Positions 1-60,940 of a DNA stretch of 60,940 nucleotides are shown in pieces (positions within the stretch are counted from its first letter, which is position 1; each line of letters starts with the position of its first letter). The translations under genes and the position numbers were made by a program. Source of the stretch: Actinopolymorpha alba DSM 45243 (GTDB taxonomy: Bacteria > Actinomycetota > Actinomycetes > Propionibacteriales > Actinopolymorphaceae); NCBI RefSeq assembly GCF_000373925.1, contig NZ_KB892774.1:1-60940 (forward strand), written 5' to 3'. A model generated the notes under the pieces. The model did not search any database. It saw only the letters and a list, made by a program, of their open reading frames with translations, and was not told the DNA's origin.

Positions 1-579
1 GAACCGACGCCGGTCGAACCCGCAGGGATGGCACTCTTCGCCCTCATCGGCCTCACCGGCAACCTCATCGGAGTCGCACTACTCTTCCGCGCACGAGACG
101 CCAGCCTCAACATGCGCGGCGCGTTCCTCGAAGTCACCACCGACACCCTCACCTCCATCGGCGTCCTCATCGCCGCCGGAGTGATCGCGACCACCGGATT
201 CCTACGCGCCGACGCACTCGTCTCCATCGTCATCGGACTCGTCATCCTCCCCCGCGCCATCCGCCTCCTACGCGAAGCCGTCAACATCCTCCTCGAAGCC
301 GCACCCACCCAAGTCGACCTCAACGAAATCCGCCGCCACCTCCTCCAAGTCGACCACGTACAAGACGTCCACGACCTCCACGTCCACACCGTCACCTCCG
401 GCCTACCCATCCTCACCGCCCACATCGTCCTGGACACCGGATGCTTCCAAGACGGCCACGCCCCACAAATCCTCGACAAACTCCAAACCTGCCTCACCGG
501 ACACTTCGACCTCGAACACTCAACCCTCCAAGTCGAACCCTCCGGACACTCCGACCACGAACACCCCCTACACGCCTGA
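1..579 (+). CDS. Cation diffusion facilitator (CDF) transporter, 5'-truncated by window edge
   Basis: The frame is already open at base 1, so the gene begins upstream of the window. About 192 residues are visible. They contain the last transmembrane helices of a CDF (CzcD/ZitB-like) metal/proton antiporter, with the helix V pattern SLNMRGAFLEVTTDTL carrying the metal-site D, then a further hydrophobic helix near 'VSIVIGLVILPRA'. A cytoplasmic domain follows ('VHDLHVHTVTSG') and the tail is rich in His (GHSDHEHPLHA), as is usual for zinc exporters. Third codon positions are almost entirely C, which leaves the antisense strand free of stops and differs from neighbouring genes. The substrate metal cannot be told from this fragment. 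Confidence 0.85.
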   Translation, partial: EPTPVEPAGMALFALIGLTGNLIGVALLFRARDASLNMRGAFLEVTTDTLTSIGVLIAAGVIATTGFLRADALVSIVIGLVILPRAIRLLREAVNILLEAAPTQVDLNEIRRHLLQVDHVQDVHDLHVHTVTSGLPILTAHIVLDTGCFQDGHAPQILDKLQTCLTGHFDLEHSTLQVEPSGHSDHEHPLHA

Positions 580-616
580 CGGGCAACGGGCAGTCGAGGC
601 AAGGGCAGCTTGACAG

Positions 617-1349
617 CTATCTGACAGGCGACGGAAAGCCCGTACGGGCGTGGACTTCGGGGGGCGTACAGCACGCTCGTGGGCGCGCCCTCGACCGGAA
701 GTCCAACCGTCGCGAGGAGGCCGTGATCAGCCCAGTCGAGAAGCTCCGCACCATGCAGGGGCCACGGCTCGTGCGTGACCGGGGTATAGACCGTTCGGCC
801 GTACCACCGCGAATGCAGCCCCCACCGCGCGGTGAGAAACTGATCGACCTCGGACGGGGCTACGGGCTTCCCGGTTCGAACGCGCAACGCGACGCCCACC
901 CCGGAGGGACCCGGCCATCGACGCCGCGCGCGGTAGGTGAAGGTTTCCCCATCGTGCTCGCGCTCGATGGTCGACCAGGTGTATGGCAGTCGGCCGACCG
1001 CGCGAGTTCCGAGAACGAAGGCCAGCCGGGATGCTTCCATGGTCAGGAAAACAACGCCGCGCCGGCCTCGCGCGTCGCGCGAATAGACGCGCACGTTGAG
1101 TTCGAGGAAGTCGCCGAGGTACGGCGGAGGAGGCAGACCGGGCAGGCGTACCGCGTGCATATGCAGGGGAACGACACCGACCCAGGTCACGCCGTCCATC
1201 ACGTCCGGCTCGGTGCCAGCCGGAAGCAGCCGGCGAACGGCATCAGGGGCGCAGGGCCAGTGGAGGAAGATCACGTCCCGCCACACCTGGGCGGACGCGG
1301 GCCAGCGAAGCTCGCGGGGCGCTATGGCGGTGAGGGGCTCGGGCTCCAT
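617..1349 (-). pseudogene. DUF2071 (YqjF-like) protein, frameshifted near 3' end
   Basis: Reading the minus strand from ATG at 1349 gives a DUF2071-type protein: WRDVIFLHWPC near the N-terminus, LLPAGTEPDVMDG, WVGVVPLHMHAVRLP, FLELNVRVYSRD, and a C-terminal TARWGLHSRW segment. After 'SVLYAP' the frame runs on into the complement of the CDF gene and never stops inside the window. Removing one G from the six-G run at 659-664 (plus strand) restores the family-like ending VLYAPEVHARTGF and a TAG stop at 617-619, for about 243 residues, the usual family length. So this is either a real frameshift or a homopolymer base-call error. Function of the family is unknown. It sits tail-to-tail with the CDF gene. 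Confidence 0.8.
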
Positions 1350-1508
1350 ATCCCGCACCTACGTGACCTGTGCCGGACCTGAGCTCTCATGAGACGCTGG
1401 GCGAGAACCCTGGCCTGGCAAAGCTGAACCGGAATTCGTGGAACATGTTCCTCCAGGGTGGGACAGAGTTCCCCACACGATAGAGGATTCGATAGCGGCG
1501 TACGGGGA

Positions 1509-1722
1509 TCATCGCGAAATGGGTCGTGAACGGCGTCTGCTCCTCGCACCTGAGCAGGGACCAGCCATCTGGATCTTCAGGACCTGGGCCCATCCGCCGG
1601 GTGTGATGCGATAGCGATGCTCGCGGTTCGGCGCCGGGAACCGCTCGATCATCCCGGCGACCTGTAACTGCCGAGCAACCGTGCTGATCGAAGCCTTTAC
1701 TCACACCCAGCGCCGAGCTCGT
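1509..1722 (-). pseudogene. MarR/GbsR-type winged-helix regulator fragment, frameshifted
   Basis: Two minus-strand frames join into a helix-turn-helix relic. One frame gives 'SSALGVSK' (about 1722-1690); shifting by one base at the AAAGGCTTC segment continues as ASISTVARQLQVAGMIERF and then REHRYRITPGGWAQVL, stopping at 1509-1511. The pattern L-G-V-S-K-x-S-x-S followed by REHRYRI is that of GbsR/MarR-like winged helices, where it forms the recognition helix and wing. Upstream the frame is closed by stops, and there is no full-length protein. It may once have regulated the adjacent DUF2071 gene. Family assignment is by eye. Confidence 0.5.
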
Positions 1723-1804
1723 CGTTTAATCACGCGAAATCTCACCGGGAGCTGTGTAGAGTCCTGCCCCAAGGTCAAAGACCTCGGTTTTGGAGGTGGT
1801 TGCC

Positions 1805-1852
1805 ATGTCGCGTTCGACACGTGCGGTGCCGCCTCGTCGTCGTAGCTCCTAG
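1805..1852 (+). CDS. 15-aa peptide ORF upstream of twin ABC exporters
   Basis: ATG at 1805 is preceded by a strong GGAGG (1792-1796) with 8-nt spacing and opens a frame encoding MSRSTRAVPPRRRSS, then TAG. The peptide is very basic (five Arg) with a Pro-Pro pair and no Cys. It ends 78 nt before the first exporter gene, and a hairpin lies between them. It could be a translated leader controlling the exporter operon, or a tiny secreted or modified peptide that is the exporters' cargo. No modification enzyme is next to it. Translation is supported only by the ribosome site and context. Confidence 0.45.
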   Translation: MSRSTRAVPPRRRSS

Positions 1853-1881
1853 CGCCTCGATCGATCTGGGCCCGACACCTC

Positions 1882-1908
1882 ACGTGCTCCCCTTTTGATC
1901 AAGCACGT
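1882..1908 (+). promoter_or_regulatory. Inverted repeat in the exporter leader
   Basis: ACGTGCT (1882-1888) and AGCACGT (1902-1908) form a 7-bp perfect stem with a 13-nt loop. It lies between the 15-codon ORF and the AAGGAG site (1918-1923) of the exporter gene, where it could affect initiation or be an operator. No U-tract follows, so it is unlikely to be a simple terminator. Confidence 0.4.
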
Positions 1909-1930
1909 ATCGAGGTGAAGGAGACCGCTG

Positions 1931-3823
1931 TTGCTTGCTGTTCTGGCGTACGGATATCGCGTCGCTCGTGGCTACCTTCTGGTGGCCGTGGCATGCGCCG
2001 TACTGGGTTCGCTCACTGGGGTGGCATTGCTCTATGTGACCGGACTCGTGATCGGATCGGGTGCTCGGATCGCCACTGGTTCGGGTGCTGAGCTCACGTC
2101 GTTCTTCCGGCTGGTCACGCTCCTCGTCGCCGCATTTCTGGCGAACTCCGCGCTCCCACTTCTTCAAAGTCATCTGACTGCCGCACTGCGCGCGACCGCG
2201 GAGGCCGCGACCGATCTCGCGCGGTTGGAGCCGTTCGTGCGTCCCCGGGGAGTCAGCCATCTTGACGACCCAGGCGTGCACAACCTCTACGCCGCCTCAG
2301 CGGGGGTGGGGTGGACCTCGATCAGTCTGGCGCTCGCATCGCAGGTCGGTCTTATCACCACCCATCTGTCGCTGGCCGGGATCTGTCTGCTGATCGGATC
2401 GCTCTACGCCTGGTGGTACGCCGTCCTGCTGGTCGTGGTCACGCTGCTGATAGAAGCCTGGCTCGCACGCCTGCGCAGGGTCGAGAGTGCTGTCTGGGCT
2501 GGCGACACCGAGGGACAACGACGCGCAGATTATGTGTTCGACCTCGCCATGGGCCGATCCGCCAAGGAGCTAAGGGTCTTCGGCCTCGCATCCTGGTTGA
2601 CCGGGCGCTACGTCGAGACCTGGAACTCGACCATCGCGATGGTTTGGAACGCGCGGAGGCGTTCGGCGGCAATCACGACCGTGGCGTTCATCGGGTACCT
2701 GGCAATCCTGCTGTTCGGGGTAGTGAGCTGTATCAATGCCGCCACGGCGGGAGACCTGACGCTCACGCAGGCCAGCACCGTCATTCCCGCTCTCCTGATG
2801 GCACCTAACACGATTGGCGCGTCCATGATGTGGGACTCCGGCCTGGGCAGCGGCCAGACCGGGCGGCAGGCGCTGCGCGCCCTTCAAGATCTCTCCGCCA
2901 AGGTCGACCATTCGTCGCATCCCGCCGCCGCATCCACATCCCTTCCTTCCTCAGCTCGCGTTTCGTCCACTCTGGGTGAGGCCCTTCCTTGGAATGACCC
3001 GATCGAGATCGTCCTGGAGGATGTGAGCTTTCGTTATCGCCACCAGGATCGCGATGTCCTACGCGGGCTGTCATTGCGGATCGCGCCTGGGGAGCGGCTC
3101 GCCCTGGTCGGCGTCAACGGCGCCGGAAAGTCCACCATTGTCAAGCTGCTCGCCGGTGTGTATCACCCGACGTCTGGCCGGGTGTTGGTCAACGGCATCG
3201 AACTGACCGCACTGAGCGATGCGGACCTCTCGCGCTGGCAGGCGCGCGTTACCACCATCGCGCAGGACTTCGTGCGACTTCCCTTGTCTGTCACAGAGAA
3301 CGTCCTGCTGCGATCGGAACGTACTTCCTCCTCAGACCTGCGGCACTCGGCTATCTCCGCAGCGCGAAGATCAGGTGCTGCGGCCTTGCTGGAGGGGCTC
3401 TCCCGTGGTTGGGACACCGAACTCTCGGCGGAGTTCGAGGGCGGCGTTGACCTGTCCACTGGTCAATGGCAACGGCTCGCACTCGCCCGGGCGTTGGCCG
3501 CCGTCGAAACGGGGGCAGGACTCTTGATTCTCGACGAGCCAGCGGCCGCGCTCGATGTCCGCGCCGAAGCCTCGCTTGTTGAACGCTACCTCGACCATAC
3601 GGCCGGAGTGTCTTCCCTGATCATCTCGCACCGGTTCTCCGTCGTACGCCCAGCCGACCGGATCGTCGTCCTCGCGGACGGGCGGATCGCGGAGTCGGGG
3701 ACTCATGACGCGCTGATGGCGTTCGGCGGGGAGTACGCGAACATGTTCACGTTGCAGGCGCAACGGTACGCGCTCGCGCCAACCTCCGGCGACGATTCGT
3801 TGGCAGGAGGGCGCGATGTCTGA
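1931..3823 (+). CDS. ABC exporter half-transporter (permease-ATPase fusion), first of pair
   Basis: A 630-residue type-I exporter half: an N-terminal membrane domain of about six helices (hydrophobic runs near residues 14-40, 55-75, 135-180, 245-290), then a nucleotide-binding domain. Walker A GVNGAGKST is near residue 393, Q-loop 'TIAQDF', signature LSTGQWQRLALARA near 507, Walker B LLILDEPAAALD near 531 and H-loop ISHRF near 565. The start is TTG at 1931 with AAGGAG 7 nt upstream. The signature has T in place of the second G (STGQ), and the partner has SVGQ; QWQ-type signatures recur in actinobacterial lanthipeptide/RamAB-like exporters. It overlaps the next gene by 8 nt, so a heterodimer is expected. 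Substrate unknown. Confidence 0.88.
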   Translation: MLAVLAYGYRVARGYLLVAVACAVLGSLTGVALLYVTGLVIGSGARIATGSGAELTSFFRLVTLLVAAFLANSALPLLQSHLTAALRATAEAATDLARLEPFVRPRGVSHLDDPGVHNLYAASAGVGWTSISLALASQVGLITTHLSLAGICLLIGSLYAWWYAVLLVVVTLLIEAWLARLRRVESAVWAGDTEGQRRADYVFDLAMGRSAKELRVFGLASWLTGRYVETWNSTIAMVWNARRRSAAITTVAFIGYLAILLFGVVSCINAATAGDLTLTQASTVIPALLMAPNTIGASMMWDSGLGSGQTGRQALRALQDLSAKVDHSSHPAAASTSLPSSARVSSTLGEALPWNDPIEIVLEDVSFRYRHQDRDVLRGLSLRIAPGERLALVGVNGAGKSTIVKLLAGVYHPTSGRVLVNGIELTALSDADLSRWQARVTTIAQDFVRLPLSVTENVLLRSERTSSSDLRHSAISAARRSGAAALLEGLSRGWDTELSAEFEGGVDLSTGQWQRLALARALAAVETGAGLLILDEPAAALDVRAEASLVERYLDHTAGVSSLIISHRFSVVRPADRIVVLADGRIAESGTHDALMAFGGEYANMFTLQAQRYALAPTSGDDSLAGGRDV

Positions 3824-5600
3824 GCGGCTGCTTCCGTTGCGTCTCTGGCTCGGCTTCGCGTTCACACCGAGCCCGAAACTCACCTGCCTCCAGCTCCTCC
3901 TGACCGCGGTGCGAGCCCTTGCCCCGTTGGCGGTTCTCGTGGGTCTGAAACTCGTCATCGACGCAATCGCTGGCAGCGATACGGGGTCCGTGCGAATGGG
4001 GACCGGCGTTCTCGTGGTGGGCTTGGCGCTCACCCTTCTCATCTCGCCGATCCTCAATCCCGTTGAGTCCACCGTCAACGACAGAGGCCATGTCCATATC
4101 CATCGCGAACTCATGTCGCTGGTCTCCGGCATACCAAGCATTGACCATCACGAGAATCCCACCCTCGCCGACCGGGTCGCCTACCTGCGTGGCCAGGCCA
4201 GCGACATGAGCTTCATCGCCACCGCTCTGGTCGGAACGATGGTCGCCGTCATGGATGTCGCCGCGACCTTCGCCCTGCTGGCCAGTGTGCGTCTCGAACT
4301 CCTCCTGCTTCCCGTGCTCGGGCTACTCAGGATCTGGTCGGGCAACCTCAACGGACGTTGGCAGCAGGAGGCACGTCAACGGGTCGCAGTACATGTGCGC
4401 AGGCGTACCCTGCTTGGTGACATCGCCCGGGCCTCTCGGCACGGCGTCGAAGTCCGGACCTCCGGGCTTGCTCGGCTGCTTCTCGAGCGTTCCGGGGAGC
4501 TTCTTTCCGCCGAACGGCGGGAGAAGATCCAGGCCAGCTCGCGGGCACTCGGTGTCGAACTGGCCGCACGAGTGGCGTTCGGACTCGGCTATGGCGCCGC
4601 GATCATCTACGTCATCATCCTGGTGCGAAATGGTGCGGCTCCCGCGGGCGACATAGCCCTGCTCGTCCTGCTCGCCACGCGGGTCGATCAGACCGCTGGG
4701 ATGGTGGCCGACCACATTCGCGGCACGTCCGCTACCTGGCGGCTGTTCAAGACCTATGCGGCGTTCGTGACGTATGCCAAGGAGCGTATGGAGATCGGTA
4801 CGGGGCGCGATGCGCCTGATCGGCTGCGCACAGGTATCACCCTGTCCGGCGTGGAGTTCACTTACCCACAAGCGGGATCCACCGCACTCCAGGATGTCAA
4901 CCTCCACCTGCCAGCTGGGAGCACCATCGCGCTCGTAGGCGAGAACGGCGCTGGCAAGACAACGCTGGTCAAGCTTCTCCTACGGCTCTACGAGCCGACC
5001 TCGGGTTCGATCACCGTCGACGGCATGGACCTTGCCGACATTGACACCACTGGATGGCGGACCCGCGTCACCGCGGGCTTCCAGGACTTCGACCGGTTCG
5101 AGTTCCGTGCTATGGAAACCGTCGGGGTGGGAGATCTCGCGCGAATAGGTGACACCAAGGCAATCCAGCAAGCGCTCGACCGCGGCGACGCCACCGCAGT
5201 CGTCGCCCAGCTTGGCGCCGGGCTTGACACTCAGTTGGGTCCGGCATGGTCGGGGGGTGTCGACCTGTCTGTTGGGCAATGGCAACGCCTCGCTCTCGCC
5301 CGCGCGTTCATGCGTACTCACCCACTACTGCTGGTCCTCGACGAGCCCACCGCAGCGCTCGATCCAGAATCCGAACACGCGCTCTTCCAGCGCTTCGCCA
5401 ACGCATCCCGTGCCGCCTCAGGCGATCCTGGTGGCATTACCGTGCTGGTGTCCCATCGGTTCTCCACCGTACGGATGGCGGACCTCATCGTGGTGCTGCA
5501 TGACGGGCGCATTGTCGAGGTCGGTAACCACGAACAACTCATGGCCGCCGCAGGTCACTACGCCGAACTCTTCACCCTGCAGGCGCGCGCATACGCGTAG
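3816..5600 (+). CDS. ABC exporter half-transporter (permease-ATPase fusion), second of pair
   Basis: A 594-residue fused permease-ATPase that starts inside the end of the previous gene (8-nt overlap), implying translational coupling. The membrane domain carries hydrophobic stretches near residues 22-50, 62-80, 128-170 and 248-280. The ATPase part has Walker A GENGAGKTT near residue 375, signature LSVGQWQRLALARAF near 483, Walker B LLVLDEPTAALDPESE near 505 and H-loop VSHRF near 545. Catalytic residues look intact in both halves, so both sites could be active. Together they should export a peptide, lipid or drug; the upstream 15-residue ORF is the only local cargo candidate. Confidence 0.88.
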   Translation: MSERLLPLRLWLGFAFTPSPKLTCLQLLLTAVRALAPLAVLVGLKLVIDAIAGSDTGSVRMGTGVLVVGLALTLLISPILNPVESTVNDRGHVHIHRELMSLVSGIPSIDHHENPTLADRVAYLRGQASDMSFIATALVGTMVAVMDVAATFALLASVRLELLLLPVLGLLRIWSGNLNGRWQQEARQRVAVHVRRRTLLGDIARASRHGVEVRTSGLARLLLERSGELLSAERREKIQASSRALGVELAARVAFGLGYGAAIIYVIILVRNGAAPAGDIALLVLLATRVDQTAGMVADHIRGTSATWRLFKTYAAFVTYAKERMEIGTGRDAPDRLRTGITLSGVEFTYPQAGSTALQDVNLHLPAGSTIALVGENGAGKTTLVKLLLRLYEPTSGSITVDGMDLADIDTTGWRTRVTAGFQDFDRFEFRAMETVGVGDLARIGDTKAIQQALDRGDATAVVAQLGAGLDTQLGPAWSGGVDLSVGQWQRLALARAFMRTHPLLLVLDEPTAALDPESEHALFQRFANASRAASGDPGGITVLVSHRFSTVRMADLIVVLHDGRIVEVGNHEQLMAAAGHYAELFTLQARAYA

Positions 5601-5615
5601 CTATCCACCTTGGCT

Positions 5616-6116
5616 TTAGAGGTCCTTCCGCATCAGTGTGCACATGGTTTCGTAGTGCTCGATGGTGCCGTCTGGGCGTTGCTGATCCCAGGACTCCAGC
5701 TGGCGTCCGAATGCGACGTAGCCAAGGCGTTCATACAACGCCCGCGCCCGCGGGTTGTTCTCCTCCACGTCGAGTTCGGCGGAGCACAACCCGCGGGCAC
5801 GGATGCGGTCCTCCGTCGCACCAATGAGGAAGGTACCGATTCCGAGCGATTGGAACTCGGCGCGTACGGCGAACTGCGTGAGTGATCCGGCGCCGGGCTT
5901 GGTTTCGTAGTCGATGCCGCCCTTCGCCACACTTGCTCCTGAAGGAATACAGACCACCAGGTAGTCGACTACTCCCACGCGGGCACGCTTCAACTGCCCT
6001 GCCATGTTCTCGATGTGGAGCGGCGAACCGGACCAAGCCAGTCCAGGAAGATCGTCGGTCGTCATGTCACGTACGGTCAGAGTGAGCTCGAGCACGAGCG
6101 TCTTCTCCGCCACCAT
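5616..6116 (-). CDS. GNAT family N-acetyltransferase
   Basis: A 166-residue GNAT acetyltransferase. The acetyl-CoA motif A is seen as FAVRAEFQSLGIGTFLIGA (Q-x-x-G-x-G) about two thirds in, followed by LDVEENNPRARALYERLGY, the standard N-x-x-A-x-x-L-Y-x-x-x-G-F/Y end of the fold. It probably acetylates a small-molecule or protein amine; the acceptor cannot be inferred. The start at 6116 (ATG) is chosen to include the first beta strand; MTTDDLPGL about 17 codons later is an alternative. The gene lies tail-to-tail with the exporter pair and diverges from the HNH gene. Confidence 0.8.
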   Translation of the reverse strand: MVAEKTLVLELTLTVRDMTTDDLPGLAWSGSPLHIENMAGQLKRARVGVVDYLVVCIPSGASVAKGGIDYETKPGAGSLTQFAVRAEFQSLGIGTFLIGATEDRIRARGLCSAELDVEENNPRARALYERLGYVAFGRQLESWDQQRPDGTIEHYETMCTLMRKDL

Positions 6117-6269
6117 CCTGCCACTGCCTCTCGTCCGTGAGGGTTCTCGTGGTCATGCTTAGCGGACAGGCCACGAGAACCGGAACTGATTTTGCGTCAG
6201 CTCTGCGAGCTGCCGCATTGCGGGATCCACAGCAGAGAGTTCCCTCTTCGGCCGGACGGTGGCCCATTC

Positions 6270-6288
6270 AATGAACCTACGGTTCATT
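6270..6288. promoter_or_regulatory. Palindromic operator-like site
   Basis: AATGAACC-TAC-GGTTCATT is a perfect 8-bp inverted repeat with a 3-nt spacer, placed in the divergent promoter region between the GNAT (starts 6116) and HNH (starts 6357 or 6414) genes. Its size and symmetry are those of TetR-type operators. No TetR gene is adjacent, so the binding protein is unknown. Confidence 0.45.
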
Positions 6289-6356
6289 CAGCAGAGTTCT
6301 TATTCAGAGTTACGGAGAGCTATTAAGAGGCACGGAAAATTACATTCCCGCAGGTC

Positions 6357-7697
6357 TTGAAATGGCCTCTTTCGGGCGGGGTTTTGTCGGTGGTCGCCGA
6401 TAGTGTTCCGGTTATGGATGTCACGACTGGCGCCCCGCCCACGCAGCCACTGCGCGGGTTACTGGATATGGTTCAGGACGGGCTTGCTCAGGCGTTGAAC
6501 TCCCCTGTCTGGTCACGTACGGACGCCGAGTCTACTGACGGGCTGCAGCAGGCACACCAGATCGTCGCTATGGCTGAGGCATTACGGCTGCGGCTCATCC
6601 ACGACGCTGACACGCGCGAACTCGCCTCCCAGGCGGGTGCGACGTCGACGGCTGCGTGGCTACGGCACAAGCTGAAGCTGCACCCCTCCACTGTCGGCGC
6701 GGATGTCAAGCTCGCCAAAGCGCTGGAGACCAACCTTCAAGCCACCGGACAAGCTCTTGCCGCGGGAAGGATCTCAGCGCTGCACGCCAAGATCATCCGC
6801 GAGTCGATCAACCTTCTGCCCAAGGACATCAGCGACGACCAGAAACGCGAGGGTGAAGCGCGTCTACTGCAGTTGGCGACCCGCCACGATCCGAAAGAGT
6901 TGCGGCAGTTGGGCATCCACCTCTACGAGACGATCGACCCCGAAGATGCTGAGCGGCGGCTGGGTGAGCAGTTGGAGCGGGAACGCAAACGCGCCGAGCA
7001 GAAGCGATCCATCACCTTCTCCCACTCCGGTCCAGGTTTGCAGTCCGCCCGCGTGCAACTGCCCACCGACGAAATGGCCCGGCTCAAAGCACTCCTCGAC
7101 CCGCTGGCCAGACCACGGAAGACGGACGCGAACGGGCCTGATACCCGCACCGCCTCCCGCCGCCTGGGCGACGCCTTCGTCGAACTCCTCGACCTTGCCC
7201 TCGCCGCCGGTGAAGCGCCCACGCGTGGTGGGACGAAGCCACAAATCATCATCACCATGACACTGGCCCAACTCGTCACCGGAATCGGCTACGCGACACT
7301 CGACAGCGGTGAACAGATCTCCGCCGAAACCGCGAGACTCCTGGCCTGCGACGCCGACGTCATCCCCGCCGTCCTCGACGGCAAAGGCCAAGTCCTCGAC
7401 CTCGGCCGCACCACCCGCTTCTTCACCGCCGCCCAACGCCACGCCCTAGGCATCCGCGACGGGATGGAATGCAACTTCCCCTCATGTGACCGCCCCGCCA
7501 AATGGTGCGATGCCCACCACATCACCCATTGGGTCGACGGAGGCCGAACCGACCTCAACAACGGCGTGCTGTTGTGCGGTGCGCACCACAACCTCATCCA
7601 CAACAGCGACTGGCAAGTCCGCATGGGACCAAACGGCAGACCCGAATACATACCCCCACCCTGGATCGACATCAACCAACGCCCCATCCGGACGTAA
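6357..7697 (+). CDS. DUF222/13E12-type protein with C-terminal HNH endonuclease domain
   Basis: A 446-residue protein typical of actinobacterial DUF222-HNH families. The N-terminal two thirds is the helical DUF222 domain (AWLRHKLKLHPSTVGADVKL...). The C-terminus holds an HNH nuclease with zinc-type cysteines: CNFPSCDRPAKWCDAHHITH near residue 371, then GGRTDLNNGVLLCGAHH near 400. These genes are numerous and mobile in actinobacteria; many are thought to be selfish or defence-linked, but the role is unproven. The TTG at 6357 gives the longest frame; ATG at 6414 (MDVTTGAPP) is an equally good start because neither has a strong ribosome site. C-ended codons are very marked in the 3' half. Confidence 0.85.
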   Translation: MKWPLSGGVLSVVADSVPVMDVTTGAPPTQPLRGLLDMVQDGLAQALNSPVWSRTDAESTDGLQQAHQIVAMAEALRLRLIHDADTRELASQAGATSTAAWLRHKLKLHPSTVGADVKLAKALETNLQATGQALAAGRISALHAKIIRESINLLPKDISDDQKREGEARLLQLATRHDPKELRQLGIHLYETIDPEDAERRLGEQLERERKRAEQKRSITFSHSGPGLQSARVQLPTDEMARLKALLDPLARPRKTDANGPDTRTASRRLGDAFVELLDLALAAGEAPTRGGTKPQIIITMTLAQLVTGIGYATLDSGEQISAETARLLACDADVIPAVLDGKGQVLDLGRTTRFFTAAQRHALGIRDGMECNFPSCDRPAKWCDAHHITHWVDGGRTDLNNGVLLCGAHHNLIHNSDWQVRMGPNGRPEYIPPPWIDINQRPIRT

Positions 7698-7876
7698 TTC
7701 GATCCGGCAACACACATTTCCGGTTGCCACCCGTGCGACCTGAACCGGACCAGGCGCTTGCCAGGAATAGATTTGACGTTGCACAGTGAGGAACTCAGCA
7801 TGGCGGGATCGGCCCAGCGCCGGCCGGATTCACTGGACCGGCGAGCTTTGGAGCTCGGCTGGAGGGGATGGTCAAG

Positions 7877-9103
7877 ATGCGTCGGCGGTTGCTGCCCGCA
7901 GGTCTTATCGGCGTACTCGCACTGGCCATCACCGGACCGTCCACCATGGGATCCGCAGCCGCATCAGACCGCCCCGCCGCCATCAGCCCCGTCGCCGCGG
8001 GCGAATCGCAAACGACCAGGACCCTACTCACTGGCACCGTCTCCCTCTATCCACGTGTCCTCCGCCTCCAGCATTCCGGCCCTGCCAACGGACGGATCAT
8101 CGCGAGTGTCGTCACGTTCACCGCTCGCGGCGGCGAGGGGGCGATCCTCGAGAGCGTCGACGACGGTCGCAGCTTCCATCAGGTCGGCGCGATCCCAGCA
8201 TCAGAGCAGGCGGGGACGAACGGCCTGTGCTGCGCCAGCATCATCGAGCTTCCCCGGCAGGTGGGTAACCTCGCCGCCGGGACACTTCTGTGGGCAGGCA
8301 GTGTCGGCGCCGACGCCGGCCCGGATCGGCGGATGACCCAGCGAGTCTGGCGGAGCAGCGATCTGGGCAGGACGTGGACGTATCTTTCCACCTGCGCAGA
8401 GTCACCCAATGCCCGTGGCATGTGGGAACCCGAGCTGTCCGTCGATGCGTACGGTCGACTGGTCTGCCATGTCGCTGATGAGTCGGAAGGCCCGGCGGGC
8501 AGCCAACAGCTTGTGCGTACGGTCTCGACCGATGGTGTGACATGGAGTGCGAAGCAGGTCAGTGTGCTAAGCCGCGCGGGTGCGTTCCGCCCGGGAATGC
8601 CGATCGTACGCCGGCTGCCCAGCGGCAGGTACGTGATGATCTACGAGATCTGCGGCGTTCCAGGTCAGTACGACTGCGCGGTGTACTCGCGAACTTCGCC
8701 CGACGGCACGGACTGGGGCGACCCAGCCGACGCAGGGAAGCGGATCGTGAGCGCGACCGGACGGTACTTCAGTCACACCCCCACAATAGCGGTGGTTCCG
8801 CGCCCCGGACGCGAGCCGCGGCTGGTGCTGGTCGGCCAACTCCTGCAGGAGGCCGATGGCCGGCTCGCCGCTGGTAACGGCGCAACGCTCATGATCAACG
8901 AACGCGGCGGGCAAGGGCCGTGGCGGGAAGTCGCCGCACCAGTCGCCGTCCCCGGCGCGTACAACAACTATTGCCCCAACTACAGCTCAGCGCTCCTTCC
9001 CTCACCCGACGGCCGCAGCATCCTGGAGATCGCCACCGACTATGCCGAGGACGGCGTGTGCAAGGCGTACTTCGCGACCGGCCGCCTCACGGGAGACCGG
9101 TAA
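7877..9103 (+). CDS. Secreted sialidase-like (BNR/Asp-box) beta-propeller protein
   Basis: About 408 residues with a Sec signal peptide (MRRRLLPAGLIGVLALAITG, probable cleavage after the following Ala-rich stretch). The mature part has several Asp-box-like turns, S-x-D-x-G-x-x-W/F: ESVDDGRSFHQV, RSSDLGRTWTYL, VSTDGVTWSAK and TSPDGTDWGD. These mark the blades of a sialidase/neuraminidase-type propeller. The family includes true exo-sialidases and many uncharacterised secreted glycosidases; a catalytic Arg triad could not be assigned, so activity is unproven. GGAGG at 7861-7865 fits the ATG at 7877 better than the one at 7868, which it abuts. It is convergent with the MFS gene. Confidence 0.75.
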   Translation: MRRRLLPAGLIGVLALAITGPSTMGSAAASDRPAAISPVAAGESQTTRTLLTGTVSLYPRVLRLQHSGPANGRIIASVVTFTARGGEGAILESVDDGRSFHQVGAIPASEQAGTNGLCCASIIELPRQVGNLAAGTLLWAGSVGADAGPDRRMTQRVWRSSDLGRTWTYLSTCAESPNARGMWEPELSVDAYGRLVCHVADESEGPAGSQQLVRTVSTDGVTWSAKQVSVLSRAGAFRPGMPIVRRLPSGRYVMIYEICGVPGQYDCAVYSRTSPDGTDWGDPADAGKRIVSATGRYFSHTPTIAVVPRPGREPRLVLVGQLLQEADGRLAAGNGATLMINERGGQGPWREVAAPVAVPGAYNNYCPNYSSALLPSPDGRSILEIATDYAEDGVCKAYFATGRLTGDR

Positions 9104-9122
9104 GCCGACTCTTCGAGAATTT

Positions 9123-10697
9123 CTACGCTACCGGCACCTCTTCGGGACCTTCGGAAATGGACGCGCCCTCTTCGTTCATAGATTCGGGAGATCCTGGCCG
9201 CGCCTTACGGAGCAGAAGGATCCCCAGCACGGCAAACACGATCACAATGGCCGCCGCCAGGGCCGACACGACGTTCAGTCCAGCAGCGAACGCATCCCGG
9301 GCCGGACCCAACAAGGCGGCCGCAAGCTGGTCGGGCAGACGGTCTGCAACAGCTACAGCACTGGCCAGACTCTCCCGTGCGGACAGGACGACCGACTCAG
9401 GAACACCAGCGGGTACGTCGAACTGCGCGCGGTAGATGGCAGTGCCCGCGCTACCGAAGATGGCGACGCCCATCGCGATGCCGAACTCTCCGCTTGTCTC
9501 CGACATCGCCGACGCCGCTCCAGCCTTCTCCGGCGGCACCGAGCCTATGACCATTTCGGTGCAGAGTACGCCCTGCGGGCCCATGCCGAACGACGCGAGC
9601 ACCATCGCGGCCACCACGAGTCCAAGGCCGCCCCCGCCACCAACCTGGGTCAGCAGAAGGACGCCGGCCGCCGCGATCAGCATGCCGACTCCAAGGACGT
9701 ACTCGGGCCGGAACCGCTGCGCCAGCCGCGGAGCCAGCAGCGAGCCGACAACGACGGCCACCGCCTGCGGAATCATCCACAACCCCGCTTGCAAAGGCGA
9801 AAGCCCTTCGACCAGCTGCAAGTACTGGTTGACAAGCAGGAAGACCCCGCCCATCGTGATGGCGCCGACCAGCATGATGCTCAGGGCCGCGCTGAACGCA
9901 GGCAACCGGAACAACCGCAGATCCAGCATCGGGTCGGCAAGCCTGCGTTGACGTCGTACGAACACAGCTCCAACCACCAGCCCGATCACAAGCGCCCCCA
10001 GCGCCGTACCATGAACGCCCTCTCGAGCCATCTCCTTCAGGCCGTAGATGATCGGCAGGATCGCGGCCAGTGACAGCGCGACACTGCTGAGATCCAACCG
10101 GCCGGCATCCGCGTGACGGTACTCCGGCAGCAACGCCGGCGCGGTGAGCAGCAGCAAGAGCATGACGGGTACGCCCATCAGGAAGACCGATCCCCACCAG
10201 AAGTACTCCAACAGGGCGCCTCCGACCAGGGGCCCGATCAGCATGCCGCCCATGAAGCAGGTCATCCATACAGAGATCGCCGTGCCGCGCTGTTTCGGAT
10301 CACGGAACATGTTGCTGATCAGGGCGAGCGTGGACGGCATCAATGTCGCACCCGCCACACCCAGCAGCGCCCGCGACACGATCAGCATCTCCGCGCTGCT
10401 GGAGTATGCCGCAGCTATCGAGGCCACTCCGAACCCCGCACCGCCGAGCAACAACAACTTGCGCCGGCCGATGCGGTCGCCGAGCGTGCCCATCGTGACC
10501 AGGAGTCCGGCGATCATGAATCCGTAGATGTCCAAGATCCACAACAGCTCGGTGCTGCTCGGCCCCAGATCGGCGGCCAGGTGCGGCACGGCGAGGTGCA
10601 ACACACTCATGTCCAAGGACAGCAGCAAGGTCGGCAACGCCAGGACAGCCAGCCCGATCCACTCCCGCCGCCCGGCTGTCCGCGTGTTCGTATCCAT
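9123..10697 (-). CDS. MFS drug efflux transporter, DHA2 (14-TM) type
   Basis: A 524-residue EmrB/QacA-type major facilitator with about 14 hydrophobic segments. Motif A appears as GTLGDRIGRRKLLLLGG after the second helix, and the motif C region as GPLVGGALLEYFWW. The N-terminus has LDMSVLHLAVPHLAADLG, typical of DHA2 pumps (D-x-T/S-I-V-N-V-A-L-P variant). ATG at 10697 has GGAGG 8-9 nt upstream. The TetR gene just upstream on the same strand probably represses it, as is common for such pumps. Proton-driven export of a toxic organic compound is the expected role; substrate unknown. Confidence 0.9.
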   Translation of the reverse strand: MDTNTRTAGRREWIGLAVLALPTLLLSLDMSVLHLAVPHLAADLGPSSTELLWILDIYGFMIAGLLVTMGTLGDRIGRRKLLLLGGAGFGVASIAAAYSSSAEMLIVSRALLGVAGATLMPSTLALISNMFRDPKQRGTAISVWMTCFMGGMLIGPLVGGALLEYFWWGSVFLMGVPVMLLLLLTAPALLPEYRHADAGRLDLSSVALSLAAILPIIYGLKEMAREGVHGTALGALVIGLVVGAVFVRRQRRLADPMLDLRLFRLPAFSAALSIMLVGAITMGGVFLLVNQYLQLVEGLSPLQAGLWMIPQAVAVVVGSLLAPRLAQRFRPEYVLGVGMLIAAAGVLLLTQVGGGGGLGLVVAAMVLASFGMGPQGVLCTEMVIGSVPPEKAGAASAMSETSGEFGIAMGVAIFGSAGTAIYRAQFDVPAGVPESVVLSARESLASAVAVADRLPDQLAAALLGPARDAFAAGLNVVSALAAAIVIVFAVLGILLLRKARPGSPESMNEEGASISEGPEEVPVA

Positions 10698-10840
10698 TCA
10701 GTGGTCCTCCGTAGTTCAGGTTCAGGGGTACAGACCCGACAGGAGGAGAAAACTCATCGCTCACCCGCCCCGGCAATCGGGGGCCGGACCCATACCTGCT
10801 ACGGCCTAACGATCACGGGTACGCGAGGGACGCAGGCCCG

Positions 10841-11416
10841 TCAGCGCAGGAGTCCGCCGAGGACAAGGGCCCTGACGTTGCGCCTGGCGCGCGCTCGCGA
10901 CCAGCGGTGCCGGGCACGAAGATGGACGTATCCCCAGCAGGCTGTGTTGAAGAGCGTTTCGGCCGCATCGGTCAGGTCACGCTCAACGGCGAGCGTCTCG
11001 TCATGGCGGCCGGCTTCCAGCGCCGCGAGGACCGGATCGAGGAACCCGACCTGCCGACCGGTCGAGTCGATCACGTGATCAGCCGCCCAGTGGAAGACCT
11101 CATCGGAAACGGCCAGCAGGTCCAGGTGCCGATCGATCACGTCGAACAAACCATCGAGCGTCGCCTCCAGCCGGCGGGCGCCGGTGCCAGCCATCGTCAG
11201 GACTGGCCACATCGTGTCGCGGAAGTCGACGGCAAGTCGGGAGAGAAGCCCGTTCAGGAGCGCTTCCTTCGTCACACCCTGGCGCCACAGGCTGACGCGG
11301 GACGACCCCGCCCGCTCCGCAACTCGTTCGAGACTCACGCCGCCAAAGCCGAGCTCGGCGAGGACCTCCACGGTCGCATCGAGCAGTTTCTCATCCACAC
11401 GCTGAATCGTATCCAT
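10841..11416 (-). CDS. TetR family transcriptional regulator
   Basis: A 191-residue TetR regulator starting MDTIQRVDEKLLDATVEVLAE; the helix-turn-helix is FGGVSLERVAERAGSSRVSL WRQ (residues about 25-48), and the rest is the helical ligand-binding domain. The frame stays open upstream of 11416, but that part has no resemblance to a TetR arm and overlaps a divergent gene, so ATG at 11416 is preferred. A palindrome at 11425-11442 sits directly upstream and would suit autoregulation. It probably controls the efflux pump immediately downstream (143-nt gap). Confidence 0.88.
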   Translation of the reverse strand: MDTIQRVDEKLLDATVEVLAELGFGGVSLERVAERAGSSRVSLWRQGVTKEALLNGLLSRLAVDFRDTMWPVLTMAGTGARRLEATLDGLFDVIDRHLDLLAVSDEVFHWAADHVIDSTGRQVGFLDPVLAALEAGRHDETLAVERDLTDAAETLFNTACWGYVHLRARHRWSRARARRNVRALVLGGLLR

Positions 11417-11424
11417 TGCAAATC

Positions 11425-11442
11425 TGAAACGTCCATGTTTCA
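11425..11442. promoter_or_regulatory. Putative TetR operator
   Basis: TGAAAC-GTCCAT-GTTTCA is an 18-bp inverted repeat (6-bp arms) ending 9 nt before the TetR start codon, in the 70-bp divergent region between the TetR gene and the 88-aa gene. Binding here would block both promoters. No second copy was seen in front of the MFS gene. Confidence 0.5.
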
Positions 11443-11486
11443 CTATCGGCATCATTTGGAGCCTGCCACTCTGATCGAGGTGTGCC

Positions 11487-11753
11487 ATGCCGAATGCCGC
11501 GACTCCCATCGACCAAGACCTCGCACTGACCCTCACCCAAGATGAGGTGGCCAGCGTCCACGCACTGACTCGTGGGCTCTCCGAGCTCGCCGGCCGTGAG
11601 ATCGACCCGTCGTCGGCAGTGGTCGCGGCACTCGACCGTGCACTCGAACGCCTCCTCGACGACTTCGAACTCTCGGACAGTGTCCGGGGCGAGATCAGCA
11701 GTTCCTTCTCCTCCATGCGAGCGAGCTGGCCACGCGGCAACTGCTGCCTGTGA
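11487..11753 (+). CDS. Small hypothetical protein (88 aa)
   Basis: ATG at 11487 opens an 88-codon frame with strong GC-ended codon usage. The predicted protein is acidic and mostly helical (LTLTQDEVASVHALTRGLSEL, AALDRALERLLDDFELSD), with a Cys pair at the very end (GNCCL). It is divergent from the TetR gene and its stop overlaps the upstream part of the next frame. I do not recognise the family; it could be a small regulatory or structural protein. Confidence 0.55.
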   Translation: MPNAATPIDQDLALTLTQDEVASVHALTRGLSELAGREIDPSSAVVAALDRALERLLDDFELSDSVRGEISSSFSSMRASWPRGNCCL

Positions 11754-11791
11754 CACGTTCTGGGGTGGCGATGCGTGGAGGTGGTGGGAGG

Positions 11792-12421
11792 ATGCCCGAG
11801 CCCTTCAACGGCTGGCCGGTCGAAGCGTTCGATCTCCTACTACGCTTCGACGGCGTACCGGCGTTGTCAACCCTGGAGCCATACCGGGCTGAACGTGAAC
11901 GGCTCGTCCGCGACCCGATGATCGCGCTGTGCGCCGAAGTCGCTGATGGCTACACCGGCGAAGGGCACGTCTGGACGATCCATCGCCACCACGAGTCGTG
12001 GCAGCGCCAGATCGCTGTGTTCCAGATCGCTCCACATGTTGTCTTCTGGCTCGAGCTGAACCTGAGCGGACTCTCCGTCGAAGGAGCGTGGTGGAAGGCT
12101 GACACCACAGAGGTCGAGCGGTACCGCGCGGCGGTGGCCGCCGACACCGGCGCCGAACTCGCGCACATCACCGCGTGCCTGCAACAGAATGGCTACGAGA
12201 TCCAGGGCGAGAAACTCAAGCGGGTCCCACGGGCATACCCGCCTGACCACCCCCGGGCGAACCTGCTCCGCTACCGAAGACTGTTCGCCCAACGTGACTT
12301 TGGCGCGCCGGACTGGCTACACACGCCACGCGCCGTCGACCACGTGCGGGCCACCTTCGACGACCTGCATCCCTTGACCTCTTGGCTCGCGACGTACTGC
12401 TGCCCCCTCTGCCCACCCTGA
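11792..12421 (+). CDS. DUF2461-like conserved protein
   Basis: About 209 residues beginning MPEPFNGWPVEAFDLL, which matches the F-x-G-W/F-P-x-E-A-x-x-F opening of DUF2461 (TIGR02453) proteins. The later pattern also fits: GLSVEGAWWKADTTEVERYRAAV, then GEKLKRVPRAYPPDHPRANLL (LKR-x-PR-x-Y-x-x-DHPR). The central R-x-Y-R-D-x-R-F-S-x-D-K block of the family is not obvious, so this is a divergent or shortened member. ATG at 11792 is chosen because GGAGGTGGTGGGAGG lies just upstream. Function of the family is unknown. It ends in an unusual CCPLCPP. Confidence 0.65.
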   Translation: MPEPFNGWPVEAFDLLLRFDGVPALSTLEPYRAERERLVRDPMIALCAEVADGYTGEGHVWTIHRHHESWQRQIAVFQIAPHVVFWLELNLSGLSVEGAWWKADTTEVERYRAAVAADTGAELAHITACLQQNGYEIQGEKLKRVPRAYPPDHPRANLLRYRRLFAQRDFGAPDWLHTPRAVDHVRATFDDLHPLTSWLATYCCPLCPP

Positions 12422-12462
12422 TCCGCCCCGGGACAGCGACCATCCACCGCGGCGATCAGTAT

Positions 12463-13131
12463 TCACAGCTGGGCGCGGAAGCGGGACCAGGCAAGGACGA
12501 CTTGCACCCGATCGGGCAACCCGAGCTTGCCCAGGATGTTCGACACGTGCCCCTTCACGGTGTACTTGCTGATCACCAGCCGGCTGGCGATGTCGTCGTT
12601 CGACAATCCCTCCGCGATGAGCTCGCAAACCTCCCGCTCCCGGTCGGTGAGGCGGCGGCGCACCGCGGCCAGCAAAGCCCGATCGGCCTCCGTGGGCAGA
12701 TCGGGCCGGAGCACCTCGATCATCCGCGCGGTCGCCTCCGGCGCTAGCACGGCCTGCCCGGACGCGACGATCCGGATGCCGTCACGCAGGCGTTCGCTGG
12801 GCGCGTCCTTCAGCAGGAAGCCGCTGGCACCCGCCTGCAACGCCTCGTACACATAGCTGTCCAGGTCGTACGTCGTGAGGATGAGGACACGGGTCGCCGC
12901 CTCGCCGCGGGCCTTGATGATCGTGCGGGTGGCCTCGATGCCATCCATGACAGGCATCCGGATGTCCATGAGGACGACATCCGGCCGGTGTTCGGCGGCA
13001 GCAGCCACCGCCTCCCAACCATTCACTGCGGTCCCCACCACCCGTAGGTCGGACGCGTTACTCACCAACCGCACCAGCGCCTCGCGAAGCAACTGCTCGT
13101 CATCGCAGACGACCACGCTGATGGCAGTCAT
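12463..13131 (-). CDS. NarL/LuxR-type two-component response regulator
   Basis: A 222-residue regulator: receiver domain with acidic pocket CDDE and phospho-acceptor Asp56 in VVLMDIRMPVMDG, the conserved T in LILTTYDLDSYV, and K in GFLLKDAP; then a LuxR helix-turn-helix LTDREREVCELIAEGLSNDDIASRL. All receiver residues look intact. Its ATG overlaps the stop of the upstream ORF by 4 nt (ATGA), the arrangement of kinase-regulator operons, but that upstream ORF keeps only the last 40 residues of a kinase. The regulator is therefore probably an orphan. Confidence 0.9.
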   Translation of the reverse strand: MTAISVVVCDDEQLLREALVRLVSNASDLRVVGTAVNGWEAVAAAAEHRPDVVLMDIRMPVMDGIEATRTIIKARGEAATRVLILTTYDLDSYVYEALQAGASGFLLKDAPSERLRDGIRIVASGQAVLAPEATARMIEVLRPDLPTEADRALLAAVRRRLTDREREVCELIAEGLSNDDIASRLVISKYTVKGHVSNILGKLGLPDRVQVVLAWSRFRAQL

Positions 13132-13529
13132 GAGGCACCTCGCAGAGGTAGGCGGGCGAGCACCTCGAATCCTCCCCCGGCGTGGGAGCCCGTACGCAGC
13201 GAGCCACCGAGCAGCTCGACGCGTTCCCGCATGCCGATCAACCCGGTCTCGGTGGACCGGACCTTCAACCCCAGCTTGAGATCGCGCACGGGCTGGTGGG
13301 CGATCACGTCGACCTGAAGAGGGCCGGGCGCCGCCGGCGTACGACGAATCGTCAAGGTGAGTTCGGTGCCCGCGACCGTCGCGGCGAGTGAGAGATCATC
13401 CCCGGCACTGATCCCGTGCGCCGACGCTGGGGTTGCCGCCCCAGCAAGCACCGAGGCGGCCATAAGCAAGACGAGAATGAGTCGCACGACCACAGCCAGA
13501 ACGCTAGGAATCTCGGCGTTCTCGCACAT
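13128..13529 (-). pseudogene. Chimeric ORF: secreted-protein N-terminus fused to histidine-kinase C-terminus
   Basis: The 133-residue ORF has two unrelated parts. Residues 1 to about 92 look like an exported or membrane-anchored protein: hydrophobic VRLILVLLMAASVLAGAATPASA, then a beta-rich segment. From TGLIGMRERVELLGGSL onward the sequence is the G2-box end of a NarL-family sensor kinase (GL-x-GM-x-ER-V, then GGGFEVLARLPL). The H-box, dimerisation helices and most of the ATPase domain are missing. An in-frame deletion joining two genes explains it best, with the junction near 13250-13262. A GTG at 13493 preceded by TAGCGT could be a leaderless start. Kinase function is impossible; whether the fused peptide is made is unknown. 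Confidence 0.65.
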
Positions 13530-13596
13530 CAGGCCCGAGAAGTGACATCCCTAATTCCGGGGAACTACCGTCCTGGCCAGCCTGGGATGGGCATCG

Positions 13597-14136
13597 TTAG
13601 TTGTTAGCGAGGTCGACGCCGTACGCTCGGCTTATCCGGATCACATCATCGACGACCTGCTCTAGTGGCTGCCGAGCATCGACACCATGAGCGCCGGCCC
13701 CGAGCATCTCCGCTTCCAGCCGTGGACGCCAGTCCAGCGACCATTCGAGGGTCGCTCCGATCCTTCCAAAGTCGTTGTTGCGCCGCGGATCCGCGAGTCG
13801 CTGTGCCGTCGTCGCGTCATCGACCTGGAGCAGGATCAGCAGCTCGAAGCGCGGCAGATAGTTGGCCAGGTTGTAGGAAGCTCCGCACAGCGCTGTCGAG
13901 CGCTCTCGACATTCGCTCAGGACCTGCTCAAACCGCTCGTCGATCCACTGCCAGTGGTGGCTCCGCAGCCATTCCAGGTCTGGATTCGCCGGGAACTCGA
14001 CCGGTATGCCTTCCGGATCTTCCCAACGAGCGAGCCCGTAGTCACAGTCGATCGAACGCAGGCCACGACGCCGCAGCCCGTTCGCTACCGATGATTTTCC
14101 GGACCCCGGACCGCCGACAACCAATACCGCCGCCAT
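13597..14136 (-). CDS. P-loop NTPase / small-molecule kinase-like protein
   Basis: A 179-residue protein with a Walker A GGPGSGKSS at residues 8-16, directly after a beta strand (MAAVLVVGG), and SIDCDYGLARW after the next helix. A second strand-loop 'LLILLQVDDATTAQRL' with R-x-N/D beyond it resembles the LID/second-substrate part of AAA_33 or shikimate/adenylate-kinase-like proteins. Full-length for that class. Substrate unknown. It is followed downstream, on the same strand, by the sensor-kinase stub, with a gap of about 70 nt. Confidence 0.7.
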   Translation of the reverse strand: MAAVLVVGGPGSGKSSVANGLRRRGLRSIDCDYGLARWEDPEGIPVEFPANPDLEWLRSHHWQWIDERFEQVLSECRERSTALCGASYNLANYLPRFELLILLQVDDATTAQRLADPRRNNDFGRIGATLEWSLDWRPRLEAEMLGAGAHGVDARQPLEQVVDDVIRISRAYGVDLANN

Positions 14137-14199
14137 TCCCAGCAGCCTGCCCTGGCATGACCAGCAGTCGCAACCAGGTTTCCCTGGTGCGGGAGTCGG

Positions 14200-14473
14200 T
14201 TACGAGCCTGAGAGCAGCCTCGTTATGAAAACGCTGTTGGGGTCAGGCCGGCAGTCCGCGAATGGCTCGCAGTAGTCGAACCCGAACTTCTCGTACAACT
14301 TCCTGGCAGGTAGAAAGAACTCGGCCGAACCGCTTTCGAGGCTCAGCCGACCGAAGGTGGTCGAGAGCGTGCTTGCTCTCGAGCGGCGTGATGGACCGCA
14401 TCTCCTGGACGTGCTCGTCGAGGAACGCGGCGATCCGCGGCCCGGACAGGTCATCCACAACGATCCTCACCAT
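14200..14473 (-). pseudogene. GNAT acetyltransferase with internal deletion and frameshift
   Basis: ATG at 14473 starts MVRIVVDDLSGPRIAAFL DEHVQEMRSITPLESKHALD, the usual N-terminus of a small GNAT. About 20 codons before the ORF's end in another frame the C-terminus reappears: GRLSLESGSAEFFLPARKLYEKFGF, CEPFADCRPDPNSVFITR. The whole acetyl-CoA core (about 70-80 residues with the R/Q-x-x-G-x-G motif) is missing, and the two halves are in different frames. The join lies around 14355-14380. The product cannot be a functional acetyltransferase. Confidence 0.75.
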
Positions 14474-14504
14474 AGTTTCAATCCTTACCGCTACCGGCGA
14501 CATG

Positions 14505-15008
14505 TCAGTGGAGCCAGCGGACCTTCTCAAGGTCGGTGGTGAGCTGGACGTTCTTCCAGGCCTCGAACTCGCGGGAGCCATCGCTGGCGGCATAAAAGGT
14601 GAGCAGAGCCGGTCCGTGCCGGCGTTGAATGCGATCAGCTGGATTCCCAGCGGAGCAGCGTGACTGCTTCGCGTTCGCGTACTCAACGCACAGCACGATG
14701 ACGGGCAGCCCGTTCTCAGGCTTCCCGTGATCGGTCAGAAAGGTGACTTCGCGAGCTTCCACTCGCAAAGGCTCTTCGAGGCTGGCATCGCCGAACCTGT
14801 AGTAGCGGCCGAACTCATATCCAGGCGGGAGCTCGACGGGCAGAACCATCGTGATCCCAGGGACCTGATCCAGCTCGGCGGCAACGGTCTCGCGTTGATC
14901 GAGCGACGGAGGGTTATCAGTCGGTCGCAGGTTGGCCAGCATGAAGACCAGGATCACAACGACCGCCGCCAGGTGTGGCGGAACACGGACGCGACGCGAC
15001 TGATTCAT
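14505..15008 (-). CDS. Membrane-anchored hypothetical protein
   Basis: Starting at ATG 15008 gives 167 residues: MNQSRRVRVPPHLAAVVV then a single hydrophobic segment (AAVVVILVFMLANL), followed by an extracytoplasmic domain with two Cys (LCVEYANAKQSRCSAG) that could pair. It ends FEAWKNVQLTTDLEKVRWLH. Many actinobacterial small anchored proteins look like this; I do not recognise a family. The start at 15080 would add an unlikely Cys/Arg-rich stretch, so it was not used. Confidence 0.6.
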   Translation of the reverse strand: MNQSRRVRVPPHLAAVVVILVFMLANLRPTDNPPSLDQRETVAAELDQVPGITMVLPVELPPGYEFGRYYRFGDASLEEPLRVEAREVTFLTDHGKPENGLPVIVLCVEYANAKQSRCSAGNPADRIQRRHGPALLTFYAASDGSREFEAWKNVQLTTDLEKVRWLH

Positions 15009-15080
15009 GGCGCGATCATGACAGAATCGACGCCCGCACGGGCAGGAACGCCAGCACCGCGCCCCAGTCGGCGGCAGCAC

Positions 15081-15644
15081 CTAGCAGTGCTCTTCGATGA
15101 AGAGAAGGGAGCGGTGCCCATCGTCCTTGAACTCGCCGATCACGAAGTCCGTGAGATCGTGAGCTGACGGGCCCCTCACCCCTTTGAGGTACGGCCGGAT
15201 CAACGCGAGGAACGCCGCTCGGTCTTCGACTGGAACCTCCCGAAGATCTGTTCCCTGCTGGTGGAGTACGCGGACATACGGATCGCGCAGCAGTTGTTCG
15301 AGACGAGGGACCTTGAGCGTCCCGCGGCGAAGCTGCCATCGGACGCCGTCCTCGTCCACGAACTCCCTCTCGGCGAGCGGAGACGCGAAGGCGACCCAAG
15401 CTCCGCACGTTCCTGCGTCGGCAGCCTCAGCAGACTCGACACTCTCGGTGATGGTGGCGTGACGACCCACCTTCTTCCTGCGCCTCACTCTCCCATTGTC
15501 CTCTTGATCCTTGGTGATCATTGCGGCGTAGGGCCCCGGTCGTACGTAGCCCCCCGACCAGCCTTCCCGGCTAGGATTTCCCAGACGCTCAATTTCGGGT
15601 AAAACGTCAGACCAAATGCTGGAGTCAGGCGCCGCTTCTGACAC
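15081..15644 (-). CDS. Hypothetical protein (187 aa)
   Basis: A soluble, charged protein with good codon usage, opening MSEAAPDSSIWSDVLPEI. A basic segment RVRRRKKVGRHATITES follows the first third; the C-terminal half is predicted alpha/beta (VPRLEQLLRDPYVRVLHQQ, DLTDFVIGEFKDDG) and it ends IEEHC. No recognised motif. MITKDQEDNGRV (about codon 42) is an alternative start. It is 72 nt upstream of the membrane-anchored protein on the same strand, so the two may form an operon. It diverges from the membrane protein at 15662. Confidence 0.55.
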   Translation of the reverse strand: MSEAAPDSSIWSDVLPEIERLGNPSREGWSGGYVRPGPYAAMITKDQEDNGRVRRRKKVGRHATITESVESAEAADAGTCGAWVAFASPLAEREFVDEDGVRWQLRRGTLKVPRLEQLLRDPYVRVLHQQGTDLREVPVEDRAAFLALIRPYLKGVRGPSAHDLTDFVIGEFKDDGHRSLLFIEEHC

Positions 15645-15661
15645 TCAAAGTTGGCGAGGAT

Positions 15662-16492
15662 ATGCGCAACGTAGTTTCCGGTCTGCTTGTCCTGCTCGCG
15701 TGCATAGCGACGGCCGCCGCCGTGCCGATCAGGTGGGCCGACTCGCAGCTACACTCGGCTGCCTACGCCGACACGATGCGTTCACTTCCTCAGGATTCCC
15801 AGGTACATCGCGCCCTTGTCGGTCTGATTACCAACGGGCTGGAGTCGAGCGGGCAGCAGGTTCCACCCGGGGTGATGAGCATCATCACGGCGCAGGTTCC
15901 GGTTGTGCTCAACACGCCGGAGGCCACTCAGGTCTGGGTCGACGCGACGCTGCTCGTCCGAGACCAACTGCTCAGCGGTCGAGGCGGCGAGGTCGCCATT
16001 GACGTTTCCGAACTGGTCCAGCCGTTAAGAGAAAGGCTACGAGCCCAGAGCATCCCACTACCTCCGTTACCGAAGGAATACACGCGGGTCGTCGTGATGA
16101 ACGACCAGTCAGTCGCCCAAGCGCGAGAGGCCGCTCGGTTCATTGACGACACCGCACCGTGGATCTGGATACCCCCAGCCATCCTGCTGGCGCTCGCGCT
16201 GCTGGTTTCCAAACATCGATGGGTCACCCTCGCCGCAGTGGGAATAGGAACAGCCCTTGCCGCCCTCGTCGCGATCTACGCACTTGGCGCGGCCCGGGAT
16301 CAGTATGTGGCCGGAATTGCGGAGGGCCCGACCCAAGCACTCGCTCTTGCCATCTATCAGTCGTTCGCCAACTCACTGCGTACCAATCTGCTCACCCTGC
16401 TCACCGTTGCCAGCGTTGTCGCTCTCATTGGCCTGGTGCTCGCCGTTGCCATGAAGGTTATCCGGCGCAGCAATGGGTCGGCCGCTACCTGA
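15662..16492 (+). CDS. Integral membrane protein of unknown function
   Basis: A 276-residue protein with one N-terminal helix (VSGLLVLLACIATAAAVPI), a long outside loop of about 150 residues and three C-terminal helices (WIWIPPAILLALALLV, VTLAAVGIGTALAALVAIYAL, LLTLLTVASVVALIGLVLAVA). This layout is shared by actinobacterial membrane proteins of unknown role. The last 8 nt overlap the convergent malate synthase gene. The 17-nt gap upstream to the divergent hypothetical gene leaves little room for a promoter, so both promoters must lie within coding sequence. Confidence 0.65.
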   Translation: MRNVVSGLLVLLACIATAAAVPIRWADSQLHSAAYADTMRSLPQDSQVHRALVGLITNGLESSGQQVPPGVMSIITAQVPVVLNTPEATQVWVDATLLVRDQLLSGRGGEVAIDVSELVQPLRERLRAQSIPLPPLPKEYTRVVVMNDQSVAQAREAARFIDDTAPWIWIPPAILLALALLVSKHRWVTLAAVGIGTALAALVAIYALGAARDQYVAGIAEGPTQALALAIYQSFANSLRTNLLTLLTVASVVALIGLVLAVAMKVIRRSNGSAAT

Positions 16493-18092
16493 TGAGGTCG
16501 TAGGCCGGAATGGTGAGGAAGTCCGCGTACTCGTCTGCCAGCGCGACCCTCTCGAAGAGTTCGCGCGCCCGCGGGTAATGACCAGCCGCGAAAAAGTCCA
16601 CCCCCACGATGTCTCGAATCCCGGCAAGCTCCTCGTCCACGACGCGGCGCACCAGGTCCGCCGTGATGGTTTCGCTGGTGTCGAGCCGGGTTGAGTTGTG
16701 GATCCACTGCCAAATCTGGGAGCGGGAGATCTCGGCGGTCGCGGCGTCCTCCATCAGGTTGAAGATGGCGGCGGCGCCATTGCCCCCGAGCCAGGTGGCG
16801 AGGTACTGCAACGCCACGGACACGTTGTTACGAAGGCCCGCCTCGGTCACCTCTCCCGGCGTAGAACCCACGTCGAGAAGGTCCTCGGCGGTGACGTTGA
16901 CATCCTCACGCAGCCGGTCGAGCTGGTTGGGCCGGATGCCAAGCCAGGCATCGAACACCTCCCTGCACACCGGCACCAGGTCCGGGTGGGCCACCCAGGA
17001 GCCGTCGAAGCCGTCGTTGGCCTCGCGTTCCTTGTCTGCCCGGACCTTCGCCAGTGCCTGCTCGTTGACCTCGGGGTCGCGCCGGCTCGGGATGACCGCC
17101 GCCATGCCGCCGATCGCGAACGCGCCGCGCCGATGGCAGGTCGCCACCAGGAGTTCGGTGTAGGCCCGCATGAAGGGCGCCGTCATGGTCACGGCGTTAC
17201 GGTCTGGCAGCACGAAGTCTGGCCCGGCATCGCGGAAGTACTTGATGATGCTGAAAAGATAGTCCCACCGACCGGCGTTCAGGCCCGACGCATAGCTGCG
17301 CAGCTCGTAGAGGATTTCCTCCATTTCGAACGCTGCGGGAATCGTCTCAATCAGGACGGTTGCCCGGATCGTGCCCTGGTTGATGCCCAGCCGCTCCTCA
17401 GCATAGGCAAAGACCTCGGCCCACAGCCGTGCCTCGAGATGGCTTTCCAGCTTGGGAAGATAGAAGTACGTCCCACTCCCGCGTGCCAGCAACTCGTGCG
17501 CGTTGTGGAAGTAGTAAAGCCCGAAGTCCACCAGCGCACCGACCGCCGGACGCCCATCGACCACCAGGTGCCGCTCGTCCAGGTGCCAACCCCGCGGACG
17601 CACCACGATCGTGGTCTGCTGGCCGTTGTCCCGCAGGGCGTACTCCCGCCCGTCGGGTGAGCTGAACGAAATCTGCCTCCGGATCGCGTCCGCGAGGTTG
17701 ACCTGGCCTCCCACCACGTTGCTCCAGTGCGGGGTGTTCGAGTCCTCCAGATCAGCCAGCCATACCTGCGCGCCGGCGTTCAGCGCGTTGATCGTCATCT
17801 TGCGGTCAGTCGGGCCGGTAATCTCGACCCGACGGTCGCGTAGGTCCTTCGGCGCCAACGCGACCCGCCAGGCCGGATCCTCCCTGATCGCCTTTGTTTC
17901 TGGAAGGAAGTCGAGCCGACCGGTCCGGGCCACCTCCGCCCTGCGTTTGGTCCGGAGGGCGAGAAGCTCGTCCCGGCGCGGACGGAAACGCGCGTGTAGT
18001 TCGCCCACGAACGCCAAGGCTTCCTCTGAGAGGATCTCCTGCCCACGTGCGATGACCTCGCCCGTCACCGAGATGTCGACCACCTGCGCCAC
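16485..18092 (-). CDS. aceB: Malate synthase A
   Basis: A 535-residue malate synthase, the full length of isoform A. It condenses glyoxylate with acetyl-CoA to malate in the cytoplasm. Family landmarks: LADLEDSNTPHWSNVVGGQVNL, VVRPRGWHLDERHL, and YFYLPKLESHLEARLW. The signature region reads SYASGLNAGRWDYLFSIIKY, and later MRAYTELLVATCHRRGAFAIGGMAAVIP and WVAHPDL. No isocitrate lyase gene is nearby, so glyoxylate may come from purine, glycolate or aromatic side pathways. It diverges from an IclR gene, which likely controls it. Confidence 0.95.
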   Translation of the reverse strand: MAQVVDISVTGEVIARGQEILSEEALAFVGELHARFRPRRDELLALRTKRRAEVARTGRLDFLPETKAIREDPAWRVALAPKDLRDRRVEITGPTDRKMTINALNAGAQVWLADLEDSNTPHWSNVVGGQVNLADAIRRQISFSSPDGREYALRDNGQQTTIVVRPRGWHLDERHLVVDGRPAVGALVDFGLYYFHNAHELLARGSGTYFYLPKLESHLEARLWAEVFAYAEERLGINQGTIRATVLIETIPAAFEMEEILYELRSYASGLNAGRWDYLFSIIKYFRDAGPDFVLPDRNAVTMTAPFMRAYTELLVATCHRRGAFAIGGMAAVIPSRRDPEVNEQALAKVRADKEREANDGFDGSWVAHPDLVPVCREVFDAWLGIRPNQLDRLREDVNVTAEDLLDVGSTPGEVTEAGLRNNVSVALQYLATWLGGNGAAAIFNLMEDAATAEISRSQIWQWIHNSTRLDTSETITADLVRRVVDEELAGIRDIVGVDFFAAGHYPRARELFERVALADEYADFLTIPAYDLIR

Positions 18093-18125
18093 TCCCCTCG
18101 TTGTTTCTTTATGTGGATGATACTT

Positions 18126-18139
18126 TTCGTGTTACGGAA
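18126..18139. promoter_or_regulatory. Candidate IclR operator between aceB and iclR-type gene
   Basis: TTCGTGTTACGGAA is a near-palindrome (TTTCGT-GTT-ACGGAA when extended one base) in the 95-bp divergent region. A related 14-mer, TTCGTATCGTAGAA, occurs at 26041-26054 in front of the transporter and amidohydrolase genes. The two differ only by transitions at five positions. Confidence 0.4.
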
Positions 18140-18187
18140 TCTGAAGGCATCCGGATCAACGACCTGACCGACCAGTAGTGTTTCGCC

Positions 18188-19003
18188 ATGCGGAAGCAGC
18201 GCCCGACTGAGCGGAAGCAGAACGCGACAGACGCATCTCCCGGCGGGTCCGGGGGCGGCGTCCAGTCAGTCGAGCGTTCGCTTGACCTGCTTGAGCTGAT
18301 GGCGGACGCCGACGGCGAGGTGACCCTCAGCCAGCTCGCGTCTTCATCCGGCCTACCAGCACCCACGATCCACCGGCTCCTACGCACCCTCGTCGCCGGC
18401 GGATACGTGCGCCGGGAGGCATCCCGCCGATACGCCCTGGGCCCTCGGCTCATCCGGCTCGGCGAAACCGCGAGCCGCATGCTGGGCGCCTCGGCGCGCC
18501 CCCATCTGACCGCACTGATGGACGCGCTCGGCGAGACTGCCAACCTCGCCTTGCTCGACGGCGATGAGGCCGTCTACGTCGCGCAGGTTCCATCCCGGCA
18601 TGCGATGCGGATGTTCACCGAGGTAGGACGCCGGGTCGCGCTCCACTCGACTGGCGTTGGCAAAGCCCTTCTGGCACAGCAATCCGACAACGAGGTCACC
18701 GCGCTGCTCCAGCGCACCGGCATGCCGGCGCGGACACACCGCACCTTCACCAAACCTCGCCAGCTTCTCGACGAACTCGCCGCGATCCGCGCGCGGGGGT
18801 ACGCCGTCGACGACGGCGAGCAGGAGGTCGGCGTCCGCTGCATCGCGGTGACCGTACCCGAAACGCCAACCCCTACGGCGATCTCAGTGTCCGGCCCAGC
18901 CGCCCGCATCACCGACGAGGTGGTCGCCCAGGCTGCTCCGCTCCTCCTGCAGGCCGCGCGGAAACTCTCGGCCGAGTTCAGCTACCACGAGAAAGGAAGC
19001 TGA
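18188..19003 (+). CDS. IclR family transcriptional regulator
   Basis: A 271-residue IclR protein. After a basic lead comes SVERSLDLLELMADADGEVTL SQLASSSGLPAPTIHRLLRTLV, the winged helix. The effector domain includes GETANLALLDGDEAVYVAQVP, RVALHSTGVGKALLA and YAVDDGEQEVGVRCIAV, the usual ligand-pocket motifs. It diverges from malate synthase and lies at the end of the catabolic operon on the other strand, with a 26-nt overlap of the convergent ends. IclR proteins here would respond to glyoxylate, allantoin or an aromatic or sugar acid; which one is not decidable from sequence. Confidence 0.9.
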   Translation: MRKQRPTERKQNATDASPGGSGGGVQSVERSLDLLELMADADGEVTLSQLASSSGLPAPTIHRLLRTLVAGGYVRREASRRYALGPRLIRLGETASRMLGASARPHLTALMDALGETANLALLDGDEAVYVAQVPSRHAMRMFTEVGRRVALHSTGVGKALLAQQSDNEVTALLQRTGMPARTHRTFTKPRQLLDELAAIRARGYAVDDGEQEVGVRCIAVTVPETPTPTAISVSGPAARITDEVVAQAAPLLLQAARKLSAEFSYHEKGS

Positions 19004-20051
19004 CGAACTTCTCCGCGTGCTCGCCGGCTCGATCCGCGGGGGTTTCCCACTGCTCCGCCTCCGGTGTGCGTTGCCACGCCTCGAGATCGAGGAGGCCGAG
19101 TCCACGACCGAAGCCCGCCTCATCTGTCCGCAACGCCACCATGAACGCCAGCCATCGACCATCCGGACTCACGTTGGAGTTGGTCGCCTTCCAGGTGTGG
19201 TCGACCGGCATCGACGTCATCCGGACCCGCTCCTGCGAACCGTCAAGCTTGAGTTTCCACAGGTCTCGCGGCGGAAAGAGCGGCCATTGGGTGTCGCAGG
19301 ACGACTCGAGGCAGATGTACTCGTGGTCGGGAAAGATGCCCTCGCACTCGTTGTGCACCATCGCCTCGTCGAGGTATGTCGTGAACTCCCCGCTGTCGAG
19401 CCGGCAGCCCTTGACCACGCAGCGCGGATGAGGGGGACCTGCGTTCGCGACGTACTCCGCGAACACCACCTCGGTGTCGTCGTGGCGGAAATCCTGTGGC
19501 TCCGGACGCAGGCTGCCCCGCGTCCGGTAGAAGACCCGGTCGTCCCCCAACTCCGGCCCGTCGTCGCCGTACACGATCTCGGTGACGTGACATTCGTAGC
19601 TGTCTGGACCGCCAAGGCTCGGGTCGTTCCGGCCACTCACCGCATAGGTGATCCGTGGAGTGTGGGTCGAAACGCCGCAGCCTTCGAAGATGCGGCGGCC
19701 AAGGGGCTTCGGCGGCCGGCTGGCGTTCTTGTCGAGAACCCAAAGCTCAGCCTCGACGTGCCGGCTGGTGTCGCGATCCTTGAACGCCTGCGGACCGATC
19801 AGGAGGTAGTCGCCGTTCGACAGGATCAGCACCCGCAGGAACGAATGGTGCTTGCCGAGGCCCTTGGTGAGGTGGCGGACCTTGCCGGTCTCGAGATCGA
19901 GTTCACAGGCGTCGCCGTAGTTGGTCTCGATGAACGCGATCCTGCTCCCGTCCGCTGACCAGTAGGGCCGCTCGCCGTAGTCGAGGAGTTTGCGGTGAAA
20001 CGGCGGTGGATCACCGAGGACGTGTGGGACGTTCACGCGTTCGTTGGGCAC
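18978..20051 (-). CDS. WD40/TolB-like beta-propeller protein
   Basis: A 357-residue cytoplasmic protein (no signal peptide) with repeated propeller blades: YWSADGSRIAFIETNYGDACELDLETGKVRHL (cut here for length), a central Cys/His-rich region (HNECEGIFPDHEYICLESS) and NSNVSPDGRWLAFMVAL near the end. The S-x-D-G-x-x-I/L-A-F pattern is the PD40/TolB type. Some such propellers are oligogalacturonide lyases with His/Glu metal sites; the central H-N-E-C-E and D-H-E stretch could be a metal site, but this is a guess. It is the last gene of the operon and sits 12 nt after the glycoside hydrolase. Confidence 0.6.
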   Translation of the reverse strand: MPNERVNVPHVLGDPPPFHRKLLDYGERPYWSADGSRIAFIETNYGDACELDLETGKVRHLTKGLGKHHSFLRVLILSNGDYLLIGPQAFKDRDTSRHVEAELWVLDKNASRPPKPLGRRIFEGCGVSTHTPRITYAVSGRNDPSLGGPDSYECHVTEIVYGDDGPELGDDRVFYRTRGSLRPEPQDFRHDDTEVVFAEYVANAGPPHPRCVVKGCRLDSGEFTTYLDEAMVHNECEGIFPDHEYICLESSCDTQWPLFPPRDLWKLKLDGSQERVRMTSMPVDHTWKATNSNVSPDGRWLAFMVALRTDEAGFGRGLGLLDLEAWQRTPEAEQWETPADRAGEHAEKFVSFLSRGS

Positions 20052-20063
20052 AGGTCGCTCCTT

Positions 20064-22655
20064 TCAGCGGATCTTCTGCCGGAGCAGGTGGTACGGCTGG
20101 TTGGCCAGCGACTCGTCGAGCCCCGGCAGGATCCAGGCATCTCCGGCCGGGTCGTGGACGGTGAAGTAGTACATGAGGGCGTACGCCGAATCCGTGTAGG
20201 AAGCGGGGATGGTCACCTCGTAACCTGCGTCGTTCCGGCTCACCTCCACGGTCTCGAAATCCTCGCCCTGGTTGAGATGCCGGTAGTGCAGGACGACCTT
20301 GCCCTCGAACGCCGGCTCGGCCGGGACAAGCTCGATCGGCACCTCGTCGCCGCGTACGAACGGCCCCGGCTGGGCGTGGTCGAACGCCGGCCGCGCGCTC
20401 CGGCGTACCTCCGTCAAGTCGGCCTTGCTCGGCATGGCGGAGCTGGTGCGCACGGCGGCGTAGCGGCGCTCGAGGTCAGCCAGGTCCGCCTCGATGGCCG
20501 GCAACCGGTCCGCCCAGTGTCCGTGCTCCGAACGCAGGTCGCCAAACGTCAGGTCGGCCCGGTAGACACCGGTGGTCACCTCGACGACGGCAGCGAACGC
20601 GTCGCGCGCGCTGCGGTACGCCGCGACGGCGTCGTCCAGATAGCGGCGGTCCTGTGTGCGTTCGTACAACGCGTACGCGAGACCGGCCCGGAACTTCCCG
20701 GCGAAGAACCTGCCAAGCCCCGCTTGCGCCGCGACATCAACCGCGAGGCGACGAAACTCCGGTGCCTGGGAATCCGCGACCCGGGCTACCGCGCCGGCGA
20801 GGTTGCGCTCGGCGTTCTCCGCCAGCCGATCCAGCCAGCCAGCCACCTCGACCGGTGAGTACCGGCCGTCCCGCCGACCGGCGAGGAGGTCGTCGGCGTA
20901 CTCATCGATGCGGTAGAACAGGCTCGGATCGAACGCAGTCACGCCGCCGAGCGTTGGAGGCTCCGCGGTGTCTCGCGCGTAGTGGTCGGCGTTCGGGCCG
21001 TCGGCGATCGGCATGTTGAGGTAGATCTCAGGCCAGTAGCCGTTGTTGGACGCGCCAATGCCGTGCACCACGGTCACGAGTGGCAGGATCCGGCTGGCCG
21101 GCCCCAATGCCTGCTCGACGGCCTCGGCCGCATCGCCGTACTCCCCCCGCAGGAAACGTCGCCAGGACTCAGGATCGGCGTCGGGGTCATAGAGCAGCCG
21201 GCCCCACAGCCGGTAGGTGTAGCGGTACTTCTTCCATTCCTGACCGCCGAGGCGCAACGCGGGATCGGCGTACGGGTCCCGACCGTCCGGCTCGCCGGTA
21301 TCTTTGCGGCCCTTGAATGTCAACGGCTCGCACAACTCCACGCCAAGCGCACCACCAAGGGTGCCGAGCCGTCCGTAGCCGGCAGCCAACACCGGATCGC
21401 CCCACAGCAACACCCGCTGGGTGCCGGGCCAGATCCGGAACAGCAGCCCGACATCGCTTCCCTCCCGCAGGAAGTCGCCGTACCCGTAGCGGGTGAAGCG
21501 CCGCTGATGCGCGGTGATCGCCATCAGTCCGCTGCCCGGGTCCTTGGTGGCACGTTCGCGCTCCCGGATCGTCGTCTGGTGGTACGGCAGACCCTGGTGT
21601 TCGGCCCAGTACTTCGCCGACACCAGGATCGGCATTCCCGTGCCACGGGCGATCTCCAGCAGCGCATCGTCGACTCCCTTCGCATGCATGTCGATCTCGA
21701 TCGGCCGGCCGACGCCAGCGACCGCGGTCATCACGGTCTGCCAGAACTCCTCGTGGTCAGGCTCGGGGATGCCACCCTCGTAGTGGACTCGGATCGTCAG
21801 GCCGTCGATGGACGGGCACTCCCGCAGCAGTTGAGCCAACGCGGCCGCGCAATAGGCCGCGTGCGTTTCAGGTGTCAGGCCCCGGATGGGGTAATGCGGC
21901 TCCGAACCCTCACCCTGGTCGTACGCGTGGTTCCACAGGCCGAGCTGGAAATGCAGGCCACGACGCTTCGCCTCCTCGCTGACGAACCGCAGGCTGGCGA
22001 GGTTGCGGTCGCGTTCGCCGTCCGGCAGGTCGCCAGCGCGTACCTGGTAACCGGGGACGTCAAGCAGGAACGGATAAGGGAAACAGAGGTAGTTCTCGGT
22101 CGCCGGATGATGGCCGTAGTTGTACTGCATGCCGAACGCCAACTGCAGCCGGTTGATCCGGTTCGTCGCGAGCTCCGTCAGGTAATCCGCCCAGAAGTCC
22201 CGATCGTGAAACCACGGCTTGTCCTCGACGTCGCTGACAAAGACCCGCGAGATGCTCCGGACCGGTGTTGCCGGCTGGTGCGTCTCCGGCTCAGTCCCGC
22301 GTAGCTCCGCGAGAGCGTCGCTGGCGAACGTCGCCCGGTCGGCGAGTTCGAGTACGCCGTACATCAGACCGCGTGCATCCCCACCCGTGACCTGCACCGC
22401 GCCGTCAACGCTAGCTTGACGGCGGAACGTGAACGATTCGGCAGGGCCGGTCCCCTCCCCACCGATGACAAGCAACAGATCGGCTGGCGTACGGCGGTCG
22501 GGCGGGCTTGGCCGCACGCTGATGCCCGCATCGGCCAGGACCCCGGTGAGGTGGCTGATCGCCCACTGCACGGGTGGTTCGAGTACGACTGGATCCGAAG
22601 GGTCGAAGACGATCGCGATCGTCGGAGGTTCGCCACGACCGGTCGGGGCGCTCAT
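20064..22655 (-). CDS. Large glycoside hydrolase-like protein with GH67/GH20b-type N-terminal domain
   Basis: About 863 residues starting MSAPTGRGEPPTIAIVF; AAGGAATGAGGG upstream of ATG 22655 supports this start. Residues 10-130 resemble the alpha/beta domain that precedes GH20, GH67 and GH115 barrels (LLLVIGGEGTGPAESFTFRR, DARGLMYGVLELADR). A TIM barrel seems to follow: YLTELATNRINRLQLAFGM, FVSEEAKRRGLHFQLGLWNH, IDGLTIRVHYEGG, IEIDMHAKGVD. It has no signal peptide, so it acts on imported oligosaccharides. The C-terminal 300 residues are helical plus a beta domain. Candidate acid residues are the Glu of VHYEGG and the Asp of IEIDMH. The exact GH family could not be fixed. Confidence 0.6.
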   Translation of the reverse strand: MSAPTGRGEPPTIAIVFDPSDPVVLEPPVQWAISHLTGVLADAGISVRPSPPDRRTPADLLLVIGGEGTGPAESFTFRRQASVDGAVQVTGGDARGLMYGVLELADRATFASDALAELRGTEPETHQPATPVRSISRVFVSDVEDKPWFHDRDFWADYLTELATNRINRLQLAFGMQYNYGHHPATENYLCFPYPFLLDVPGYQVRAGDLPDGERDRNLASLRFVSEEAKRRGLHFQLGLWNHAYDQGEGSEPHYPIRGLTPETHAAYCAAALAQLLRECPSIDGLTIRVHYEGGIPEPDHEEFWQTVMTAVAGVGRPIEIDMHAKGVDDALLEIARGTGMPILVSAKYWAEHQGLPYHQTTIRERERATKDPGSGLMAITAHQRRFTRYGYGDFLREGSDVGLLFRIWPGTQRVLLWGDPVLAAGYGRLGTLGGALGVELCEPLTFKGRKDTGEPDGRDPYADPALRLGGQEWKKYRYTYRLWGRLLYDPDADPESWRRFLRGEYGDAAEAVEQALGPASRILPLVTVVHGIGASNNGYWPEIYLNMPIADGPNADHYARDTAEPPTLGGVTAFDPSLFYRIDEYADDLLAGRRDGRYSPVEVAGWLDRLAENAERNLAGAVARVADSQAPEFRRLAVDVAAQAGLGRFFAGKFRAGLAYALYERTQDRRYLDDAVAAYRSARDAFAAVVEVTTGVYRADLTFGDLRSEHGHWADRLPAIEADLADLERRYAAVRTSSAMPSKADLTEVRRSARPAFDHAQPGPFVRGDEVPIELVPAEPAFEGKVVLHYRHLNQGEDFETVEVSRNDAGYEVTIPASYTDSAYALMYYFTVHDPAGDAWILPGLDESLANQPYHLLRQKIR

Positions 22656-22726
22656 GTGTGGTCCCTCATTCCTTGAGTCCGTCTGGCGGCAGTCGGTCAA
22701 TGCGGATGCGGATAATGGCGATGCGG

Positions 22727-24028
22727 TCAGGCGGATGCGAGTTCCTTCGCGGCCTCGGCGAGGAACCGGTCAGCGCCGGCCTCGATGTCAATCCGCCCGA
22801 AGGCGATGTCCTCCGCCGCCCGGCCAAGAATCAGGCCCACCTCGCCGGCTCCCTTCGGTGGTAGCGGCGGCGGCGCACTGGCGTACGTCGCGAGAAGGTG
22901 ATCGCTGAAGTCGATCAGTTGGCGTTCCATGACGTCGAGGTCCTCGCTCTTCAACAGCTTCTGGACCTTCTTCGACGGCGGCGGGCCGCTCTCGAGACCG
23001 TAGCCCTTCGCCACCTCGAGGTTCGCGACGAGCGTGCCGATCGTGAGCGCGGCCTCGCGCTTGTGCGGGGAACGCACGAAGCAGGACAGCATGCTGGGTG
23101 CGCGGAAGTACTGCACCCGCTTGCCTCCGGTCGGAGCCACCAGCGTGATCAGCCGGTGTTCGGTCAGCCCGGCGAAATTCATGCTCGCGTCGGAGTTGAG
23201 GAGCAGGATCGCGGCGCTGCCCTTCACCAGCGGGCTGTTCTGGACGCCGTTCTGGTAGGCGGCCTGGACGTTCGCCGGCACGCACGCCTTGGACGCGCGC
23301 AGCTCGGACCAGTACTCCAACCACTCGACGAGATCCTTCCGTGGAACGGCGATCTTTCCGTCGTCGTACAAAAGGCCACCCCGCCCGCGTACCCAGAGTT
23401 CCAGATAGTCGAGTTTTCCAGAGCCGTCCTCGGAGCCGTAGAAGTCGCCCCCGACCGCCTCATGAATCTTCTTCGCAAAGGCACCGAAGTCGTTCCAGGT
23501 CCAGGTGTCCGGCGGCTTCTCGACCTTCGCCTTCTTGAGGACGTCTTCGTCGACGAGAACGCAGGGAATGGTCATCCCGCGCCCGACGCCGTACAGCTTG
23601 CCGTCGACCCGACCGAGATCCACGTAGTTCTTGTCCATGTCGTCGAGGTTGATGAGCTCCGGCGAGTATTCGTCCAGCGGTTGCAGGACATTGCGACCGG
23701 CGTACTCCGCCAACCGACTCCACGACATCGACAGCACGTCGGGAGCGTTGCCGCCGGACACCTGTGTCGCGAGGCGGTTCCAGTACGAATCCGGGTCGGT
23801 GTACTCCGGCTTGAAGGTGAGATTCTTGTGCAGCTTCTCGACTGCTTTGACGCCGGCGAGCTGGCGCTTGTGGCTCTCCGCCGCTCCCCACCAGCTGATC
23901 CGGAGTTGGACCTTGCCGTTGGTGCTCGCTTCGTTCCTGCCGCAGGCCGACAACCCGAGGACGGCCGCGGCGGCTGACGCCTGGGCGCCGACGGCAAGGA
24001 GCCGACGCCTCGAGAGGTGCGGGTTCAT
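22727..24028 (-). CDS. ABC sugar-transporter solute-binding lipoprotein
   Basis: A 433-residue extracellular binding protein. The N-terminus has a twin-Arg run (LSRRRLL, residues 5-11), a hydrophobic stretch and lipobox GLSAC with Cys29, so the protein is a lipoprotein probably exported by Tat or Sec. The rest is the family-1 (MalE-like) fold: ISWWGAAESHKRQL, FKPEYTDPDSYWNRLATQVSGG, NAPDVLSMSW. It captures a sugar or oligosaccharide outside the cell and delivers it to the two permeases encoded just upstream. The 32-nt gap to the permease gene indicates one operon. Confidence 0.88.
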   Translation of the reverse strand: MNPHLSRRRLLAVGAQASAAAAVLGLSACGRNEASTNGKVQLRISWWGAAESHKRQLAGVKAVEKLHKNLTFKPEYTDPDSYWNRLATQVSGGNAPDVLSMSWSRLAEYAGRNVLQPLDEYSPELINLDDMDKNYVDLGRVDGKLYGVGRGMTIPCVLVDEDVLKKAKVEKPPDTWTWNDFGAFAKKIHEAVGGDFYGSEDGSGKLDYLELWVRGRGGLLYDDGKIAVPRKDLVEWLEYWSELRASKACVPANVQAAYQNGVQNSPLVKGSAAILLLNSDASMNFAGLTEHRLITLVAPTGGKRVQYFRAPSMLSCFVRSPHKREAALTIGTLVANLEVAKGYGLESGPPPSKKVQKLLKSEDLDVMERQLIDFSDHLLATYASAPPPLPPKGAGEVGLILGRAAEDIAFGRIDIEAGADRFLAEAAKELASA

Positions 24029-24059
24029 CTGGCGTACCCCTTCCGGAGACGTACGCCGC

Positions 24060-24953
24060 TCACCCCCGAATTCCGGTGGTGGAAATTCCCTCGACGATCT
24101 TTCGCTGGAAGAAGAGAAAGACCAGGAAGGTCGGGATGAGCGACACGACGGACATCGCGAACATGGGACCCCAGGCCGAGCCGCCCAGGGAGTCGAGGAA
24201 CATCCGCAACCCCAAGGGCACGGTGTAGAGCCCCGGCTCGGTCAGGTAGATGAGCTGGCTGAGGAAATCGCCGTAGGTCCAGATGAAGGTGAAGATCGCG
24301 GTCGTCACCAGCGCTGGACGCAGGAGCGGGAGGACGATGCGAAGGTAGAAACGGAACGGACCACAGCCGTCCACCGCCGCCGCGTCGTCGAGCTCACGTG
24401 GGATGGTGCGGATGAACTGCACCATCAAGAAGATGAAGAACGCATCCGTGGCCAGGAACTTCGGGACGATCAACGGCAGATAGGTGTTGACCCAGCCGAG
24501 GTTGAAGAAGAGCACGTACTGCGGGATGAGGGTGACGTGGTGCGGCAGCATGAGCGTGGAAAGCATGACCGCGAACCACAGCTTCTTGAAGCGGAACTCG
24601 ATCCGGGCGAAGGCGTACGCCGCGGCCGAACACGCCAGAATGTTGCCGATGACACATCCCACCGTGATCACCAGCGAGTTGGTGAAGAAGACCGTGAACG
24701 ACTGACTCGCGCCGGACCAGCCTTCGGAGTAGTTGGCGAGATCGAAGGTCCGTGGCCACAAACCCAGCTGGGTGAAGATCTCGGTGTCCGGCTTCACCGA
24801 GCTACTCACCAGCCAGAGCAGCGGATACACCATCAGGGCAGCTCCCCAGGCCAACGCCGTGTGGAGCAGAAGGCGACGCGGCGACGGGACAAGGCGCGAC
24901 GATGTGCGCTGGCGTGCACCCGCATGTCGTACGTTCGTACGCGCCGTGGCCAT
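24060..24953 (-). CDS. ABC sugar-transporter permease, MalG type
   Basis: A 297-residue permease with six transmembrane helices. The EAA loop, which docks the ATPase, reads ELDDAAAVDGCGPFRFYLRIVLPLL about residue 190. The N-terminus is basic, and the first helix is LLLHTALAWGAALMVYPLLW. It lies 1 nt after the MalF-type gene. No ATPase gene is in the operon; such transporters often share an MsiK/MsmX-type ATPase encoded elsewhere. Confidence 0.9.
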   Translation of the reverse strand: MATARTNVRHAGARQRTSSRLVPSPRRLLLHTALAWGAALMVYPLLWLVSSSVKPDTEIFTQLGLWPRTFDLANYSEGWSGASQSFTVFFTNSLVITVGCVIGNILACSAAAYAFARIEFRFKKLWFAVMLSTLMLPHHVTLIPQYVLFFNLGWVNTYLPLIVPKFLATDAFFIFLMVQFIRTIPRELDDAAAVDGCGPFRFYLRIVLPLLRPALVTTAIFTFIWTYGDFLSQLIYLTEPGLYTVPLGLRMFLDSLGGSAWGPMFAMSVVSLIPTFLVFLFFQRKIVEGISTTGIRG

Positions 24954-24954
24954 G

Positions 24955-25962
24955 TCAGCTCCTTTCGTCGCCGTAGAAGACCCAGAACCTCGACATCAGG
25001 AAATTGACCGCGGTGAACGCCGCCACGATGGCGAGCAGCACCCACGCCATCGCTGATGCGTATCCCATGCGGAAGTTTCCGAAGCCTTCGGTGTAGAGGT
25101 AGAGCGTGTAGAAGAGGGTGGAATCCGACGGTCCGCCGGTGCCGCCGCTCACGATGAACGCGGAGGTGAACGCCTGAAACGCCTGGATGATCTGGAGTAC
25201 GAGGTTGAAGAAGATGATCGGCGACAGCAGCGGCAGGGTGATCTGAACAAACCGCCGCACGGGACCGGCTCCGTCGACCTCCGCCGCCTCGTGGAGTTCG
25301 CGGGGTATCTGCCGGAGGCCGGCAAGGAATATGATCATGGGTGACCCGAACTGCCACACGCTGAGCAGAACCAAGGTGTGGAGCGCGGTGTCCGGAATCG
25401 ATATCCAGTCCTTTCCCGCGATCCCGAACCATCCGAGCACCTGGTTGGCAAGGCCTTTCTGATCAAAGACCTGGCGCCAGACCACGGCGATGGCGACGCT
25501 TCCACCCAACAGGGACGGGACGTAGTACAAAGCGCGGTAGAAGCCGAGGCCGCGAAGGCCCCGGTTGAGCACCACCGCGAGCAGCAGCGCGAAACCGAGT
25601 TGAAGAGGCACCGAGAGCGCGACATAGACGAAGGTCACCGTGAGGGACTGCAGGTACCTCGGATCGCTGGTGAACATCTCGACGTAGTTGCTGACACCGA
25701 CCCAGGACGGCGCCGTGAAGAGGTCGAAGTCGGTGAACGACAGGTACAACGAGGTCACCATCGGCCCGGCCGTGAGCACGGCAAGCCCCACGAACCACGG
25801 CGCCAGAAACGCGTACCCCACCAGGTTGTTGCGCTTCGTACCCCGCCAGGCCGGCGTCGAGGATCGAGTGTCTGTCTTCCTCACGCCACTTCGGTCGGCG
25901 GAACCAGGCGAGGCGTTGGGCGGTGTCCCGACGCGGGTCGAGCCCGGTGCTGGTGATGACAT
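24955..25962 (-). CDS. ABC sugar-transporter permease, MalF type
   Basis: A 335-residue permease with a long hydrophilic N-terminus (about 55 residues) and six membrane helices (NLVGYAFLAPWFVGLAVLTAG first). The EAA loop is ELHEAAEVDGAGPVRRFVQI, near residue 235. GAGGCG upstream of ATG 25962 supports the start. First gene of the minus-strand operon: permease F, permease G, binding protein, glycoside hydrolase, propeller. The divergent 320-bp region in front holds an IclR-like motif and a palindrome. Confidence 0.9.
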   Translation of the reverse strand: MSSPAPGSTRVGTPPNASPGSADRSGVRKTDTRSSTPAWRGTKRNNLVGYAFLAPWFVGLAVLTAGPMVTSLYLSFTDFDLFTAPSWVGVSNYVEMFTSDPRYLQSLTVTFVYVALSVPLQLGFALLLAVVLNRGLRGLGFYRALYYVPSLLGGSVAIAVVWRQVFDQKGLANQVLGWFGIAGKDWISIPDTALHTLVLLSVWQFGSPMIIFLAGLRQIPRELHEAAEVDGAGPVRRFVQITLPLLSPIIFFNLVLQIIQAFQAFTSAFIVSGGTGGPSDSTLFYTLYLYTEGFGNFRMGYASAMAWVLLAIVAAFTAVNFLMSRFWVFYGDERS

Positions 25963-26040
25963 CCCGTTCGCCTCCTCGAAAACCCTTCGAGGCTGCCCGA
26001 ACTCTCAGGCCTCTCCAGACGATGCGAGGCACGCTGAGAT

Positions 26041-26054
26041 TTCGTATCGTAGAA
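26041..26054. promoter_or_regulatory. Candidate IclR operator upstream of sugar ABC operon
   Basis: TTCGTATCGTAGAA lies 79 nt upstream of the permease start in the divergent region. It shares the form TTCGTRTYRYRGAA with the site at 18126-18139 next to the IclR gene, differing only by transitions. This suggests one IclR protein controls both promoters. Confidence 0.4.
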
Positions 26055-26202
26055 CTTTCATTCCATTCCGAGCCAGACCGGCCAGGGTCCACATGCGGCC
26101 AGCCGCACAGCGAGAAACGCACGTCACCCACGCTCGGCAGCGCTGTCCGGCACGAGGTTCAGGCTTGACCACGTAGGTCTGGTCGACTTAGCTTGTCGCA
26201 TC

Positions 26203-26220
26203 GTGGAATATGAATTCCAC
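26203..26220. promoter_or_regulatory. Palindrome upstream of amidohydrolase genes
   Basis: GTGGAAT-ATGA-ATTCCAC is a perfect 7-bp inverted repeat with a 4-nt spacer, 64 nt before the first amidohydrolase ATG (26284). The TGGAAT/ATTCCA half-sites are the type bound by IclR- and GntR-like regulators. An in-frame GTG within it could in principle start translation, but the ATG at 26284 gives the family-like N-terminus. Confidence 0.45.
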
Positions 26221-26283
26221 AGACGGGCCCAGCACTCGGCAGTTCCTCTCCGACTCCACAGGCGCAAGGACAAGGACTGCGAC

Positions 26284-27381
26284 ATGGTCGACACCCGTGA
26301 GACCACCTACCCCGGCCGACTTCCACGATGGGGAAACGCCGACCTCGTGGACTGCGACGTGCAGGTCGCTGTCGGCTCGGTCGACGTCCTGGCGCCGTAT
26401 CTCGACCAGCGCTGGCGCGACTACCTGTCGGAGAGTGGCGTACGCGCGATCGACCCGCATCAGTATCCGAAAGGCGCACCGATCTCGGCCCTCCCCGGAT
26501 CGGCCCCGGCCACAGGAGGACCGCCTGGCAGCGACCTGGGCCTGCTGCGCGCGCAGGTGCTCGACCGATGGCAGGCCCGGTACGCCGTTCTGAACTGCGG
26601 CTTCGAGATCTCGGCGATCCACAACGACGACTGGGCGCTCGCGATGGCGCGAGCCGTCAACGACTGGCAGGCCGCCGAATGGCTCGCCCCGGAGCCGCGC
26701 CTTCGTGCGTCGATCGTCATTCCCGCCCAGAATCCAGAATTGGCCGCCGCGGAGATCGACCGGCTCGCCGAGCATCCGGGATTCGTACAGGTTCTCCTTC
26801 CCGTGCGGGCCGAGGCTCCACTCGGCAAACGTCGCTACTGGCCGATCTATGCGGCGGCCGAGCGGCACGGTCTTGCCGTGGGCATCTACGCGGGCGGCGC
26901 GAGCGGCAATCCCCCAACGCCCGTTGGCTGGCCGTCCTATTACCTCGAGGATTACGTCTGCCTCTCGCAGGCGTTCCAGGCGCAGGTCGTAAGCCTGGTG
27001 AGCGAAGGCGTCTTCACGAAATTCCCGGCGCTCCGGGTGGTGCTCATCGAAAGCGGCTTCACCTGGCTACCCGCGCTGATGTGGAGGTTCGACAAGAACT
27101 GGAAGGGCCTGCGGCGGGAGGTCCCCTGGGTTGACCGCCCGCCCTCGGAGATCATCCGTCATCACCTCAGGCTCACCACCCAACCCCTGGACGAACCCGG
27201 CGAGCCGCGGCAGCTCATTGAGACGATCGAGCAGCTCGGCTGCGACGAGATGCTGTTGTTCGCCACCGACTTCCCACACTGGCAGTTCGACACTGAGGAA
27301 GGCGTGCTCCCTTCTGGACTTCGCCCTGAGGTCGAGCACCGGATCCTTGCCACCAACGCACTCGAGACCTATCGCTTCTGA
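26284..27381 (+). CDS. Amidohydrolase-2 family protein, first paralogue (altered metal motif)
   Basis: About 365 residues, TIM-barrel amidohydrolase (ACMSD/resorcylate decarboxylase-like superfamily). The first strand reads ADLVDCDVQVAVG where the paralogue downstream has VVDCDIHNAV; the usual first-strand His is replaced by Gln. Other landmarks remain: YYLEDYVCLSQAFQAQVVSL, FPALRVVLIESGFTWLPAL and the C-terminal LFATDFPHWQFD with the strand-8 Asp. The missing ligand suggests either altered metal use or a non-catalytic partner. It is 31 nt upstream of its paralogue. Confidence 0.82.
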   Translation: MVDTRETTYPGRLPRWGNADLVDCDVQVAVGSVDVLAPYLDQRWRDYLSESGVRAIDPHQYPKGAPISALPGSAPATGGPPGSDLGLLRAQVLDRWQARYAVLNCGFEISAIHNDDWALAMARAVNDWQAAEWLAPEPRLRASIVIPAQNPELAAAEIDRLAEHPGFVQVLLPVRAEAPLGKRRYWPIYAAAERHGLAVGIYAGGASGNPPTPVGWPSYYLEDYVCLSQAFQAQVVSLVSEGVFTKFPALRVVLIESGFTWLPALMWRFDKNWKGLRREVPWVDRPPSEIIRHHLRLTTQPLDEPGEPRQLIETIEQLGCDEMLLFATDFPHWQFDTEEGVLPSGLRPEVEHRILATNALETYRF

Positions 27382-27412
27382 CGCCGCTGTCACCAACGAA
27401 AGGGGAGGGCTT

Positions 27413-28486
27413 ATGGTCGCGACCGCGAGAAAGAACAGAGGCCCGGTCGTCGACTGCGACATCCACAACGCGGTCTGGCCTGGGGCCCTCGATCCCTACC
27501 TCGCGAAACGCTGGCGCCGCCACGGCCAACTCTTTGGCTCGCGAACGCATCCCGGCTCGCTTTATCCCAAGGGAAGCCCCGCCGCCGCCCGTCATGACGC
27601 CTGGCCGCCTTCGGGCCGCCCGCCCGGTGGTGACCTGGAATTCATGCGCAAGCAGCACCTCGACCCGGAGGGAATCGAGTACGGCATCCTCAACTGCCTC
27701 GGGCCGGCCGGCACCCAACTCAACGCGGAATACTCCTCGGCCCTGTGCCGCGCGGTCAACGAGTGGCAGATCGCCGAATGGCTGGAGAAGGAGCCCCGCC
27801 TGCGCGCCGGAGTCGCCGTGCCGTACGAAGATGCCGAACTCGCGGTCAAGGAGATCGACCGCTTCGCCGACCACCCCGGCTTTGTCCAGGTCCTCCTGAT
27901 CGTACGGACGGCCGAGCCTCTCGGTCGCCGGAAATACTGGAAGATCTACGAAGCGGCCGAACGCAACAACCTGCCCGTCGGTATCCACTTCGGCGGCGGC
28001 GCCCGCGGCGTACCCATCACCGCATCCGGCTGGCCGTCCTACTACATCGAGGACCACACCGATATGGCACAGGCGTTCCAGGCGCACGTGGTGAGCCTTG
28101 TCTGCGAAGGCGTCTTCGAACGATTTCCTGGACTCCGGGTGGTCCTCATCGAGGGCGGCTTTGCCTGGCTGCCGTCTCTGATGTGGCGACTCGACAAACA
28201 CTGGAAGAGGCTGAAGGAGGAAGTGCCCCATCTCAAGCGCCGGCCGTCTGACTACATTCGCGAGCACATGTGGGTGACAACGCAGCCGATCGAGGAGCCA
28301 CACAACCCGCGTCATCTCCTGCAGGTGCTCGACCATCTGGGTGGCTCCGATCGGGTGATGTTCTCGACCGATTACCCGCACTGGGATTACGACGACCCTG
28401 ATCGCGCCTTCCGCGTACGCCTGCCAGAAGAGGACCGCCGCCGGATCTTCGCCGGAAACGCCAAGGCGTTGTACGGGCTTCGGTGA
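27413..28486 (+). CDS. Amidohydrolase-2 family protein, second paralogue
   Basis: A 357-residue barrel protein starting MVATARKNRGPVVDCDIHN; AAAGGGGAGGG 4-14 nt upstream sets the start at 27413. It keeps D-x-H on strand 1, PVGIHFGGGARG, HTDMAQAFQAHVVSLVCEG, LRVVLIEGGFAWLPSLMWR and FSTDYPHWDYDDP, whose Asp is the strand-8 ligand. The family hydrolyses or decarboxylates cyclic and aromatic acids or lactones. Clear paralogue of the preceding gene along the full length. The two may form a heteromer. The Rieske gene follows after 22 nt, so all three are probably co-transcribed. Confidence 0.85.
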   Translation: MVATARKNRGPVVDCDIHNAVWPGALDPYLAKRWRRHGQLFGSRTHPGSLYPKGSPAAARHDAWPPSGRPPGGDLEFMRKQHLDPEGIEYGILNCLGPAGTQLNAEYSSALCRAVNEWQIAEWLEKEPRLRAGVAVPYEDAELAVKEIDRFADHPGFVQVLLIVRTAEPLGRRKYWKIYEAAERNNLPVGIHFGGGARGVPITASGWPSYYIEDHTDMAQAFQAHVVSLVCEGVFERFPGLRVVLIEGGFAWLPSLMWRLDKHWKRLKEEVPHLKRRPSDYIREHMWVTTQPIEEPHNPRHLLQVLDHLGGSDRVMFSTDYPHWDYDDPDRAFRVRLPEEDRRRIFAGNAKALYGLR

Positions 28487-28508
28487 AGTCAGAAAGCCAG
28501 GATTGACG

Positions 28509-28958
28509 ATGCCGAAATACGTGGTCGCGACCGTCGACGAGATCCCTCCGGGACAACGCAAGATCATCACCGTGGAACGGCGTTCGATCGGATTGTTCAA
28601 CGTCAACGGCGACTTCTACGCCATCCGGAACCAATGCCCCCACGAAGGCGGCCCGCTCTGCGAGGGCGTTCTCTCCGGACTGGTGCGGTCAGAGATGCCC
28701 GGCGAGTACGAATACGTGCGGCGCGGCGAGATCGTCCGCTGTCCCTGGCATCAGTGGGAGTTCGACGTCAGGACCGGGCAGTCGTGGTTCGACCCCGCGA
28801 AGACCCGGGTCCGTGCGTACGAAACCACCGTGGAAACCACGACCTCACTCGCCACGAGCGACGCAGATCTCGTCGACGCGGGCTACACGAAAGGGCCGTA
28901 CGAAGCGGAGACCTACCGCGTCGAGGTCGACCAGCAGTACATCGTGCTCCATCTCTAG
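28509..28958 (+). CDS. Rieske [2Fe-2S] protein
   Basis: A 149-residue small Rieske protein. Cluster motifs: C-x-H as NQCPHEGGPLCEG and C-x-x-H as RCPWHQWEFDVRTG, separated by an insertion of about 40 residues that is longer than in minimal Rieske ferredoxins. There is no oxygenase catalytic domain, so it would act as an electron-carrying ferredoxin or a subunit of a larger complex. ATG 28509 starts MPKYVVATVDEIPPGQ. Its place after two amidohydrolases suggests that it serves the same catabolic route; no oxygenase alpha subunit is encoded nearby. Confidence 0.85.
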   Translation: MPKYVVATVDEIPPGQRKIITVERRSIGLFNVNGDFYAIRNQCPHEGGPLCEGVLSGLVRSEMPGEYEYVRRGEIVRCPWHQWEFDVRTGQSWFDPAKTRVRAYETTVETTTSLATSDADLVDAGYTKGPYEAETYRVEVDQQYIVLHL

Positions 28959-28962
28959 GCGC

Positions 28963-29460
28963 TCAGGCTCCGCTCCGGTTGCCGCGCGGGACGACCAGCC
29001 CGCTCTCGTACGCGACCATGACCGCCTGCGCCCGGTCCCGCAAGCCGAGCGTCTTCACGGTCTCGTCGCTGACCACGAGCCGCTCGGCGATCTCCGGGTT
29101 GGACAGGCCCTCGGCGAGCAGTCGCAGCACCTCGGTCTCCCGCGGGGTGAGCACGCCGAGCGGGGACGGCTGCCGGGGCGGTGGCGGGCGCAGTCGCGCG
29201 AACTCCCCGATCAGTCGCCGGGTCACCGTCGGCGCGAGGAGCGCCTCGCCGGCCGCGACGACTCGCACCGCGTCGAACAGCCGCTCGGCGGTGACGTCCT
29301 TGAGTAGGAAGCCGCTCGCCCCGGCGCCGAGGGCGTCGTAGACGTGCTCGTCCAGGTCGACGCTTCTCTGTTGCTCGATTGATTCTCGCGCGGAGAAACC
29401 TACGACGACGAGCGTAGCGAGACACGAATCGTCTACGCCCAATTGCGTAGACGCTGCCAT
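28963..29460 (-). pseudogene. NarL-type response regulator remnant
   Basis: The frame holds the end of a receiver domain (DLDEHVYDALGAGASGFLLKD) and a LuxR helix-turn-helix (LTPRETEVLRLLAEGLSNPEIA). Two defects are clear. The first 75-80 residues, including the phospho-acceptor Asp, are replaced by unrelated sequence (MAASTQLGVDDSC...). In the DNA-binding helix, ETVKT is joined directly to LGLRDRAQAV, so the usual eight residues between (pattern H-V-x-x-x-x-x-K) are missing. The residual product cannot receive a phosphoryl group or bind DNA normally. Confidence 0.75.
29430..29453. promoter_or_regulatory. Inverted repeat upstream of MMPL exporter
   Basis: CGTCTACGC (29430-29438) and GCGTAGACG (29445-29453) form a perfect 9-bp inverted repeat with a 6-nt spacer. 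It lies upstream of the MMPL gene, whose relatives are commonly repressed by TetR proteins binding such sites. It falls in the foreign 5' part of the broken response regulator. Confidence 0.5.
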
Positions 29461-29592
29461 CCGCTGTCAGAGGTCACGACAGCCTCACCTGCGCGACGAT
29501 CCCCATGCACGATCAGCCTCGCCGGAATGAACACCGATGACATGAGAACGGAAACAGGTGATTCACGGCGAGTGAGATGGCTTGAGGAGAAG

Positions 29593-31773
29593 ATGAAGAC
29601 AACCGAGACTCCCCATAATGATGGAGCTCTGGCGGGACTAGCCCGGTTCTGTTACCGGCGCCGTCGCCTGGTCCTCCTGACCTGGATCGTCGCCGTGATA
29701 GCCGTGGCGTTCGCCGGCTTCGGCTACGGCGCCGCCTCCGACAACGATTTCTCCGGTGGAGACTCCGATTCCGCCAAGGCGCAGGTTCTGATCGAGAAGC
29801 ACTTCCCCGAGCAACAAGGGGACACGCTGACTCTCGCGATCAAGGCAGAGAAGGGGATCGACGACCCCGCCGCCCGACAAAAGATCGAGAAGGTCATCGC
29901 CGATCTGGATGCCTCACCCATTACCGGACCGGTGATCTCGCCTTATCAGGACGAGGCTCTGGTGACGAAGGATCGTCGTATCGCCCGTACGACCATCCCA
30001 CTGACCGACAAGGATGTGGAAAAGACCGAGGTCAAGCCCTTAGTGGACACGGTCACGAACGCCTCCGGTGACGCCGTGACGCTGGGGCTGGGCGGGGAAA
30101 AGGCAGAGAAGGCCGAGACACCCCCGCAGGGTCCGGCCGAGGGCATTGGCGTTCTGACGGCTGCGGTGATCTTGTTCATCGCCTTCGGGTCACTGGTGGC
30201 GATGGGTCTGCCGATCGTGACCGCACTGATGGCGATCGTGGGGGGCATCGCCCTGACCAAGCTCGTGGGGCACCTGGTCCCCTCGCCGAACTTCACCGTG
30301 CTCGTCGCCACGATGATCGGGCTCGGTGTCGGCATTGACTACGCGCTGTTCATCCTGACCCGCTACAAGGACAGCCTGCAGGAGGGCGACGCGCCAGAGA
30401 GCGCCACGGTCAAGGCCATTACCACCGCAGGTCACGCGGTGCTGTTCGCCGGCACGACCGTCGTGATCGCGTTGCTGGGCCTGATCGCCATGGGACAGAA
30501 GATGATGACCGGCGTGGCCATCGGCGCATCGGTGACAGTGCTGGTGACGATGGTCGCCGCGGTGACCCTGCTGCCGGCGTTCCTGGGCTTCACCGGCCAC
30601 AAGATCAACTCGCTGCGACCGCCACGTCGCACGTCCCGCCGACAAGGGGCCGACGGTGTCCCGTCCCGGGAGCGTCGTACCCCCGCCGAACGCTGGGCCG
30701 GCGTGGTGCAGCGCAGGCCGCTGGTCGCCGCGATTCTGGCCGGCGCGGGCCTGTTGGTGCTGGCCGCCCCCGCGCTGTCGATGCGGCTGAGCCTGCCCGA
30801 CGCCAGCGTCCAGCCCCACGACCGGAGCAGCTACACCTCGTACACGATCATCTCCGAGGGTTTCGGTCCCGGCTACGGCGCACCTCTGATCTTCGCCACC
30901 GAGGTCGACTCCAAGGACGCCGATCTGCGTCCCGTCGTCGAAGCGGTCAGCAAGACCGAGGGCATCGCCTATGCCACACCGCCTCGGGTCAGCAAGGACG
31001 GGCAGGCCGCCATCTTCATGGCCTTCCCCAAGACCGGATACCAGGATGAGGCGACCGCGGACCTGGTGCACGAGCTCCGCGACGACGTACTGCCCAAGGC
31101 ATCCGGCGGCGAAAAGGTCTACGTCGGGGGCCCGAACGCGGGCGCGATCGACTTCGCCGAGGACACCAGCTCGCGCCTGCCTCTGATGATCGCGGTCGTC
31201 ATCGCGCTGTCCCTGCTGCTGCTGGTCGCGCTGGTCCGGTCGGTCACGATCGCGCTGCAGGCCGCCGTGATGAACCTGCTGTCGATCGGCGCCGCCTACG
31301 GCGTACTGGTCGCGATCGTGCAGTGGGGATGGTTGGGCTCGGCCCTCGGTTTCCCCACCGAGATGCCGGTCACGACCTGGGTGCCGATGATGATGTTCCC
31401 GCTCCTGTTCGGCTTGTCGATGGATTACGAGGTCTTCCTGATCTCGCGAGTCCGTGAGGAGTACGAGCGCACCGGCGACACCCGGGTGGCCGTCACTCGC
31501 GGGTTGGCGCGGACCGCCAAGGTCATCACGGCTGCGGCCGCCATCATGATCGCCGTCTTCACGACCGCCGTACTCGGCCCCGACGTGGCGGTCAAGCAGA
31601 TCGGTCTGGGCATGGCCATCGCCGTGCTCGTCGACGCCACCATCATCCGGATGGTCCTCGTCCCCGCGGTGATGGAACTCTGCGGCAAGGCCAACTGGTG
31701 GATGCCCGGACGCCGGGCACCGAAGGCGGTCTCGACTCCACAGGCCAGCGTCGGGGAAGAGGCCAGGGTCTGA
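29593..31773 (+). CDS. MMPL/RND family membrane transporter
   Basis: A 726-residue MMPL protein with the usual 1+5+1+5 helix order: helix 1 RLVLLTWIVAVIAVAFAGFG, first loop domain (residues about 45-190), five helices starting GIGVLTAAVILFIAFGSL, a second N-terminal-type helix LVAAILAGAGLLVLAAP, second loop and five more helices. Proton-relay motifs GVGIDYALFILTRYKD and GLSMDYEVFLISRVREEY (G-x-x-x-DY) are intact. Such proteins export lipids, siderophores or drugs. GAGGAG just before 29593 supports that start; ATG 29527 or 29542 upstream in frame would add 17-22 residues. A strong terminator follows the stop. Confidence 0.9.
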   Translation: MKTTETPHNDGALAGLARFCYRRRRLVLLTWIVAVIAVAFAGFGYGAASDNDFSGGDSDSAKAQVLIEKHFPEQQGDTLTLAIKAEKGIDDPAARQKIEKVIADLDASPITGPVISPYQDEALVTKDRRIARTTIPLTDKDVEKTEVKPLVDTVTNASGDAVTLGLGGEKAEKAETPPQGPAEGIGVLTAAVILFIAFGSLVAMGLPIVTALMAIVGGIALTKLVGHLVPSPNFTVLVATMIGLGVGIDYALFILTRYKDSLQEGDAPESATVKAITTAGHAVLFAGTTVVIALLGLIAMGQKMMTGVAIGASVTVLVTMVAAVTLLPAFLGFTGHKINSLRPPRRTSRRQGADGVPSRERRTPAERWAGVVQRRPLVAAILAGAGLLVLAAPALSMRLSLPDASVQPHDRSSYTSYTIISEGFGPGYGAPLIFATEVDSKDADLRPVVEAVSKTEGIAYATPPRVSKDGQAAIFMAFPKTGYQDEATADLVHELRDDVLPKASGGEKVYVGGPNAGAIDFAEDTSSRLPLMIAVVIALSLLLLVALVRSVTIALQAAVMNLLSIGAAYGVLVAIVQWGWLGSALGFPTEMPVTTWVPMMMFPLLFGLSMDYEVFLISRVREEYERTGDTRVAVTRGLARTAKVITAAAAIMIAVFTTAVLGPDVAVKQIGLGMAIAVLVDATIIRMVLVPAVMELCGKANWWMPGRRAPKAVSTPQASVGEEARV

Positions 31774-31792
31774 CCCTTCCTCGAGTCGGAGT

Positions 31793-31824
31793 GTGGGGAA
31801 CCCTCGGGCGGGCGGGTTCCCCAC
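31793..31824 (+). terminator. Intrinsic-type terminator after MMPL gene
   Basis: GTGGGGAACCC (31793-31803) pairs perfectly with GGGTTCCCCAC (31814-31824), an 11-bp stem with a 10-nt loop, 19 nt after the MMPL stop. There is no long U-tract, as is common in high-GC genomes. Confidence 0.7.
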
Positions 31825-32456
31825 GGCGATCGAGCCGAGGACGCAGCCGTATGCGCCCTTTTGCAGTGAGTTGCGCTGGACGAGTGCGTCCCTCCACCGA
31901 ACCATCCATTGAACGATCTGAGGCGTTGTAGCGCAGCATGCTCGCGCTCCGTGATCTCTTCCGCGCGGAGCAGGACCACGGCGCGGACCAGCTGCTCCTT
32001 GTCGGCTACCGGCCCGGATGATCGGCGCCGGTCCACCGATCATCCGCGTGCTCAACGGAAGACTGCACGACCGACGCTGAGGCCACGAAAAATCTGGACC
32101 TTAGAGCCCCTTCATGGGAAGCTCCGGGGTCATCCGAGAGCCGGCGATGTGGTCGCCGGTCAGCTAATGCGGGTCAGGTACCTCGGCGGGGAACACGCGG
32201 CGGGTCAGTCACCCGGCCCTTCCCGCGCGGTATGCCGAATACACGGCGGCCGGCTGTGCGGGCGCGGCGTCGGCGGCCTCGCCGGCACCGTATGAGGCTC
32301 CCGCGGAGGGGACTCAATGGGAGGGTCGGTCACGAAATGTGATTCCAGAGCGGGTCATCTCAGCGCAACAATCTTCGTGCGCGACCCCGGAGATCGGGTC
32401 TGCTCAGGCGAGACCGAGTGCCCCGGTAGCGGGCTGCGCGGAGCTAGCGTTGTCAT
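31825..32456. other. No convincing gene
   Basis: About 630 bp without a credible intact gene. Codon usage is mixed in all six frames. A short minus-strand stretch near 31900-32010 reads ADKEQLVRAVVLLRAEEITE and looks like real protein, but it is cut off on both sides and I cannot place it. TAGCGT six nt before the cupin ATG may be a -10 element for a leaderless transcript. Confidence 0.4.
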
Positions 32457-32861
32457 ATGCCTGTTGTTGACACGCACATGACACAGAAGGATCTGCTGCA
32501 GGTCGAGCCGCCGTTCATCGTGCAGGGTTCGTTCGCGATGGTCCGAGTCCTCGAGTTGCCTCCAGGGGACCCTGGCATAGCTCCACACCGCCACTCCGGC
32601 CCTGTTTTCGGCTACATGCTCGAAGGCGAAATGTTGTTCGAGCTCGAAGGCCAGGCGCCATATCCGATCAAGGCCGGAGAGGCCTTCTGGGAACCCGGCG
32701 GCGAGGTCATCCACTACACCGCCGCGAACCTGCTCGCGGACAGAACGAGCCGGTTTGTCGTCGTTATGCTGTGTGCTCCCGGCGTTGAAATGATCACCTT
32801 CGTCGACGACGAGGAACTCGCGGCAAAGGAAAGCGCACGGATTCCCACGCAGAGGGCCTGA
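32457..32861 (+). CDS. Single-domain cupin protein
   Basis: A 134-residue cupin with motif 1 as PHRHSGPVFGYMLEGEMLFE (H-x-H, then E further on) and motif 2 as PGGEVIHYTAANLLADRTSRF. The His-x-His, Glu and later His form the usual metal site. Small cupins of this form include isomerases, dioxygenases and sensors; the substrate cannot be deduced. A TAGCGT hexamer placed 6 nt before the ATG and no ribosome site suggest a leaderless mRNA. Confidence 0.8.
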   Translation: MPVVDTHMTQKDLLQVEPPFIVQGSFAMVRVLELPPGDPGIAPHRHSGPVFGYMLEGEMLFELEGQAPYPIKAGEAFWEPGGEVIHYTAANLLADRTSRFVVVMLCAPGVEMITFVDDEELAAKESARIPTQRA

Positions 32862-32865
32862 CCGC

Positions 32866-33030
32866 TTAGCTACGGACAGCCAGCGCCCATCCGGGGACAA
32901 ATGTCAGGACGGAGAGCTCGGTCTTCTGATAGCCGGCATAGCCGACGACCGTTCCGTCGCGGACGATCTCGTACCGGTGATGATCAGGGGCATCGATAAC
33001 CCGGAGGGCGGAGCCGGCGTCGCCCGTCAT
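32866..33030 (-). pseudogene. YidJ/GNAT-like acetyltransferase, C-terminally truncated
   Basis: ATG at 33030 gives MTGDAGSALRVIDAPDHHRYEIV RDGTVVGYAGYQKTELSVL. The pattern D-x-x-x-x-RYE-I-x-x-DG-x-x-x-G-x-x-x-Y is the start of small COG2388 acetyltransferases. The acetyl-CoA-binding core (H-T-E-V and P-x-C-P-F-V motifs) is absent, and the frame ends after 54 residues in unrelated sequence. Its start overlaps the stop of the preceding fragment (ATGA), so it was once translationally coupled to it. Confidence 0.6.
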
Positions 33031-33190
33031 TCCGCCGCCCGTCCCGCACCGATCTCCAGGTCCTCCCCACCCGGCGGGAGATACAGCAGCGACACCCCGC
33101 CGACGACCCGCGCGTCTGTGGAGAGCTCGACCGTACGCCGGCGCAGCCGCGTCCACCTGATCAACAAGCTGAACCCGCGGTTCAACGCAC
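33027..33190 (-). pseudogene. C-terminal fragment of an unidentified protein
   Basis: Minus-strand frame reading ALNRGFSLLIRWTRLRRRTV then ELSTDARVVGGVSLLYLPPGG and ending EIGAGRAAE at 33027. It looks like the tail of a coding sequence whose stop overlaps the GNAT start, but upstream the frame shifts and is lost. No family could be assigned. Confidence 0.35.
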
Positions 33191-33312
33191 GGCAGGGCTG
33201 AGGGCATCGCGACGAAGAAGGGCACGGCGCCCACCCGCCGCACCCGGCCTACCTGCAGTCGACCGGTTTGTGCTCGACCCGACCGGGTACGTGGTCGTCA
33301 GGCCGTACGGCA

Positions 33313-33492
33313 CGGCGACACGTCTACGTGTCCGGACAGTTCTCACATCGCGACGCAGAGTTCCACGCGCCAACACCAGCCGATACGAACAACGCGATCA
33401 CCGACCTTTCTGCGATGGCGGAGCAGATGCGGCAGACGTACGCCAACGCCGAAGAAGTGCTGAGCCGCTTCGAAGTGTCGCTCGACAACGAC
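33313..33492 (+). pseudogene. RidA/YjgF-like fragment
   Basis: The frame reads RRHVYVSGQFSHRDAEFHAP and MAEQMRQTYANAEEVLSRF then SLDNDA. V-Y-V-S-G-Q and the Q-M-R-Q-T-Y-x-N-x-E-x-V-L-x-x-F block are RidA (enamine/imine deaminase) hallmarks. The N-terminus and the C-terminal strand with the catalytic Arg and Glu are missing. The frame continues without a stop into the next gene but has no RidA or other recognisable sequence there. A complete, different RidA gene is present at 39178-39579. Confidence 0.6.
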
Positions 33493-33609
33493 GCCCTCGC
33501 GCCACAACCCCCACCGATCAGCGTGGTAAGACGCCGAGGTCTGGTGCCACTAACACTGGTGAACCGAAAAATGCCGTACAGGCGAGGACTGGGTAAAGGG
33601 ACGTGCCCG

Positions 33610-34527
33610 ATGAAGGCGATTGTGGTGACAGATGAGCCTGCGGGAACGGCCGGGATGACGCTGGTGGAGCTGCCCGAGCCGGAACCAGCGACAAACGACG
33701 TCGTTGTTCAGGTTCATGCGTCGGGATTCACCTCGGGCGAGCTGACGTGGCCCTCGACCTGGACCGATCGCCTCGACCGTGACCGAACACCGTCGATTCC
33801 CGGGCAAGAGCTGGCCGGAGTGGTCACCGCTCTCGGCTATGGCACGACGGGGCTGTCGGTGGGACAACGGGTGTTCGGCCTCACGGACTCGTATCGCGGC
33901 GGCGGGCTGGCGGAGTACGTGGCGATCGAGGCACGCAACCTCGCGCCGCTGCCGGGCGACGTCGACTTCACGGTGGGCACGAGCCTGCCGATGCCGGGTC
34001 TGACCGCGTGGCAGGGACTGTTCGAGCATGGCCGTCTTCAGGCGGGGCAGAGCGTCCTCGTGCACGGCGCGGCCGGCTCAGTCGGGTCGATGGTGACTCA
34101 GCTCGCACGTGAGGCCGGCGCGTATGTCGTCGGTACGGGGCGCGCGGCCGACCGTCAGAAGGCGCTCGACTTCGGCGCGCAGGAGTTCGTCGACCTCGAC
34201 AACGACGCGCTGGAAGACGTCGGCGGCGTCGATCTGGTGTTCGACGTCATTGGCGGAGACATCCAGAGGCGGTCCGTAGGCGTGATCCGGGCCGGAGGAA
34301 CGCTGGTGACCATCGCCGGCCCGCCCGAGGCGCGGCCCGCGGACGGCTTGGCGATCGACTTTGTTGTTGTGCCCGATCGGGCCCAACTGGGTGAGATCGT
34401 CCAGCGGGTGCGGGACGGACGACTGCGGACGAACATCGGCAACATCGCAACCCTCGACGACGCCGTCGCGGCCCTCAACCCGACCGAGCGGATCAGCGGG
34501 CAGACGATCATCCGCGTCCGTCCGTGA
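33610..34527 (+). CDS. Quinone-oxidoreductase-like MDR protein, copy 1
   Basis: A 305-residue zinc-free medium-chain dehydrogenase/reductase starting MKAIVVTDEPAGTAGM. The N-terminal GroES-like part ends with GYGTTGLSVGQRVFGL, and the nucleotide site is VHGAAGSVGSMVTQLAREAG (A-x-x-G-x-x-G). No structural-zinc Cys set is present. NADPH-dependent reduction of a quinone or enone is the expected reaction. By eye about 43 of 305 residues differ from the next gene, with no gaps. ATG 33610 is preferred to upstream starts because those would include RidA relic sequence. Confidence 0.88.
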   Translation: MKAIVVTDEPAGTAGMTLVELPEPEPATNDVVVQVHASGFTSGELTWPSTWTDRLDRDRTPSIPGQELAGVVTALGYGTTGLSVGQRVFGLTDSYRGGGLAEYVAIEARNLAPLPGDVDFTVGTSLPMPGLTAWQGLFEHGRLQAGQSVLVHGAAGSVGSMVTQLAREAGAYVVGTGRAADRQKALDFGAQEFVDLDNDALEDVGGVDLVFDVIGGDIQRRSVGVIRAGGTLVTIAGPPEARPADGLAIDFVVVPDRAQLGEIVQRVRDGRLRTNIGNIATLDDAVAALNPTERISGQTIIRVRP

Positions 34528-34591
34528 GCGACACCCGCCCATCGAGGCAACATTTCCGCCAAAGAGACAAATGACCGGGGAGACAATTCCC

Positions 34592-35509
34592 ATGAAGGCG
34601 ATCGTGGTGACGGACCGGGCCGCGGGAAAGGCCGGGATGACGCTGGTGGAGCGGCCCGAGCCGCCGGCAGCGATAAACGACGTCGTCGTTCAGGTACATG
34701 CGTCGGGATTCGTCCCGACTGAGCTGGAGTGGACCTCGACCTGGACCGATCGCGTCGACCGTGACCGAACACCGTCGATCCCCGGGCACGAGATGGCCGG
34801 ACTGGTCACCGCTCTCGGGTACGGCACGACCGGTCTGTCTGTGGGACAGCGGGTGTTCGGCCTCACGGACTGGCATCGCGACGGCACCCTGGCAGAGTAT
34901 GTGGCCGTCGAGGCACGCAACCTCGCGCCGCTGCCGGGCGACGTCGACTTCACGGTGGGCGCGAGCCTGCCTATCTCGGGCCTGACCGCGTGGCAAGGGC
35001 TGTTCGAGCACGGCCGGCTTCAGGCGGGGCAGAGTGTCCTCGCGCACGGCGCGGCCGGCGCAGTCGGGACGATGGTGACGCAACTCGCGCGCGAGGCTGG
35101 CGCGTATGTCATCGGTACGGGGCGCGCTGCCGACCGTCAGAAGGCGCTCGACTTCGGCGCGCAGGAGTTCGTCGACCTCGACAACGACACCCTGGAAGAC
35201 GTCGGCCGCGTCGACCTGGTGTTCGATGTGATCGGCGGCGACATCCAGAATCGGTCCGCAGGCCTGATTCGCGCCGGAGGAACACTGGTGACCGTCGTCG
35301 GGCCGCCCGAGGCGCGGCCCACCGACGGCCTGGCGATCGACTTCGTCGTCGAGGCCGATCGTGGCCAACTGAGTGAAATCGTGCAGCGGGTGCGGGACGG
35401 ACGACTGCGGACGAACATCGGCAACATCGCAACCCTCGACGACGCCGTTACGGCCCTCAACCCGACCGAGCGGATCAAGGGGAAGACGATCATCCGCGTT
35501 CGTCCGTGA
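34592..35509 (+). CDS. Quinone-oxidoreductase-like MDR protein, copy 2
   Basis: A 305-residue tandem paralogue of the preceding gene: same length, collinear, about 86% identical by eye. Nucleotide-binding motif AHGAAGAVGTMVTQLAREAG. Differences cluster near the N-terminal substrate side (VPTELEWTS for SGELTWPS; DWHRDGTL for DSYRGGGL), so substrate range may have diverged. The intergenic spacer is 64 nt. Same-strand tandem order points to an unequal-crossover or replication-slippage duplication. Confidence 0.88.
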   Translation: MKAIVVTDRAAGKAGMTLVERPEPPAAINDVVVQVHASGFVPTELEWTSTWTDRVDRDRTPSIPGHEMAGLVTALGYGTTGLSVGQRVFGLTDWHRDGTLAEYVAVEARNLAPLPGDVDFTVGASLPISGLTAWQGLFEHGRLQAGQSVLAHGAAGAVGTMVTQLAREAGAYVIGTGRAADRQKALDFGAQEFVDLDNDTLEDVGRVDLVFDVIGGDIQNRSAGLIRAGGTLVTVVGPPEARPTDGLAIDFVVEADRGQLSEIVQRVRDGRLRTNIGNIATLDDAVTALNPTERIKGKTIIRVRP

Positions 35510-35524
35510 GGACTCGGGGGCGCG

Positions 35525-35729
35525 ATCGGTGGGGCGGTAGGTCGGCACAACCCCACGTCGCGGACCTTGGCCTCCAGGGCCGAATCGGTGGAGACCTTGA
35601 ACGTGCCACGCCGCCACGGCCAACACGATCCGGACCCACTCCGCACGGCCAGCCGGGAACCGTGCTCGACCGCGTCCACGAAGAAGGCATCGCCCGATCC
35701 TCATCCGTCAGCTCCAGCGCAGATGACAT
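35525..35729 (-). mobile_element. IS630-family transposase relic
   Basis: In two minus-strand frames: ALELTDEDRAM followed by WTRSSTV (N-terminus of IS630 transposases, then RLAVR and WVRIVLA), and, about 60 bp on, TFKVSTDSALEAKVRDVGL, which is the conserved segment before the catalytic domain. Several frameshifts and a deletion join them, and no DDE domain remains. No terminal repeats were found. Confidence 0.6.
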
Positions 35730-35927
35730 ACCGCATCATCACACAATGTCAACTAACTAACGATGCGACGCTAGTGTCGCGTAATTCTGATGGGTTTCCC
35801 TGGCATTGTTGTTCATAAGCTTCTTGGTGAAATGGAAGAATGCCTTCGGATTCTCCTCCAGCCCAGGCCATAACCCGCGCTACGGTGGGACGCATCGCAG
35901 TTCAACCAACACGAACAGGAGACGGTG

Positions 35928-36329
35928 ATGTCCGAGTCCTATTCACTCCCCACTAAACCCGAAGGCGTTATCCCGTCGCTGGTTGAGCGATTTAACTCCG
36001 GCAAGGTCAGCGCGATGGCGGGCTTGTACGAAGGAGCCGTGCTCATCGCGGACGACGGGCGAACCGTAACTGATCGAGCCGAGATCGCTGCCGAACTCGA
36101 GCGCGATCTCAGCCTCGGCCTGCCGCTGGAGGCTAGGGCGCGCCATGTGTTCGTTGCCGGCGATATCGCCGAGATCGTGGTGGACTGGTCAATTGATGGC
36201 ACAGGTCCCGACGGCAAGCACGTGCACGTCGAAGGCACGGCAAGCGATGTCGCGCGCCGCGGCGCGGATGGACTCTGGCGGTACCTGATCGACAATCGTC
36301 TTGGGACGGCGGTGCGACAGGCCGCCTGA
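35928..36329 (+). CDS. SnoaL-like / NTF2-fold protein
   Basis: A 133-residue protein: MSESYSLPTKPEGVIPSLVERFNSGKVSAM (shortened) is the helical start, followed by YEGAVLIADDGRTVTDRAEIAAEL and RARHVFVAGDIAEIVVDWSI, the beta-sheet core of the DUF4440/SnoaL fold. AGGAG about 8-12 nt upstream supports ATG 35928. Such proteins are isomerases, cyclases or ligand-binding proteins; role unknown. Its last about 110 bp plus downstream sequence is copied at 40156-40296. Confidence 0.75.
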   Translation: MSESYSLPTKPEGVIPSLVERFNSGKVSAMAGLYEGAVLIADDGRTVTDRAEIAAELERDLSLGLPLEARARHVFVAGDIAEIVVDWSIDGTGPDGKHVHVEGTASDVARRGADGLWRYLIDNRLGTAVRQAA

Positions 36330-36358
36330 CACGTGTGCGCCACGGCAGCTCTCGGCGA

Positions 36359-36914
36359 TGGACCCACTCTTCAGCGTGGCGTCGACGATCCTCGCCACGT
36401 GGTGAAACTGCCCGTATCACCGAAGATTAGGTTTCCACGCTCAAGCCTCACGTGAACCCGTCCACGATGGCGGCGCGCTCCGCGCTGGGCCGGCTGGTGA
36501 CGACCGGGGCGGTCGATGTGGCCGTTAGGTGTACCCGGGGCCATCCTCGATGACGCCGTAGTTCAATGCCGCGAGAGATATCGCGAAGAAGCTGGCTCCG
36601 TCAGCTGTCCTTGTTTTGCTCGAGCGCGCGCAGGCGACTCCGAAAGGCGCGTTCGGCGACCAGGCCGCCAGCTCCAAGTCCACACCGTCAGCGAGGTGTG
36701 CAAAGGCCATCTGGTGTGAGTACGACACGTGGGCGCGCGACCGCAACGACCGACGGCCCGAGGGCCCCTTGATGGGGGGACGTGAGGCCCTGGGTTTTCG
36801 GACCATGCACCCGAAAACTAACTGTCGTACGTCGCACAAGAGGCTCGACGCGTGAAGCCGACCGCAACCCGCCCCGGTCGGCTCGCTGTCGTTGAAGCAG
36901 ACCAACCTGGCCCA
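36359..36914. other. No convincing gene
   Basis: About 550 bp with only short, low-quality frames. A plus-strand stretch near 36560-36720 reads FNAARDIAKKLAPSAVLVLL and may be a decayed coding segment, but stops interrupt it and it matches nothing I know. Confidence 0.4.
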
Positions 36915-36930
36915 GGGAGGATGATGCGCC

Positions 36931-38382
36931 ATGACGACTATCGAGCTGTACCCCGACGACGTTCACAACCAGCGCACGATCCGCCAGGGCCACCCACCTG
37001 ACTGGGTCAACCGCGAAGGTGGTGACTACGACCTGGTGGTGCTCGGCGGCGGCCCGGGCGGCCTCACCGCCGCCACGACTGCTGCCGCAGGCGGGCACCG
37101 CGTCGCTATGACGGAGCAGCGACTGACCGGGGGCACCTGTGTCAACTTCGGCTGCACGCCGAGCAAGGCGCTGATTCGCTGCGCACGCGCGGTGCACGAG
37201 GCGAGCCGCGGGGCCGAGTTCGGCTTTCGGCTCGACGCCCCACCCCAAACTGATTTCGGCTCGGTCATGGAGCGGGTCCGCAAGATGCGTTCCCTCAGCA
37301 GCGCAGGCGATGCGGTCGAGGTAGCCGAGCAAGCGGGGGCGGAGGTCTACCTCGGGCACACGCGCTTCACCGCGCCGAATGCCATGGAGGTCGAGGGCAG
37401 GCTACTGCGATTTCGGACGGCCGTGATCGCCACCGGATCGGACCCCGTGGTGCCCCCCATCGAGGGACTGCGGACCGGCGAGTACCTGACCAACGAGACC
37501 GTCTTCTCACTGACAGAGCTGCCAGCCCGGCTGGTCGTCATCGGCAGCGGTCCGCTGGGATGCGAGCTGGCCCAGGCCTTCCGCCGTCTCGGCAGCGAGG
37601 TGGACCTGGTCAGCGACAGCGGGACCCTGCTGCCCAATGATGAGCCGGAGGTCGGGGAGCTGATCCGTCGCCGGTTCGAGCAGGAGGGGCTAAGGCTCCA
37701 TCTGGGGTTCAAGGCAGTACGGGCGGGCGCCGGCCGTTTGCTGGCGCAGGGCACCGGCGAGACGCGCGAGCTGCCCTACGATGCGCTGCTGTTCGGCACC
37801 GGCCGCAAGGCGCACGTGGAGCACCTGGGCCTGGGCGCGGCAGGGGTGCACGCCGACGGGGATGGCGTGGAGGTAGATGAATACCTGTGCACCAGCAACC
37901 CCAACATCTATGCCATTGGCGATGCAACCTTCCCGCAGAAGTTCACGCACGCGGCCAATGCGACAGCGCGGCTCTGTATCGCGAACGCGCTGGACGGGGC
38001 GCATCGCCCGGCACGAGAGCTCGTCATTCCCCACTGCACCTACACCGATCCCGAGGTGGCCGAGGTGGGCCTGACACCGCGCCGAGCCCGCAACGAAGGT
38101 GTCGCCATCGACGCTTACCAGCTCGACCTGGACAAGGTGGCGCGGGCGTTCATCGACGGCGAGGAGGAGGGATTCGGGGCGATATACACGCGCAGCGGCA
38201 GCAGCGAGATCGCAGGAGCGACGCTTGTGGCGGCGCACGCCGGTGAGATGATCACCGAGCTTACGCTGGCAATCATGAACCAGGTGCCGCTGGAGGTGCT
38301 GGCCAACACGGTTCACTGCTACCCGACACAGGCCCAGGTCTTCCAGGAGATCGCACTGCGGTACGCCAGAGCCCAGATGTAG
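36931..38382 (+). CDS. FAD-dependent disulfide oxidoreductase, mercuric-reductase-like
   Basis: A 483-residue class-I pyridine nucleotide-disulfide reductase. FAD site DLVVLGGGPGGLTAATTAAA near residue 32, redox-active pair GGTCVNFGCTPSKALI near 70, NAD(P) site VVIGSGPLGCELAQAFRRLG near 205, second FAD motif NPNIYAIGDAT near 325, and C-terminal dimer domain with HCYPTQAQVFQE. It lacks the MerA heavy-metal N-terminal domain and C-terminal vicinal Cys pair, so a MerA role is unlikely; an NADPH-dependent reductase of unknown substrate fits. GGAGG about 10 nt before the ATG. Its 3' end is copied at 40300-40472. Confidence 0.88.
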   Translation: MTTIELYPDDVHNQRTIRQGHPPDWVNREGGDYDLVVLGGGPGGLTAATTAAAGGHRVAMTEQRLTGGTCVNFGCTPSKALIRCARAVHEASRGAEFGFRLDAPPQTDFGSVMERVRKMRSLSSAGDAVEVAEQAGAEVYLGHTRFTAPNAMEVEGRLLRFRTAVIATGSDPVVPPIEGLRTGEYLTNETVFSLTELPARLVVIGSGPLGCELAQAFRRLGSEVDLVSDSGTLLPNDEPEVGELIRRRFEQEGLRLHLGFKAVRAGAGRLLAQGTGETRELPYDALLFGTGRKAHVEHLGLGAAGVHADGDGVEVDEYLCTSNPNIYAIGDATFPQKFTHAANATARLCIANALDGAHRPARELVIPHCTYTDPEVAEVGLTPRRARNEGVAIDAYQLDLDKVARAFIDGEEEGFGAIYTRSGSSEIAGATLVAAHAGEMITELTLAIMNQVPLEVLANTVHCYPTQAQVFQEIALRYARAQM

Positions 38383-38430
38383 CTGTTCAGCTTGGGTGAC
38401 GGCCTGTTGGACGACGAACGTTCAAGATCG

Positions 38431-39039
38431 CTAGGCTGCTTGATGTTGAGTCCGAGAGTGAGTCGACGCGCGAGGGGCTGCGAGGCGGGGTCTGTCCTGG
38501 TAGCGGGCTTGGTGGACACGACGGTGTTCCTGTTTGAGGTGCCAGGCGTAGTAGGGGTTGAAGTCGCCGTTGCTGATCAGGGCTCGCAGTTTCAGGACGG
38601 CTTCGGCTCCGGCGAGTGACCAGCGGGCGCCGGTGATGTCGAGGCGGTCCTTGACCAGGTGGCGGCAGGCGCCCTCGATGATGCCGGTGGCTATCGGCCA
38701 GCCGCGGGTCAGCGCGGTGTCGTACCGCAGGTAGGGGCTCTTGCTCTCCAGATAGCCGCAGACCGCCTCGATGGTCTTGAGCTTGTCCTCGCCGAGGACG
38801 GCCGTCTTGGCGGCGGTACGGATGTCGGCGATGACCTGTTCGCTGTCGTCGGCCAGCACACTGCGGGCTTGGGCGGCGACCCAGCTCTCGGTGGCGGGGG
38901 CCAGGCCCTGCTCGCGCAGCTTCCTGGTCCGGCGCAGGATCTGGATGCTGTGTATGTGTGGGGCGAGCATGCGCTGCAGATGGGTGGTGGCGACCTGCCG
39001 GTGCTGGTAGAGCGTGGCGGCGATCTGGTAGGTCAGGGC
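38431..39039 (-). mobile_element. ISKra4-family transposase C-terminal fragment
   Basis: The minus-strand frame reads ALTYQIAATLYQHRQVATTH, then ILRRTRKLREQGLAPATESW and later GWPIATGIIEGACRHLVKD, RLDITGARWSLAGAEAVLKL, RALISNGDFNPYYAWHLKQE. The conserved G-W-P-I-A-T-G-x-I-E-G-A-C-R-H-L-V-K-D-R block is the hallmark of ISKra4 transposases and contains the final catalytic Glu. The N-terminal two thirds, including the first catalytic Asp residues, are gone. It lies immediately after the flavoprotein gene (convergent). Confidence 0.75.
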
Positions 39040-39177
39040 ACCAGGCTCGGTGTGCTGTCCATGGCGAGGGGGCGTCGGGCCGGCCCGCCTGCACCGCGGC
39101 GACGTTGACGGCGACCAGGGCCTGCACCGTCTGGGTCGTGATCGTCACCGCGCGGCGCGGTCATGTTGTCCCAGCCC

Positions 39178-39579
39178 TCAGTCCTTCGTGACGGCGATAC
39201 AGTCGACCTCGATGTCGAAGGGGCCCGTCCACTCCGGCACGCAGAAGAAGATGCGGGCAGGCGGGTTGTTCGGGAAAAAGCGCTTGTAGACCTCGTTGAA
39301 AGCGTTGAAGTGGTCGGCCGAGATGCACATTGCGTTGCACTTCAGCACATGGTCGAGGTCCGAGCCGGCGGCCTCGAGCGCCTTCTTAATCTGGGTGAGG
39401 ATGAGCTCGACCTGGCGTTCGAACGGTGCGTTCGGGACGAGTTCCCCGGTGTCGGGGTCGAAAGGCGGCATGCCCGAGATGAACACCATGTTGCCGGCCC
39501 GGGTACAGGTCGACACCGGCGCGCCCCACTTCTCGAAATTGCTGTCGATGGGTTCGACCCGGATGATTTCCCGTTCCAT
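39178..39579 (-). CDS. RidA family protein (enamine/imine deaminase-like)
   Basis: A complete 133-residue RidA/YjgF protein: MEREIIRVEPIDSNFEKWG, AGNMVFISGMPPFDPDTG, FERQVELILTQIKKALEAAG, DHVLKCNAMCISADHFNAF, YKRFFPNNPPARIFFCVPEW. The P-P-A-R motif carries the Arg that binds the substrate carboxylate, and a Glu sits in the C-terminal strand region. It would hydrolyse reactive enamines/imines or a specific catabolic intermediate. ATG 39579 with GGAG 7 nt upstream. It lies between two IS relics, so it may have come with the island. Confidence 0.85.
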   Translation of the reverse strand: MEREIIRVEPIDSNFEKWGAPVSTCTRAGNMVFISGMPPFDPDTGELVPNAPFERQVELILTQIKKALEAAGSDLDHVLKCNAMCISADHFNAFNEVYKRFFPNNPPARIFFCVPEWTGPFDIEVDCIAVTKD

Positions 39580-39716
39580 GCGTTCGCTCCTTGTCTGTAT
39601 GGCGTCAGTCAAGGCTGGATTTTTCGCGAAAGTCCGCAGATGAGTGCGTGCGAAATGCGAAAGTGTCTGTCCTGCAAGACACAATAGGATTTCTGAAGGG
39701 TTCCACACGCCAGGCT

Positions 39717-40155
39717 GGGTACGAATCTCTGTTGACGGCCTGGGTGCCCTGCCGCATGCCGGGATGCGCATGGTGCGCGAACTCGCCGACCTGGCCACAC
39801 CTTCGGTGCAGGTCACGGCCGTGCTCGCGGACACGTACAAGGGTCCGCGGGTGTACGAGCCGGGCGGTGTTCGCCGATCTGGTCGCCGCGGCCGCGCGAG
39901 CACTGGCGTGGGCGGCCGATGCCGCACCCGCCGCAGGTGGGTGGCTGCACATCGATGTCGATGCCACCATCACCATCGACCACTCCAACAGAACGCGGCG
40001 GCGACCTGGAAGAAAACCTACGGCCACCACCCATTACCGGTGTTCCTGGCCCGCCCCGACATTGCCGACAGCGAAGCGCTCGTCAGGCTGCTCCGCGTGG
40101 GGAACGCGGGCTCGAATACCGCCACCGACCACATTACCGTGCTCGGGTGGGCGTT
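39717..40155 (+). mobile_element. IS1380-family transposase relic
   Basis: Plus-strand pieces in two frames form an IS1380 transposase: VDGLGALPHAGMRMVRELAD, VTAVLADTYKGPRVYEPGGV, then after a one-base shift FADLVAAAARALAWAADAAP, GGWLHIDVDATITIDHS (with a catalytic Asp), then after another shift NAAATWKKTYGHHPL, VFLARPDIADSEALVRLL and VGNAGSNTATDHITVLGWAL. A segment of at least 40 residues is missing in the middle, and the gene is cut off where it meets the copied SnoaL end at 40156. Confidence 0.7.
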
Positions 40156-40472
40156 GCACGCGCACGTCGAAGGCTCGGCAAGCGATATCGCACGCCGCGG
40201 CGCGGATGCACTCTGGCGGAATCTGATCGACAATCGTCGTAAGACGGCGGTGCGACAGCCCGCCTGAGACGTGTGCGCCACGGCAGCTCTCGGCGACGGC
40301 GGTGAGATGATCACCGAGCTTACGCTGGCAATCATGAACCAGGTGCCGCTGGAGGTGCTGGCCAACACGGTTCACTGCTACCCGACACAGGCCGAGGTCT
40401 TCCAGTACCCGACACAGGCCGAGGTCTTCCAGCGGATCGCACTACAGCACGCCCGACCCCAGCGGGTCGCTG
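40156..40472 (+). repeat. Mosaic of copied gene ends (SnoaL 3' end + flavoprotein 3' end)
   Basis: 40156-40296 is a gap-free copy of 36218-36358 (end of the SnoaL-like gene plus 29 bp downstream). After 3 bp, 40300-40405 copies 38241-38346 (end of the flavoprotein gene), followed by a 27-bp tandem duplication and a more diverged copy up to about 40472. The stop codon of the SnoaL copy is retained. The arrangement matches the original gene order, so it looks like a duplication of 36.2-38.4 kb that lost its middle about 1.9 kb. Confidence 0.85.
40379..40432 (+). repeat. 27-bp perfect tandem duplication
   Basis: The unit starting TACCCGACACAGGCCGAGGT occurs twice head to tail (40379-40405 and 40406-40432). 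The original flavoprotein gene has a single copy at 38320-38346, with one substitution (CCC for CCG). Confidence 0.9.
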
Positions 40473-40734
40473 TTCCCCACCCGCGGTGAGGCCGCAATGG
40501 AACGTCGGTCAGCTCCGGCTACTTCGCCGGCCTTCGCCTCGGACAGGACCATGCAGCGACCGCCGCCGGGCTGGCTACTGGGGCGCCGTCGTCCTCTTCC
40601 TCGTCACCCACCGCTGTCTCACCCCGCCGCCGACATGCGGCACTGCGGAGACCTCGAGTGATGTGGCATTGAGGTCCCACGGTCCGGACGGGGTTGTTGA
40701 TCAGCGCTCGGGTCGTGGTCTCGCACCCGGCGGT
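40473..40734. other. No convincing gene
   Basis: Between the mosaic repeat and the integrase fragment only scattered short frames exist; none shows a motif or consistent codon bias. Confidence 0.4.
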
Positions 40735-41107
40735 GAACGACCTGGTTGCACTCGTCGTGCGGCTCATCGGTGACGTGCTCGAGGTGGGCCTTTCCGTTGC
40801 ATCGGGCCCGGCAGCGCCGCAGCTGCGCATGGAACTGTTCCAGGACGCGGGCGCTGACCTTCGCGATGGGCACGTCGCCGAGGGCGGGCTTGATGGCGCG
40901 TTCGGCGTACCCGCGGTATCCCTCGAGGGTCTGCTCGTCTGCTTCGTGCACCTGTAGCCATGCGTCGAGGGTGTAGCCGAGCGTCGCCTTGGTCGAGCCG
41001 GTGCGCTGTTGGTCGACCTTCGCGAGCAGTCTCATGCGGATCTTCTCGACCTCGCGACGGTCGCGAGTGGACTCGGTGAGGTTGACAGCAGGTCGGTGAC
41101 CCCAGCC
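40735..41107 (-). pseudogene. Tyrosine-type integrase N-terminal fragment
   Basis: The minus-strand frame includes VNLTESTRDRREVEKIR, RLLAKVDQQRTGSTKATLGY, TLDAWLQVHEADEQTLEGYR, YAERAIKPALGDVPIAKVS and VLEQFHAQLRRCRARCNGK. This is the arm-binding and SAM-like core-binding region of an actinobacterial ICE/phage integrase, including the Cys-rich R-C-R-A-R-C insert. It stops after E-P-H-D-E-C; the catalytic R-H-R-Y domain is absent. The fragment starts 34 bp from the 3' end of a tRNA-Lys, the usual attachment target, so an integrated element probably decayed here. Confidence 0.7.
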
Positions 41108-41140
41108 GCAAATCGCGGCATCTGCTCAGGTCAGATGCGG

Positions 41141-41213
41141 TGGGCCGCCTGGGGATCGAACCCAGAACCCGCGGATTAAAAGTCCGCTGCTCTGCCAGTT
41201 GAGCTAACGGCCC
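41141..41213 (-). tRNA. tRNA-Lys (anticodon TTT)
   Basis: Minus-strand 73-nt cloverleaf: acceptor GGGCCGT with GCGGCCC, D-arm GCTC..GAGC, anticodon loop CTTTTAA, TpsiC arm with GGTTCGATCC and discriminator A. CCA is not encoded. Two small hairpins (GCCGC-AAATC-GCGGC at 41105-41119 and CATCTG/CAGATG at 41119-41137) lie directly after its 3' end and may end transcription. Confidence 0.95.
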
Positions 41214-41392
41214 GTGGTCTGGGATGCGTCGAGCGAACCCGACCATCGTCTGACCCGGGCCAAGCCTAGCCGTGCCCCTCCCCGGCCCGGTGAGGTGCCG
41301 CCGCGGTGGCGTACCCCGGACAGCGGCCAGGCACTCGACCCGCCGCACGTGGGAAGGTGGCGGCCAGGGAGCAGGGACAAGAAGGAGGACAC

Positions 41393-42160
41393 GTGAACGT
41401 CTTGGACACCTTCAGCCTCGCCGGCCGCAAGGCGCTCGTCACCGGCGGCAACCGCGGCCTCGGGAAGGCCTTCACCGCGGCTCTGGCGCAGGCGGGCGCC
41501 GACGTGGCCTTCGTCTCCCGGGACGCTGACCGTAACCGGGCCGCCGCGCGGGAGCTGGACGGGGTCGGCGTCAAGACCCTGGCAATCACCGGCGACGTGA
41601 CCGTACCCGCCGACGTCGACCGGATCGTCGCCGAGACCGTGGCGGGCCTCGGCGGGCTGGACATCCTGGTCAACAACGCGGGCATCTGCTTCCACAACGA
41701 ATCCTGGAAGGTCACCGACGATGAGTGGGACCAGGTGTTCGACCTCAACGTGCGGGCCCTGTGGAAGTGCTGTGTCGCGGCCGGCCGGCACATGGCCGAG
41801 CACGGCGGCGGCTCCATCGTGAACGTCGGCTCGATCTCCGCCCTCATCGTCAACCGGCCGCAGTGGCAGCCGGCGTACAACGCCTCGAAGGCGGCTGTGC
41901 ACCAGCTCACCAAGTCGCTCGCCGCGGAATGGGCGCCGAAGGGCATCCGCGTGAACGCTTTGGCCCCGGGCTACGTCAAGACCGACATGGCGCCGGTGGA
42001 CCGGCCGGAGTTCCGGCGGCACTGGGTCGAGGACGCGCCGCAGCAGCGGTACGCGCTGCCGGAGGAGATCGCGCCGAGCGTGGTGTTCCTGGCCAGTCCG
42101 GCGTCGGCGTTCATGACCGGGTCGGTGCTCGTCGTGGACGGCGGCTACACCGCCTTCTGA
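41393..42160 (+). CDS. SDR family oxidoreductase
   Basis: A 255-residue classical short-chain dehydrogenase. NAD(P) site ALVTGGNRGLGKAFTAALA (T-G-x-x-x-G-x-G), NNAG as ILVNNAGICFHN, catalytic Ser in VNVGSISAL, Y-x-x-x-K as AYNASKAAVHQL, and a C-terminal FMTGSVLVVDGGYT. The GTG at 41393 is 5 nt after AAGGAGG, so it is preferred over longer frames. Similar to gluconate 5-dehydrogenase or 2-deoxygluconate dehydrogenase-like SDRs; substrate uncertain. First gene on the core side of the tRNA-Lys. Confidence 0.9.
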   Translation: MNVLDTFSLAGRKALVTGGNRGLGKAFTAALAQAGADVAFVSRDADRNRAAARELDGVGVKTLAITGDVTVPADVDRIVAETVAGLGGLDILVNNAGICFHNESWKVTDDEWDQVFDLNVRALWKCCVAAGRHMAEHGGGSIVNVGSISALIVNRPQWQPAYNASKAAVHQLTKSLAAEWAPKGIRVNALAPGYVKTDMAPVDRPEFRRHWVEDAPQQRYALPEEIAPSVVFLASPASAFMTGSVLVVDGGYTAF

Positions 42161-42300
42161 GCCAGCCAGCCGCCGAGCCTGGAAGAAACACGACAAGCCG
42201 GGCGCCGCCGCGCGGGTGCCACGCCGCAGGCGGTGGCTGATCGTACGTACGTAGACCCGTAGAGTGATTCGGATCAACCGAGCCTCCCGGGGGTGCGGCC

Positions 42301-44433
42301 GTGGCAACGACAACGAGAGTGCCGGCGACCCGCGTGCCGATGGGCACGACGGGCAGCGACAGGTCACCTCGCAAGGGCCGATTGCTCGCCATCAGCACCA
42401 GCACGGTGCTGGCGGTCTTCATCGCGGCCCTTCACCAGACAATTGTCGTGACTGCCCTGCCAACAATTGCCAGTGACGTACGAATTATCGACTCCACCTC
42501 ATGGGTTGCCCAGATCGCCTGGCTCGTCGCGGCATATCCGCTCGGCTCGGCGATCGCATTGCCGCTATTCACAAGGCTCGGGCGCCACCTGGGATATAAG
42601 GGGCTCTTTCAGGTCGCCATTCTGATATTCGTCGCCGGATCCGTCCTGGCCGGCCGATCAGACACCCTGACCGAAATTCTCGCGTCCCGGGCGACCCAGG
42701 GAATCGGCGCGGGCGGCCTCATCATCGGCGCGCACACGATCGTCACAACACACCTACAGCAAAAGGCACGTGCGCGGCTCTCGCGATTCCTCGGCGCGGT
42801 CTTCGTCCTGGCCACCGGCGGAGGCGTCCTCCTGGGCGGCGCCCTGGCCGAACACCAGACCTGGCAGGCGGGTTTCTACGCCAGCGTGCCGGTCGGAGCA
42901 GTCGCGCTCCTGATGACATTCGGCATTCCCAAGCGTCCAAGGCCAGAACTCACAGCCGCGACGACTATGGGTCGACGCCAGCGTATCCGCACCCCCATCG
43001 TCGCGGGCATAGTCGCATTCGCCGTCGGCGCCGCGACCTTCGCCACCATTACCTACCTCCCGGTATTCCGCGAACTCACCGAGGGCGCGACCCCGACAGA
43101 AGCAGGAATCTTCCTCCTGCCCATGATCGCGGGCGCCTGCGTTTCCGTGCTGACCGCGACTCCCCTCATATCCAGGTTCGGAAAACACCGGTTGTTCGCC
43201 ATCCTCGGCGCCATCCTGGCCGCCACCGGAATGGCGCTGCTGTCGGTGACGCTGGGGAATTCGCCGCGCTGGCAGGAGTACGCCGCCATGGGCGGTCTCG
43301 GCATCGGGATCGGCCTCGTGCCGCCGGCGCTCACCGTCTCCCGTTGGCCGATCTCGTGGTGGCAGCTCGGCGGCTGCGCCGGCACGTCGGCGCTGGGCGT
43401 GGCGTTCGCCAATCGGCTCACCGAGCGCCTCGCCGGCGCCTCCACCACAGCGGTCGCCGAGGTCTTTCCACCGCTTCTCGGGTACGGCGTTCCCCTGCTG
43501 GCCCTCGCCGCCCTTCTCGCGTTCGCCCTCAAGCAGGATCCCGCCCGCACACAGGACAAGGAGTACGCCAACCCCACCGTGAGTACCGACGACACCTCCC
43601 ACGTCAACGTCACCGTGCCCGCCCAGCAGCGTGGCGCCCCAGACGATGTCCCCGAGCGCGACACCCAGGGCGACACCGACCCACTCCTCGTCCGGGTCCG
43701 CCAGGCGAGCGGCGAGCCGATCCCCGGCGTCGTCCTCACACTCTGCGACCTGGCCGGCCGGCAGCTGGGCCGGAGCATCGCCGCCGGCGACGGGGGGTAC
43801 GAGCTGACGAGGCCAAGCAACGGGACGTACCTCCTGATCGCCAGCGCCAGAGCGTTCCACCCGCACGCGCAGATCATCGAGCTGAACGACCAGAAGAGCC
43901 CGCGCGAACTGGACCTGACCCTGCGCGGGGAGAGCGGTGTGTACGGCGTGGTGCGCAGCGCCGCCAGCATCGCGAACGCCACGGTCACGCTCACCAACCC
44001 CCGCGGAGCGGTCGTGGCCGGCCAGACCACGGGACCCGACGGCTCGTACACCCTCGCCGACCTGGTGCCCGGCACCTACACGATGGTGGTCAACGCACCG
44101 GCGTACCCCCCAGCCGCTCTGATCGTGCACGTCCCCGCCAACGGCACCCTGCGCCAGGACGTCGAGCTGGCCGGCGGCGGCCATCTGCACGGCGTCGTAC
44201 GCGGCGGCAGCGGTCGGGCGCTTTCCGACGCCCGGCTCACGCTGGTCGACAGCTGGGGTCGGGTGGTGAGCGTCACAGCGTCCGGGCCGGACGGGCGCTA
44301 CCGCTTCGACGAACTCCCCGACGGCGAGTACACCCTGGTCACGACGATCTACCCGCCCGCGGCCAGCGTCCTCCAGGTGACCAGCGGCCAGAACCACCAG
44401 CATGACGTCGCCCTCGCCTATCCCAAGGGCTAG
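42301..44433 (+). CDS. MFS transporter fused to three carboxypeptidase-regulatory-like repeats
   Basis: A 710-residue fusion. Residues 1 to about 420 form an MFS membrane domain (LLAISTSTVLAVFIAALHQ, motif A-like FTRLGRHLGYKGLFQVAI, motif C-like GVLLGGALAEHQTWQAGF), shorter than typical 14-helix DHA2 pumps. After a linker come three beta-sandwich repeats of the CarboxypepD_reg type, each with the G-x-V-x-x...G-x-x-x-x-G-P-D-G-x-Y form: near residue 463 (GDGGYEL), 540 (TGPDGSYTLADLVPGTY) and 620 (SGPDGRYRFDELPDGEY). The start is GTG 42301. Topology puts the repeats at the C-terminal end, whose side depends on helix number. The 5' neighbour is the SDR, and drrAB-like genes follow. Confidence 0.85.
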   Translation: MATTTRVPATRVPMGTTGSDRSPRKGRLLAISTSTVLAVFIAALHQTIVVTALPTIASDVRIIDSTSWVAQIAWLVAAYPLGSAIALPLFTRLGRHLGYKGLFQVAILIFVAGSVLAGRSDTLTEILASRATQGIGAGGLIIGAHTIVTTHLQQKARARLSRFLGAVFVLATGGGVLLGGALAEHQTWQAGFYASVPVGAVALLMTFGIPKRPRPELTAATTMGRRQRIRTPIVAGIVAFAVGAATFATITYLPVFRELTEGATPTEAGIFLLPMIAGACVSVLTATPLISRFGKHRLFAILGAILAATGMALLSVTLGNSPRWQEYAAMGGLGIGIGLVPPALTVSRWPISWWQLGGCAGTSALGVAFANRLTERLAGASTTAVAEVFPPLLGYGVPLLALAALLAFALKQDPARTQDKEYANPTVSTDDTSHVNVTVPAQQRGAPDDVPERDTQGDTDPLLVRVRQASGEPIPGVVLTLCDLAGRQLGRSIAAGDGGYELTRPSNGTYLLIASARAFHPHAQIIELNDQKSPRELDLTLRGESGVYGVVRSAASIANATVTLTNPRGAVVAGQTTGPDGSYTLADLVPGTYTMVVNAPAYPPAALIVHVPANGTLRQDVELAGGGHLHGVVRGGSGRALSDARLTLVDSWGRVVSVTASGPDGRYRFDELPDGEYTLVTTIYPPAASVLQVTSGQNHQHDVALAYPKG

Positions 44434-44486
44434 CTGTCAGTGATTTGTGCGTGATCTCTCAGCGGCACCGGGCAGCCTCTGTGGCG

Positions 44487-44513
44487 TACCGCCGCACCCC
44501 GAAAGCGGTGGTA
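44487..44513 (+). terminator. Hairpin between MFS fusion gene and drrA-like gene
   Basis: TACCGCCGC (44487-44495) pairs with GCGGTGGTA (44505-44513), nine pairs with one G-U, loop of 9 nt. It begins 53 nt after the MFS stop and ends 16 nt before the next ATG, overlapping the leader. It may terminate the MFS transcript or act as a leader structure. Confidence 0.45.
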
Positions 44514-44529
44514 CCTGGGAGGAATCACG

Positions 44530-45567
44530 ATGTCGTATGCGATCCAGGCAGAGGGCCTGGTGAAGCGGTTCGGGTCGACCACGGCGCTGGCCGGTGTCGA
44601 TCTCGCCGCCCGCACCGGCTCCATCCTGGGCGTGCTGGGCCCGAACGGCGCCGGCAAGACCACGGCGGTCCGGGTCCTGGCGACCCTGATCAAGCCGGAT
44701 GAGGGCAGGGCCCGCGTCGGTGGGTTCGACACCATCCGCGACGCCCACAAGGTGCGCGAGCTGATCGGGCTCACCGGACAGTACGCCTCGGTCGACGAGG
44801 AGCTGACCGGTCTGGAGAACCTCATCCTCCTCGGCCGGCTGCTGGAGCTTTCCCGCAAGGACGCCAGGCAACGAGCCCGGGACCTGCTCGAGCGGTTCGG
44901 CCTCACGGACGCGGCTGGCCGGCCGGCCAGCACCTACTCCGGTGGCATGCGCCGCCGGCTCGACCTGGCCGCGAGCCTGGTCGGGCGGCCCACGGTGTTG
45001 TATCTCGACGAACCCACGACCGGCCTCGATCCCCACGCCCGAGCCGAGGTGTGGGACGTCATACGCGGGCTGGTCGCGGACGGGGTGACCGTCCTCCTCA
45101 CCACGCAGTACCTCGATGAGGCCGACCAGCTGACGAACGAGATCGCCGTGATCGACCACGGCCGGGTGGTGGCGAACGGTACGCCGGCCCAGCTGAAGGC
45201 GAAGGCTGGTGCGCAGCGGCTCGAGATCCGCCCGGCGCTGGCGAGCGACCTGCCGGCGGTGGCCCGGCTCATGACCGAGCTGGCCGGTGTGGCGCCGACC
45301 GAGGGGGCTGACCCGGGCTTGCTCGGCGTACCCGTGCACGACCCCGCGGTGATGACCGCCGCCGTACGCCGGCTGGAGGACGCGCGGATCGTCGTACGCG
45401 AACTCGCCCTTCGCCTGCCCAGCCTCGACGAGGTCTTCCTCGCCCTCACCGGCCACCGTGCCGAGCCGATCGGAGCAGGCAACGAGCCGACCGGACCACG
45501 CAACGGGCCAGCCGGACCACCATCCCCCGCCGACGAGACCGCTGCCACAGAAGGAAGGTTGGCATGA
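44530..45567 (+). CDS. drrA: ABC transporter ATPase, DrrA type
   Basis: A 345-residue ATPase of the daunorubicin-resistance DrrA class. Walker A GPNGAGKTTAV near residue 37, Q-loop LTGQYASVDEELTG, signature YSGGMRRRLDLAASL near 139, Walker B VLYLDEPTTGLDPHAR near 157, H-loop region LLTTQYLDEADQL, and the DrrA C-terminal domain with L-R-L-P-S-L-D-E-V-F-L-A-L-T-G-H (the LDEVF motif). A Pro/Gly-rich tail ends in a 4-nt overlap (ATGA) with the permease gene. GGGAGG about 8 nt upstream of ATG. Exports a hydrophobic compound together with DrrB. Confidence 0.92.
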   Translation: MSYAIQAEGLVKRFGSTTALAGVDLAARTGSILGVLGPNGAGKTTAVRVLATLIKPDEGRARVGGFDTIRDAHKVRELIGLTGQYASVDEELTGLENLILLGRLLELSRKDARQRARDLLERFGLTDAAGRPASTYSGGMRRRLDLAASLVGRPTVLYLDEPTTGLDPHARAEVWDVIRGLVADGVTVLLTTQYLDEADQLTNEIAVIDHGRVVANGTPAQLKAKAGAQRLEIRPALASDLPAVARLMTELAGVAPTEGADPGLLGVPVHDPAVMTAAVRRLEDARIVVRELALRLPSLDEVFLALTGHRAEPIGAGNEPTGPRNGPAGPPSPADETAATEGRLA

Positions 45568-46367
45568 CCGCACTGCCCGCCATCGCGACGGCACCCCGGC
45601 GGATGAACCCCCTGCGCGCCCTGCGCCACGGCCTGACCCTCACCTGGCGCAGCCTGCTCAAGATCCGCCGCAATCCCGAGGCGCTGATCGATGTGACGCT
45701 GCAGCCGATCATCTTCGTGGTGCTGTTCGTCTTCATCTTCGGCGGCGCGATCAGCGGCGACTGGCGTTCGTACCTGCAGTTCGTCCTGCCGGGGCTGATG
45801 GTGCAGACCATCGTCTTCTCCACGATGGGCACCGGCATCGCGCTGAACACCGACATCGACAAGGGAGTCTTCGATCGGTTCCGCAGCCTGCCGATCGCCC
45901 GCTCGGGCCCGCTGGTGGGTGCGGTCCTCGGGGATCTCGTGCGGTACGCGCTCTCGCTCGCCGTGCTCCTCGGCTTCGGCGCGGTGCTCGGCTTCGACTT
46001 CACCGGCGGCTTCCTCGGCGCGCTCGCGGGCTGTGCACTGGTGATGGGCTTCGCGCTCGCGTTGTGCTGGGCGTGGGTGTGGCTCGGCGTCACGATGAAG
46101 AAGCCGCAGGGTGTGCAGGGTGTCGGGATCCTGCTGATGTTCCCGCTGACGTTCGGCAGCAACGTGTTCGTCCAGGCCGGCACGCTGCCCGGATGGCTGC
46201 AGGCGTTCGTCTCGGTCAATCCGGTGACGTACCTCGTCGACGCCACCCGCGGCCTGATCCTGGGCGGGCCGGTGGCCCAGCCGGTGCTCTCCAGCCTGGC
46301 GTGGATGGCGGGCCTGCTGGTGGCCTTCGTCCCGCTCGCGCTCCGCGCCTACCGCCGGCGTACCTGA
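45564..46367 (+). CDS. drrB: ABC-2 type permease, DrrB type
   Basis: A 267-residue permease with six predicted helices (IIFVVLFVFIFGGAI first; LVMGFALALCWAWVWLGVTM later). The N-terminal TLTWRSLLKIRRNPEALID is the usual amphipathic lead, and the C-terminal ABC-2 signature region is VNPVTYLVDATRGLILGGPV. Translationally coupled to the ATPase. The gene is complete; the pair would export a drug-like molecule or lipid. Confidence 0.92.
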   Translation: MTALPAIATAPRRMNPLRALRHGLTLTWRSLLKIRRNPEALIDVTLQPIIFVVLFVFIFGGAISGDWRSYLQFVLPGLMVQTIVFSTMGTGIALNTDIDKGVFDRFRSLPIARSGPLVGAVLGDLVRYALSLAVLLGFGAVLGFDFTGGFLGALAGCALVMGFALALCWAWVWLGVTMKKPQGVQGVGILLMFPLTFGSNVFVQAGTLPGWLQAFVSVNPVTYLVDATRGLILGGPVAQPVLSSLAWMAGLLVAFVPLALRAYRRRT

Positions 46368-46447
46368 AGACGACTGGACCCGTACGGCGCCCGTCGCTGC
46401 CGCGCAGTGAAGAAGGACGACCTCTTCGAAGAAAGGAAAGAACTCCT

Positions 46448-47338
46448 GTGGACCCAAAGCGGACCGGAATGCTCGACGTGCCCGGCGCGCAGCTTTATCA
46501 CGAGGTTTTCGGAGACGACGGCCCCCTTCTGCTCATGATCCCTGGCGGGCTTGGAGATGCCGGCTTCTACAGCTCGGTCGCGCCGACGCTCGCGGACTGC
46601 TTCACCGTCGTGACGTACGACCGGCGCGGCAATTCGCGCAGCACGCTCGACAGTCCGCCGCAGGACCTGCGCATGGATGAACAAACCGGCGACGCGATCC
46701 GGCTGCTGGACGCGCTCGGAGGCGAGCCGGCGTTCGTGTTCGGCGGGAGCGGCGGAGCCATCGTCGGCCTCGATCTGGTCGCGCAACATCCGGAGCGAGT
46801 CCGCGCACTGGTTGCCCACGAGCCGCCGGTGGTGACGCTCCTGCCCGACCGGGGGACGTACCTCCGCCTCTTCGACGACATCAACGACATCTACCACAGC
46901 GAAGGAGCGGAGCCGGCGATGGAGAAGTTCATCGCCAGCTACGGCGGCGACGGACCGCCGGACTTGGAGTGGGACCCGACGCTCCCTCCCGACCCCGAGA
47001 TCCAGCAACGGTTCGCCGGGAACTTCGAGTTTCTTCTCGCCCACGAGATGCGCCCGTTCGTCCGCTACGAACCCGATCTCGACGCCCTGAGGGCCGCCAG
47101 GAGCTCCGGATGCCGGGTCGTGCTCGGTGGTGGACGGACCGGGGCGGCGCACTACCCGTACCGCGCCGGCGCCACCCTTGCCGACCTCATCGGGACCGAG
47201 TTCGCAGACTTTCCCGGGGATCACGCGGGCTATCTCGGCCGGCCACGCGCATTCGCTGAGCGATTGGTCGAGGTGCTCGACGACGGCACGATCGCGGCGA
47301 TGGCGTCCTCGCGGGACAACCCGGCACCGCGTTCATAG
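46448..47338 (+). CDS. Alpha/beta hydrolase
   Basis: A 296-residue alpha/beta-hydrolase. After the strand PLLLMIPGGLGDAGFY comes VVTYDRRGNSRS, then the nucleophile elbow FGGSGGAIVGLD (G-x-S-x-G with Ser) and the late His in DHAGYLGRPRAF. The start GTG 46448 follows AAGGAAAGAACTCCT. The last 36 codons (47230-47338) overlap the convergent AfsR-like gene by 109 nt but lie after the catalytic His. An esterase, lactonase or peroxidase-type role is open. Co-directional with DrrAB (80-nt gap) and so possibly co-transcribed. Confidence 0.85.
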   Translation: MDPKRTGMLDVPGAQLYHEVFGDDGPLLLMIPGGLGDAGFYSSVAPTLADCFTVVTYDRRGNSRSTLDSPPQDLRMDEQTGDAIRLLDALGGEPAFVFGGSGGAIVGLDLVAQHPERVRALVAHEPPVVTLLPDRGTYLRLFDDINDIYHSEGAEPAMEKFIASYGGDGPPDLEWDPTLPPDPEIQQRFAGNFEFLLAHEMRPFVRYEPDLDALRAARSSGCRVVLGGGRTGAAHYPYRAGATLADLIGTEFADFPGDHAGYLGRPRAFAERLVEVLDDGTIAAMASSRDNPAPRS

Positions 47339-50300
47339 TGGTCGTCGTACGCCGGTGATCCCAGCGACTCCCGAGCCGCCCGGATCAGCCGCGAGACGTC
47401 CGGGTTGCTCAGGTCGAGGGCGCCCCGCACGCTCGTCGCGGCGCCGAGCAGGAACGCACACCGTGGCGGCTCGCCCTCCAGCAGGGCGAGTGCCGCCATC
47501 CCCTGGATCGCACCGGCGAGACACGGCATGTCCTTCGCGGCGAGGGCGATCGGGAGCGCCTGGTCCAAGGCCGCCCTCGCCGCCGGTGCGTCGTACTCGC
47601 TGACGGCGAGCCAGCCATGGCTGGTCAGCAGCATCGCCCGCCGTTGCGGCACGACCACCGGCACGCGGTCGATGGCGGTGGCCGCCGCGTCGAGGTGCTG
47701 CCGGGCGGCCGCGAAGTCGTTGGTACGCCACGAGAGCTCGGCCAGCCCGAGCAGGCCGAACCACAACCCGTCCGCATCCTGCTGACCGTCCCGCTCGTAC
47801 GCCGCCAACGCCTCCTCGAGGGTCTCGCGGGCACTCGCGAGATCGCCGAGGCGCATCCGGTCGATGCCGATCATCGCGAGCATCTCCGGAGCATCGTCCG
47901 TCGAGCCGAGCTCGCAGACCAGCGCCAGGGATTGTTCACGGGCGGCGACAGCGGCGGCGTGATCGCCATTGCGGGCATGGACGCCGGCCAGGTTGCGGAG
48001 CACTGCGCCGAGCCCCCAGCGTTCCCCTGCCTCCTCGAACGCCGCGCGCGCATCGAGTAGGTCGCCGTAGGCAGCCTCGAGGTCGCCGCCATTCTCGGCG
48101 ACCTGGCTGCGGAGCAGCAGCGCCATCCCACGCTCCCAGGGTTGGAGCTGGGGCAGGAGTTGGCCGAGGTCAGCCATCGCGGCCGCCTCCCTGGTCCGGA
48201 ACGCCTCGATCGCCGGACGGACCAGCCCCAGCATGGGCTGGCTCGCGACCACGCCCGGCCGGCGTACCAGCCACAGGACCTGAGCCAGGGACCGCCAGGC
48301 GTCGGCCTCGTCTCCTGAGAAGAAGGCCACCGCCGCGGACGAGCACAGCAGGATCGCGCGGGCCGCGGGCGGCGACTCGCCCGGAAGCTCCAGCGCCGGC
48401 CGGGCCAGCGCGGTGCTGTCGGTGCGATTCCCCTGGAGAAACCAGAACCACATCAGCGCGGCGCACAGGCGCACGGCCGGATCCGCGACACCAGTCCCGA
48501 TCGCCCAGCGCGCGGCCGCCACGAGGTTGTCGTACTCCGCCCGGTTCACCGCCAACCAGTCCAGCTGGTCCCGCCCGCGAAGCTCGGGCTCGGCCCGCTC
48601 GGCGAGGTCGAGGAAGTACGCCCCGTGCGCCGCCTGGAGAGCCGCTGACTCACCGGCCTCGGCGAGGCATTCGGCGCCGTACGCCCGGACCGTCTCCAGC
48701 ATGCGGTAGCGGACCTCGCCTCCGCCGTCCCCGGGCATGACCGCGTCCAGCAGCGACTTGTCGACCAGGGCGGAGAGAACGTCAAGAACGTCGGCGGCGG
48801 GCAGGCCGTCGCCGGCGCAGACCCGCTCGGCCGCCGCCAGCGTCGCTCCGCCGGGGAAGACGGAGATCCGCCGGGCGAGGATGCGTTCGGGTTCGGTCAG
48901 GAGGTCCCAGCTCCACTCGATCACCGCGCGCAGTGTCTGGTGCCGGGGCAGGGCGGTGCGACTGCCCGCGGTGAGCAGCCGGAACCGGTCGTCCAGCCGA
49001 TCCGCGATCTGGCCGACAGAAAGCGAGCGCACCCTGGCCGCCGCGAGTTCGATGGCCAGCGGCATGCCGTCGAGGCGCCGGCAGATCTCGACCACGGCCG
49101 GCACGCATTCCGGGGTGAGGGCGAAGTCGGGGCGCACCGCGGTCGCGCGGTCGACGAACAAACGGATCGCGGGGTACGCCAGAGCCGTCGCGTCCGCGAC
49201 CGGCGTACCCTCCGGCGGCCAGGGCAGCGGCGGGATCGGGTACGTCGCCTCGCCCGCCACGCCGAGGGGTTCCCGGCTCGTCGCGAGGATCCGCAGCCGT
49301 GGGCAGGCCGCGAGCAGGGTGTCGGTGAGCCGTGCGGCGGCGTCGACGAGATGCTCGCAGTTGTCGAGGACGAGCAGCGCGTGCCGGTGTGCGAGAGCTT
49401 CGACCAGCCTGGTCATCGCGTCGCGGTACGCCGGTGAGGAGCCGAGCGGGGCCCGCTCCAGCAGTGCCGCCTCGCGTACGCCGAGCGCGGAGAGTACCGC
49501 CTGGGGTACGTCGAGCGGATCGGTCAGCGGGGCCAACTCGACGAACCACAGGTTCTCCGGCGACTCAGGACGCGCGGGCCGCGCGGCTGACCCGTGCGAT
49601 GGCACGTCTTCGCCGGCGTCCGGGCGTAGCCGCGCGGCGAGTTCGGTGGCGAGCCGGGTCTTGCCCGCACCACCCGGACCGGCGACGGTGACGAGTCTCG
49701 CGCCGTCAAGCAGCTCACCCAACCGGCGAAGTTCGGCTTCGCGACCCACGAAGCTGCTGAGCTGGGTCCGCAGGTGGGTCCGCGGCAGTCCTCCCCACCC
49801 ACCCGCCACCGGCCGGGCCACCTCAGACGACAGCCCTTTTTCGGGCAAGCCGACCGGCGACTCGGGCGGCACGACCGGCAACTCCGCCGGCAGTGCGAGG
49901 TCAGGGTCCTGGCGCAGCACCGCGAGGTGTACCGCGGCGAGCTCGGGCGACGGGTCGATGCCGAGCTCCTCCGACAGCGCGGACCGGACGCGTTCGTACG
50001 TCGCGAGGGCCTCAGACTGCCGGCCAGTGGCGTACAGCGCCCGCATCAGCTGGGCCTGGACGCGTTCGCGGAGTGGGTGCTGCTCGGCCAGGCGCCGCAG
50101 CTCGCTGACCACCTCGAGGTGCCGGTGGAGACTGAGGTCAGCGTCGAGTCGGTCCTCGATGGCCGCCAGCCGCAGGTCGTCGAGGCGGGTGGCGCTGGCC
50201 AGGGCGAACACCGCGGCCGTGACGTCGGCGAGCGCCGGGCCACGCCACAGCCGCTCAGCCTCGGCCAGCCAGGCGGATGCCCGGGCGAGCTCACCGGCCG

Positions 50301-50649
50301 CAAGCGCCCGCCGCCCGCGTACCACCAACTCCTCGAACTGGTACGCGTCCACCCGCCCCGGCTCGACCGCGAGCAGGTACCCCGCCGAGCGCGACTCGAT
50401 CAGGGCTCGGTCACCGTCGGCGTCCCGGACGACGCGGCGCAGCCTGGACACCAGCGACTGCAGGGCGTTGACCGCACCCGCCGGCGGCGTCTCGCCCCAC
50501 AGGCTGTCGACCAGGGTCTGGACCGTGACGATCCGTCCGGCGTCCAGCGCGAGCCGGACCAGCAACGCCCGCAGCCGCGCCCCGCCGACCTCGACCAGCC
50601 GGCCCTCGTCGTCCCGCACCTCCAGCGGCCCCAACACGGCGACATGCAC
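47230..50649 (-). CDS. AfsR/SARP-type regulator (OmpR-like DBD, BTAD, NB-ARC, TPR)
   Basis: A 1139-residue regulator. Residues 1-95: OmpR-like winged helix (VQTLVDSLWGETPPAGAVNA LQSLVSRLR). Residues about 95-250: bacterial activation domain (VDAYQFEELVVRGRRALAAG, ELGIDPSPELAAVH). About 290-600: NB-ARC ATPase with Walker A AGPGGAGKTRLATELA and Walker B HALLVLDNCEHLVDAA, then winged sections (LPRHQTLRAVIEWSWDLL). About 600-1115: TPR-like helices. It reads nucleotide and ligand state to activate secondary metabolism or export genes; DrrAB and the hydrolase next door are the likely targets. The C-terminal 20 residues extend past the usual family end and cause the 109-nt convergent overlap. Confidence 0.9.
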   Translation of the reverse strand: MHVAVLGPLEVRDDEGRLVEVGGARLRALLVRLALDAGRIVTVQTLVDSLWGETPPAGAVNALQSLVSRLRRVVRDADGDRALIESRSAGYLLAVEPGRVDAYQFEELVVRGRRALAAGELARASAWLAEAERLWRGPALADVTAAVFALASATRLDDLRLAAIEDRLDADLSLHRHLEVVSELRRLAEQHPLRERVQAQLMRALYATGRQSEALATYERVRSALSEELGIDPSPELAAVHLAVLRQDPDLALPAELPVVPPESPVGLPEKGLSSEVARPVAGGWGGLPRTHLRTQLSSFVGREAELRRLGELLDGARLVTVAGPGGAGKTRLATELAARLRPDAGEDVPSHGSAARPARPESPENLWFVELAPLTDPLDVPQAVLSALGVREAALLERAPLGSSPAYRDAMTRLVEALAHRHALLVLDNCEHLVDAAARLTDTLLAACPRLRILATSREPLGVAGEATYPIPPLPWPPEGTPVADATALAYPAIRLFVDRATAVRPDFALTPECVPAVVEICRRLDGMPLAIELAAARVRSLSVGQIADRLDDRFRLLTAGSRTALPRHQTLRAVIEWSWDLLTEPERILARRISVFPGGATLAAAERVCAGDGLPAADVLDVLSALVDKSLLDAVMPGDGGGEVRYRMLETVRAYGAECLAEAGESAALQAAHGAYFLDLAERAEPELRGRDQLDWLAVNRAEYDNLVAAARWAIGTGVADPAVRLCAALMWFWFLQGNRTDSTALARPALELPGESPPAARAILLCSSAAVAFFSGDEADAWRSLAQVLWLVRRPGVVASQPMLGLVRPAIEAFRTREAAAMADLGQLLPQLQPWERGMALLLRSQVAENGGDLEAAYGDLLDARAAFEEAGERWGLGAVLRNLAGVHARNGDHAAAVAAREQSLALVCELGSTDDAPEMLAMIGIDRMRLGDLASARETLEEALAAYERDGQQDADGLWFGLLGLAELSWRTNDFAAARQHLDAAATAIDRVPVVVPQRRAMLLTSHGWLAVSEYDAPAARAALDQALPIALAAKDMPCLAGAIQGMAALALLEGEPPRCAFLLGAATSVRGALDLSNPDVSRLIRAARESLGSPAYDDHYERGAGLSREDAIAAIVPSSSTSTNRSANARGRPR

Positions 50650-50855
50650 GGGCCCAGCCTTCCATGCGGGGCCCCTCTACCGCGCTGGCCAACACAGCCA
50701 AGCCCGGGCCCGCCGGCCCAGCCAGCCGGCAGCCGGGTCAGACCCACCCCACCTAGGTTTCGGCGCGCGCCCAGCGGTTACCCACCTTTTGTACGCGCCG
50801 ACCGCGTCTACGCGCCGCGAGGTGCCGTCACGCCGGATGAGAGGTCGCTGGCAGC

Positions 50856-52283
50856 ATGGCCGACACCACGTTCGACGTCATCGTCCTCGGTGGCGGAGCC
50901 GTCGGGGAGAACCTCGCCGCCCGCGTGGTCGCGCGGGGCCTCTCGGCCGCCCTCATCGAGTCCGAACTCCTTGGAGGGGAGTGTTCGTACTGGGCCTGCA
51001 TGCCGAGCAAGGCGCTCCTGCGCAGCGGCGCGGCGTTGCGGGCGGCCCGCGCCGTCCCGGGTGCCGCCGAGGCCGTGACGGGGAACCTCGACGTGGCAGC
51101 CGTCCTCAACCGCCGGGACATCGTCACCTCGCACTGGGAGGACACCAGCCAGGTGAAGTGGGCGGAGGACGCCGGCATCACCGTGGTCCGCGGGCACAGT
51201 CGGCTCGACGGACCCCGGCGGGTCGTCGTACGACCGCCTGACGGATCGGGCGAGCGGGTCCTCGAGGCGCGGCACGCGGTCGCCGTCTGCACCGGGTCGG
51301 ACCCGCTGATTCTGCCGATCCCCGGGTTGCGCGAGGCACGGCCGTGGGCCAGCCGGGAGGGTACGAGCGCCAAGGAGGCGCCACGCACCCTCGCCATCCT
51401 CGGCGGCGGGCCGGTCGGCTGCGAACTCGCCCAGGCCTGGAGCGACCTCGGTTCCCAGGTCACGCTGCTGGAGCAGGCCGACCACCTCCTGCCCGCACTG
51501 GAACCCTTCGCCGGCGAGTATGTCGCGAACTCCCTGAGAGCCGCGGGCGTCGACGTACGTACCAGCAGTGAGGTCACGTCGGTGACCCGCGACGGCGACG
51601 GGCCGACCACCCTCGCGACCGACACGGGAGAGGTGACCGCCGACGTCCTGATCGTCGCCACCGGACGCACGCCGCGTACGGCCGATCTGGGGCTGGAGAC
51701 CGTCGGGCTGGAGCCGGGTTCCTGGTTGGAGGTCGACGACAGCTGCCGGGTCACAGCGGTCGAGGGGGGTTGGCTGTACGCGGCCGGGGACGTCAACCAC
51801 CGGGCGCTGTTCACGCACATGGGGAAGTACCAAGCGCGGATCTGCGGCGACGCGATCGGTGCCCGCGCCCACGGCGAGCACGCGTCACCGGTCGCCTGGT
51901 CGCCGTACGCCGCGACTGCCGACCACACCGCGGTGCCCGACGTGGTCTTCACCTCGCCCGAGGTCGCCTCGGTCGGCCTCACCGAGGAGCGGGCGAGCAA
52001 CCAGGGGCTGACCATCCGGACAGTGGAGTTCGACCTCGGCAAGGTCGCGGGCGCTGCCGTGCGCGCGGACGGCTACACCGGGCACGTCAAGCTGGTCGTC
52101 GACCAGGAACGCCTGGTGATCGTGGGGTTCACCGCAGTCGGCCCCGACATCGGCGAGCTTCTGCACGCCGCCACGGTGGCCGTGGTGGGTGAGGTGCCGC
52201 TGGACCGGCTCTGGCATGCCGTACCCGCGTACCCCACCGTCAGCGAGTTCTGGCTCCGCCTGCTCGAGGCGTACGGCCTGTGA
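50856..52283 (+). CDS. NAD(P)/FAD-dependent disulfide oxidoreductase
   Basis: A 475-residue class-I flavoprotein disulfide reductase, dihydrolipoyl-dehydrogenase/mycothione-reductase-like. FAD motif VIVLGGGAVGENLAARVV, redox pair GGECSYWACMPSKALLRSG, NAD(P) site LAILGGGPVGCELAQAWSDL, FAD-2 WLYAAGDVNHRALFTHMGKY, and the C-terminal HAVPAYPTVSEFW. The His-Pro of the H-x-x-P dimer motif is kept. It diverges from the AfsR-like gene across about 200 bp. Not a close paralogue of the flavoprotein at 36931. The physiological substrate is unknown. Confidence 0.88.
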   Translation: MADTTFDVIVLGGGAVGENLAARVVARGLSAALIESELLGGECSYWACMPSKALLRSGAALRAARAVPGAAEAVTGNLDVAAVLNRRDIVTSHWEDTSQVKWAEDAGITVVRGHSRLDGPRRVVVRPPDGSGERVLEARHAVAVCTGSDPLILPIPGLREARPWASREGTSAKEAPRTLAILGGGPVGCELAQAWSDLGSQVTLLEQADHLLPALEPFAGEYVANSLRAAGVDVRTSSEVTSVTRDGDGPTTLATDTGEVTADVLIVATGRTPRTADLGLETVGLEPGSWLEVDDSCRVTAVEGGWLYAAGDVNHRALFTHMGKYQARICGDAIGARAHGEHASPVAWSPYAATADHTAVPDVVFTSPEVASVGLTEERASNQGLTIRTVEFDLGKVAGAAVRADGYTGHVKLVVDQERLVIVGFTAVGPDIGELLHAATVAVVGEVPLDRLWHAVPAYPTVSEFWLRLLEAYGL

Positions 52284-52329
52284 CCTCGCCCGGCGGCGCC
52301 GGCCAACCGCCGCCGGTCAGTCGTTCGGG

Positions 52330-52884
52330 TCAGCCGTTCGGGATGGTGAAGTAGCGCCCCCGCCGGTGAAGCAGCGGGTCGTGCTCCTCACCCAGTTCGA
52401 TGTGCTCCAGCTCCGCCTCGACGCCCAGCGCCCACCCGATCGGCCGCGCGGAAAGGAGCCGGCACCCAGCCCAGGTCTCGACCGTCGCCGGCACCGGCCC
52501 CCACTCGGTGTCGCGCCACTCGGTCAGCCGGAACGCCCCACCGGGCGCGGGCATGAGACCGGCGAACGCGTCCGCCAGCGAGCGGTGCTCCCAGCGCAGG
52601 GCCGACACGGCGAACCTGCCGGCCCTCTCCAGGACCGGCCAGAGTTCGGAGTCGCCGTCGACAAGTCCGAGGACCTTGCCCGGCTCACCGTCGGCGACGA
52701 CCAGCCCTGACACCGGAAGCCCCGCCCGCCGGCCGCCGGCTGTCGCGGTCCACAGCGTGACGGGCGCGGTCAGCCGGCCGCGCAGCCGGCGTACCGGATT
52801 GCGCTCATGCGGCGGCGGTAGGAACGGATGGTCGGCGTGGATCGCCGCACCGGGCTCCTCGGCAGGGGGCTCATTCTCAGGCAC
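52330..52884 (-). CDS. Flavin-reductase-like / FMN-binding split-barrel protein
   Basis: About 184 residues from GTG 52884: PFLPPPHERNPVRRLRGRLT then APVTLWTATAGGRRAGLPVS, the classic start of the flavin-reductase-like barrel (P-V-x-L-x-T-A-x), followed by EPGKVLGLVDGDSELWPVLE, GRFAVSALRWEHRSLADAFA. C-terminal GVEAELEHIELGEEHDPLLHRRGRYFTI (shortened) supplies the H-Y-x-x-x-x-F dimer motif. It binds FMN or FAD and may reduce flavin or act on a substrate. The long N-terminal extension that the open frame allows is compositionally odd and overlaps a hairpin, so it was not used. Confidence 0.75.
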   Translation of the reverse strand: MPENEPPAEEPGAAIHADHPFLPPPHERNPVRRLRGRLTAPVTLWTATAGGRRAGLPVSGLVVADGEPGKVLGLVDGDSELWPVLERAGRFAVSALRWEHRSLADAFAGLMPAPGGAFRLTEWRDTEWGPVPATVETWAGCRLLSARPIGWALGVEAELEHIELGEEHDPLLHRRGRYFTIPNG

Positions 52885-52905
52885 GTTCCCAGGATGCCGG
52901 CCTCG

Positions 52906-52962
52906 GTTGGGTCGGGGGCACCCTTGTACGGCTCTCTTGGCCAAGGGTGCCCCCGACCCAAC
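52906..52962. terminator. 21-bp perfect inverted repeat
   Basis: Arms 52906-52926 and 52942-52962 (core GGGTCGGGGGCACCCTTG and its complement) with a 15-nt loop. It ends 22 nt from the flavin-reductase start. It is followed by short direct repeats of CGCCCGACCCAACCCG. Very stable hairpin; it may end the glycerophosphodiesterase transcript or be a repeat-family element. Confidence 0.6.
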
Positions 52963-53017
52963 CCCGCCCAACGCCCGACCCAACCCGTCCACGCCCGACC
53001 CAACCCGCCCAACGTCC

Positions 53018-53082
53018 GGTGATCATGATCCGGATGATGAAGGCGGAAGGGACGTATGGCCCCTTCCGCCTTCATGATCACC
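53018..53082 (-). terminator. Composite hairpin downstream of glycerophosphodiesterase
   Basis: Inner stem ATGAAGGCGGAAGGG (53037-53051) with CCCTTCCGCCTTCAT (53061-53075), loop 9 nt; outer stem GGTGATCAT (53018-53026) with ATGATCACC (53074-53082). It begins 38 nt after the stop of the minus-strand glycerophosphodiesterase gene, so it is its likely terminator. Confidence 0.65.
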
Positions 53083-53119
53083 AGCGCGGCAGCTCCGCCG
53101 CGCTCGCTGTCAGGACCCG

Positions 53120-54271
53120 TCAGGAGCCGCGGACCGCCGCGACTCCGAGGTCGGGGAAGTCGGTGAAGATCGCGTCGACGCCCACGTTCAGGAACGCTCG
53201 CATCTCACCGACGGCATCGCCGTGCGCGGCGGTGCCCGTACCAACCTTGTACTCCAGTGGCAGGAAGGTGTTCTCGGCCCGGAAGGTCCAGGTCACCACC
53301 CGGAGCCCGGCCCGGTGGGCGTCGCGAACGACAGTCGTGGGTCCGAGGAGACGACCCTGGGCATCCCGCGGGCGGATCCGGTCCTTGTACGGCGCCGCCC
53401 AGTCGGCGTACGTCGCGATCTCGCGCAGGCCGGCCGGGGTGAGCAGGTCGCCGTACGTCCGTGGATCCCCCTTCGCCACGAAGTCGTATGGCGCCCCCGA
53501 GGAGTCGATCAGCTGGGCGAGCTCGACCTCGACCAGCTTGTTGAGCTGCTTGAGGTTGCCGACCTCGAACGACTGGACGACGACCTTCGCGTTGCGGCCG
53601 GCGAGCCCGTTGCGGCGCAGGACCTTGACGAGCGGCTCCTCCAGCGAGAGCCCGATCGAGTCGAAGTACGTCGGGTGCTTGGTCTCGGGCGCGATGCCGA
53701 TGGTGCGTCCCCGGAGCCGGGACTCCCGCTTGGCGAGGTCGATGACCTCCTGCAGGGTCGGCACCTCGAACTTCCCGTCGTACTTCGTGTTATCGGGCCG
53801 CAGGTCGGGGATCCGCTCCTTGGCCCGCAGCGTCTTGAGCTCGGCGAGGGTGAAGTCCTCGGTGAACCATCCGGTGACGCCGCGCCCGTCGACCACCTTG
53901 GTCGTCTTGCGGCTGGCGAACTCCGAGTGGGCCGCGACATCCGTCGTACCCGAGATCTCGTTCTCGTGCCGGGCGACCAGGACGCCGTCCTTGGTGGAGA
54001 CGAGGTCGGGCTCGATGTAGTCGGCGCCTTGCTCGATCGCGAGTTCGTACGACGCGAGCGTGTGCTCGGGTCGGTATCCGCTGGCCCCGCGGTGGCCGAT
54101 GACGATCGGCTTGGACGCGGAGGAACCGGGACGCTGTGACTGCTGGTCGGTCACTGGTTGGGACGCGGACCCTGACGCCGACGCTGACGCGACGCCGGCC
54201 GCCGACATCGACACCGCGGACACCACGGCGAGCAACCCTAACCGGAACCAAAGAGGACTACGTGTACGCAT
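53120..54271 (-). CDS. Secreted glycerophosphodiester phosphodiesterase
   Basis: A 383-residue protein from ATG 54271 (GTG 54286 would add five). Signal peptide: MRTRSPLWFRLGLLAVVSAV with Ala-rich region after. Catalytic GDPD motif PIVIGHRGASGYRPEHTLAS, then EQGADYIEPDLVSTKDGVLV and ARHENEI: the HR, E-x-D and H residues are all present. It hydrolyses glycerophosphodiesters to glycerol-3-phosphate and alcohol outside the membrane, e.g. for phosphate scavenging. No Pho-box was recognised upstream. Confidence 0.92.
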   Translation of the reverse strand: MRTRSPLWFRLGLLAVVSAVSMSAAGVASASASGSASQPVTDQQSQRPGSSASKPIVIGHRGASGYRPEHTLASYELAIEQGADYIEPDLVSTKDGVLVARHENEISGTTDVAAHSEFASRKTTKVVDGRGVTGWFTEDFTLAELKTLRAKERIPDLRPDNTKYDGKFEVPTLQEVIDLAKRESRLRGRTIGIAPETKHPTYFDSIGLSLEEPLVKVLRRNGLAGRNAKVVVQSFEVGNLKQLNKLVEVELAQLIDSSGAPYDFVAKGDPRTYGDLLTPAGLREIATYADWAAPYKDRIRPRDAQGRLLGPTTVVRDAHRAGLRVVTWTFRAENTFLPLEYKVGTGTAAHGDAVGEMRAFLNVGVDAIFTDFPDLGVAAVRGS

Positions 54272-54516
54272 GGCGCATAACGTCACGCAACCGCGAAGAC
54301 GGCATATGAACGGAGTTCGACGCCGCGATGATCACTCCAGTACCAGCAGTGCGTAACGACTTCTTCACTTAGGGCGTCCAGGCATTGATACGGCACCGCC
54401 GATGTCGGCGGACCGTGAGAGGATGGGGACCTTCGTCGACGACGGGGGTTCCGGTTCACTGTGTGTCCTCACACAACCGGGCCACGTCTGGGGGCAACCG
54501 AGGGAGTGTGGTCGCC

Positions 54517-54990
54517 GTGAGTCTTCTCGACCATCAGATCCACCAGCTCTCCGCATCAGCGCGCAAGCGTCTCGAGCAGGATGAGATCGAGCTCACGCAA
54601 CGGCGCGCCGAGCTCGTCGCCGAGCAGGGCAGCGAGACCGGAGGCGATCTCGTCGATCAGGCGTCCTTCGCCACGCAGCAGATCGAGATCGAGTCGATCG
54701 ACCGGCGCCTAGTGCGGATCCACGATCTGCTGTCGGCGACGACCGTGGCCGCCGACGCACCCGACGACACGGTCGCCGTCGGATCCGTCGTCACGTTGCG
54801 CTTCGATGACGGCAGCACCGAGACCTACCAGGTGGGCTTGATCGAGGAGCAGGCTGGCGATGTCGTCGCACTGACCCCGACCAGCCCTCTCGGCCGCGCA
54901 CTCCTGGGCCACCGGGTTGGCGACAAGGTCACCTACGACGCGCCCGTTGGCAAGCTGACGGTCGAGATCGTCGAGGTACGCCCGCTCTGA
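54517..54990 (+). CDS. GreA/GreB C-terminal-domain protein
   Basis: About 157 residues from GTG 54517 (VSLLDHQIHQLSASARKRLEQ); GAGGGAG about 10 nt upstream. An N-terminal helical part resembles the coiled coil of Gre factors, followed by a FKBP-like C domain: VAVGSVVTLRFDDGSTETYQ VGL and SPLGRALLGHRVGDKVTYDA (the S-P-x-G-x-A-L-x-G motif). Short actinobacterial Gre-like proteins of this type may bind the RNA polymerase secondary channel, but the acidic tip (D-E-x-x-E) of true GreA is not evident, so cleavage activity is doubtful. Confidence 0.8.
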   Translation: MSLLDHQIHQLSASARKRLEQDEIELTQRRAELVAEQGSETGGDLVDQASFATQQIEIESIDRRLVRIHDLLSATTVAADAPDDTVAVGSVVTLRFDDGSTETYQVGLIEEQAGDVVALTPTSPLGRALLGHRVGDKVTYDAPVGKLTVEIVEVRPL

Positions 54991-55260
54991 CTGCTCCCCC
55001 GCCGCAACAGGCGGAAGCAGACCGCGCCCGCTGATCAGACCTTCCGATCTGGTTGGCGGGTGCGATGTCATGCGGTCCGAGATTCGCTCGACGCTGCCCG
55101 GCTCCCGCCGTCCGCCCGCCCGCAAACCCCTTCCTTCTGCCGAGACGTCCCGTGCGCGGAACTTTTCCACAGGTTCACGATCTGCGGCCGTCAAGCGTCA
55201 CCGAACTTCGAGCACAATCGGAGGAGTTTCTTCGGGGGGCAGAACCGGAGGAGTTCGGGC

Positions 55261-56346
55261 ATGTCAGACGTGCTCGGCCTCGATCGGCAGATGCGCGAGG
55301 CCTACCACACGCTCGTACGCGAGCGTGCCTGCACAGCGGTCCAGGTCTCTGAGCGGCTCGGGATACCGCGAGCACGTGCCGAGGAGGCCCTCGACCGGCT
55401 GGTCGCGGCGGGCCTGGTCGCCCCCTCACCCGGGGAGCCGCGCCTGCTGGTCCCCCGCGACCCGCGGCAGAGTCTTGGTCCCCTGATCGCTCACCGGCAG
55501 GCCAGTCTCATTGCCGCGCAGCAGGAGCTGATCCGCTCCCAGGAGGCGCTCGCCGCCCTGACCTCGGTCTACGCGGCGTACGGCCGGGACTCCAGCAGTG
55601 CGCGACCGCCCGAGCTGTCCCGTGGGCAGGCCGCCGTCCAGGTCCGGATCGAGGACATGCTGGAGTCGTCGCGGTCGACGATCATGTGCTTCCTGGTCCA
55701 GGGTGCGGGCACGATCGCGCTCGGCGTCCAGTCCCACGCCATCGAACGCGCGATCGGCCGCGGCGTCGCGGTACGCGCCGTCTACGCCGGCGACATCCTC
55801 GACGACGACGCGATCCGCGCCCACGCCCGCTGGTTGATCTCGGCGGGCGGCAGCGCCCGGACCGCGCAGTCAGTCCCGCCGGCCATGCTGGTGGTCGACC
55901 GTACGACCGCGTTGGTTCCGGCCGACCTGAGCACGACCGCGGCGTTCGTCGTTCACAATCGCGCGTTGACCGCGGCGCTGGCGTTGTTGTTCGACCGCGT
56001 GTGGGGAGACGCCCGCGTGGTCAGCGGTACGCCGACCCGCACCTCGGCCACCCCCGCCACCGATCCGGCCGCCGACGTCCCCAGTCCGCAGGAACGCGAC
56101 CTGCTGCGCCTCCTCGGCCGGGGGATGACGGACGCGTCGGCGGCCCGCCAGCTGGGCGTCTCGCTGCGGACCGTACGCCGGATGATGGCCGAGCTCATGG
56201 CCCGCCTCAACGCGCGGAGCAGGTTCGAGGCGGGCATCCGCGCGGCCGAGCGCGGCTGGATCGGCTCGGCTCCCTCCCCAGCGTTGCGCCGGACGATCCG
56301 GCCCCGGCCCACGCCGCCGAGCGCGCCCGCCGCCATCAACAGCTGA
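55261..56346 (+). CDS. LuxR-type regulator with TrmB-like N-terminal helix-turn-helix
   Basis: 361 residues from ATG 55261; GGAGGAG 8-14 nt upstream. Residues 1-60 form a TrmB/MarR-like winged helix (REAYHTLVRERACTAVQVSE, LGIPRARAEEALDRLVAAGL). A central domain of the PLD-like/TrmB kind follows (MLESSRSTIMCFLVQGAG), then a LuxR helix-turn-helix, DLLRLLGRGMTDASAARQLG VSLRTVRRMMAELM. These two-HTH regulators are common in streptomycetes; ligand and targets are unknown. The upstream 270 bp has no recognised motif. No neighbouring target gene is obvious. Confidence 0.8.
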   Translation: MSDVLGLDRQMREAYHTLVRERACTAVQVSERLGIPRARAEEALDRLVAAGLVAPSPGEPRLLVPRDPRQSLGPLIAHRQASLIAAQQELIRSQEALAALTSVYAAYGRDSSSARPPELSRGQAAVQVRIEDMLESSRSTIMCFLVQGAGTIALGVQSHAIERAIGRGVAVRAVYAGDILDDDAIRAHARWLISAGGSARTAQSVPPAMLVVDRTTALVPADLSTTAAFVVHNRALTAALALLFDRVWGDARVVSGTPTRTSATPATDPAADVPSPQERDLLRLLGRGMTDASAARQLGVSLRTVRRMMAELMARLNARSRFEAGIRAAERGWIGSAPSPALRRTIRPRPTPPSAPAAINS

Positions 56347-56376
56347 CCGGCGGCCCCGCGCCCTGACCCGCTACAG

Positions 56377-56754
56377 CTAGTCGTAGCCCAGCTCGTGCAG
56401 GCGGGCGTCGTCGATCCCGAAGTGGTGCGCGATCTCGTGGACGACAGTGACGTGTACCTCGTCGACCACCTCGTCGTAGGTGTCGCAGATCCGCAATGTC
56501 GGGTTCATGAAGATGGTGATGCGGTCGGGCAGGACACCGGCGTAGGAGTGACCGCGCTCGGTGAGCGGCAGACCGTCGTAGAGACCGAGAAGGTCGGGAT
56601 CGTTGGGCGGCGGCTCGTCCTCGACGAAGACCGCGACGTTGTCCATGAGTTGGGCAAGCTCCGCTGGAATCTCGTCGAGGGCCTCCCCCACGAGTTCCTC
56701 GAACCGCTCCCGGGACATGTCGAGCACACCGCCATTCTTGTCGGTCCCGTCCAT
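56377..56754 (-). CDS. Minimal metallopeptidase (MMP-like HExxH family)
   Basis: A 125-residue protein starting MDGTDKNGGVLDMSRERFEE; GGGAGG directly before ATG 56754 sets the start. Core motif VHEIAHHFGIDDARLHELGY gives H-E-x-x-H-H-F-G-x-x-D-x-R-L-x-E-L-G, a zinc-protease signature of the PF06262 small MMP-like family, near residues 100-120. Only a thin fold precedes it. Cytoplasmic; substrate unknown. It diverges from the metallophosphoesterase gene. Confidence 0.85.
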   Translation of the reverse strand: MDGTDKNGGVLDMSRERFEELVGEALDEIPAELAQLMDNVAVFVEDEPPPNDPDLLGLYDGLPLTERGHSYAGVLPDRITIFMNPTLRICDTYDEVVDEVHVTVVHEIAHHFGIDDARLHELGYD

Positions 56755-56851
56755 AACCCTCCCGATCGCTCCACAGCAATTCCTGTCCAGCACGGATCCC
56801 TCTCGGGTCCCTACGGGACATGATCGCGTGAGGTGGGGTACAACGGTGGGG

Positions 56852-58573
56852 ATGCCCGACCAGCGCCCGGTGTCCTCCACCTTCCTCGACCGCGCCGCGT
56901 CCTCCGTTGGCGTGCTGTGGCGGTCCGCGCGGAGCCTCGCGCAGTTCGTACGCGAGGTGGCCGCGCGAGTTCAGCGACCCGCGACCGTGCTCGCCATCGC
57001 CGCGCTGGCGTTCGTCGGCGCGTGGTTCGGGATGGCGTTCTTCGGCTCCGCTGAGCGGCCGGTCGGCCCGGTCGAGACGAGCATGCGGCTTGTCCCGTCC
57101 TGGCACGGCGAGTCCGTCCTGTCCATCCCACCGCTCGGCACGCTCACCCTCGACAGCCACAACAGCCCGATCGAGCTGCAGGTCAACGTCGACCGGATCA
57201 ACCAGGACGCCGCTCGGCGGATCTTCGACGATCCCCGCATCCTCGGCGACCTCGAGTCCGAGGTGATCCGGGACGTCCGCAGCGGGGTGTACGCCACCGC
57301 GGTCCGCGGCCTCGTAGCGGGCGCTCTCGGCGCGATGCTGGTGACGCTCATCGTGGTCCGCCGGCGCCGCCCGACGCTCATCGCCGGTGGCGCCGCGGTC
57401 GTCGCGATCCTCACGGTCTACGGCGTGGCCGGCCTCACCCTGAACCCCCGCGCCGTGGCCGAGCCGAAGTACACCGGCCTCCTGACCGGCGCGCCGTCAC
57501 TGATCGGCAACGCGCAGGACCTCGCCCAGAACTTCGACGCGTACTCCAAGGAGCTGGTGCGGCTGGTGACGAACGTCACCAAGCTGTACGACGTCACCTC
57601 CACGCTTCCGGCGTACCAACCAAGCGACAACGTGATCCGCGTCCTGCACGTCTCCGACCTCCATCTCGGCGAGCACGCCTGGGACGTCATCGGCTCGGTG
57701 GTGAAGCAGTACTCCGTGGACGTGATCGTCGACTCGGGCGACACCACCGACCATGGGCTGGCGGCCGAGAACACCTTCCTCCAGCGGATCCCGAGCCTGC
57801 GGGTGCCGTACGTCTGGGTGCGCGGCAACCACGACTCGGTGGTCACCGAGGAGGCGATGCGCCAGCTGCCGAACGTCGTCGTACTCGACGGGAAGGTGAA
57901 GACCGTCAAGGGGATCCGGTTCCTCGGCGCCGGTGATCCGCGCTTCACCCCGGACCGCAGCAACCGGGACATTCCCGCCGAGACAGAGGCCGTCGCCGCG
58001 CAGGCGCTCGCTCTGACGAAGGTCGCGGAGAACTCCAAGCCGGAGGTCGACGCGATCGTCTATCACGACAGCGCGGGGGCCGCGTTCTTCGACGGGAACG
58101 CCTCGCTGCTCCTCACGGGGCACGCGCACAAGCGGCTGAACATGATGCTGCCGGGCGGGAGCCGGCTGATGCAGGAGGGTACGACGGGCGGCGCGGGGCT
58201 GCGGGCCCTGGAGAAGAGCGAACCCGCGCCCATCGAGATGTCCGTCCTCTACCTCGACCGGTCGACCCGCGAGCTCGAGGCGTGGGACGAGATCACCCTG
58301 GGCGGGCTGGGCCTCACCTCGGCCCGCATCGACCGGCACCAGGTGACCCCCGACGAGACGCCGAGTACGCCGAGCCCGATACCGACGCCAACCGGGCCGG
58401 TTCCGGAATCGCCGCTGCCGACGCCGACGATCACCCGCCTGCCCACAGAGTCGCCGTCGGGTTCTCCGTCAGGTTCTCCGTCGGGGTCGCCGCTAGGGTC
58501 CCCACTGGGATCGACTGGATCGCCTCCACCGGGCGGGCCACCACTGACCCCGACCCCGACGCCAGCGCGGTAA
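56852..58573 (+). CDS. Membrane-bound metallophosphoesterase
   Basis: About 573 residues with three N-terminal helices (TVLAIAALAFVGAWFGMAFF; GLVAGALGAMLVTLIVV; LIAGGAAVVAILTVYGVAGL). The phosphoesterase domain carries all five motifs: VLHVSDLHLGEH, DVIVDSGDTTDHG, WVRGNHDSV, DAIVYHDSAG and LLTGHAHKRLN, giving the two-metal site (D-x-H, GD, GNH, H, GHxH). The C-terminal 60 residues are Pro/Ser/Thr-rich with five SGSP-type repeats, a likely cell-wall or extracellular spacer. Start ATG 56852 after GGTGGGG. Possibly a cyclic nucleotide or phospholipid phosphodiesterase. Confidence 0.85.
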   Translation: MPDQRPVSSTFLDRAASSVGVLWRSARSLAQFVREVAARVQRPATVLAIAALAFVGAWFGMAFFGSAERPVGPVETSMRLVPSWHGESVLSIPPLGTLTLDSHNSPIELQVNVDRINQDAARRIFDDPRILGDLESEVIRDVRSGVYATAVRGLVAGALGAMLVTLIVVRRRRPTLIAGGAAVVAILTVYGVAGLTLNPRAVAEPKYTGLLTGAPSLIGNAQDLAQNFDAYSKELVRLVTNVTKLYDVTSTLPAYQPSDNVIRVLHVSDLHLGEHAWDVIGSVVKQYSVDVIVDSGDTTDHGLAAENTFLQRIPSLRVPYVWVRGNHDSVVTEEAMRQLPNVVVLDGKVKTVKGIRFLGAGDPRFTPDRSNRDIPAETEAVAAQALALTKVAENSKPEVDAIVYHDSAGAAFFDGNASLLLTGHAHKRLNMMLPGGSRLMQEGTTGGAGLRALEKSEPAPIEMSVLYLDRSTRELEAWDEITLGGLGLTSARIDRHQVTPDETPSTPSPIPTPTGPVPESPLPTPTITRLPTESPSGSPSGSPSGSPLGSPLGSTGSPPPGGPPLTPTPTPAR

Positions 58574-58713
58574 GCCACGTAGCCATGGGTGCGGCCTGCG
58601 CGGTATACCCCGGTCTGGGGTACGCCAAGCCGCTAGGGGCCGCCCGGTTTGGACCCCGCAACGGCGTACCCATAGACTTGTGCGGTCCCTGACGGTGGTG
58701 AGCCGTTAGTGCT

Positions 58714-58786
58714 GCCCTCATCGTCTAGAGGCCTAGGACGCCGCCCTTTCAAGGCGGTAGCACGGGTTCGAATCCCGTTGGGGGCA
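58714..58786 (+). tRNA. tRNA-Glu (anticodon TTC)
   Basis: 73 nt with acceptor GCCCTCA paired to TGGGGGC, anticodon loop CTTTCAA and TpsiC GGTTCGAATCC, discriminator A. First of three clustered tRNAs. Confidence 0.95.
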
Positions 58787-58833
58787 CTGCTCGCGAAGTG
58801 CGATAGCATTCGTCGGCGCGAGCAAAACAGCAA

Positions 58834-58907
58834 GGCCCCGTAGCGCAGTTGGTGAGCGCGCCGCCCTGTCACGGCGGAGGTCGCGGGTTCGAGTCCCGTC
58901 GGGGTCG
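58834..58907 (+). tRNA. tRNA-Asp (anticodon GTC)
   Basis: 74 nt: acceptor GGCCCCG with CGGGGTC, anticodon loop CTGTCAC, TpsiC arm GGTTCGAGTCC, discriminator G. Confidence 0.95.
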
Positions 58908-58943
58908 CTGCGGTGGCCGGCAACAGCCGGCCACCTGCTCCAT

Positions 58944-59017
58944 GGGCAGGTAGCTCAGTTGGTACGAGCGTCCGCCTGAAAAGCGGAAGGTCGGCGGTTC
59001 GACCCCGCCCCTGCCCA
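58944..59017 (+). tRNA. tRNA-Phe (anticodon GAA)
   Basis: 74 nt: acceptor GGGCAGG with CCTGCCC, anticodon loop CTGAAAA, TpsiC arm GGTTCGACCCC, discriminator A. The Glu-Asp-Phe order is the usual actinobacterial cluster. Confidence 0.94.
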
Positions 59018-59024
59018 CCTGCGA

Positions 59025-59060
59025 AAACGCCCCAAGAGAAGATCTATCCCTGGGGCGTTT
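59025..59060 (+). terminator. Terminator after tRNA cluster
   Basis: AAACGCCCC (59025-59033) pairs with GGGGCGTTT (59052-59060), a 9-bp stem ending in U residues. Two direct copies of TGACATCA (59060-59067, 59072-59079) follow. Confidence 0.7.
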
Positions 59061-59213
59061 GACATCACTTGTGACATCAATAGCGGCTCGTATAGCTGGT
59101 CAGAGCGTCTCCTCGCACGCGCCGGATCATGATCGCCCGCTTAAGCGGGCTAGGTCGTTATCGTGTCCGCCTGTGCTGGCGGTGGGTGTGCTTCGCCTAG
59201 CAGCTGGCCTCCT

Positions 59214-60071
59214 TTACGGCTGCCGCAGGTGCCGGTCGAAGAACTCGATCGCCGCGGCGCCGACGTCGTACCAGACCGGTCCGTCGTACGGGCTCTCAGG
59301 ATCGGCCTGCAGGTTGTGGTGCCCGCCGTCGATCGCCAGAATCTCCGACTCGACTCCCGCCGCCCGAAGTGCAGCGTGCAAGCGCTCGGACTGCTCGTAT
59401 GGGACGGTCTCGTCCAACCTGCCGTGGACGAGCAGGAACGGCGGTGCGCTGGAAGTGACGTGGTTGACCGGACTCGCCTGGCGCAGCTGGGCTCGATGGG
59501 TCGTGACATCGCCGCCGACGAGTGCGGTCACCGGAGAGGGTTGGTCGTTGAGCATCTGGCCGCCCGTATGGAGAAGATCACTGGGTCCGCTGATCGTCAC
59601 AACGGCCCGGACTGTCGTGTCCCACTCGTCCTCGGCCGTGCCGCCGCTCGGGCAAGGCGAGCCGGTCAGACCGGCCAGAGCGGCGAGGTGGCCGCCAGCA
59701 GATTGTCCCCAGATCCCGATCCGATCGGCAGCGATGGGAAGGCCGAGCGGGTTCCGGCGCAACCACCGCAGGGCGGCTCGGACGTCGTCCAACTGAGCAG
59801 GGAACACCGCCTGACCGCTGTGCCGCACCGACGGGGCGACGGTGAGGAACCCGGCCTCGGCAAGCAGCGGGTTCGCGAATGGCAGCATGGCCGTCGAACG
59901 GGTGCCTCTACCCCAAGCCGGAAGGCCGTCGATTCTCACGACCGTCGGCAGAGGCGTCTTCGGCAATGGCGATGGGCCCAGCACGTCCAGGGCTAGCTCC
60001 ACGCTGTCGGCTCGCGCGTAGACAACGTTGATTAGGCAGGAGAGCGGGCGGGGGTGGCGGACGGCTGACAT
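59214..60071 (-). CDS. Alpha/beta hydrolase, esterase/prolyl-oligopeptidase-like
   Basis: A 285-residue cytoplasmic hydrolase (no signal peptide) of the BD-FAE/esterase type: LDVLGPSPLPKTPLPTVVRI lead, DDVRAALRWLRRNPLGLPIA, nucleophile GIWGQSAGGHLAALAG (G-x-S-x-G), Asp in LLVHGRLDETVPYEQ, and His in AIDGGHHNLQADPESP. All three triad residues are in place. Likely acts on acyl esters of carbohydrates or small molecules. It overlaps the end of the decayed MFS reading frame, without touching its true stop. Confidence 0.88.
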   Translation of the reverse strand: MSAVRHPRPLSCLINVVYARADSVELALDVLGPSPLPKTPLPTVVRIDGLPAWGRGTRSTAMLPFANPLLAEAGFLTVAPSVRHSGQAVFPAQLDDVRAALRWLRRNPLGLPIAADRIGIWGQSAGGHLAALAGLTGSPCPSGGTAEDEWDTTVRAVVTISGPSDLLHTGGQMLNDQPSPVTALVGGDVTTHRAQLRQASPVNHVTSSAPPFLLVHGRLDETVPYEQSERLHAALRAAGVESEILAIDGGHHNLQADPESPYDGPVWYDVGAAAIEFFDRHLRQP

Positions 60072-60155
60072 GGCGATGACCTTCCGACGGCAAAGTCGCG
60101 GGGGCGGTCAGACTCTCGCACCACCACTCGTCGAGATCCAGGGCCGAACCGGGGC

Positions 60156-60733
60156 TCATGCAGCCTTGCCGTTTGTCGTCCAACCATTGGATGCCCGTAG
60201 GCGGGTGGCGAGAGCTGCCGCGATGAGGAGCGCGGCGACCACGGTCGCCAGCGCGATCTGGAGACCCATGCCGCCTGCGATGAATCCGATGAGTGCGGGT
60301 GACAGGAGAAGCCCGGCGGTTGGCCGAGTTGAACGATGGAGAGGCCTTCGCCTGGTGTGAGGCCCGGCTGTTGCGCGGCGAGGCCGTTGAGGAGTGGAGC
60401 GATCCCGATCGTGCCGAGGCCAAGCAGCACGAATCCGGCGATCGCCGCGGCCGCAGTGCCGACAGCGAGAGCGACAGCAAGAGCCACCGCGGCGATGACC
60501 ATCGCGACGCAGAAGAACCGGAGCAGCCCGACCCGAGCTGTCACCCTGTCGACGACTAGCAAACCGACGGCGTTAGCCAGCACCCAGCCTGCGTAGGTGG
60601 CGGCGCCGAGCGTGGCTCCGGCCCCGAGAGTTTGGCTGGTGTAGATGGCGCTCCATTGCTCGCCGGCGCTGATCATGTAGGCAGTGAGGAACGAGATGAC
60701 CACGCGGTCGAACGGCGTGGACGTGCGCGCCAT
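60156..60733 (-). pseudogene. Half-length MFS transporter with frameshift
   Basis: ATG 60733 starts MARTSTPFDRVVISFLTAYM, then WSAIYTSQTLGAGATLGAAT and VDRVTARVGLLRFFCVAMVI: this is the second six-helix half of an MFS protein, with no first half upstream. After PGEGLSIVQLGQ the frame leaves the family; moving by one base at about 60312-60317 (one A missing in CAACC) restores TAGLLLSPALIGFIAGGMGL and a hydrophobic end, stopping at 60156-60158. Truncated and frameshifted, so not functional. Confidence 0.7.
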
Positions 60734-60745
60734 CGAGTAGCTGTG

Positions 60746-60940
60746 CTACCGCTCTGGTCCGCTCAGCAGTCGGTCCCGGCCGGCTTCGACGCCGGGGGGA
60801 AAACCCGTCACGTGGTAGTGGCGCAAATACCAGAGCCCGTGGAGGAGCCAGAGCGCACGGTAGGTGCGGTCGTTCGGGGACTCGAACAACGAGGGGTCGC
60901 CATAGCCGGCCTGTATCCACTCGACCGGGAAGCGCGTCCC
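60746..60940 (-). CDS. C-terminal end of an unidentified protein (continues beyond window)
   Basis: The minus-strand frame is open at the right edge and reads FPVEWIQAGYGDPSLFES, NDRTYRALWLLHGLWYLRHY, then GFPPGVEAGRDRLLSGPER and stop at 60746. Codon usage is normal. No family is recognised from 64 residues. It is 12 nt upstream of the MFS fragment on the same strand. Confidence 0.45.
   Translation of the reverse strand, partial: GTRFPVEWIQAGYGDPSLFESPNDRTYRALWLLHGLWYLRHYHVTGFPPGVEAGRDRLLSGPER

Follow-up and report, generated by a model that had tools for sequence, protein, structure and literature searches.

A conserved short ORF 5' of a two-gene ABC exporter in Actinopolymorpha is probably a regulatory leader and not a secreted peptide

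Introduction

Small ORFs that act on the genes behind them have been described in front of bacterial transport and resistance genes. In the bmrBCD operon of Bacillus subtilis, the small ORF BmrB lies directly 5' of two genes for an ABC multidrug exporter, and alternative stem-loops are described there; BmrB is 53 aa in length, contains rare codons and harbors an intrinsic terminator inside its coding region (PMC4191407). Even shorter are the are5sc and tiaA uORFs (3-9 aa) presented in a Streptomyces study, where the ribosome sites overlap regulatory hairpins, stalling occurs at the uORF start, and terminators and anti-terminators were predicted (PMC12421871).

We analyzed a short ORF in front of an ABC exporter gene pair in a 60,940-nucleotide stretch of Actinopolymorpha alba DSM 45243 (hereafter the window). 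Targeted searches found no paper on this locus, and none of the papers listed by them described an actinobacterial membrane ABC exporter under the control of a leader ORF. From sequence comparison, fold modelling and analogy, we propose with a probability of roughly 0.6 that the short ORF acts in cis as a leader ORF (uORF) and would tune the exporter operon to ribosome behaviour. It is probably a built-in exporter switch, of a kind already known elsewhere, and not a secreted peptide.

Results

The short ORF and its ribosome site

The following features were located at the 5' end of the locus.

1757..1762, + strand: possible -10-like box TAGAGT, weak, found by eye
1792..1798, + strand: Shine-Dalgarno (SD) sequence GGAGGTG of the short ORF, read from the sequence, invariant in all three species
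1805-1849, + strand, with stop codon TAG at 1850-1852: short leader ORF MSRSTRAVPPRRRSS, 15 codons, read from the sequence, with the same ORF in two relatives

The 15-codon ORF with a near-ideal ribosome site described in the earlier note was confirmed, GGAGGTG being placed 6 bases 5' of the ATG. Counterparts of the -10-like box were seen by eye in two relatives (TAGCGT in G001 and TATCGT in G002), and the box is graded weak because a consensus scan of the leader gave no promoter. When 22 larger ORFs of the window were tested for a strong-SD short ORF (8-50 codons, at most 250 bases upstream), the exporter gene was the only one to have it. The combination of GGAGGTG, ATG or GTG and a short ORF occurs three times in the window with both strands counted; the other two occurrences, at 399 and 16962, are on the minus strand and both lie within larger ORFs. 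The short ORF is identically placed in two further genomes, and the arrangement is therefore beyond chance.

The exporter gene pair

1918..1923, + strand: Shine-Dalgarno sequence AAGGAG of exporter gene 1, read from the sequence
1931..3823, + strand: ABC half-exporter 1, 630 aa, TTG start (ORF list, NCBIfam/Pfam, orthologues)
3452..3472, + strand: ABC signature LSTGQWQ of half-exporter 1, from the sequence
3816..5600, + strand: ABC half-exporter 2, 594 aa (ORF list, NCBIfam/Pfam; orthologues adjacent in G001, G002 and G006)
5265..5285, + strand: ABC signature LSVGQWQ of half-exporter 2, from the sequence

As previously noted, the two half-exporter genes overlap (by 8 bases) and carry QWQ-type signatures. 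Each of the adjacent genes encodes an ATPase domain, Walker motifs (by eye) and a signature, the features expected of a heterodimeric ABC exporter. Pfam placed ABC_tran far over the cut-off in both proteins, together with weaker AAA-type matches, and hydrophobic segments are evident by eye in both. We named the pair ABCB-like because neither protein matched the Pfam membrane domain (ABC_membrane) at E<=0.001 and the NCBIfam matches extending into the membrane part were below cut-off. Solved-structure relatives of half-exporter 1, the half that was searched, are ABCB exporters, matched mostly via the ATPase part. The layout of the pair also resembles that of a RamA/RamB-like lanthipeptide exporter, a reading that we set aside.

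Distribution of the exporter and the leader

Close exporter orthologues were present in four of the eight family genomes examined, our own included. The same short ORF lies 5' of the exporter pair in three of these four loci (MSRSTRAVPPRRRSS in the window, MSGSTSAVPPRNSR and MSGSTSAVLPRRNR in the others). The three loci (window, G001 and G002) are all from one genus, and they agree in the strong SD, its spacing, the in-frame TAG and the position relative to the exporter. The earlier note named orthologous exporter pairs without such an ORF as evidence against its reading; one of the four loci is of this kind, in G006, a genome of another genus in which the exporter pair is present without it. 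No other gene was kept in position across the compared flanks of the orthologous loci. The short ORF accompanies the exporter pair while no other flank gene does, and the suggestion in the earlier note of a leader that regulates the exporters is therefore supported at the sequence level.

We searched more widely for both components. A degenerate codon pattern from the three copies was found in 3 of 293 order genomes with no additional place (reversed control, 0), and an RNA model from the three leaders in 3 of 391 order genomes at E<=0.001 with no further copy. At E<=1 in the family genomes, the RNA model recovered the three leaders with E values no higher than 1e-15, whereas eight further places had values of 0.09-0.92. 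Among 394 class genomes it returned our own and seven places in six genomes (E 0.03-0.08), no more than expected by chance given the number of genomes searched. Four of the seven (L071, L077, L072 and L074) were inspected by eye and rejected, having no arrangement of SD, start and short ORF; L071 and L077 are near-identical repeats within one genome. Besides the three leaders, a looser DNA pattern (at most 3 mismatches) matched 10 places in the eight family genomes, each of them with 2-3 mismatches. The DNA pattern of the leader was absent from viral contigs, and Rfam gave no family at gathering score.

With a threshold of E<=1e-170 and then of E<=1e-125, the exporter protein matched nothing besides our own genome among 394 class genomes, in a search that scored three candidates per genome and may thus miss mid-range relatives. 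In the wider genome contigs, A. pittospori was the sole close exporter relative among 18 loci; the remaining 17 gave 27-48% matches restricted to the ATPase part (query residues 357-610). Plasmids contained no exporter relatives at E<=1e-60.

Conservation of bases and of the peptide

One conserved block 5' of the exporters in three genomes comprises the short ORF, the ribosome site in front of it and the bases predicted to form the masking hairpin. The common peptide core is MS-x-ST-x-AV-x-PR; the first 11 residues of the peptide are conserved and the last 3-4 are variable. The 'Arg/Pro-rich' character given to the peptide in the earlier note did not stand as a conserved trait, the Arg run being found only in the window copy, and sensing of Arg was rejected on the same ground. 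All three copies retain ACA, which accounts for 8% of Thr codons, and CCT, which accounts for 7% of Pro codons, both of them rare. In codons 2-9, six of eight columns are invariant at each of codon positions 1, 2 and 3, as are 13 of 15 columns in the untranslated SD and spacer, compared to an invariant fraction of 0.41 at third positions of the exporter gene. Third positions and the untranslated ribosome site are as conserved as the peptide, and the nucleotides are therefore constrained. The substitutions revealed no coding signature in the short ORF, a comparison in which three sequences have little power.

Equal invariance over the codon positions and beyond the coding region would also be produced by a pure nucleic-acid element, with the ORF incidental: the transcribed leader might contain an RNA hairpin or a site bound by a protein; the conserved block does hold a partly palindromic core, TGTC-N6-GACA. 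We regard this explanation as unlikely, since the full SD is well spaced, the start is kept through ATG/GTG exchange, the length change (14-15 aa among the three copies) is in frame, and the TAG stop is invariant after a divergent stretch in which 1 of 10 columns is invariant.

The same conservation bears on the alternative proposal in the earlier note, a very small peptide destined for export; such a peptide would be the substrate of the exporter pair and might be a signal, a bacteriocin-like peptide or a RiPP precursor. The adjoining exporter and the 11 conserved residues followed by 3-4 variable ones, which recall a leader-core layout, speak for it. Conservation reaching untranslated bases and third positions speaks against it, as do the lack of a C39-type peptidase domain in both half-exporters (Pfam), the finding that none of 13 scanned flank proteins belongs to known RiPP enzyme families, the exporter pair of G006 that exists without the short ORF, and the absence by eye of an export signal in the peptide. 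An exported peptide is accordingly very improbable. Genes for a GNAT acetyltransferase and for APH-type phosphotransferases do lie near the exporter locus.

Three further readings of the ORF were rejected. A degraded exporter N-terminus would call for a shared reading frame, which is present in the window (126 nt apart) and absent in G001 (112 nt) and G002 (172 nt). The +X+ motif, a ribosome-arrest pattern for macrolides, appears as RRR in the window and RNR in G002 and is missing in G001, and the peptide has no match to RAPP-type arrest motifs.

Predicted folding of the leader

1793..1835, + strand: predicted hairpin P1, in which the short-ORF ribosome site pairs with its own codons 9-11 and the start codon with codon 5 (folding, synonymous-codon test)
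1876..1917, + strand: predicted hairpin P3, just 5' of the exporter ribosome site (folding compared to shuffles, inverted repeat)

The rare codons ACA and CCT are the predicted partners of the start codon and SD in P1. The codons of the short ORF mask its own ribosome site beyond synonymous codons (7, 4 and 43 of 1000 for the three copies), by a measure that was picked after the fold was seen and in copies that share ancestry. In a codon-order shuffle control, own-site masking was equally strong in 15/200, 4/200 and 87/200, the last value making the masking in G002 ordinary. No P1 base pair was changed on both sides among the three copies.

The predicted masking is relevant to the possibility that the short ORF only boosts exporter translation, through accessory initiation, an open leader or re-initiation, with no sensing. 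Its stop lies 67-127 nt 5' of the exporter start, and G002 has a second ORF of 24 codons that overlaps the exporter start as TGATG, both of which would suit such a role. A ribosome site that is predicted to be masked and not open is odd for an enhancer, and we consider a mere booster quite improbable.

The hairpin reported earlier between the short ORF and the exporters was recovered as the predicted P3, with an inverted repeat at 1882-1888/1902-1908; segment 1870-1935 has a z of -3.1, and 2 of 200 shuffles folded equally well or better. The fold of the full leader (1780-1945) is ordinary (z -0.57, 55/200 shuffles), and the distal hairpin sequence of the window copy is unlike those of G001 and G002. 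Predicted masking of the exporter start was within the range of spacer shuffles, 67/200, 107/200 and 68/200 of which masked as well or better. A simulated ribosome at the short-ORF start changed the openness of the exporter site from 0.31 to 0.51 in the window, from 0.18 to 0.12 in G001 (no opening) and from 0.20 to 0.23 in G002 (hardly any); with the ribosome mid-ORF, the window copy gave 0.20 or 0.48 depending on settings. An alternative forward pairing of the short ORF was predicted in G001 (14 nt, 86%; codons 7-11) and G002 (7 nt, 100%; codons 7-8) and was not found in the window copy. The same codons can pair back to their own ribosome site, and the forward target shares bases with the 5' arm of the hairpin that lies at the exporter start or precedes it. 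A pattern scan detected no intrinsic terminator in the leader.

Discussion

In the leader reading that we prefer, ribosomes would load slowly or stall on the short ORF, owing to a ribosome-targeting drug or to slow decoding of the rare codons. This would alter folding further downstream in the leader and may thereby free the ribosome site of the exporter or permit transcription beyond the leader, and the exporter would then expel the compound; the released peptide would have no function. The choice between backward and forward pairing in G001 and G002 would supply the switch, which is the least certain step. We tentatively suggest a more specific version, possible though doubtful as a whole, in which a self-masking uORF of 14-15 codons, two of them rare, gates its own initiation, senses stress on initiation or early elongation, and thereby switches a two-gene membrane ABC exporter.

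Should the leader be a sensor, it would reveal the compounds answered by this orphan exporter and provide a small switch for drug-responsive expression, taken from an actinobacterial genus that has received little study. The control of membrane ABC exporters by leader ORFs, for which BmrCD is the known case, would then also be extended to Actinobacteria.

Compared to the known systems, the locus resembles both. With the very short are5sc and tiaA uORFs it shares its small size and a ribosome site within a predicted hairpin, although those uORFs govern ABC-F ribosome protection factors and the one described here precedes a membrane exporter. The likeness to BmrB-BmrCD would be one of arrangement: as in that system, a small ORF with rare codons is located right before a two-gene ABC exporter, and alternative pairings are predicted in G001 and G002. 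The ORF here is 14-15 aa, and the scan gave no intrinsic terminator.

The short ORF and the exporter pair

The earlier note described a 15-codon ORF with a strong Shine-Dalgarno (SD) site ahead of two overlapping exporter half-genes with QWQ signatures, and this arrangement is present in the window sequence. The SD is followed by 6 bases, an ATG and 15 codons, and the TAG stop ends at 1852.

From 1792, + strand: SD GGAGGTG of the short ORF
1805-1852, + strand: short (leader) ORF
1931-3823, + strand: half-exporter 1
3816-5600, + strand: half-exporter 2

After 78 bases the stop is followed by a TTG-started ORF of 630 codons preceded by AAGGAG, and the second exporter ORF (594 codons) overlaps the first by 8 bases. 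Pfam ABC_tran matches both half-exporters far over its cut-off, with lesser AAA-type matches, and Pfam found no membrane or peptidase family in either. The signatures read LSTGQWQ in half-exporter 1 and LSVGQWQ in half-exporter 2, and by eye the Walker and signature motifs are apparently intact in both. The best NCBIfam matches were MsbA- and HlyB-type exporters, far under the curated cut-offs, and a structure search, made with half-exporter 1 only, gave ABCB exporters as solved relatives. From these matches, motifs and relatives the pair is, as judged from sequence, a pair of ABCB-like half-exporters. Half-exporter 1 has 18 matches at E<=1e-60 in its own genome, a large paralogous exporter set.

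Distribution and linkage of the short ORF

A close half-exporter 1 orthologue occurs in four of eight family genomes: the window's own, G001 (67%), G002 (68%; same genus) and G006 (70%; another genus). The best matches in the remaining four reach 40-47%. Half-exporter 2 directly follows in 4/4 orthologous loci. On the earlier note's refuting condition, orthologous pairs lacking a conserved short ORF, the answer is divided: the ORF is kept in the window's genome, G001 and G002, and the orthologous locus of G006 has no such ORF. The counterparts in G001 (MSGSTSAVPPRNSR) and G002 (MSGSTSAVLPRRNR) start with GTG and have GGAGGTGG and spacing as in the window; the three copies align free of gaps between the ribosome site and the end of codon 9. 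By eye, the G006 exporter (locus L005, around 1500) has no SD at its start, as if leaderless, and several paralogues in that genus look likewise.

The SD and short ORF arrangement was found in 0/25 paralogous exporter loci by motif search and by eye (partial locus L017 excluded). A degenerate codon pattern from the three leaders matched once in each of 3/293 order genomes, every time at the loci described here (reversed control, 0 matches). A covariance model from the same leaders matched identical places in 3/391 order genomes at E<=0.001, and among 394 class genomes, a sample without G001 and G002, its strong match was in the window's own genome only. The three leaders match by construction and the searches are informative on the absence of further copies; as none appeared, the known reach of the leader ORF is one genus.

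We compared flanks using ORFs of at least 80 codons (tblastn, E<=1e-8), setting the window's first 20 kb against 17-19 kb around the other loci. The leader and the exporter pair formed the sole positionally shared part, with the upstream side compared over 1.8 kb of window, which starts 1.9 kb ahead of the exporter. Two similarities fall at other positions. A small protein (14508-15080) is similar to three ORFs of G001, of which one precedes the G001 exporter by about 0.8 kb, and a BNR gene (7868-9103) is similar to an ORF that precedes the G002 exporter by about 6 kb. By Pfam, G001 and G002 each carry, upstream of the exporter, a phosphotransferase of the APH type as well as a weak AAA-type P-loop protein, with no mutual link between the two genomes' proteins by tblastn. 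Since the leader stays with the pair while the flanks differ, the comparison points to a link between leader and pair.

Ahead of the leader, the ORF lists show no convincing gene over the long stretch 580-1800; a gene or the remnant of one may lie on its minus strand, and frame 727-1360 has 6 stops. Downstream of the pair lies a DUF222/HNH endonuclease-type gene (6357-7697); actinobacteria often carry many members of this family.

Conservation of the short ORF

We counted alignment columns identical in the window, G001 and G002 copies. Invariance was 13/15 columns in the SD and spacer, 22/29 from the start into codon 10, 3 of the next six (which include a three-base gap), 1 of the last ten ahead of the stop, 3/3 in TAG and 16 of the 25 columns past it. 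Within codons 2-9, 6/8 were invariant at each of codon positions 1, 2 and 3, against 0.72, 0.79 and 0.41 in the exporter gene (616 codons). Third-position freedom is thus absent from the short ORF and the peptide by itself cannot account for the conservation. The test is weak, as the sequences number three and two are close to each other (exporter protein, 84%). The third-position pattern invoked by the earlier note gave no coding signature. Translation of the ORF is favoured by the retained start function (ATG/GTG), a length difference that stays in frame and the unchanged stop.

The earlier note also proposed that the ORF encodes a very small exported peptide. A secreted product is unlikely, since Pfam found no C39 peptidase fusion in either half-exporter, known RiPP enzyme families were found in 0/13 flank proteins scanned, a subset of those in the window, G001 and G002, and the conservation is at the nucleotide level. 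A GNAT acetyltransferase adjoins the pair on the other strand (5616-6116).

Predicted folding of the leader

Folding predicts a hairpin in all three copies in which codons 9-11 of the ORF pair with its ribosome site and codon 5 pairs with its start codon; this would mask the site. Shuffles were at least as stable as the local fold of this piece in 6/200 (window), 0/200 (G001) and 10/200 (G002) cases; no base pair of the hairpin is changed on both sides among the three. Under synonymous draws with the peptide fixed, weighted by codon usage in 22 ORFs of the window (10778 codons), masking was as strong or stronger in 7/1000, 4/1000 and 43/1000, respectively, by a measure picked after the fold had been seen; total folding energy was ordinary. 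Codon-order shuffles gave 15/200, 4/200 and 87/200, which makes the masking in G002 ordinary by this comparison. Two rare codons, ACA (8% of its family) and CCT (7%), predicted to pair with the start and SD, are invariant in the three copies.

Each copy also has a predicted distal hairpin between the short ORF and the exporter, with z from folding against shuffles:

Window, 1876-1917, + strand: z -3.1
G001, around the exporter ATG itself: z -1.4
G002, ahead of a 24-codon insert ORF: z -1.4

Codons 7-11 in G001 (14 nt, 86%) and codons 7-8 in G002 (7 nt, 100%) are able to pair with a segment that shares two and four bases, respectively, with the 5' arm of the distal hairpin, and these forward pairings may represent the anatomy of a switch. 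However, masking of the exporter ribosome site was not beyond shuffles in 3/3 copies, a simulated ribosome on the ORF start opened that site clearly in the window copy only, and scans found no intrinsic terminator and no consensus promoter. We therefore claim the leader ORF with fair confidence, and put forward any particular switch as an inference only.

The insert of G002 (locus L032, A. pittospori) is a second short ORF, of 24 codons (5927-6001; MRLCSVLPSFPRRRLCSTLLAGGC); it begins at the position of the G001 exporter start and ends over the exporter start as TGATG, apparently an insert that would couple translation.

Comparison with known systems

Among openly licensed papers we found none on this locus, and none for the genus with 'leader peptide'. 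A Streptomyces study describes uORFs down to MLV in length ahead of ABC-F genes, with ribosome sites overlapping anti-terminator hairpins (PMC12421871). The main comparison is Bacillus subtilis bmrB, a leader ORF that lies upstream of the two-gene exporter bmrCD, must be translated for lincomycin-inducible bmrCD expression, and has rare codons that raise basal readthrough (PMC4191407). The layout resembles that in the window, although bmrB, at 53 residues (PMC4191407), is longer than the 15 codons here. By analogy, the short ORF plausibly works like bmrB, as a candidate drug-sensing attenuator.
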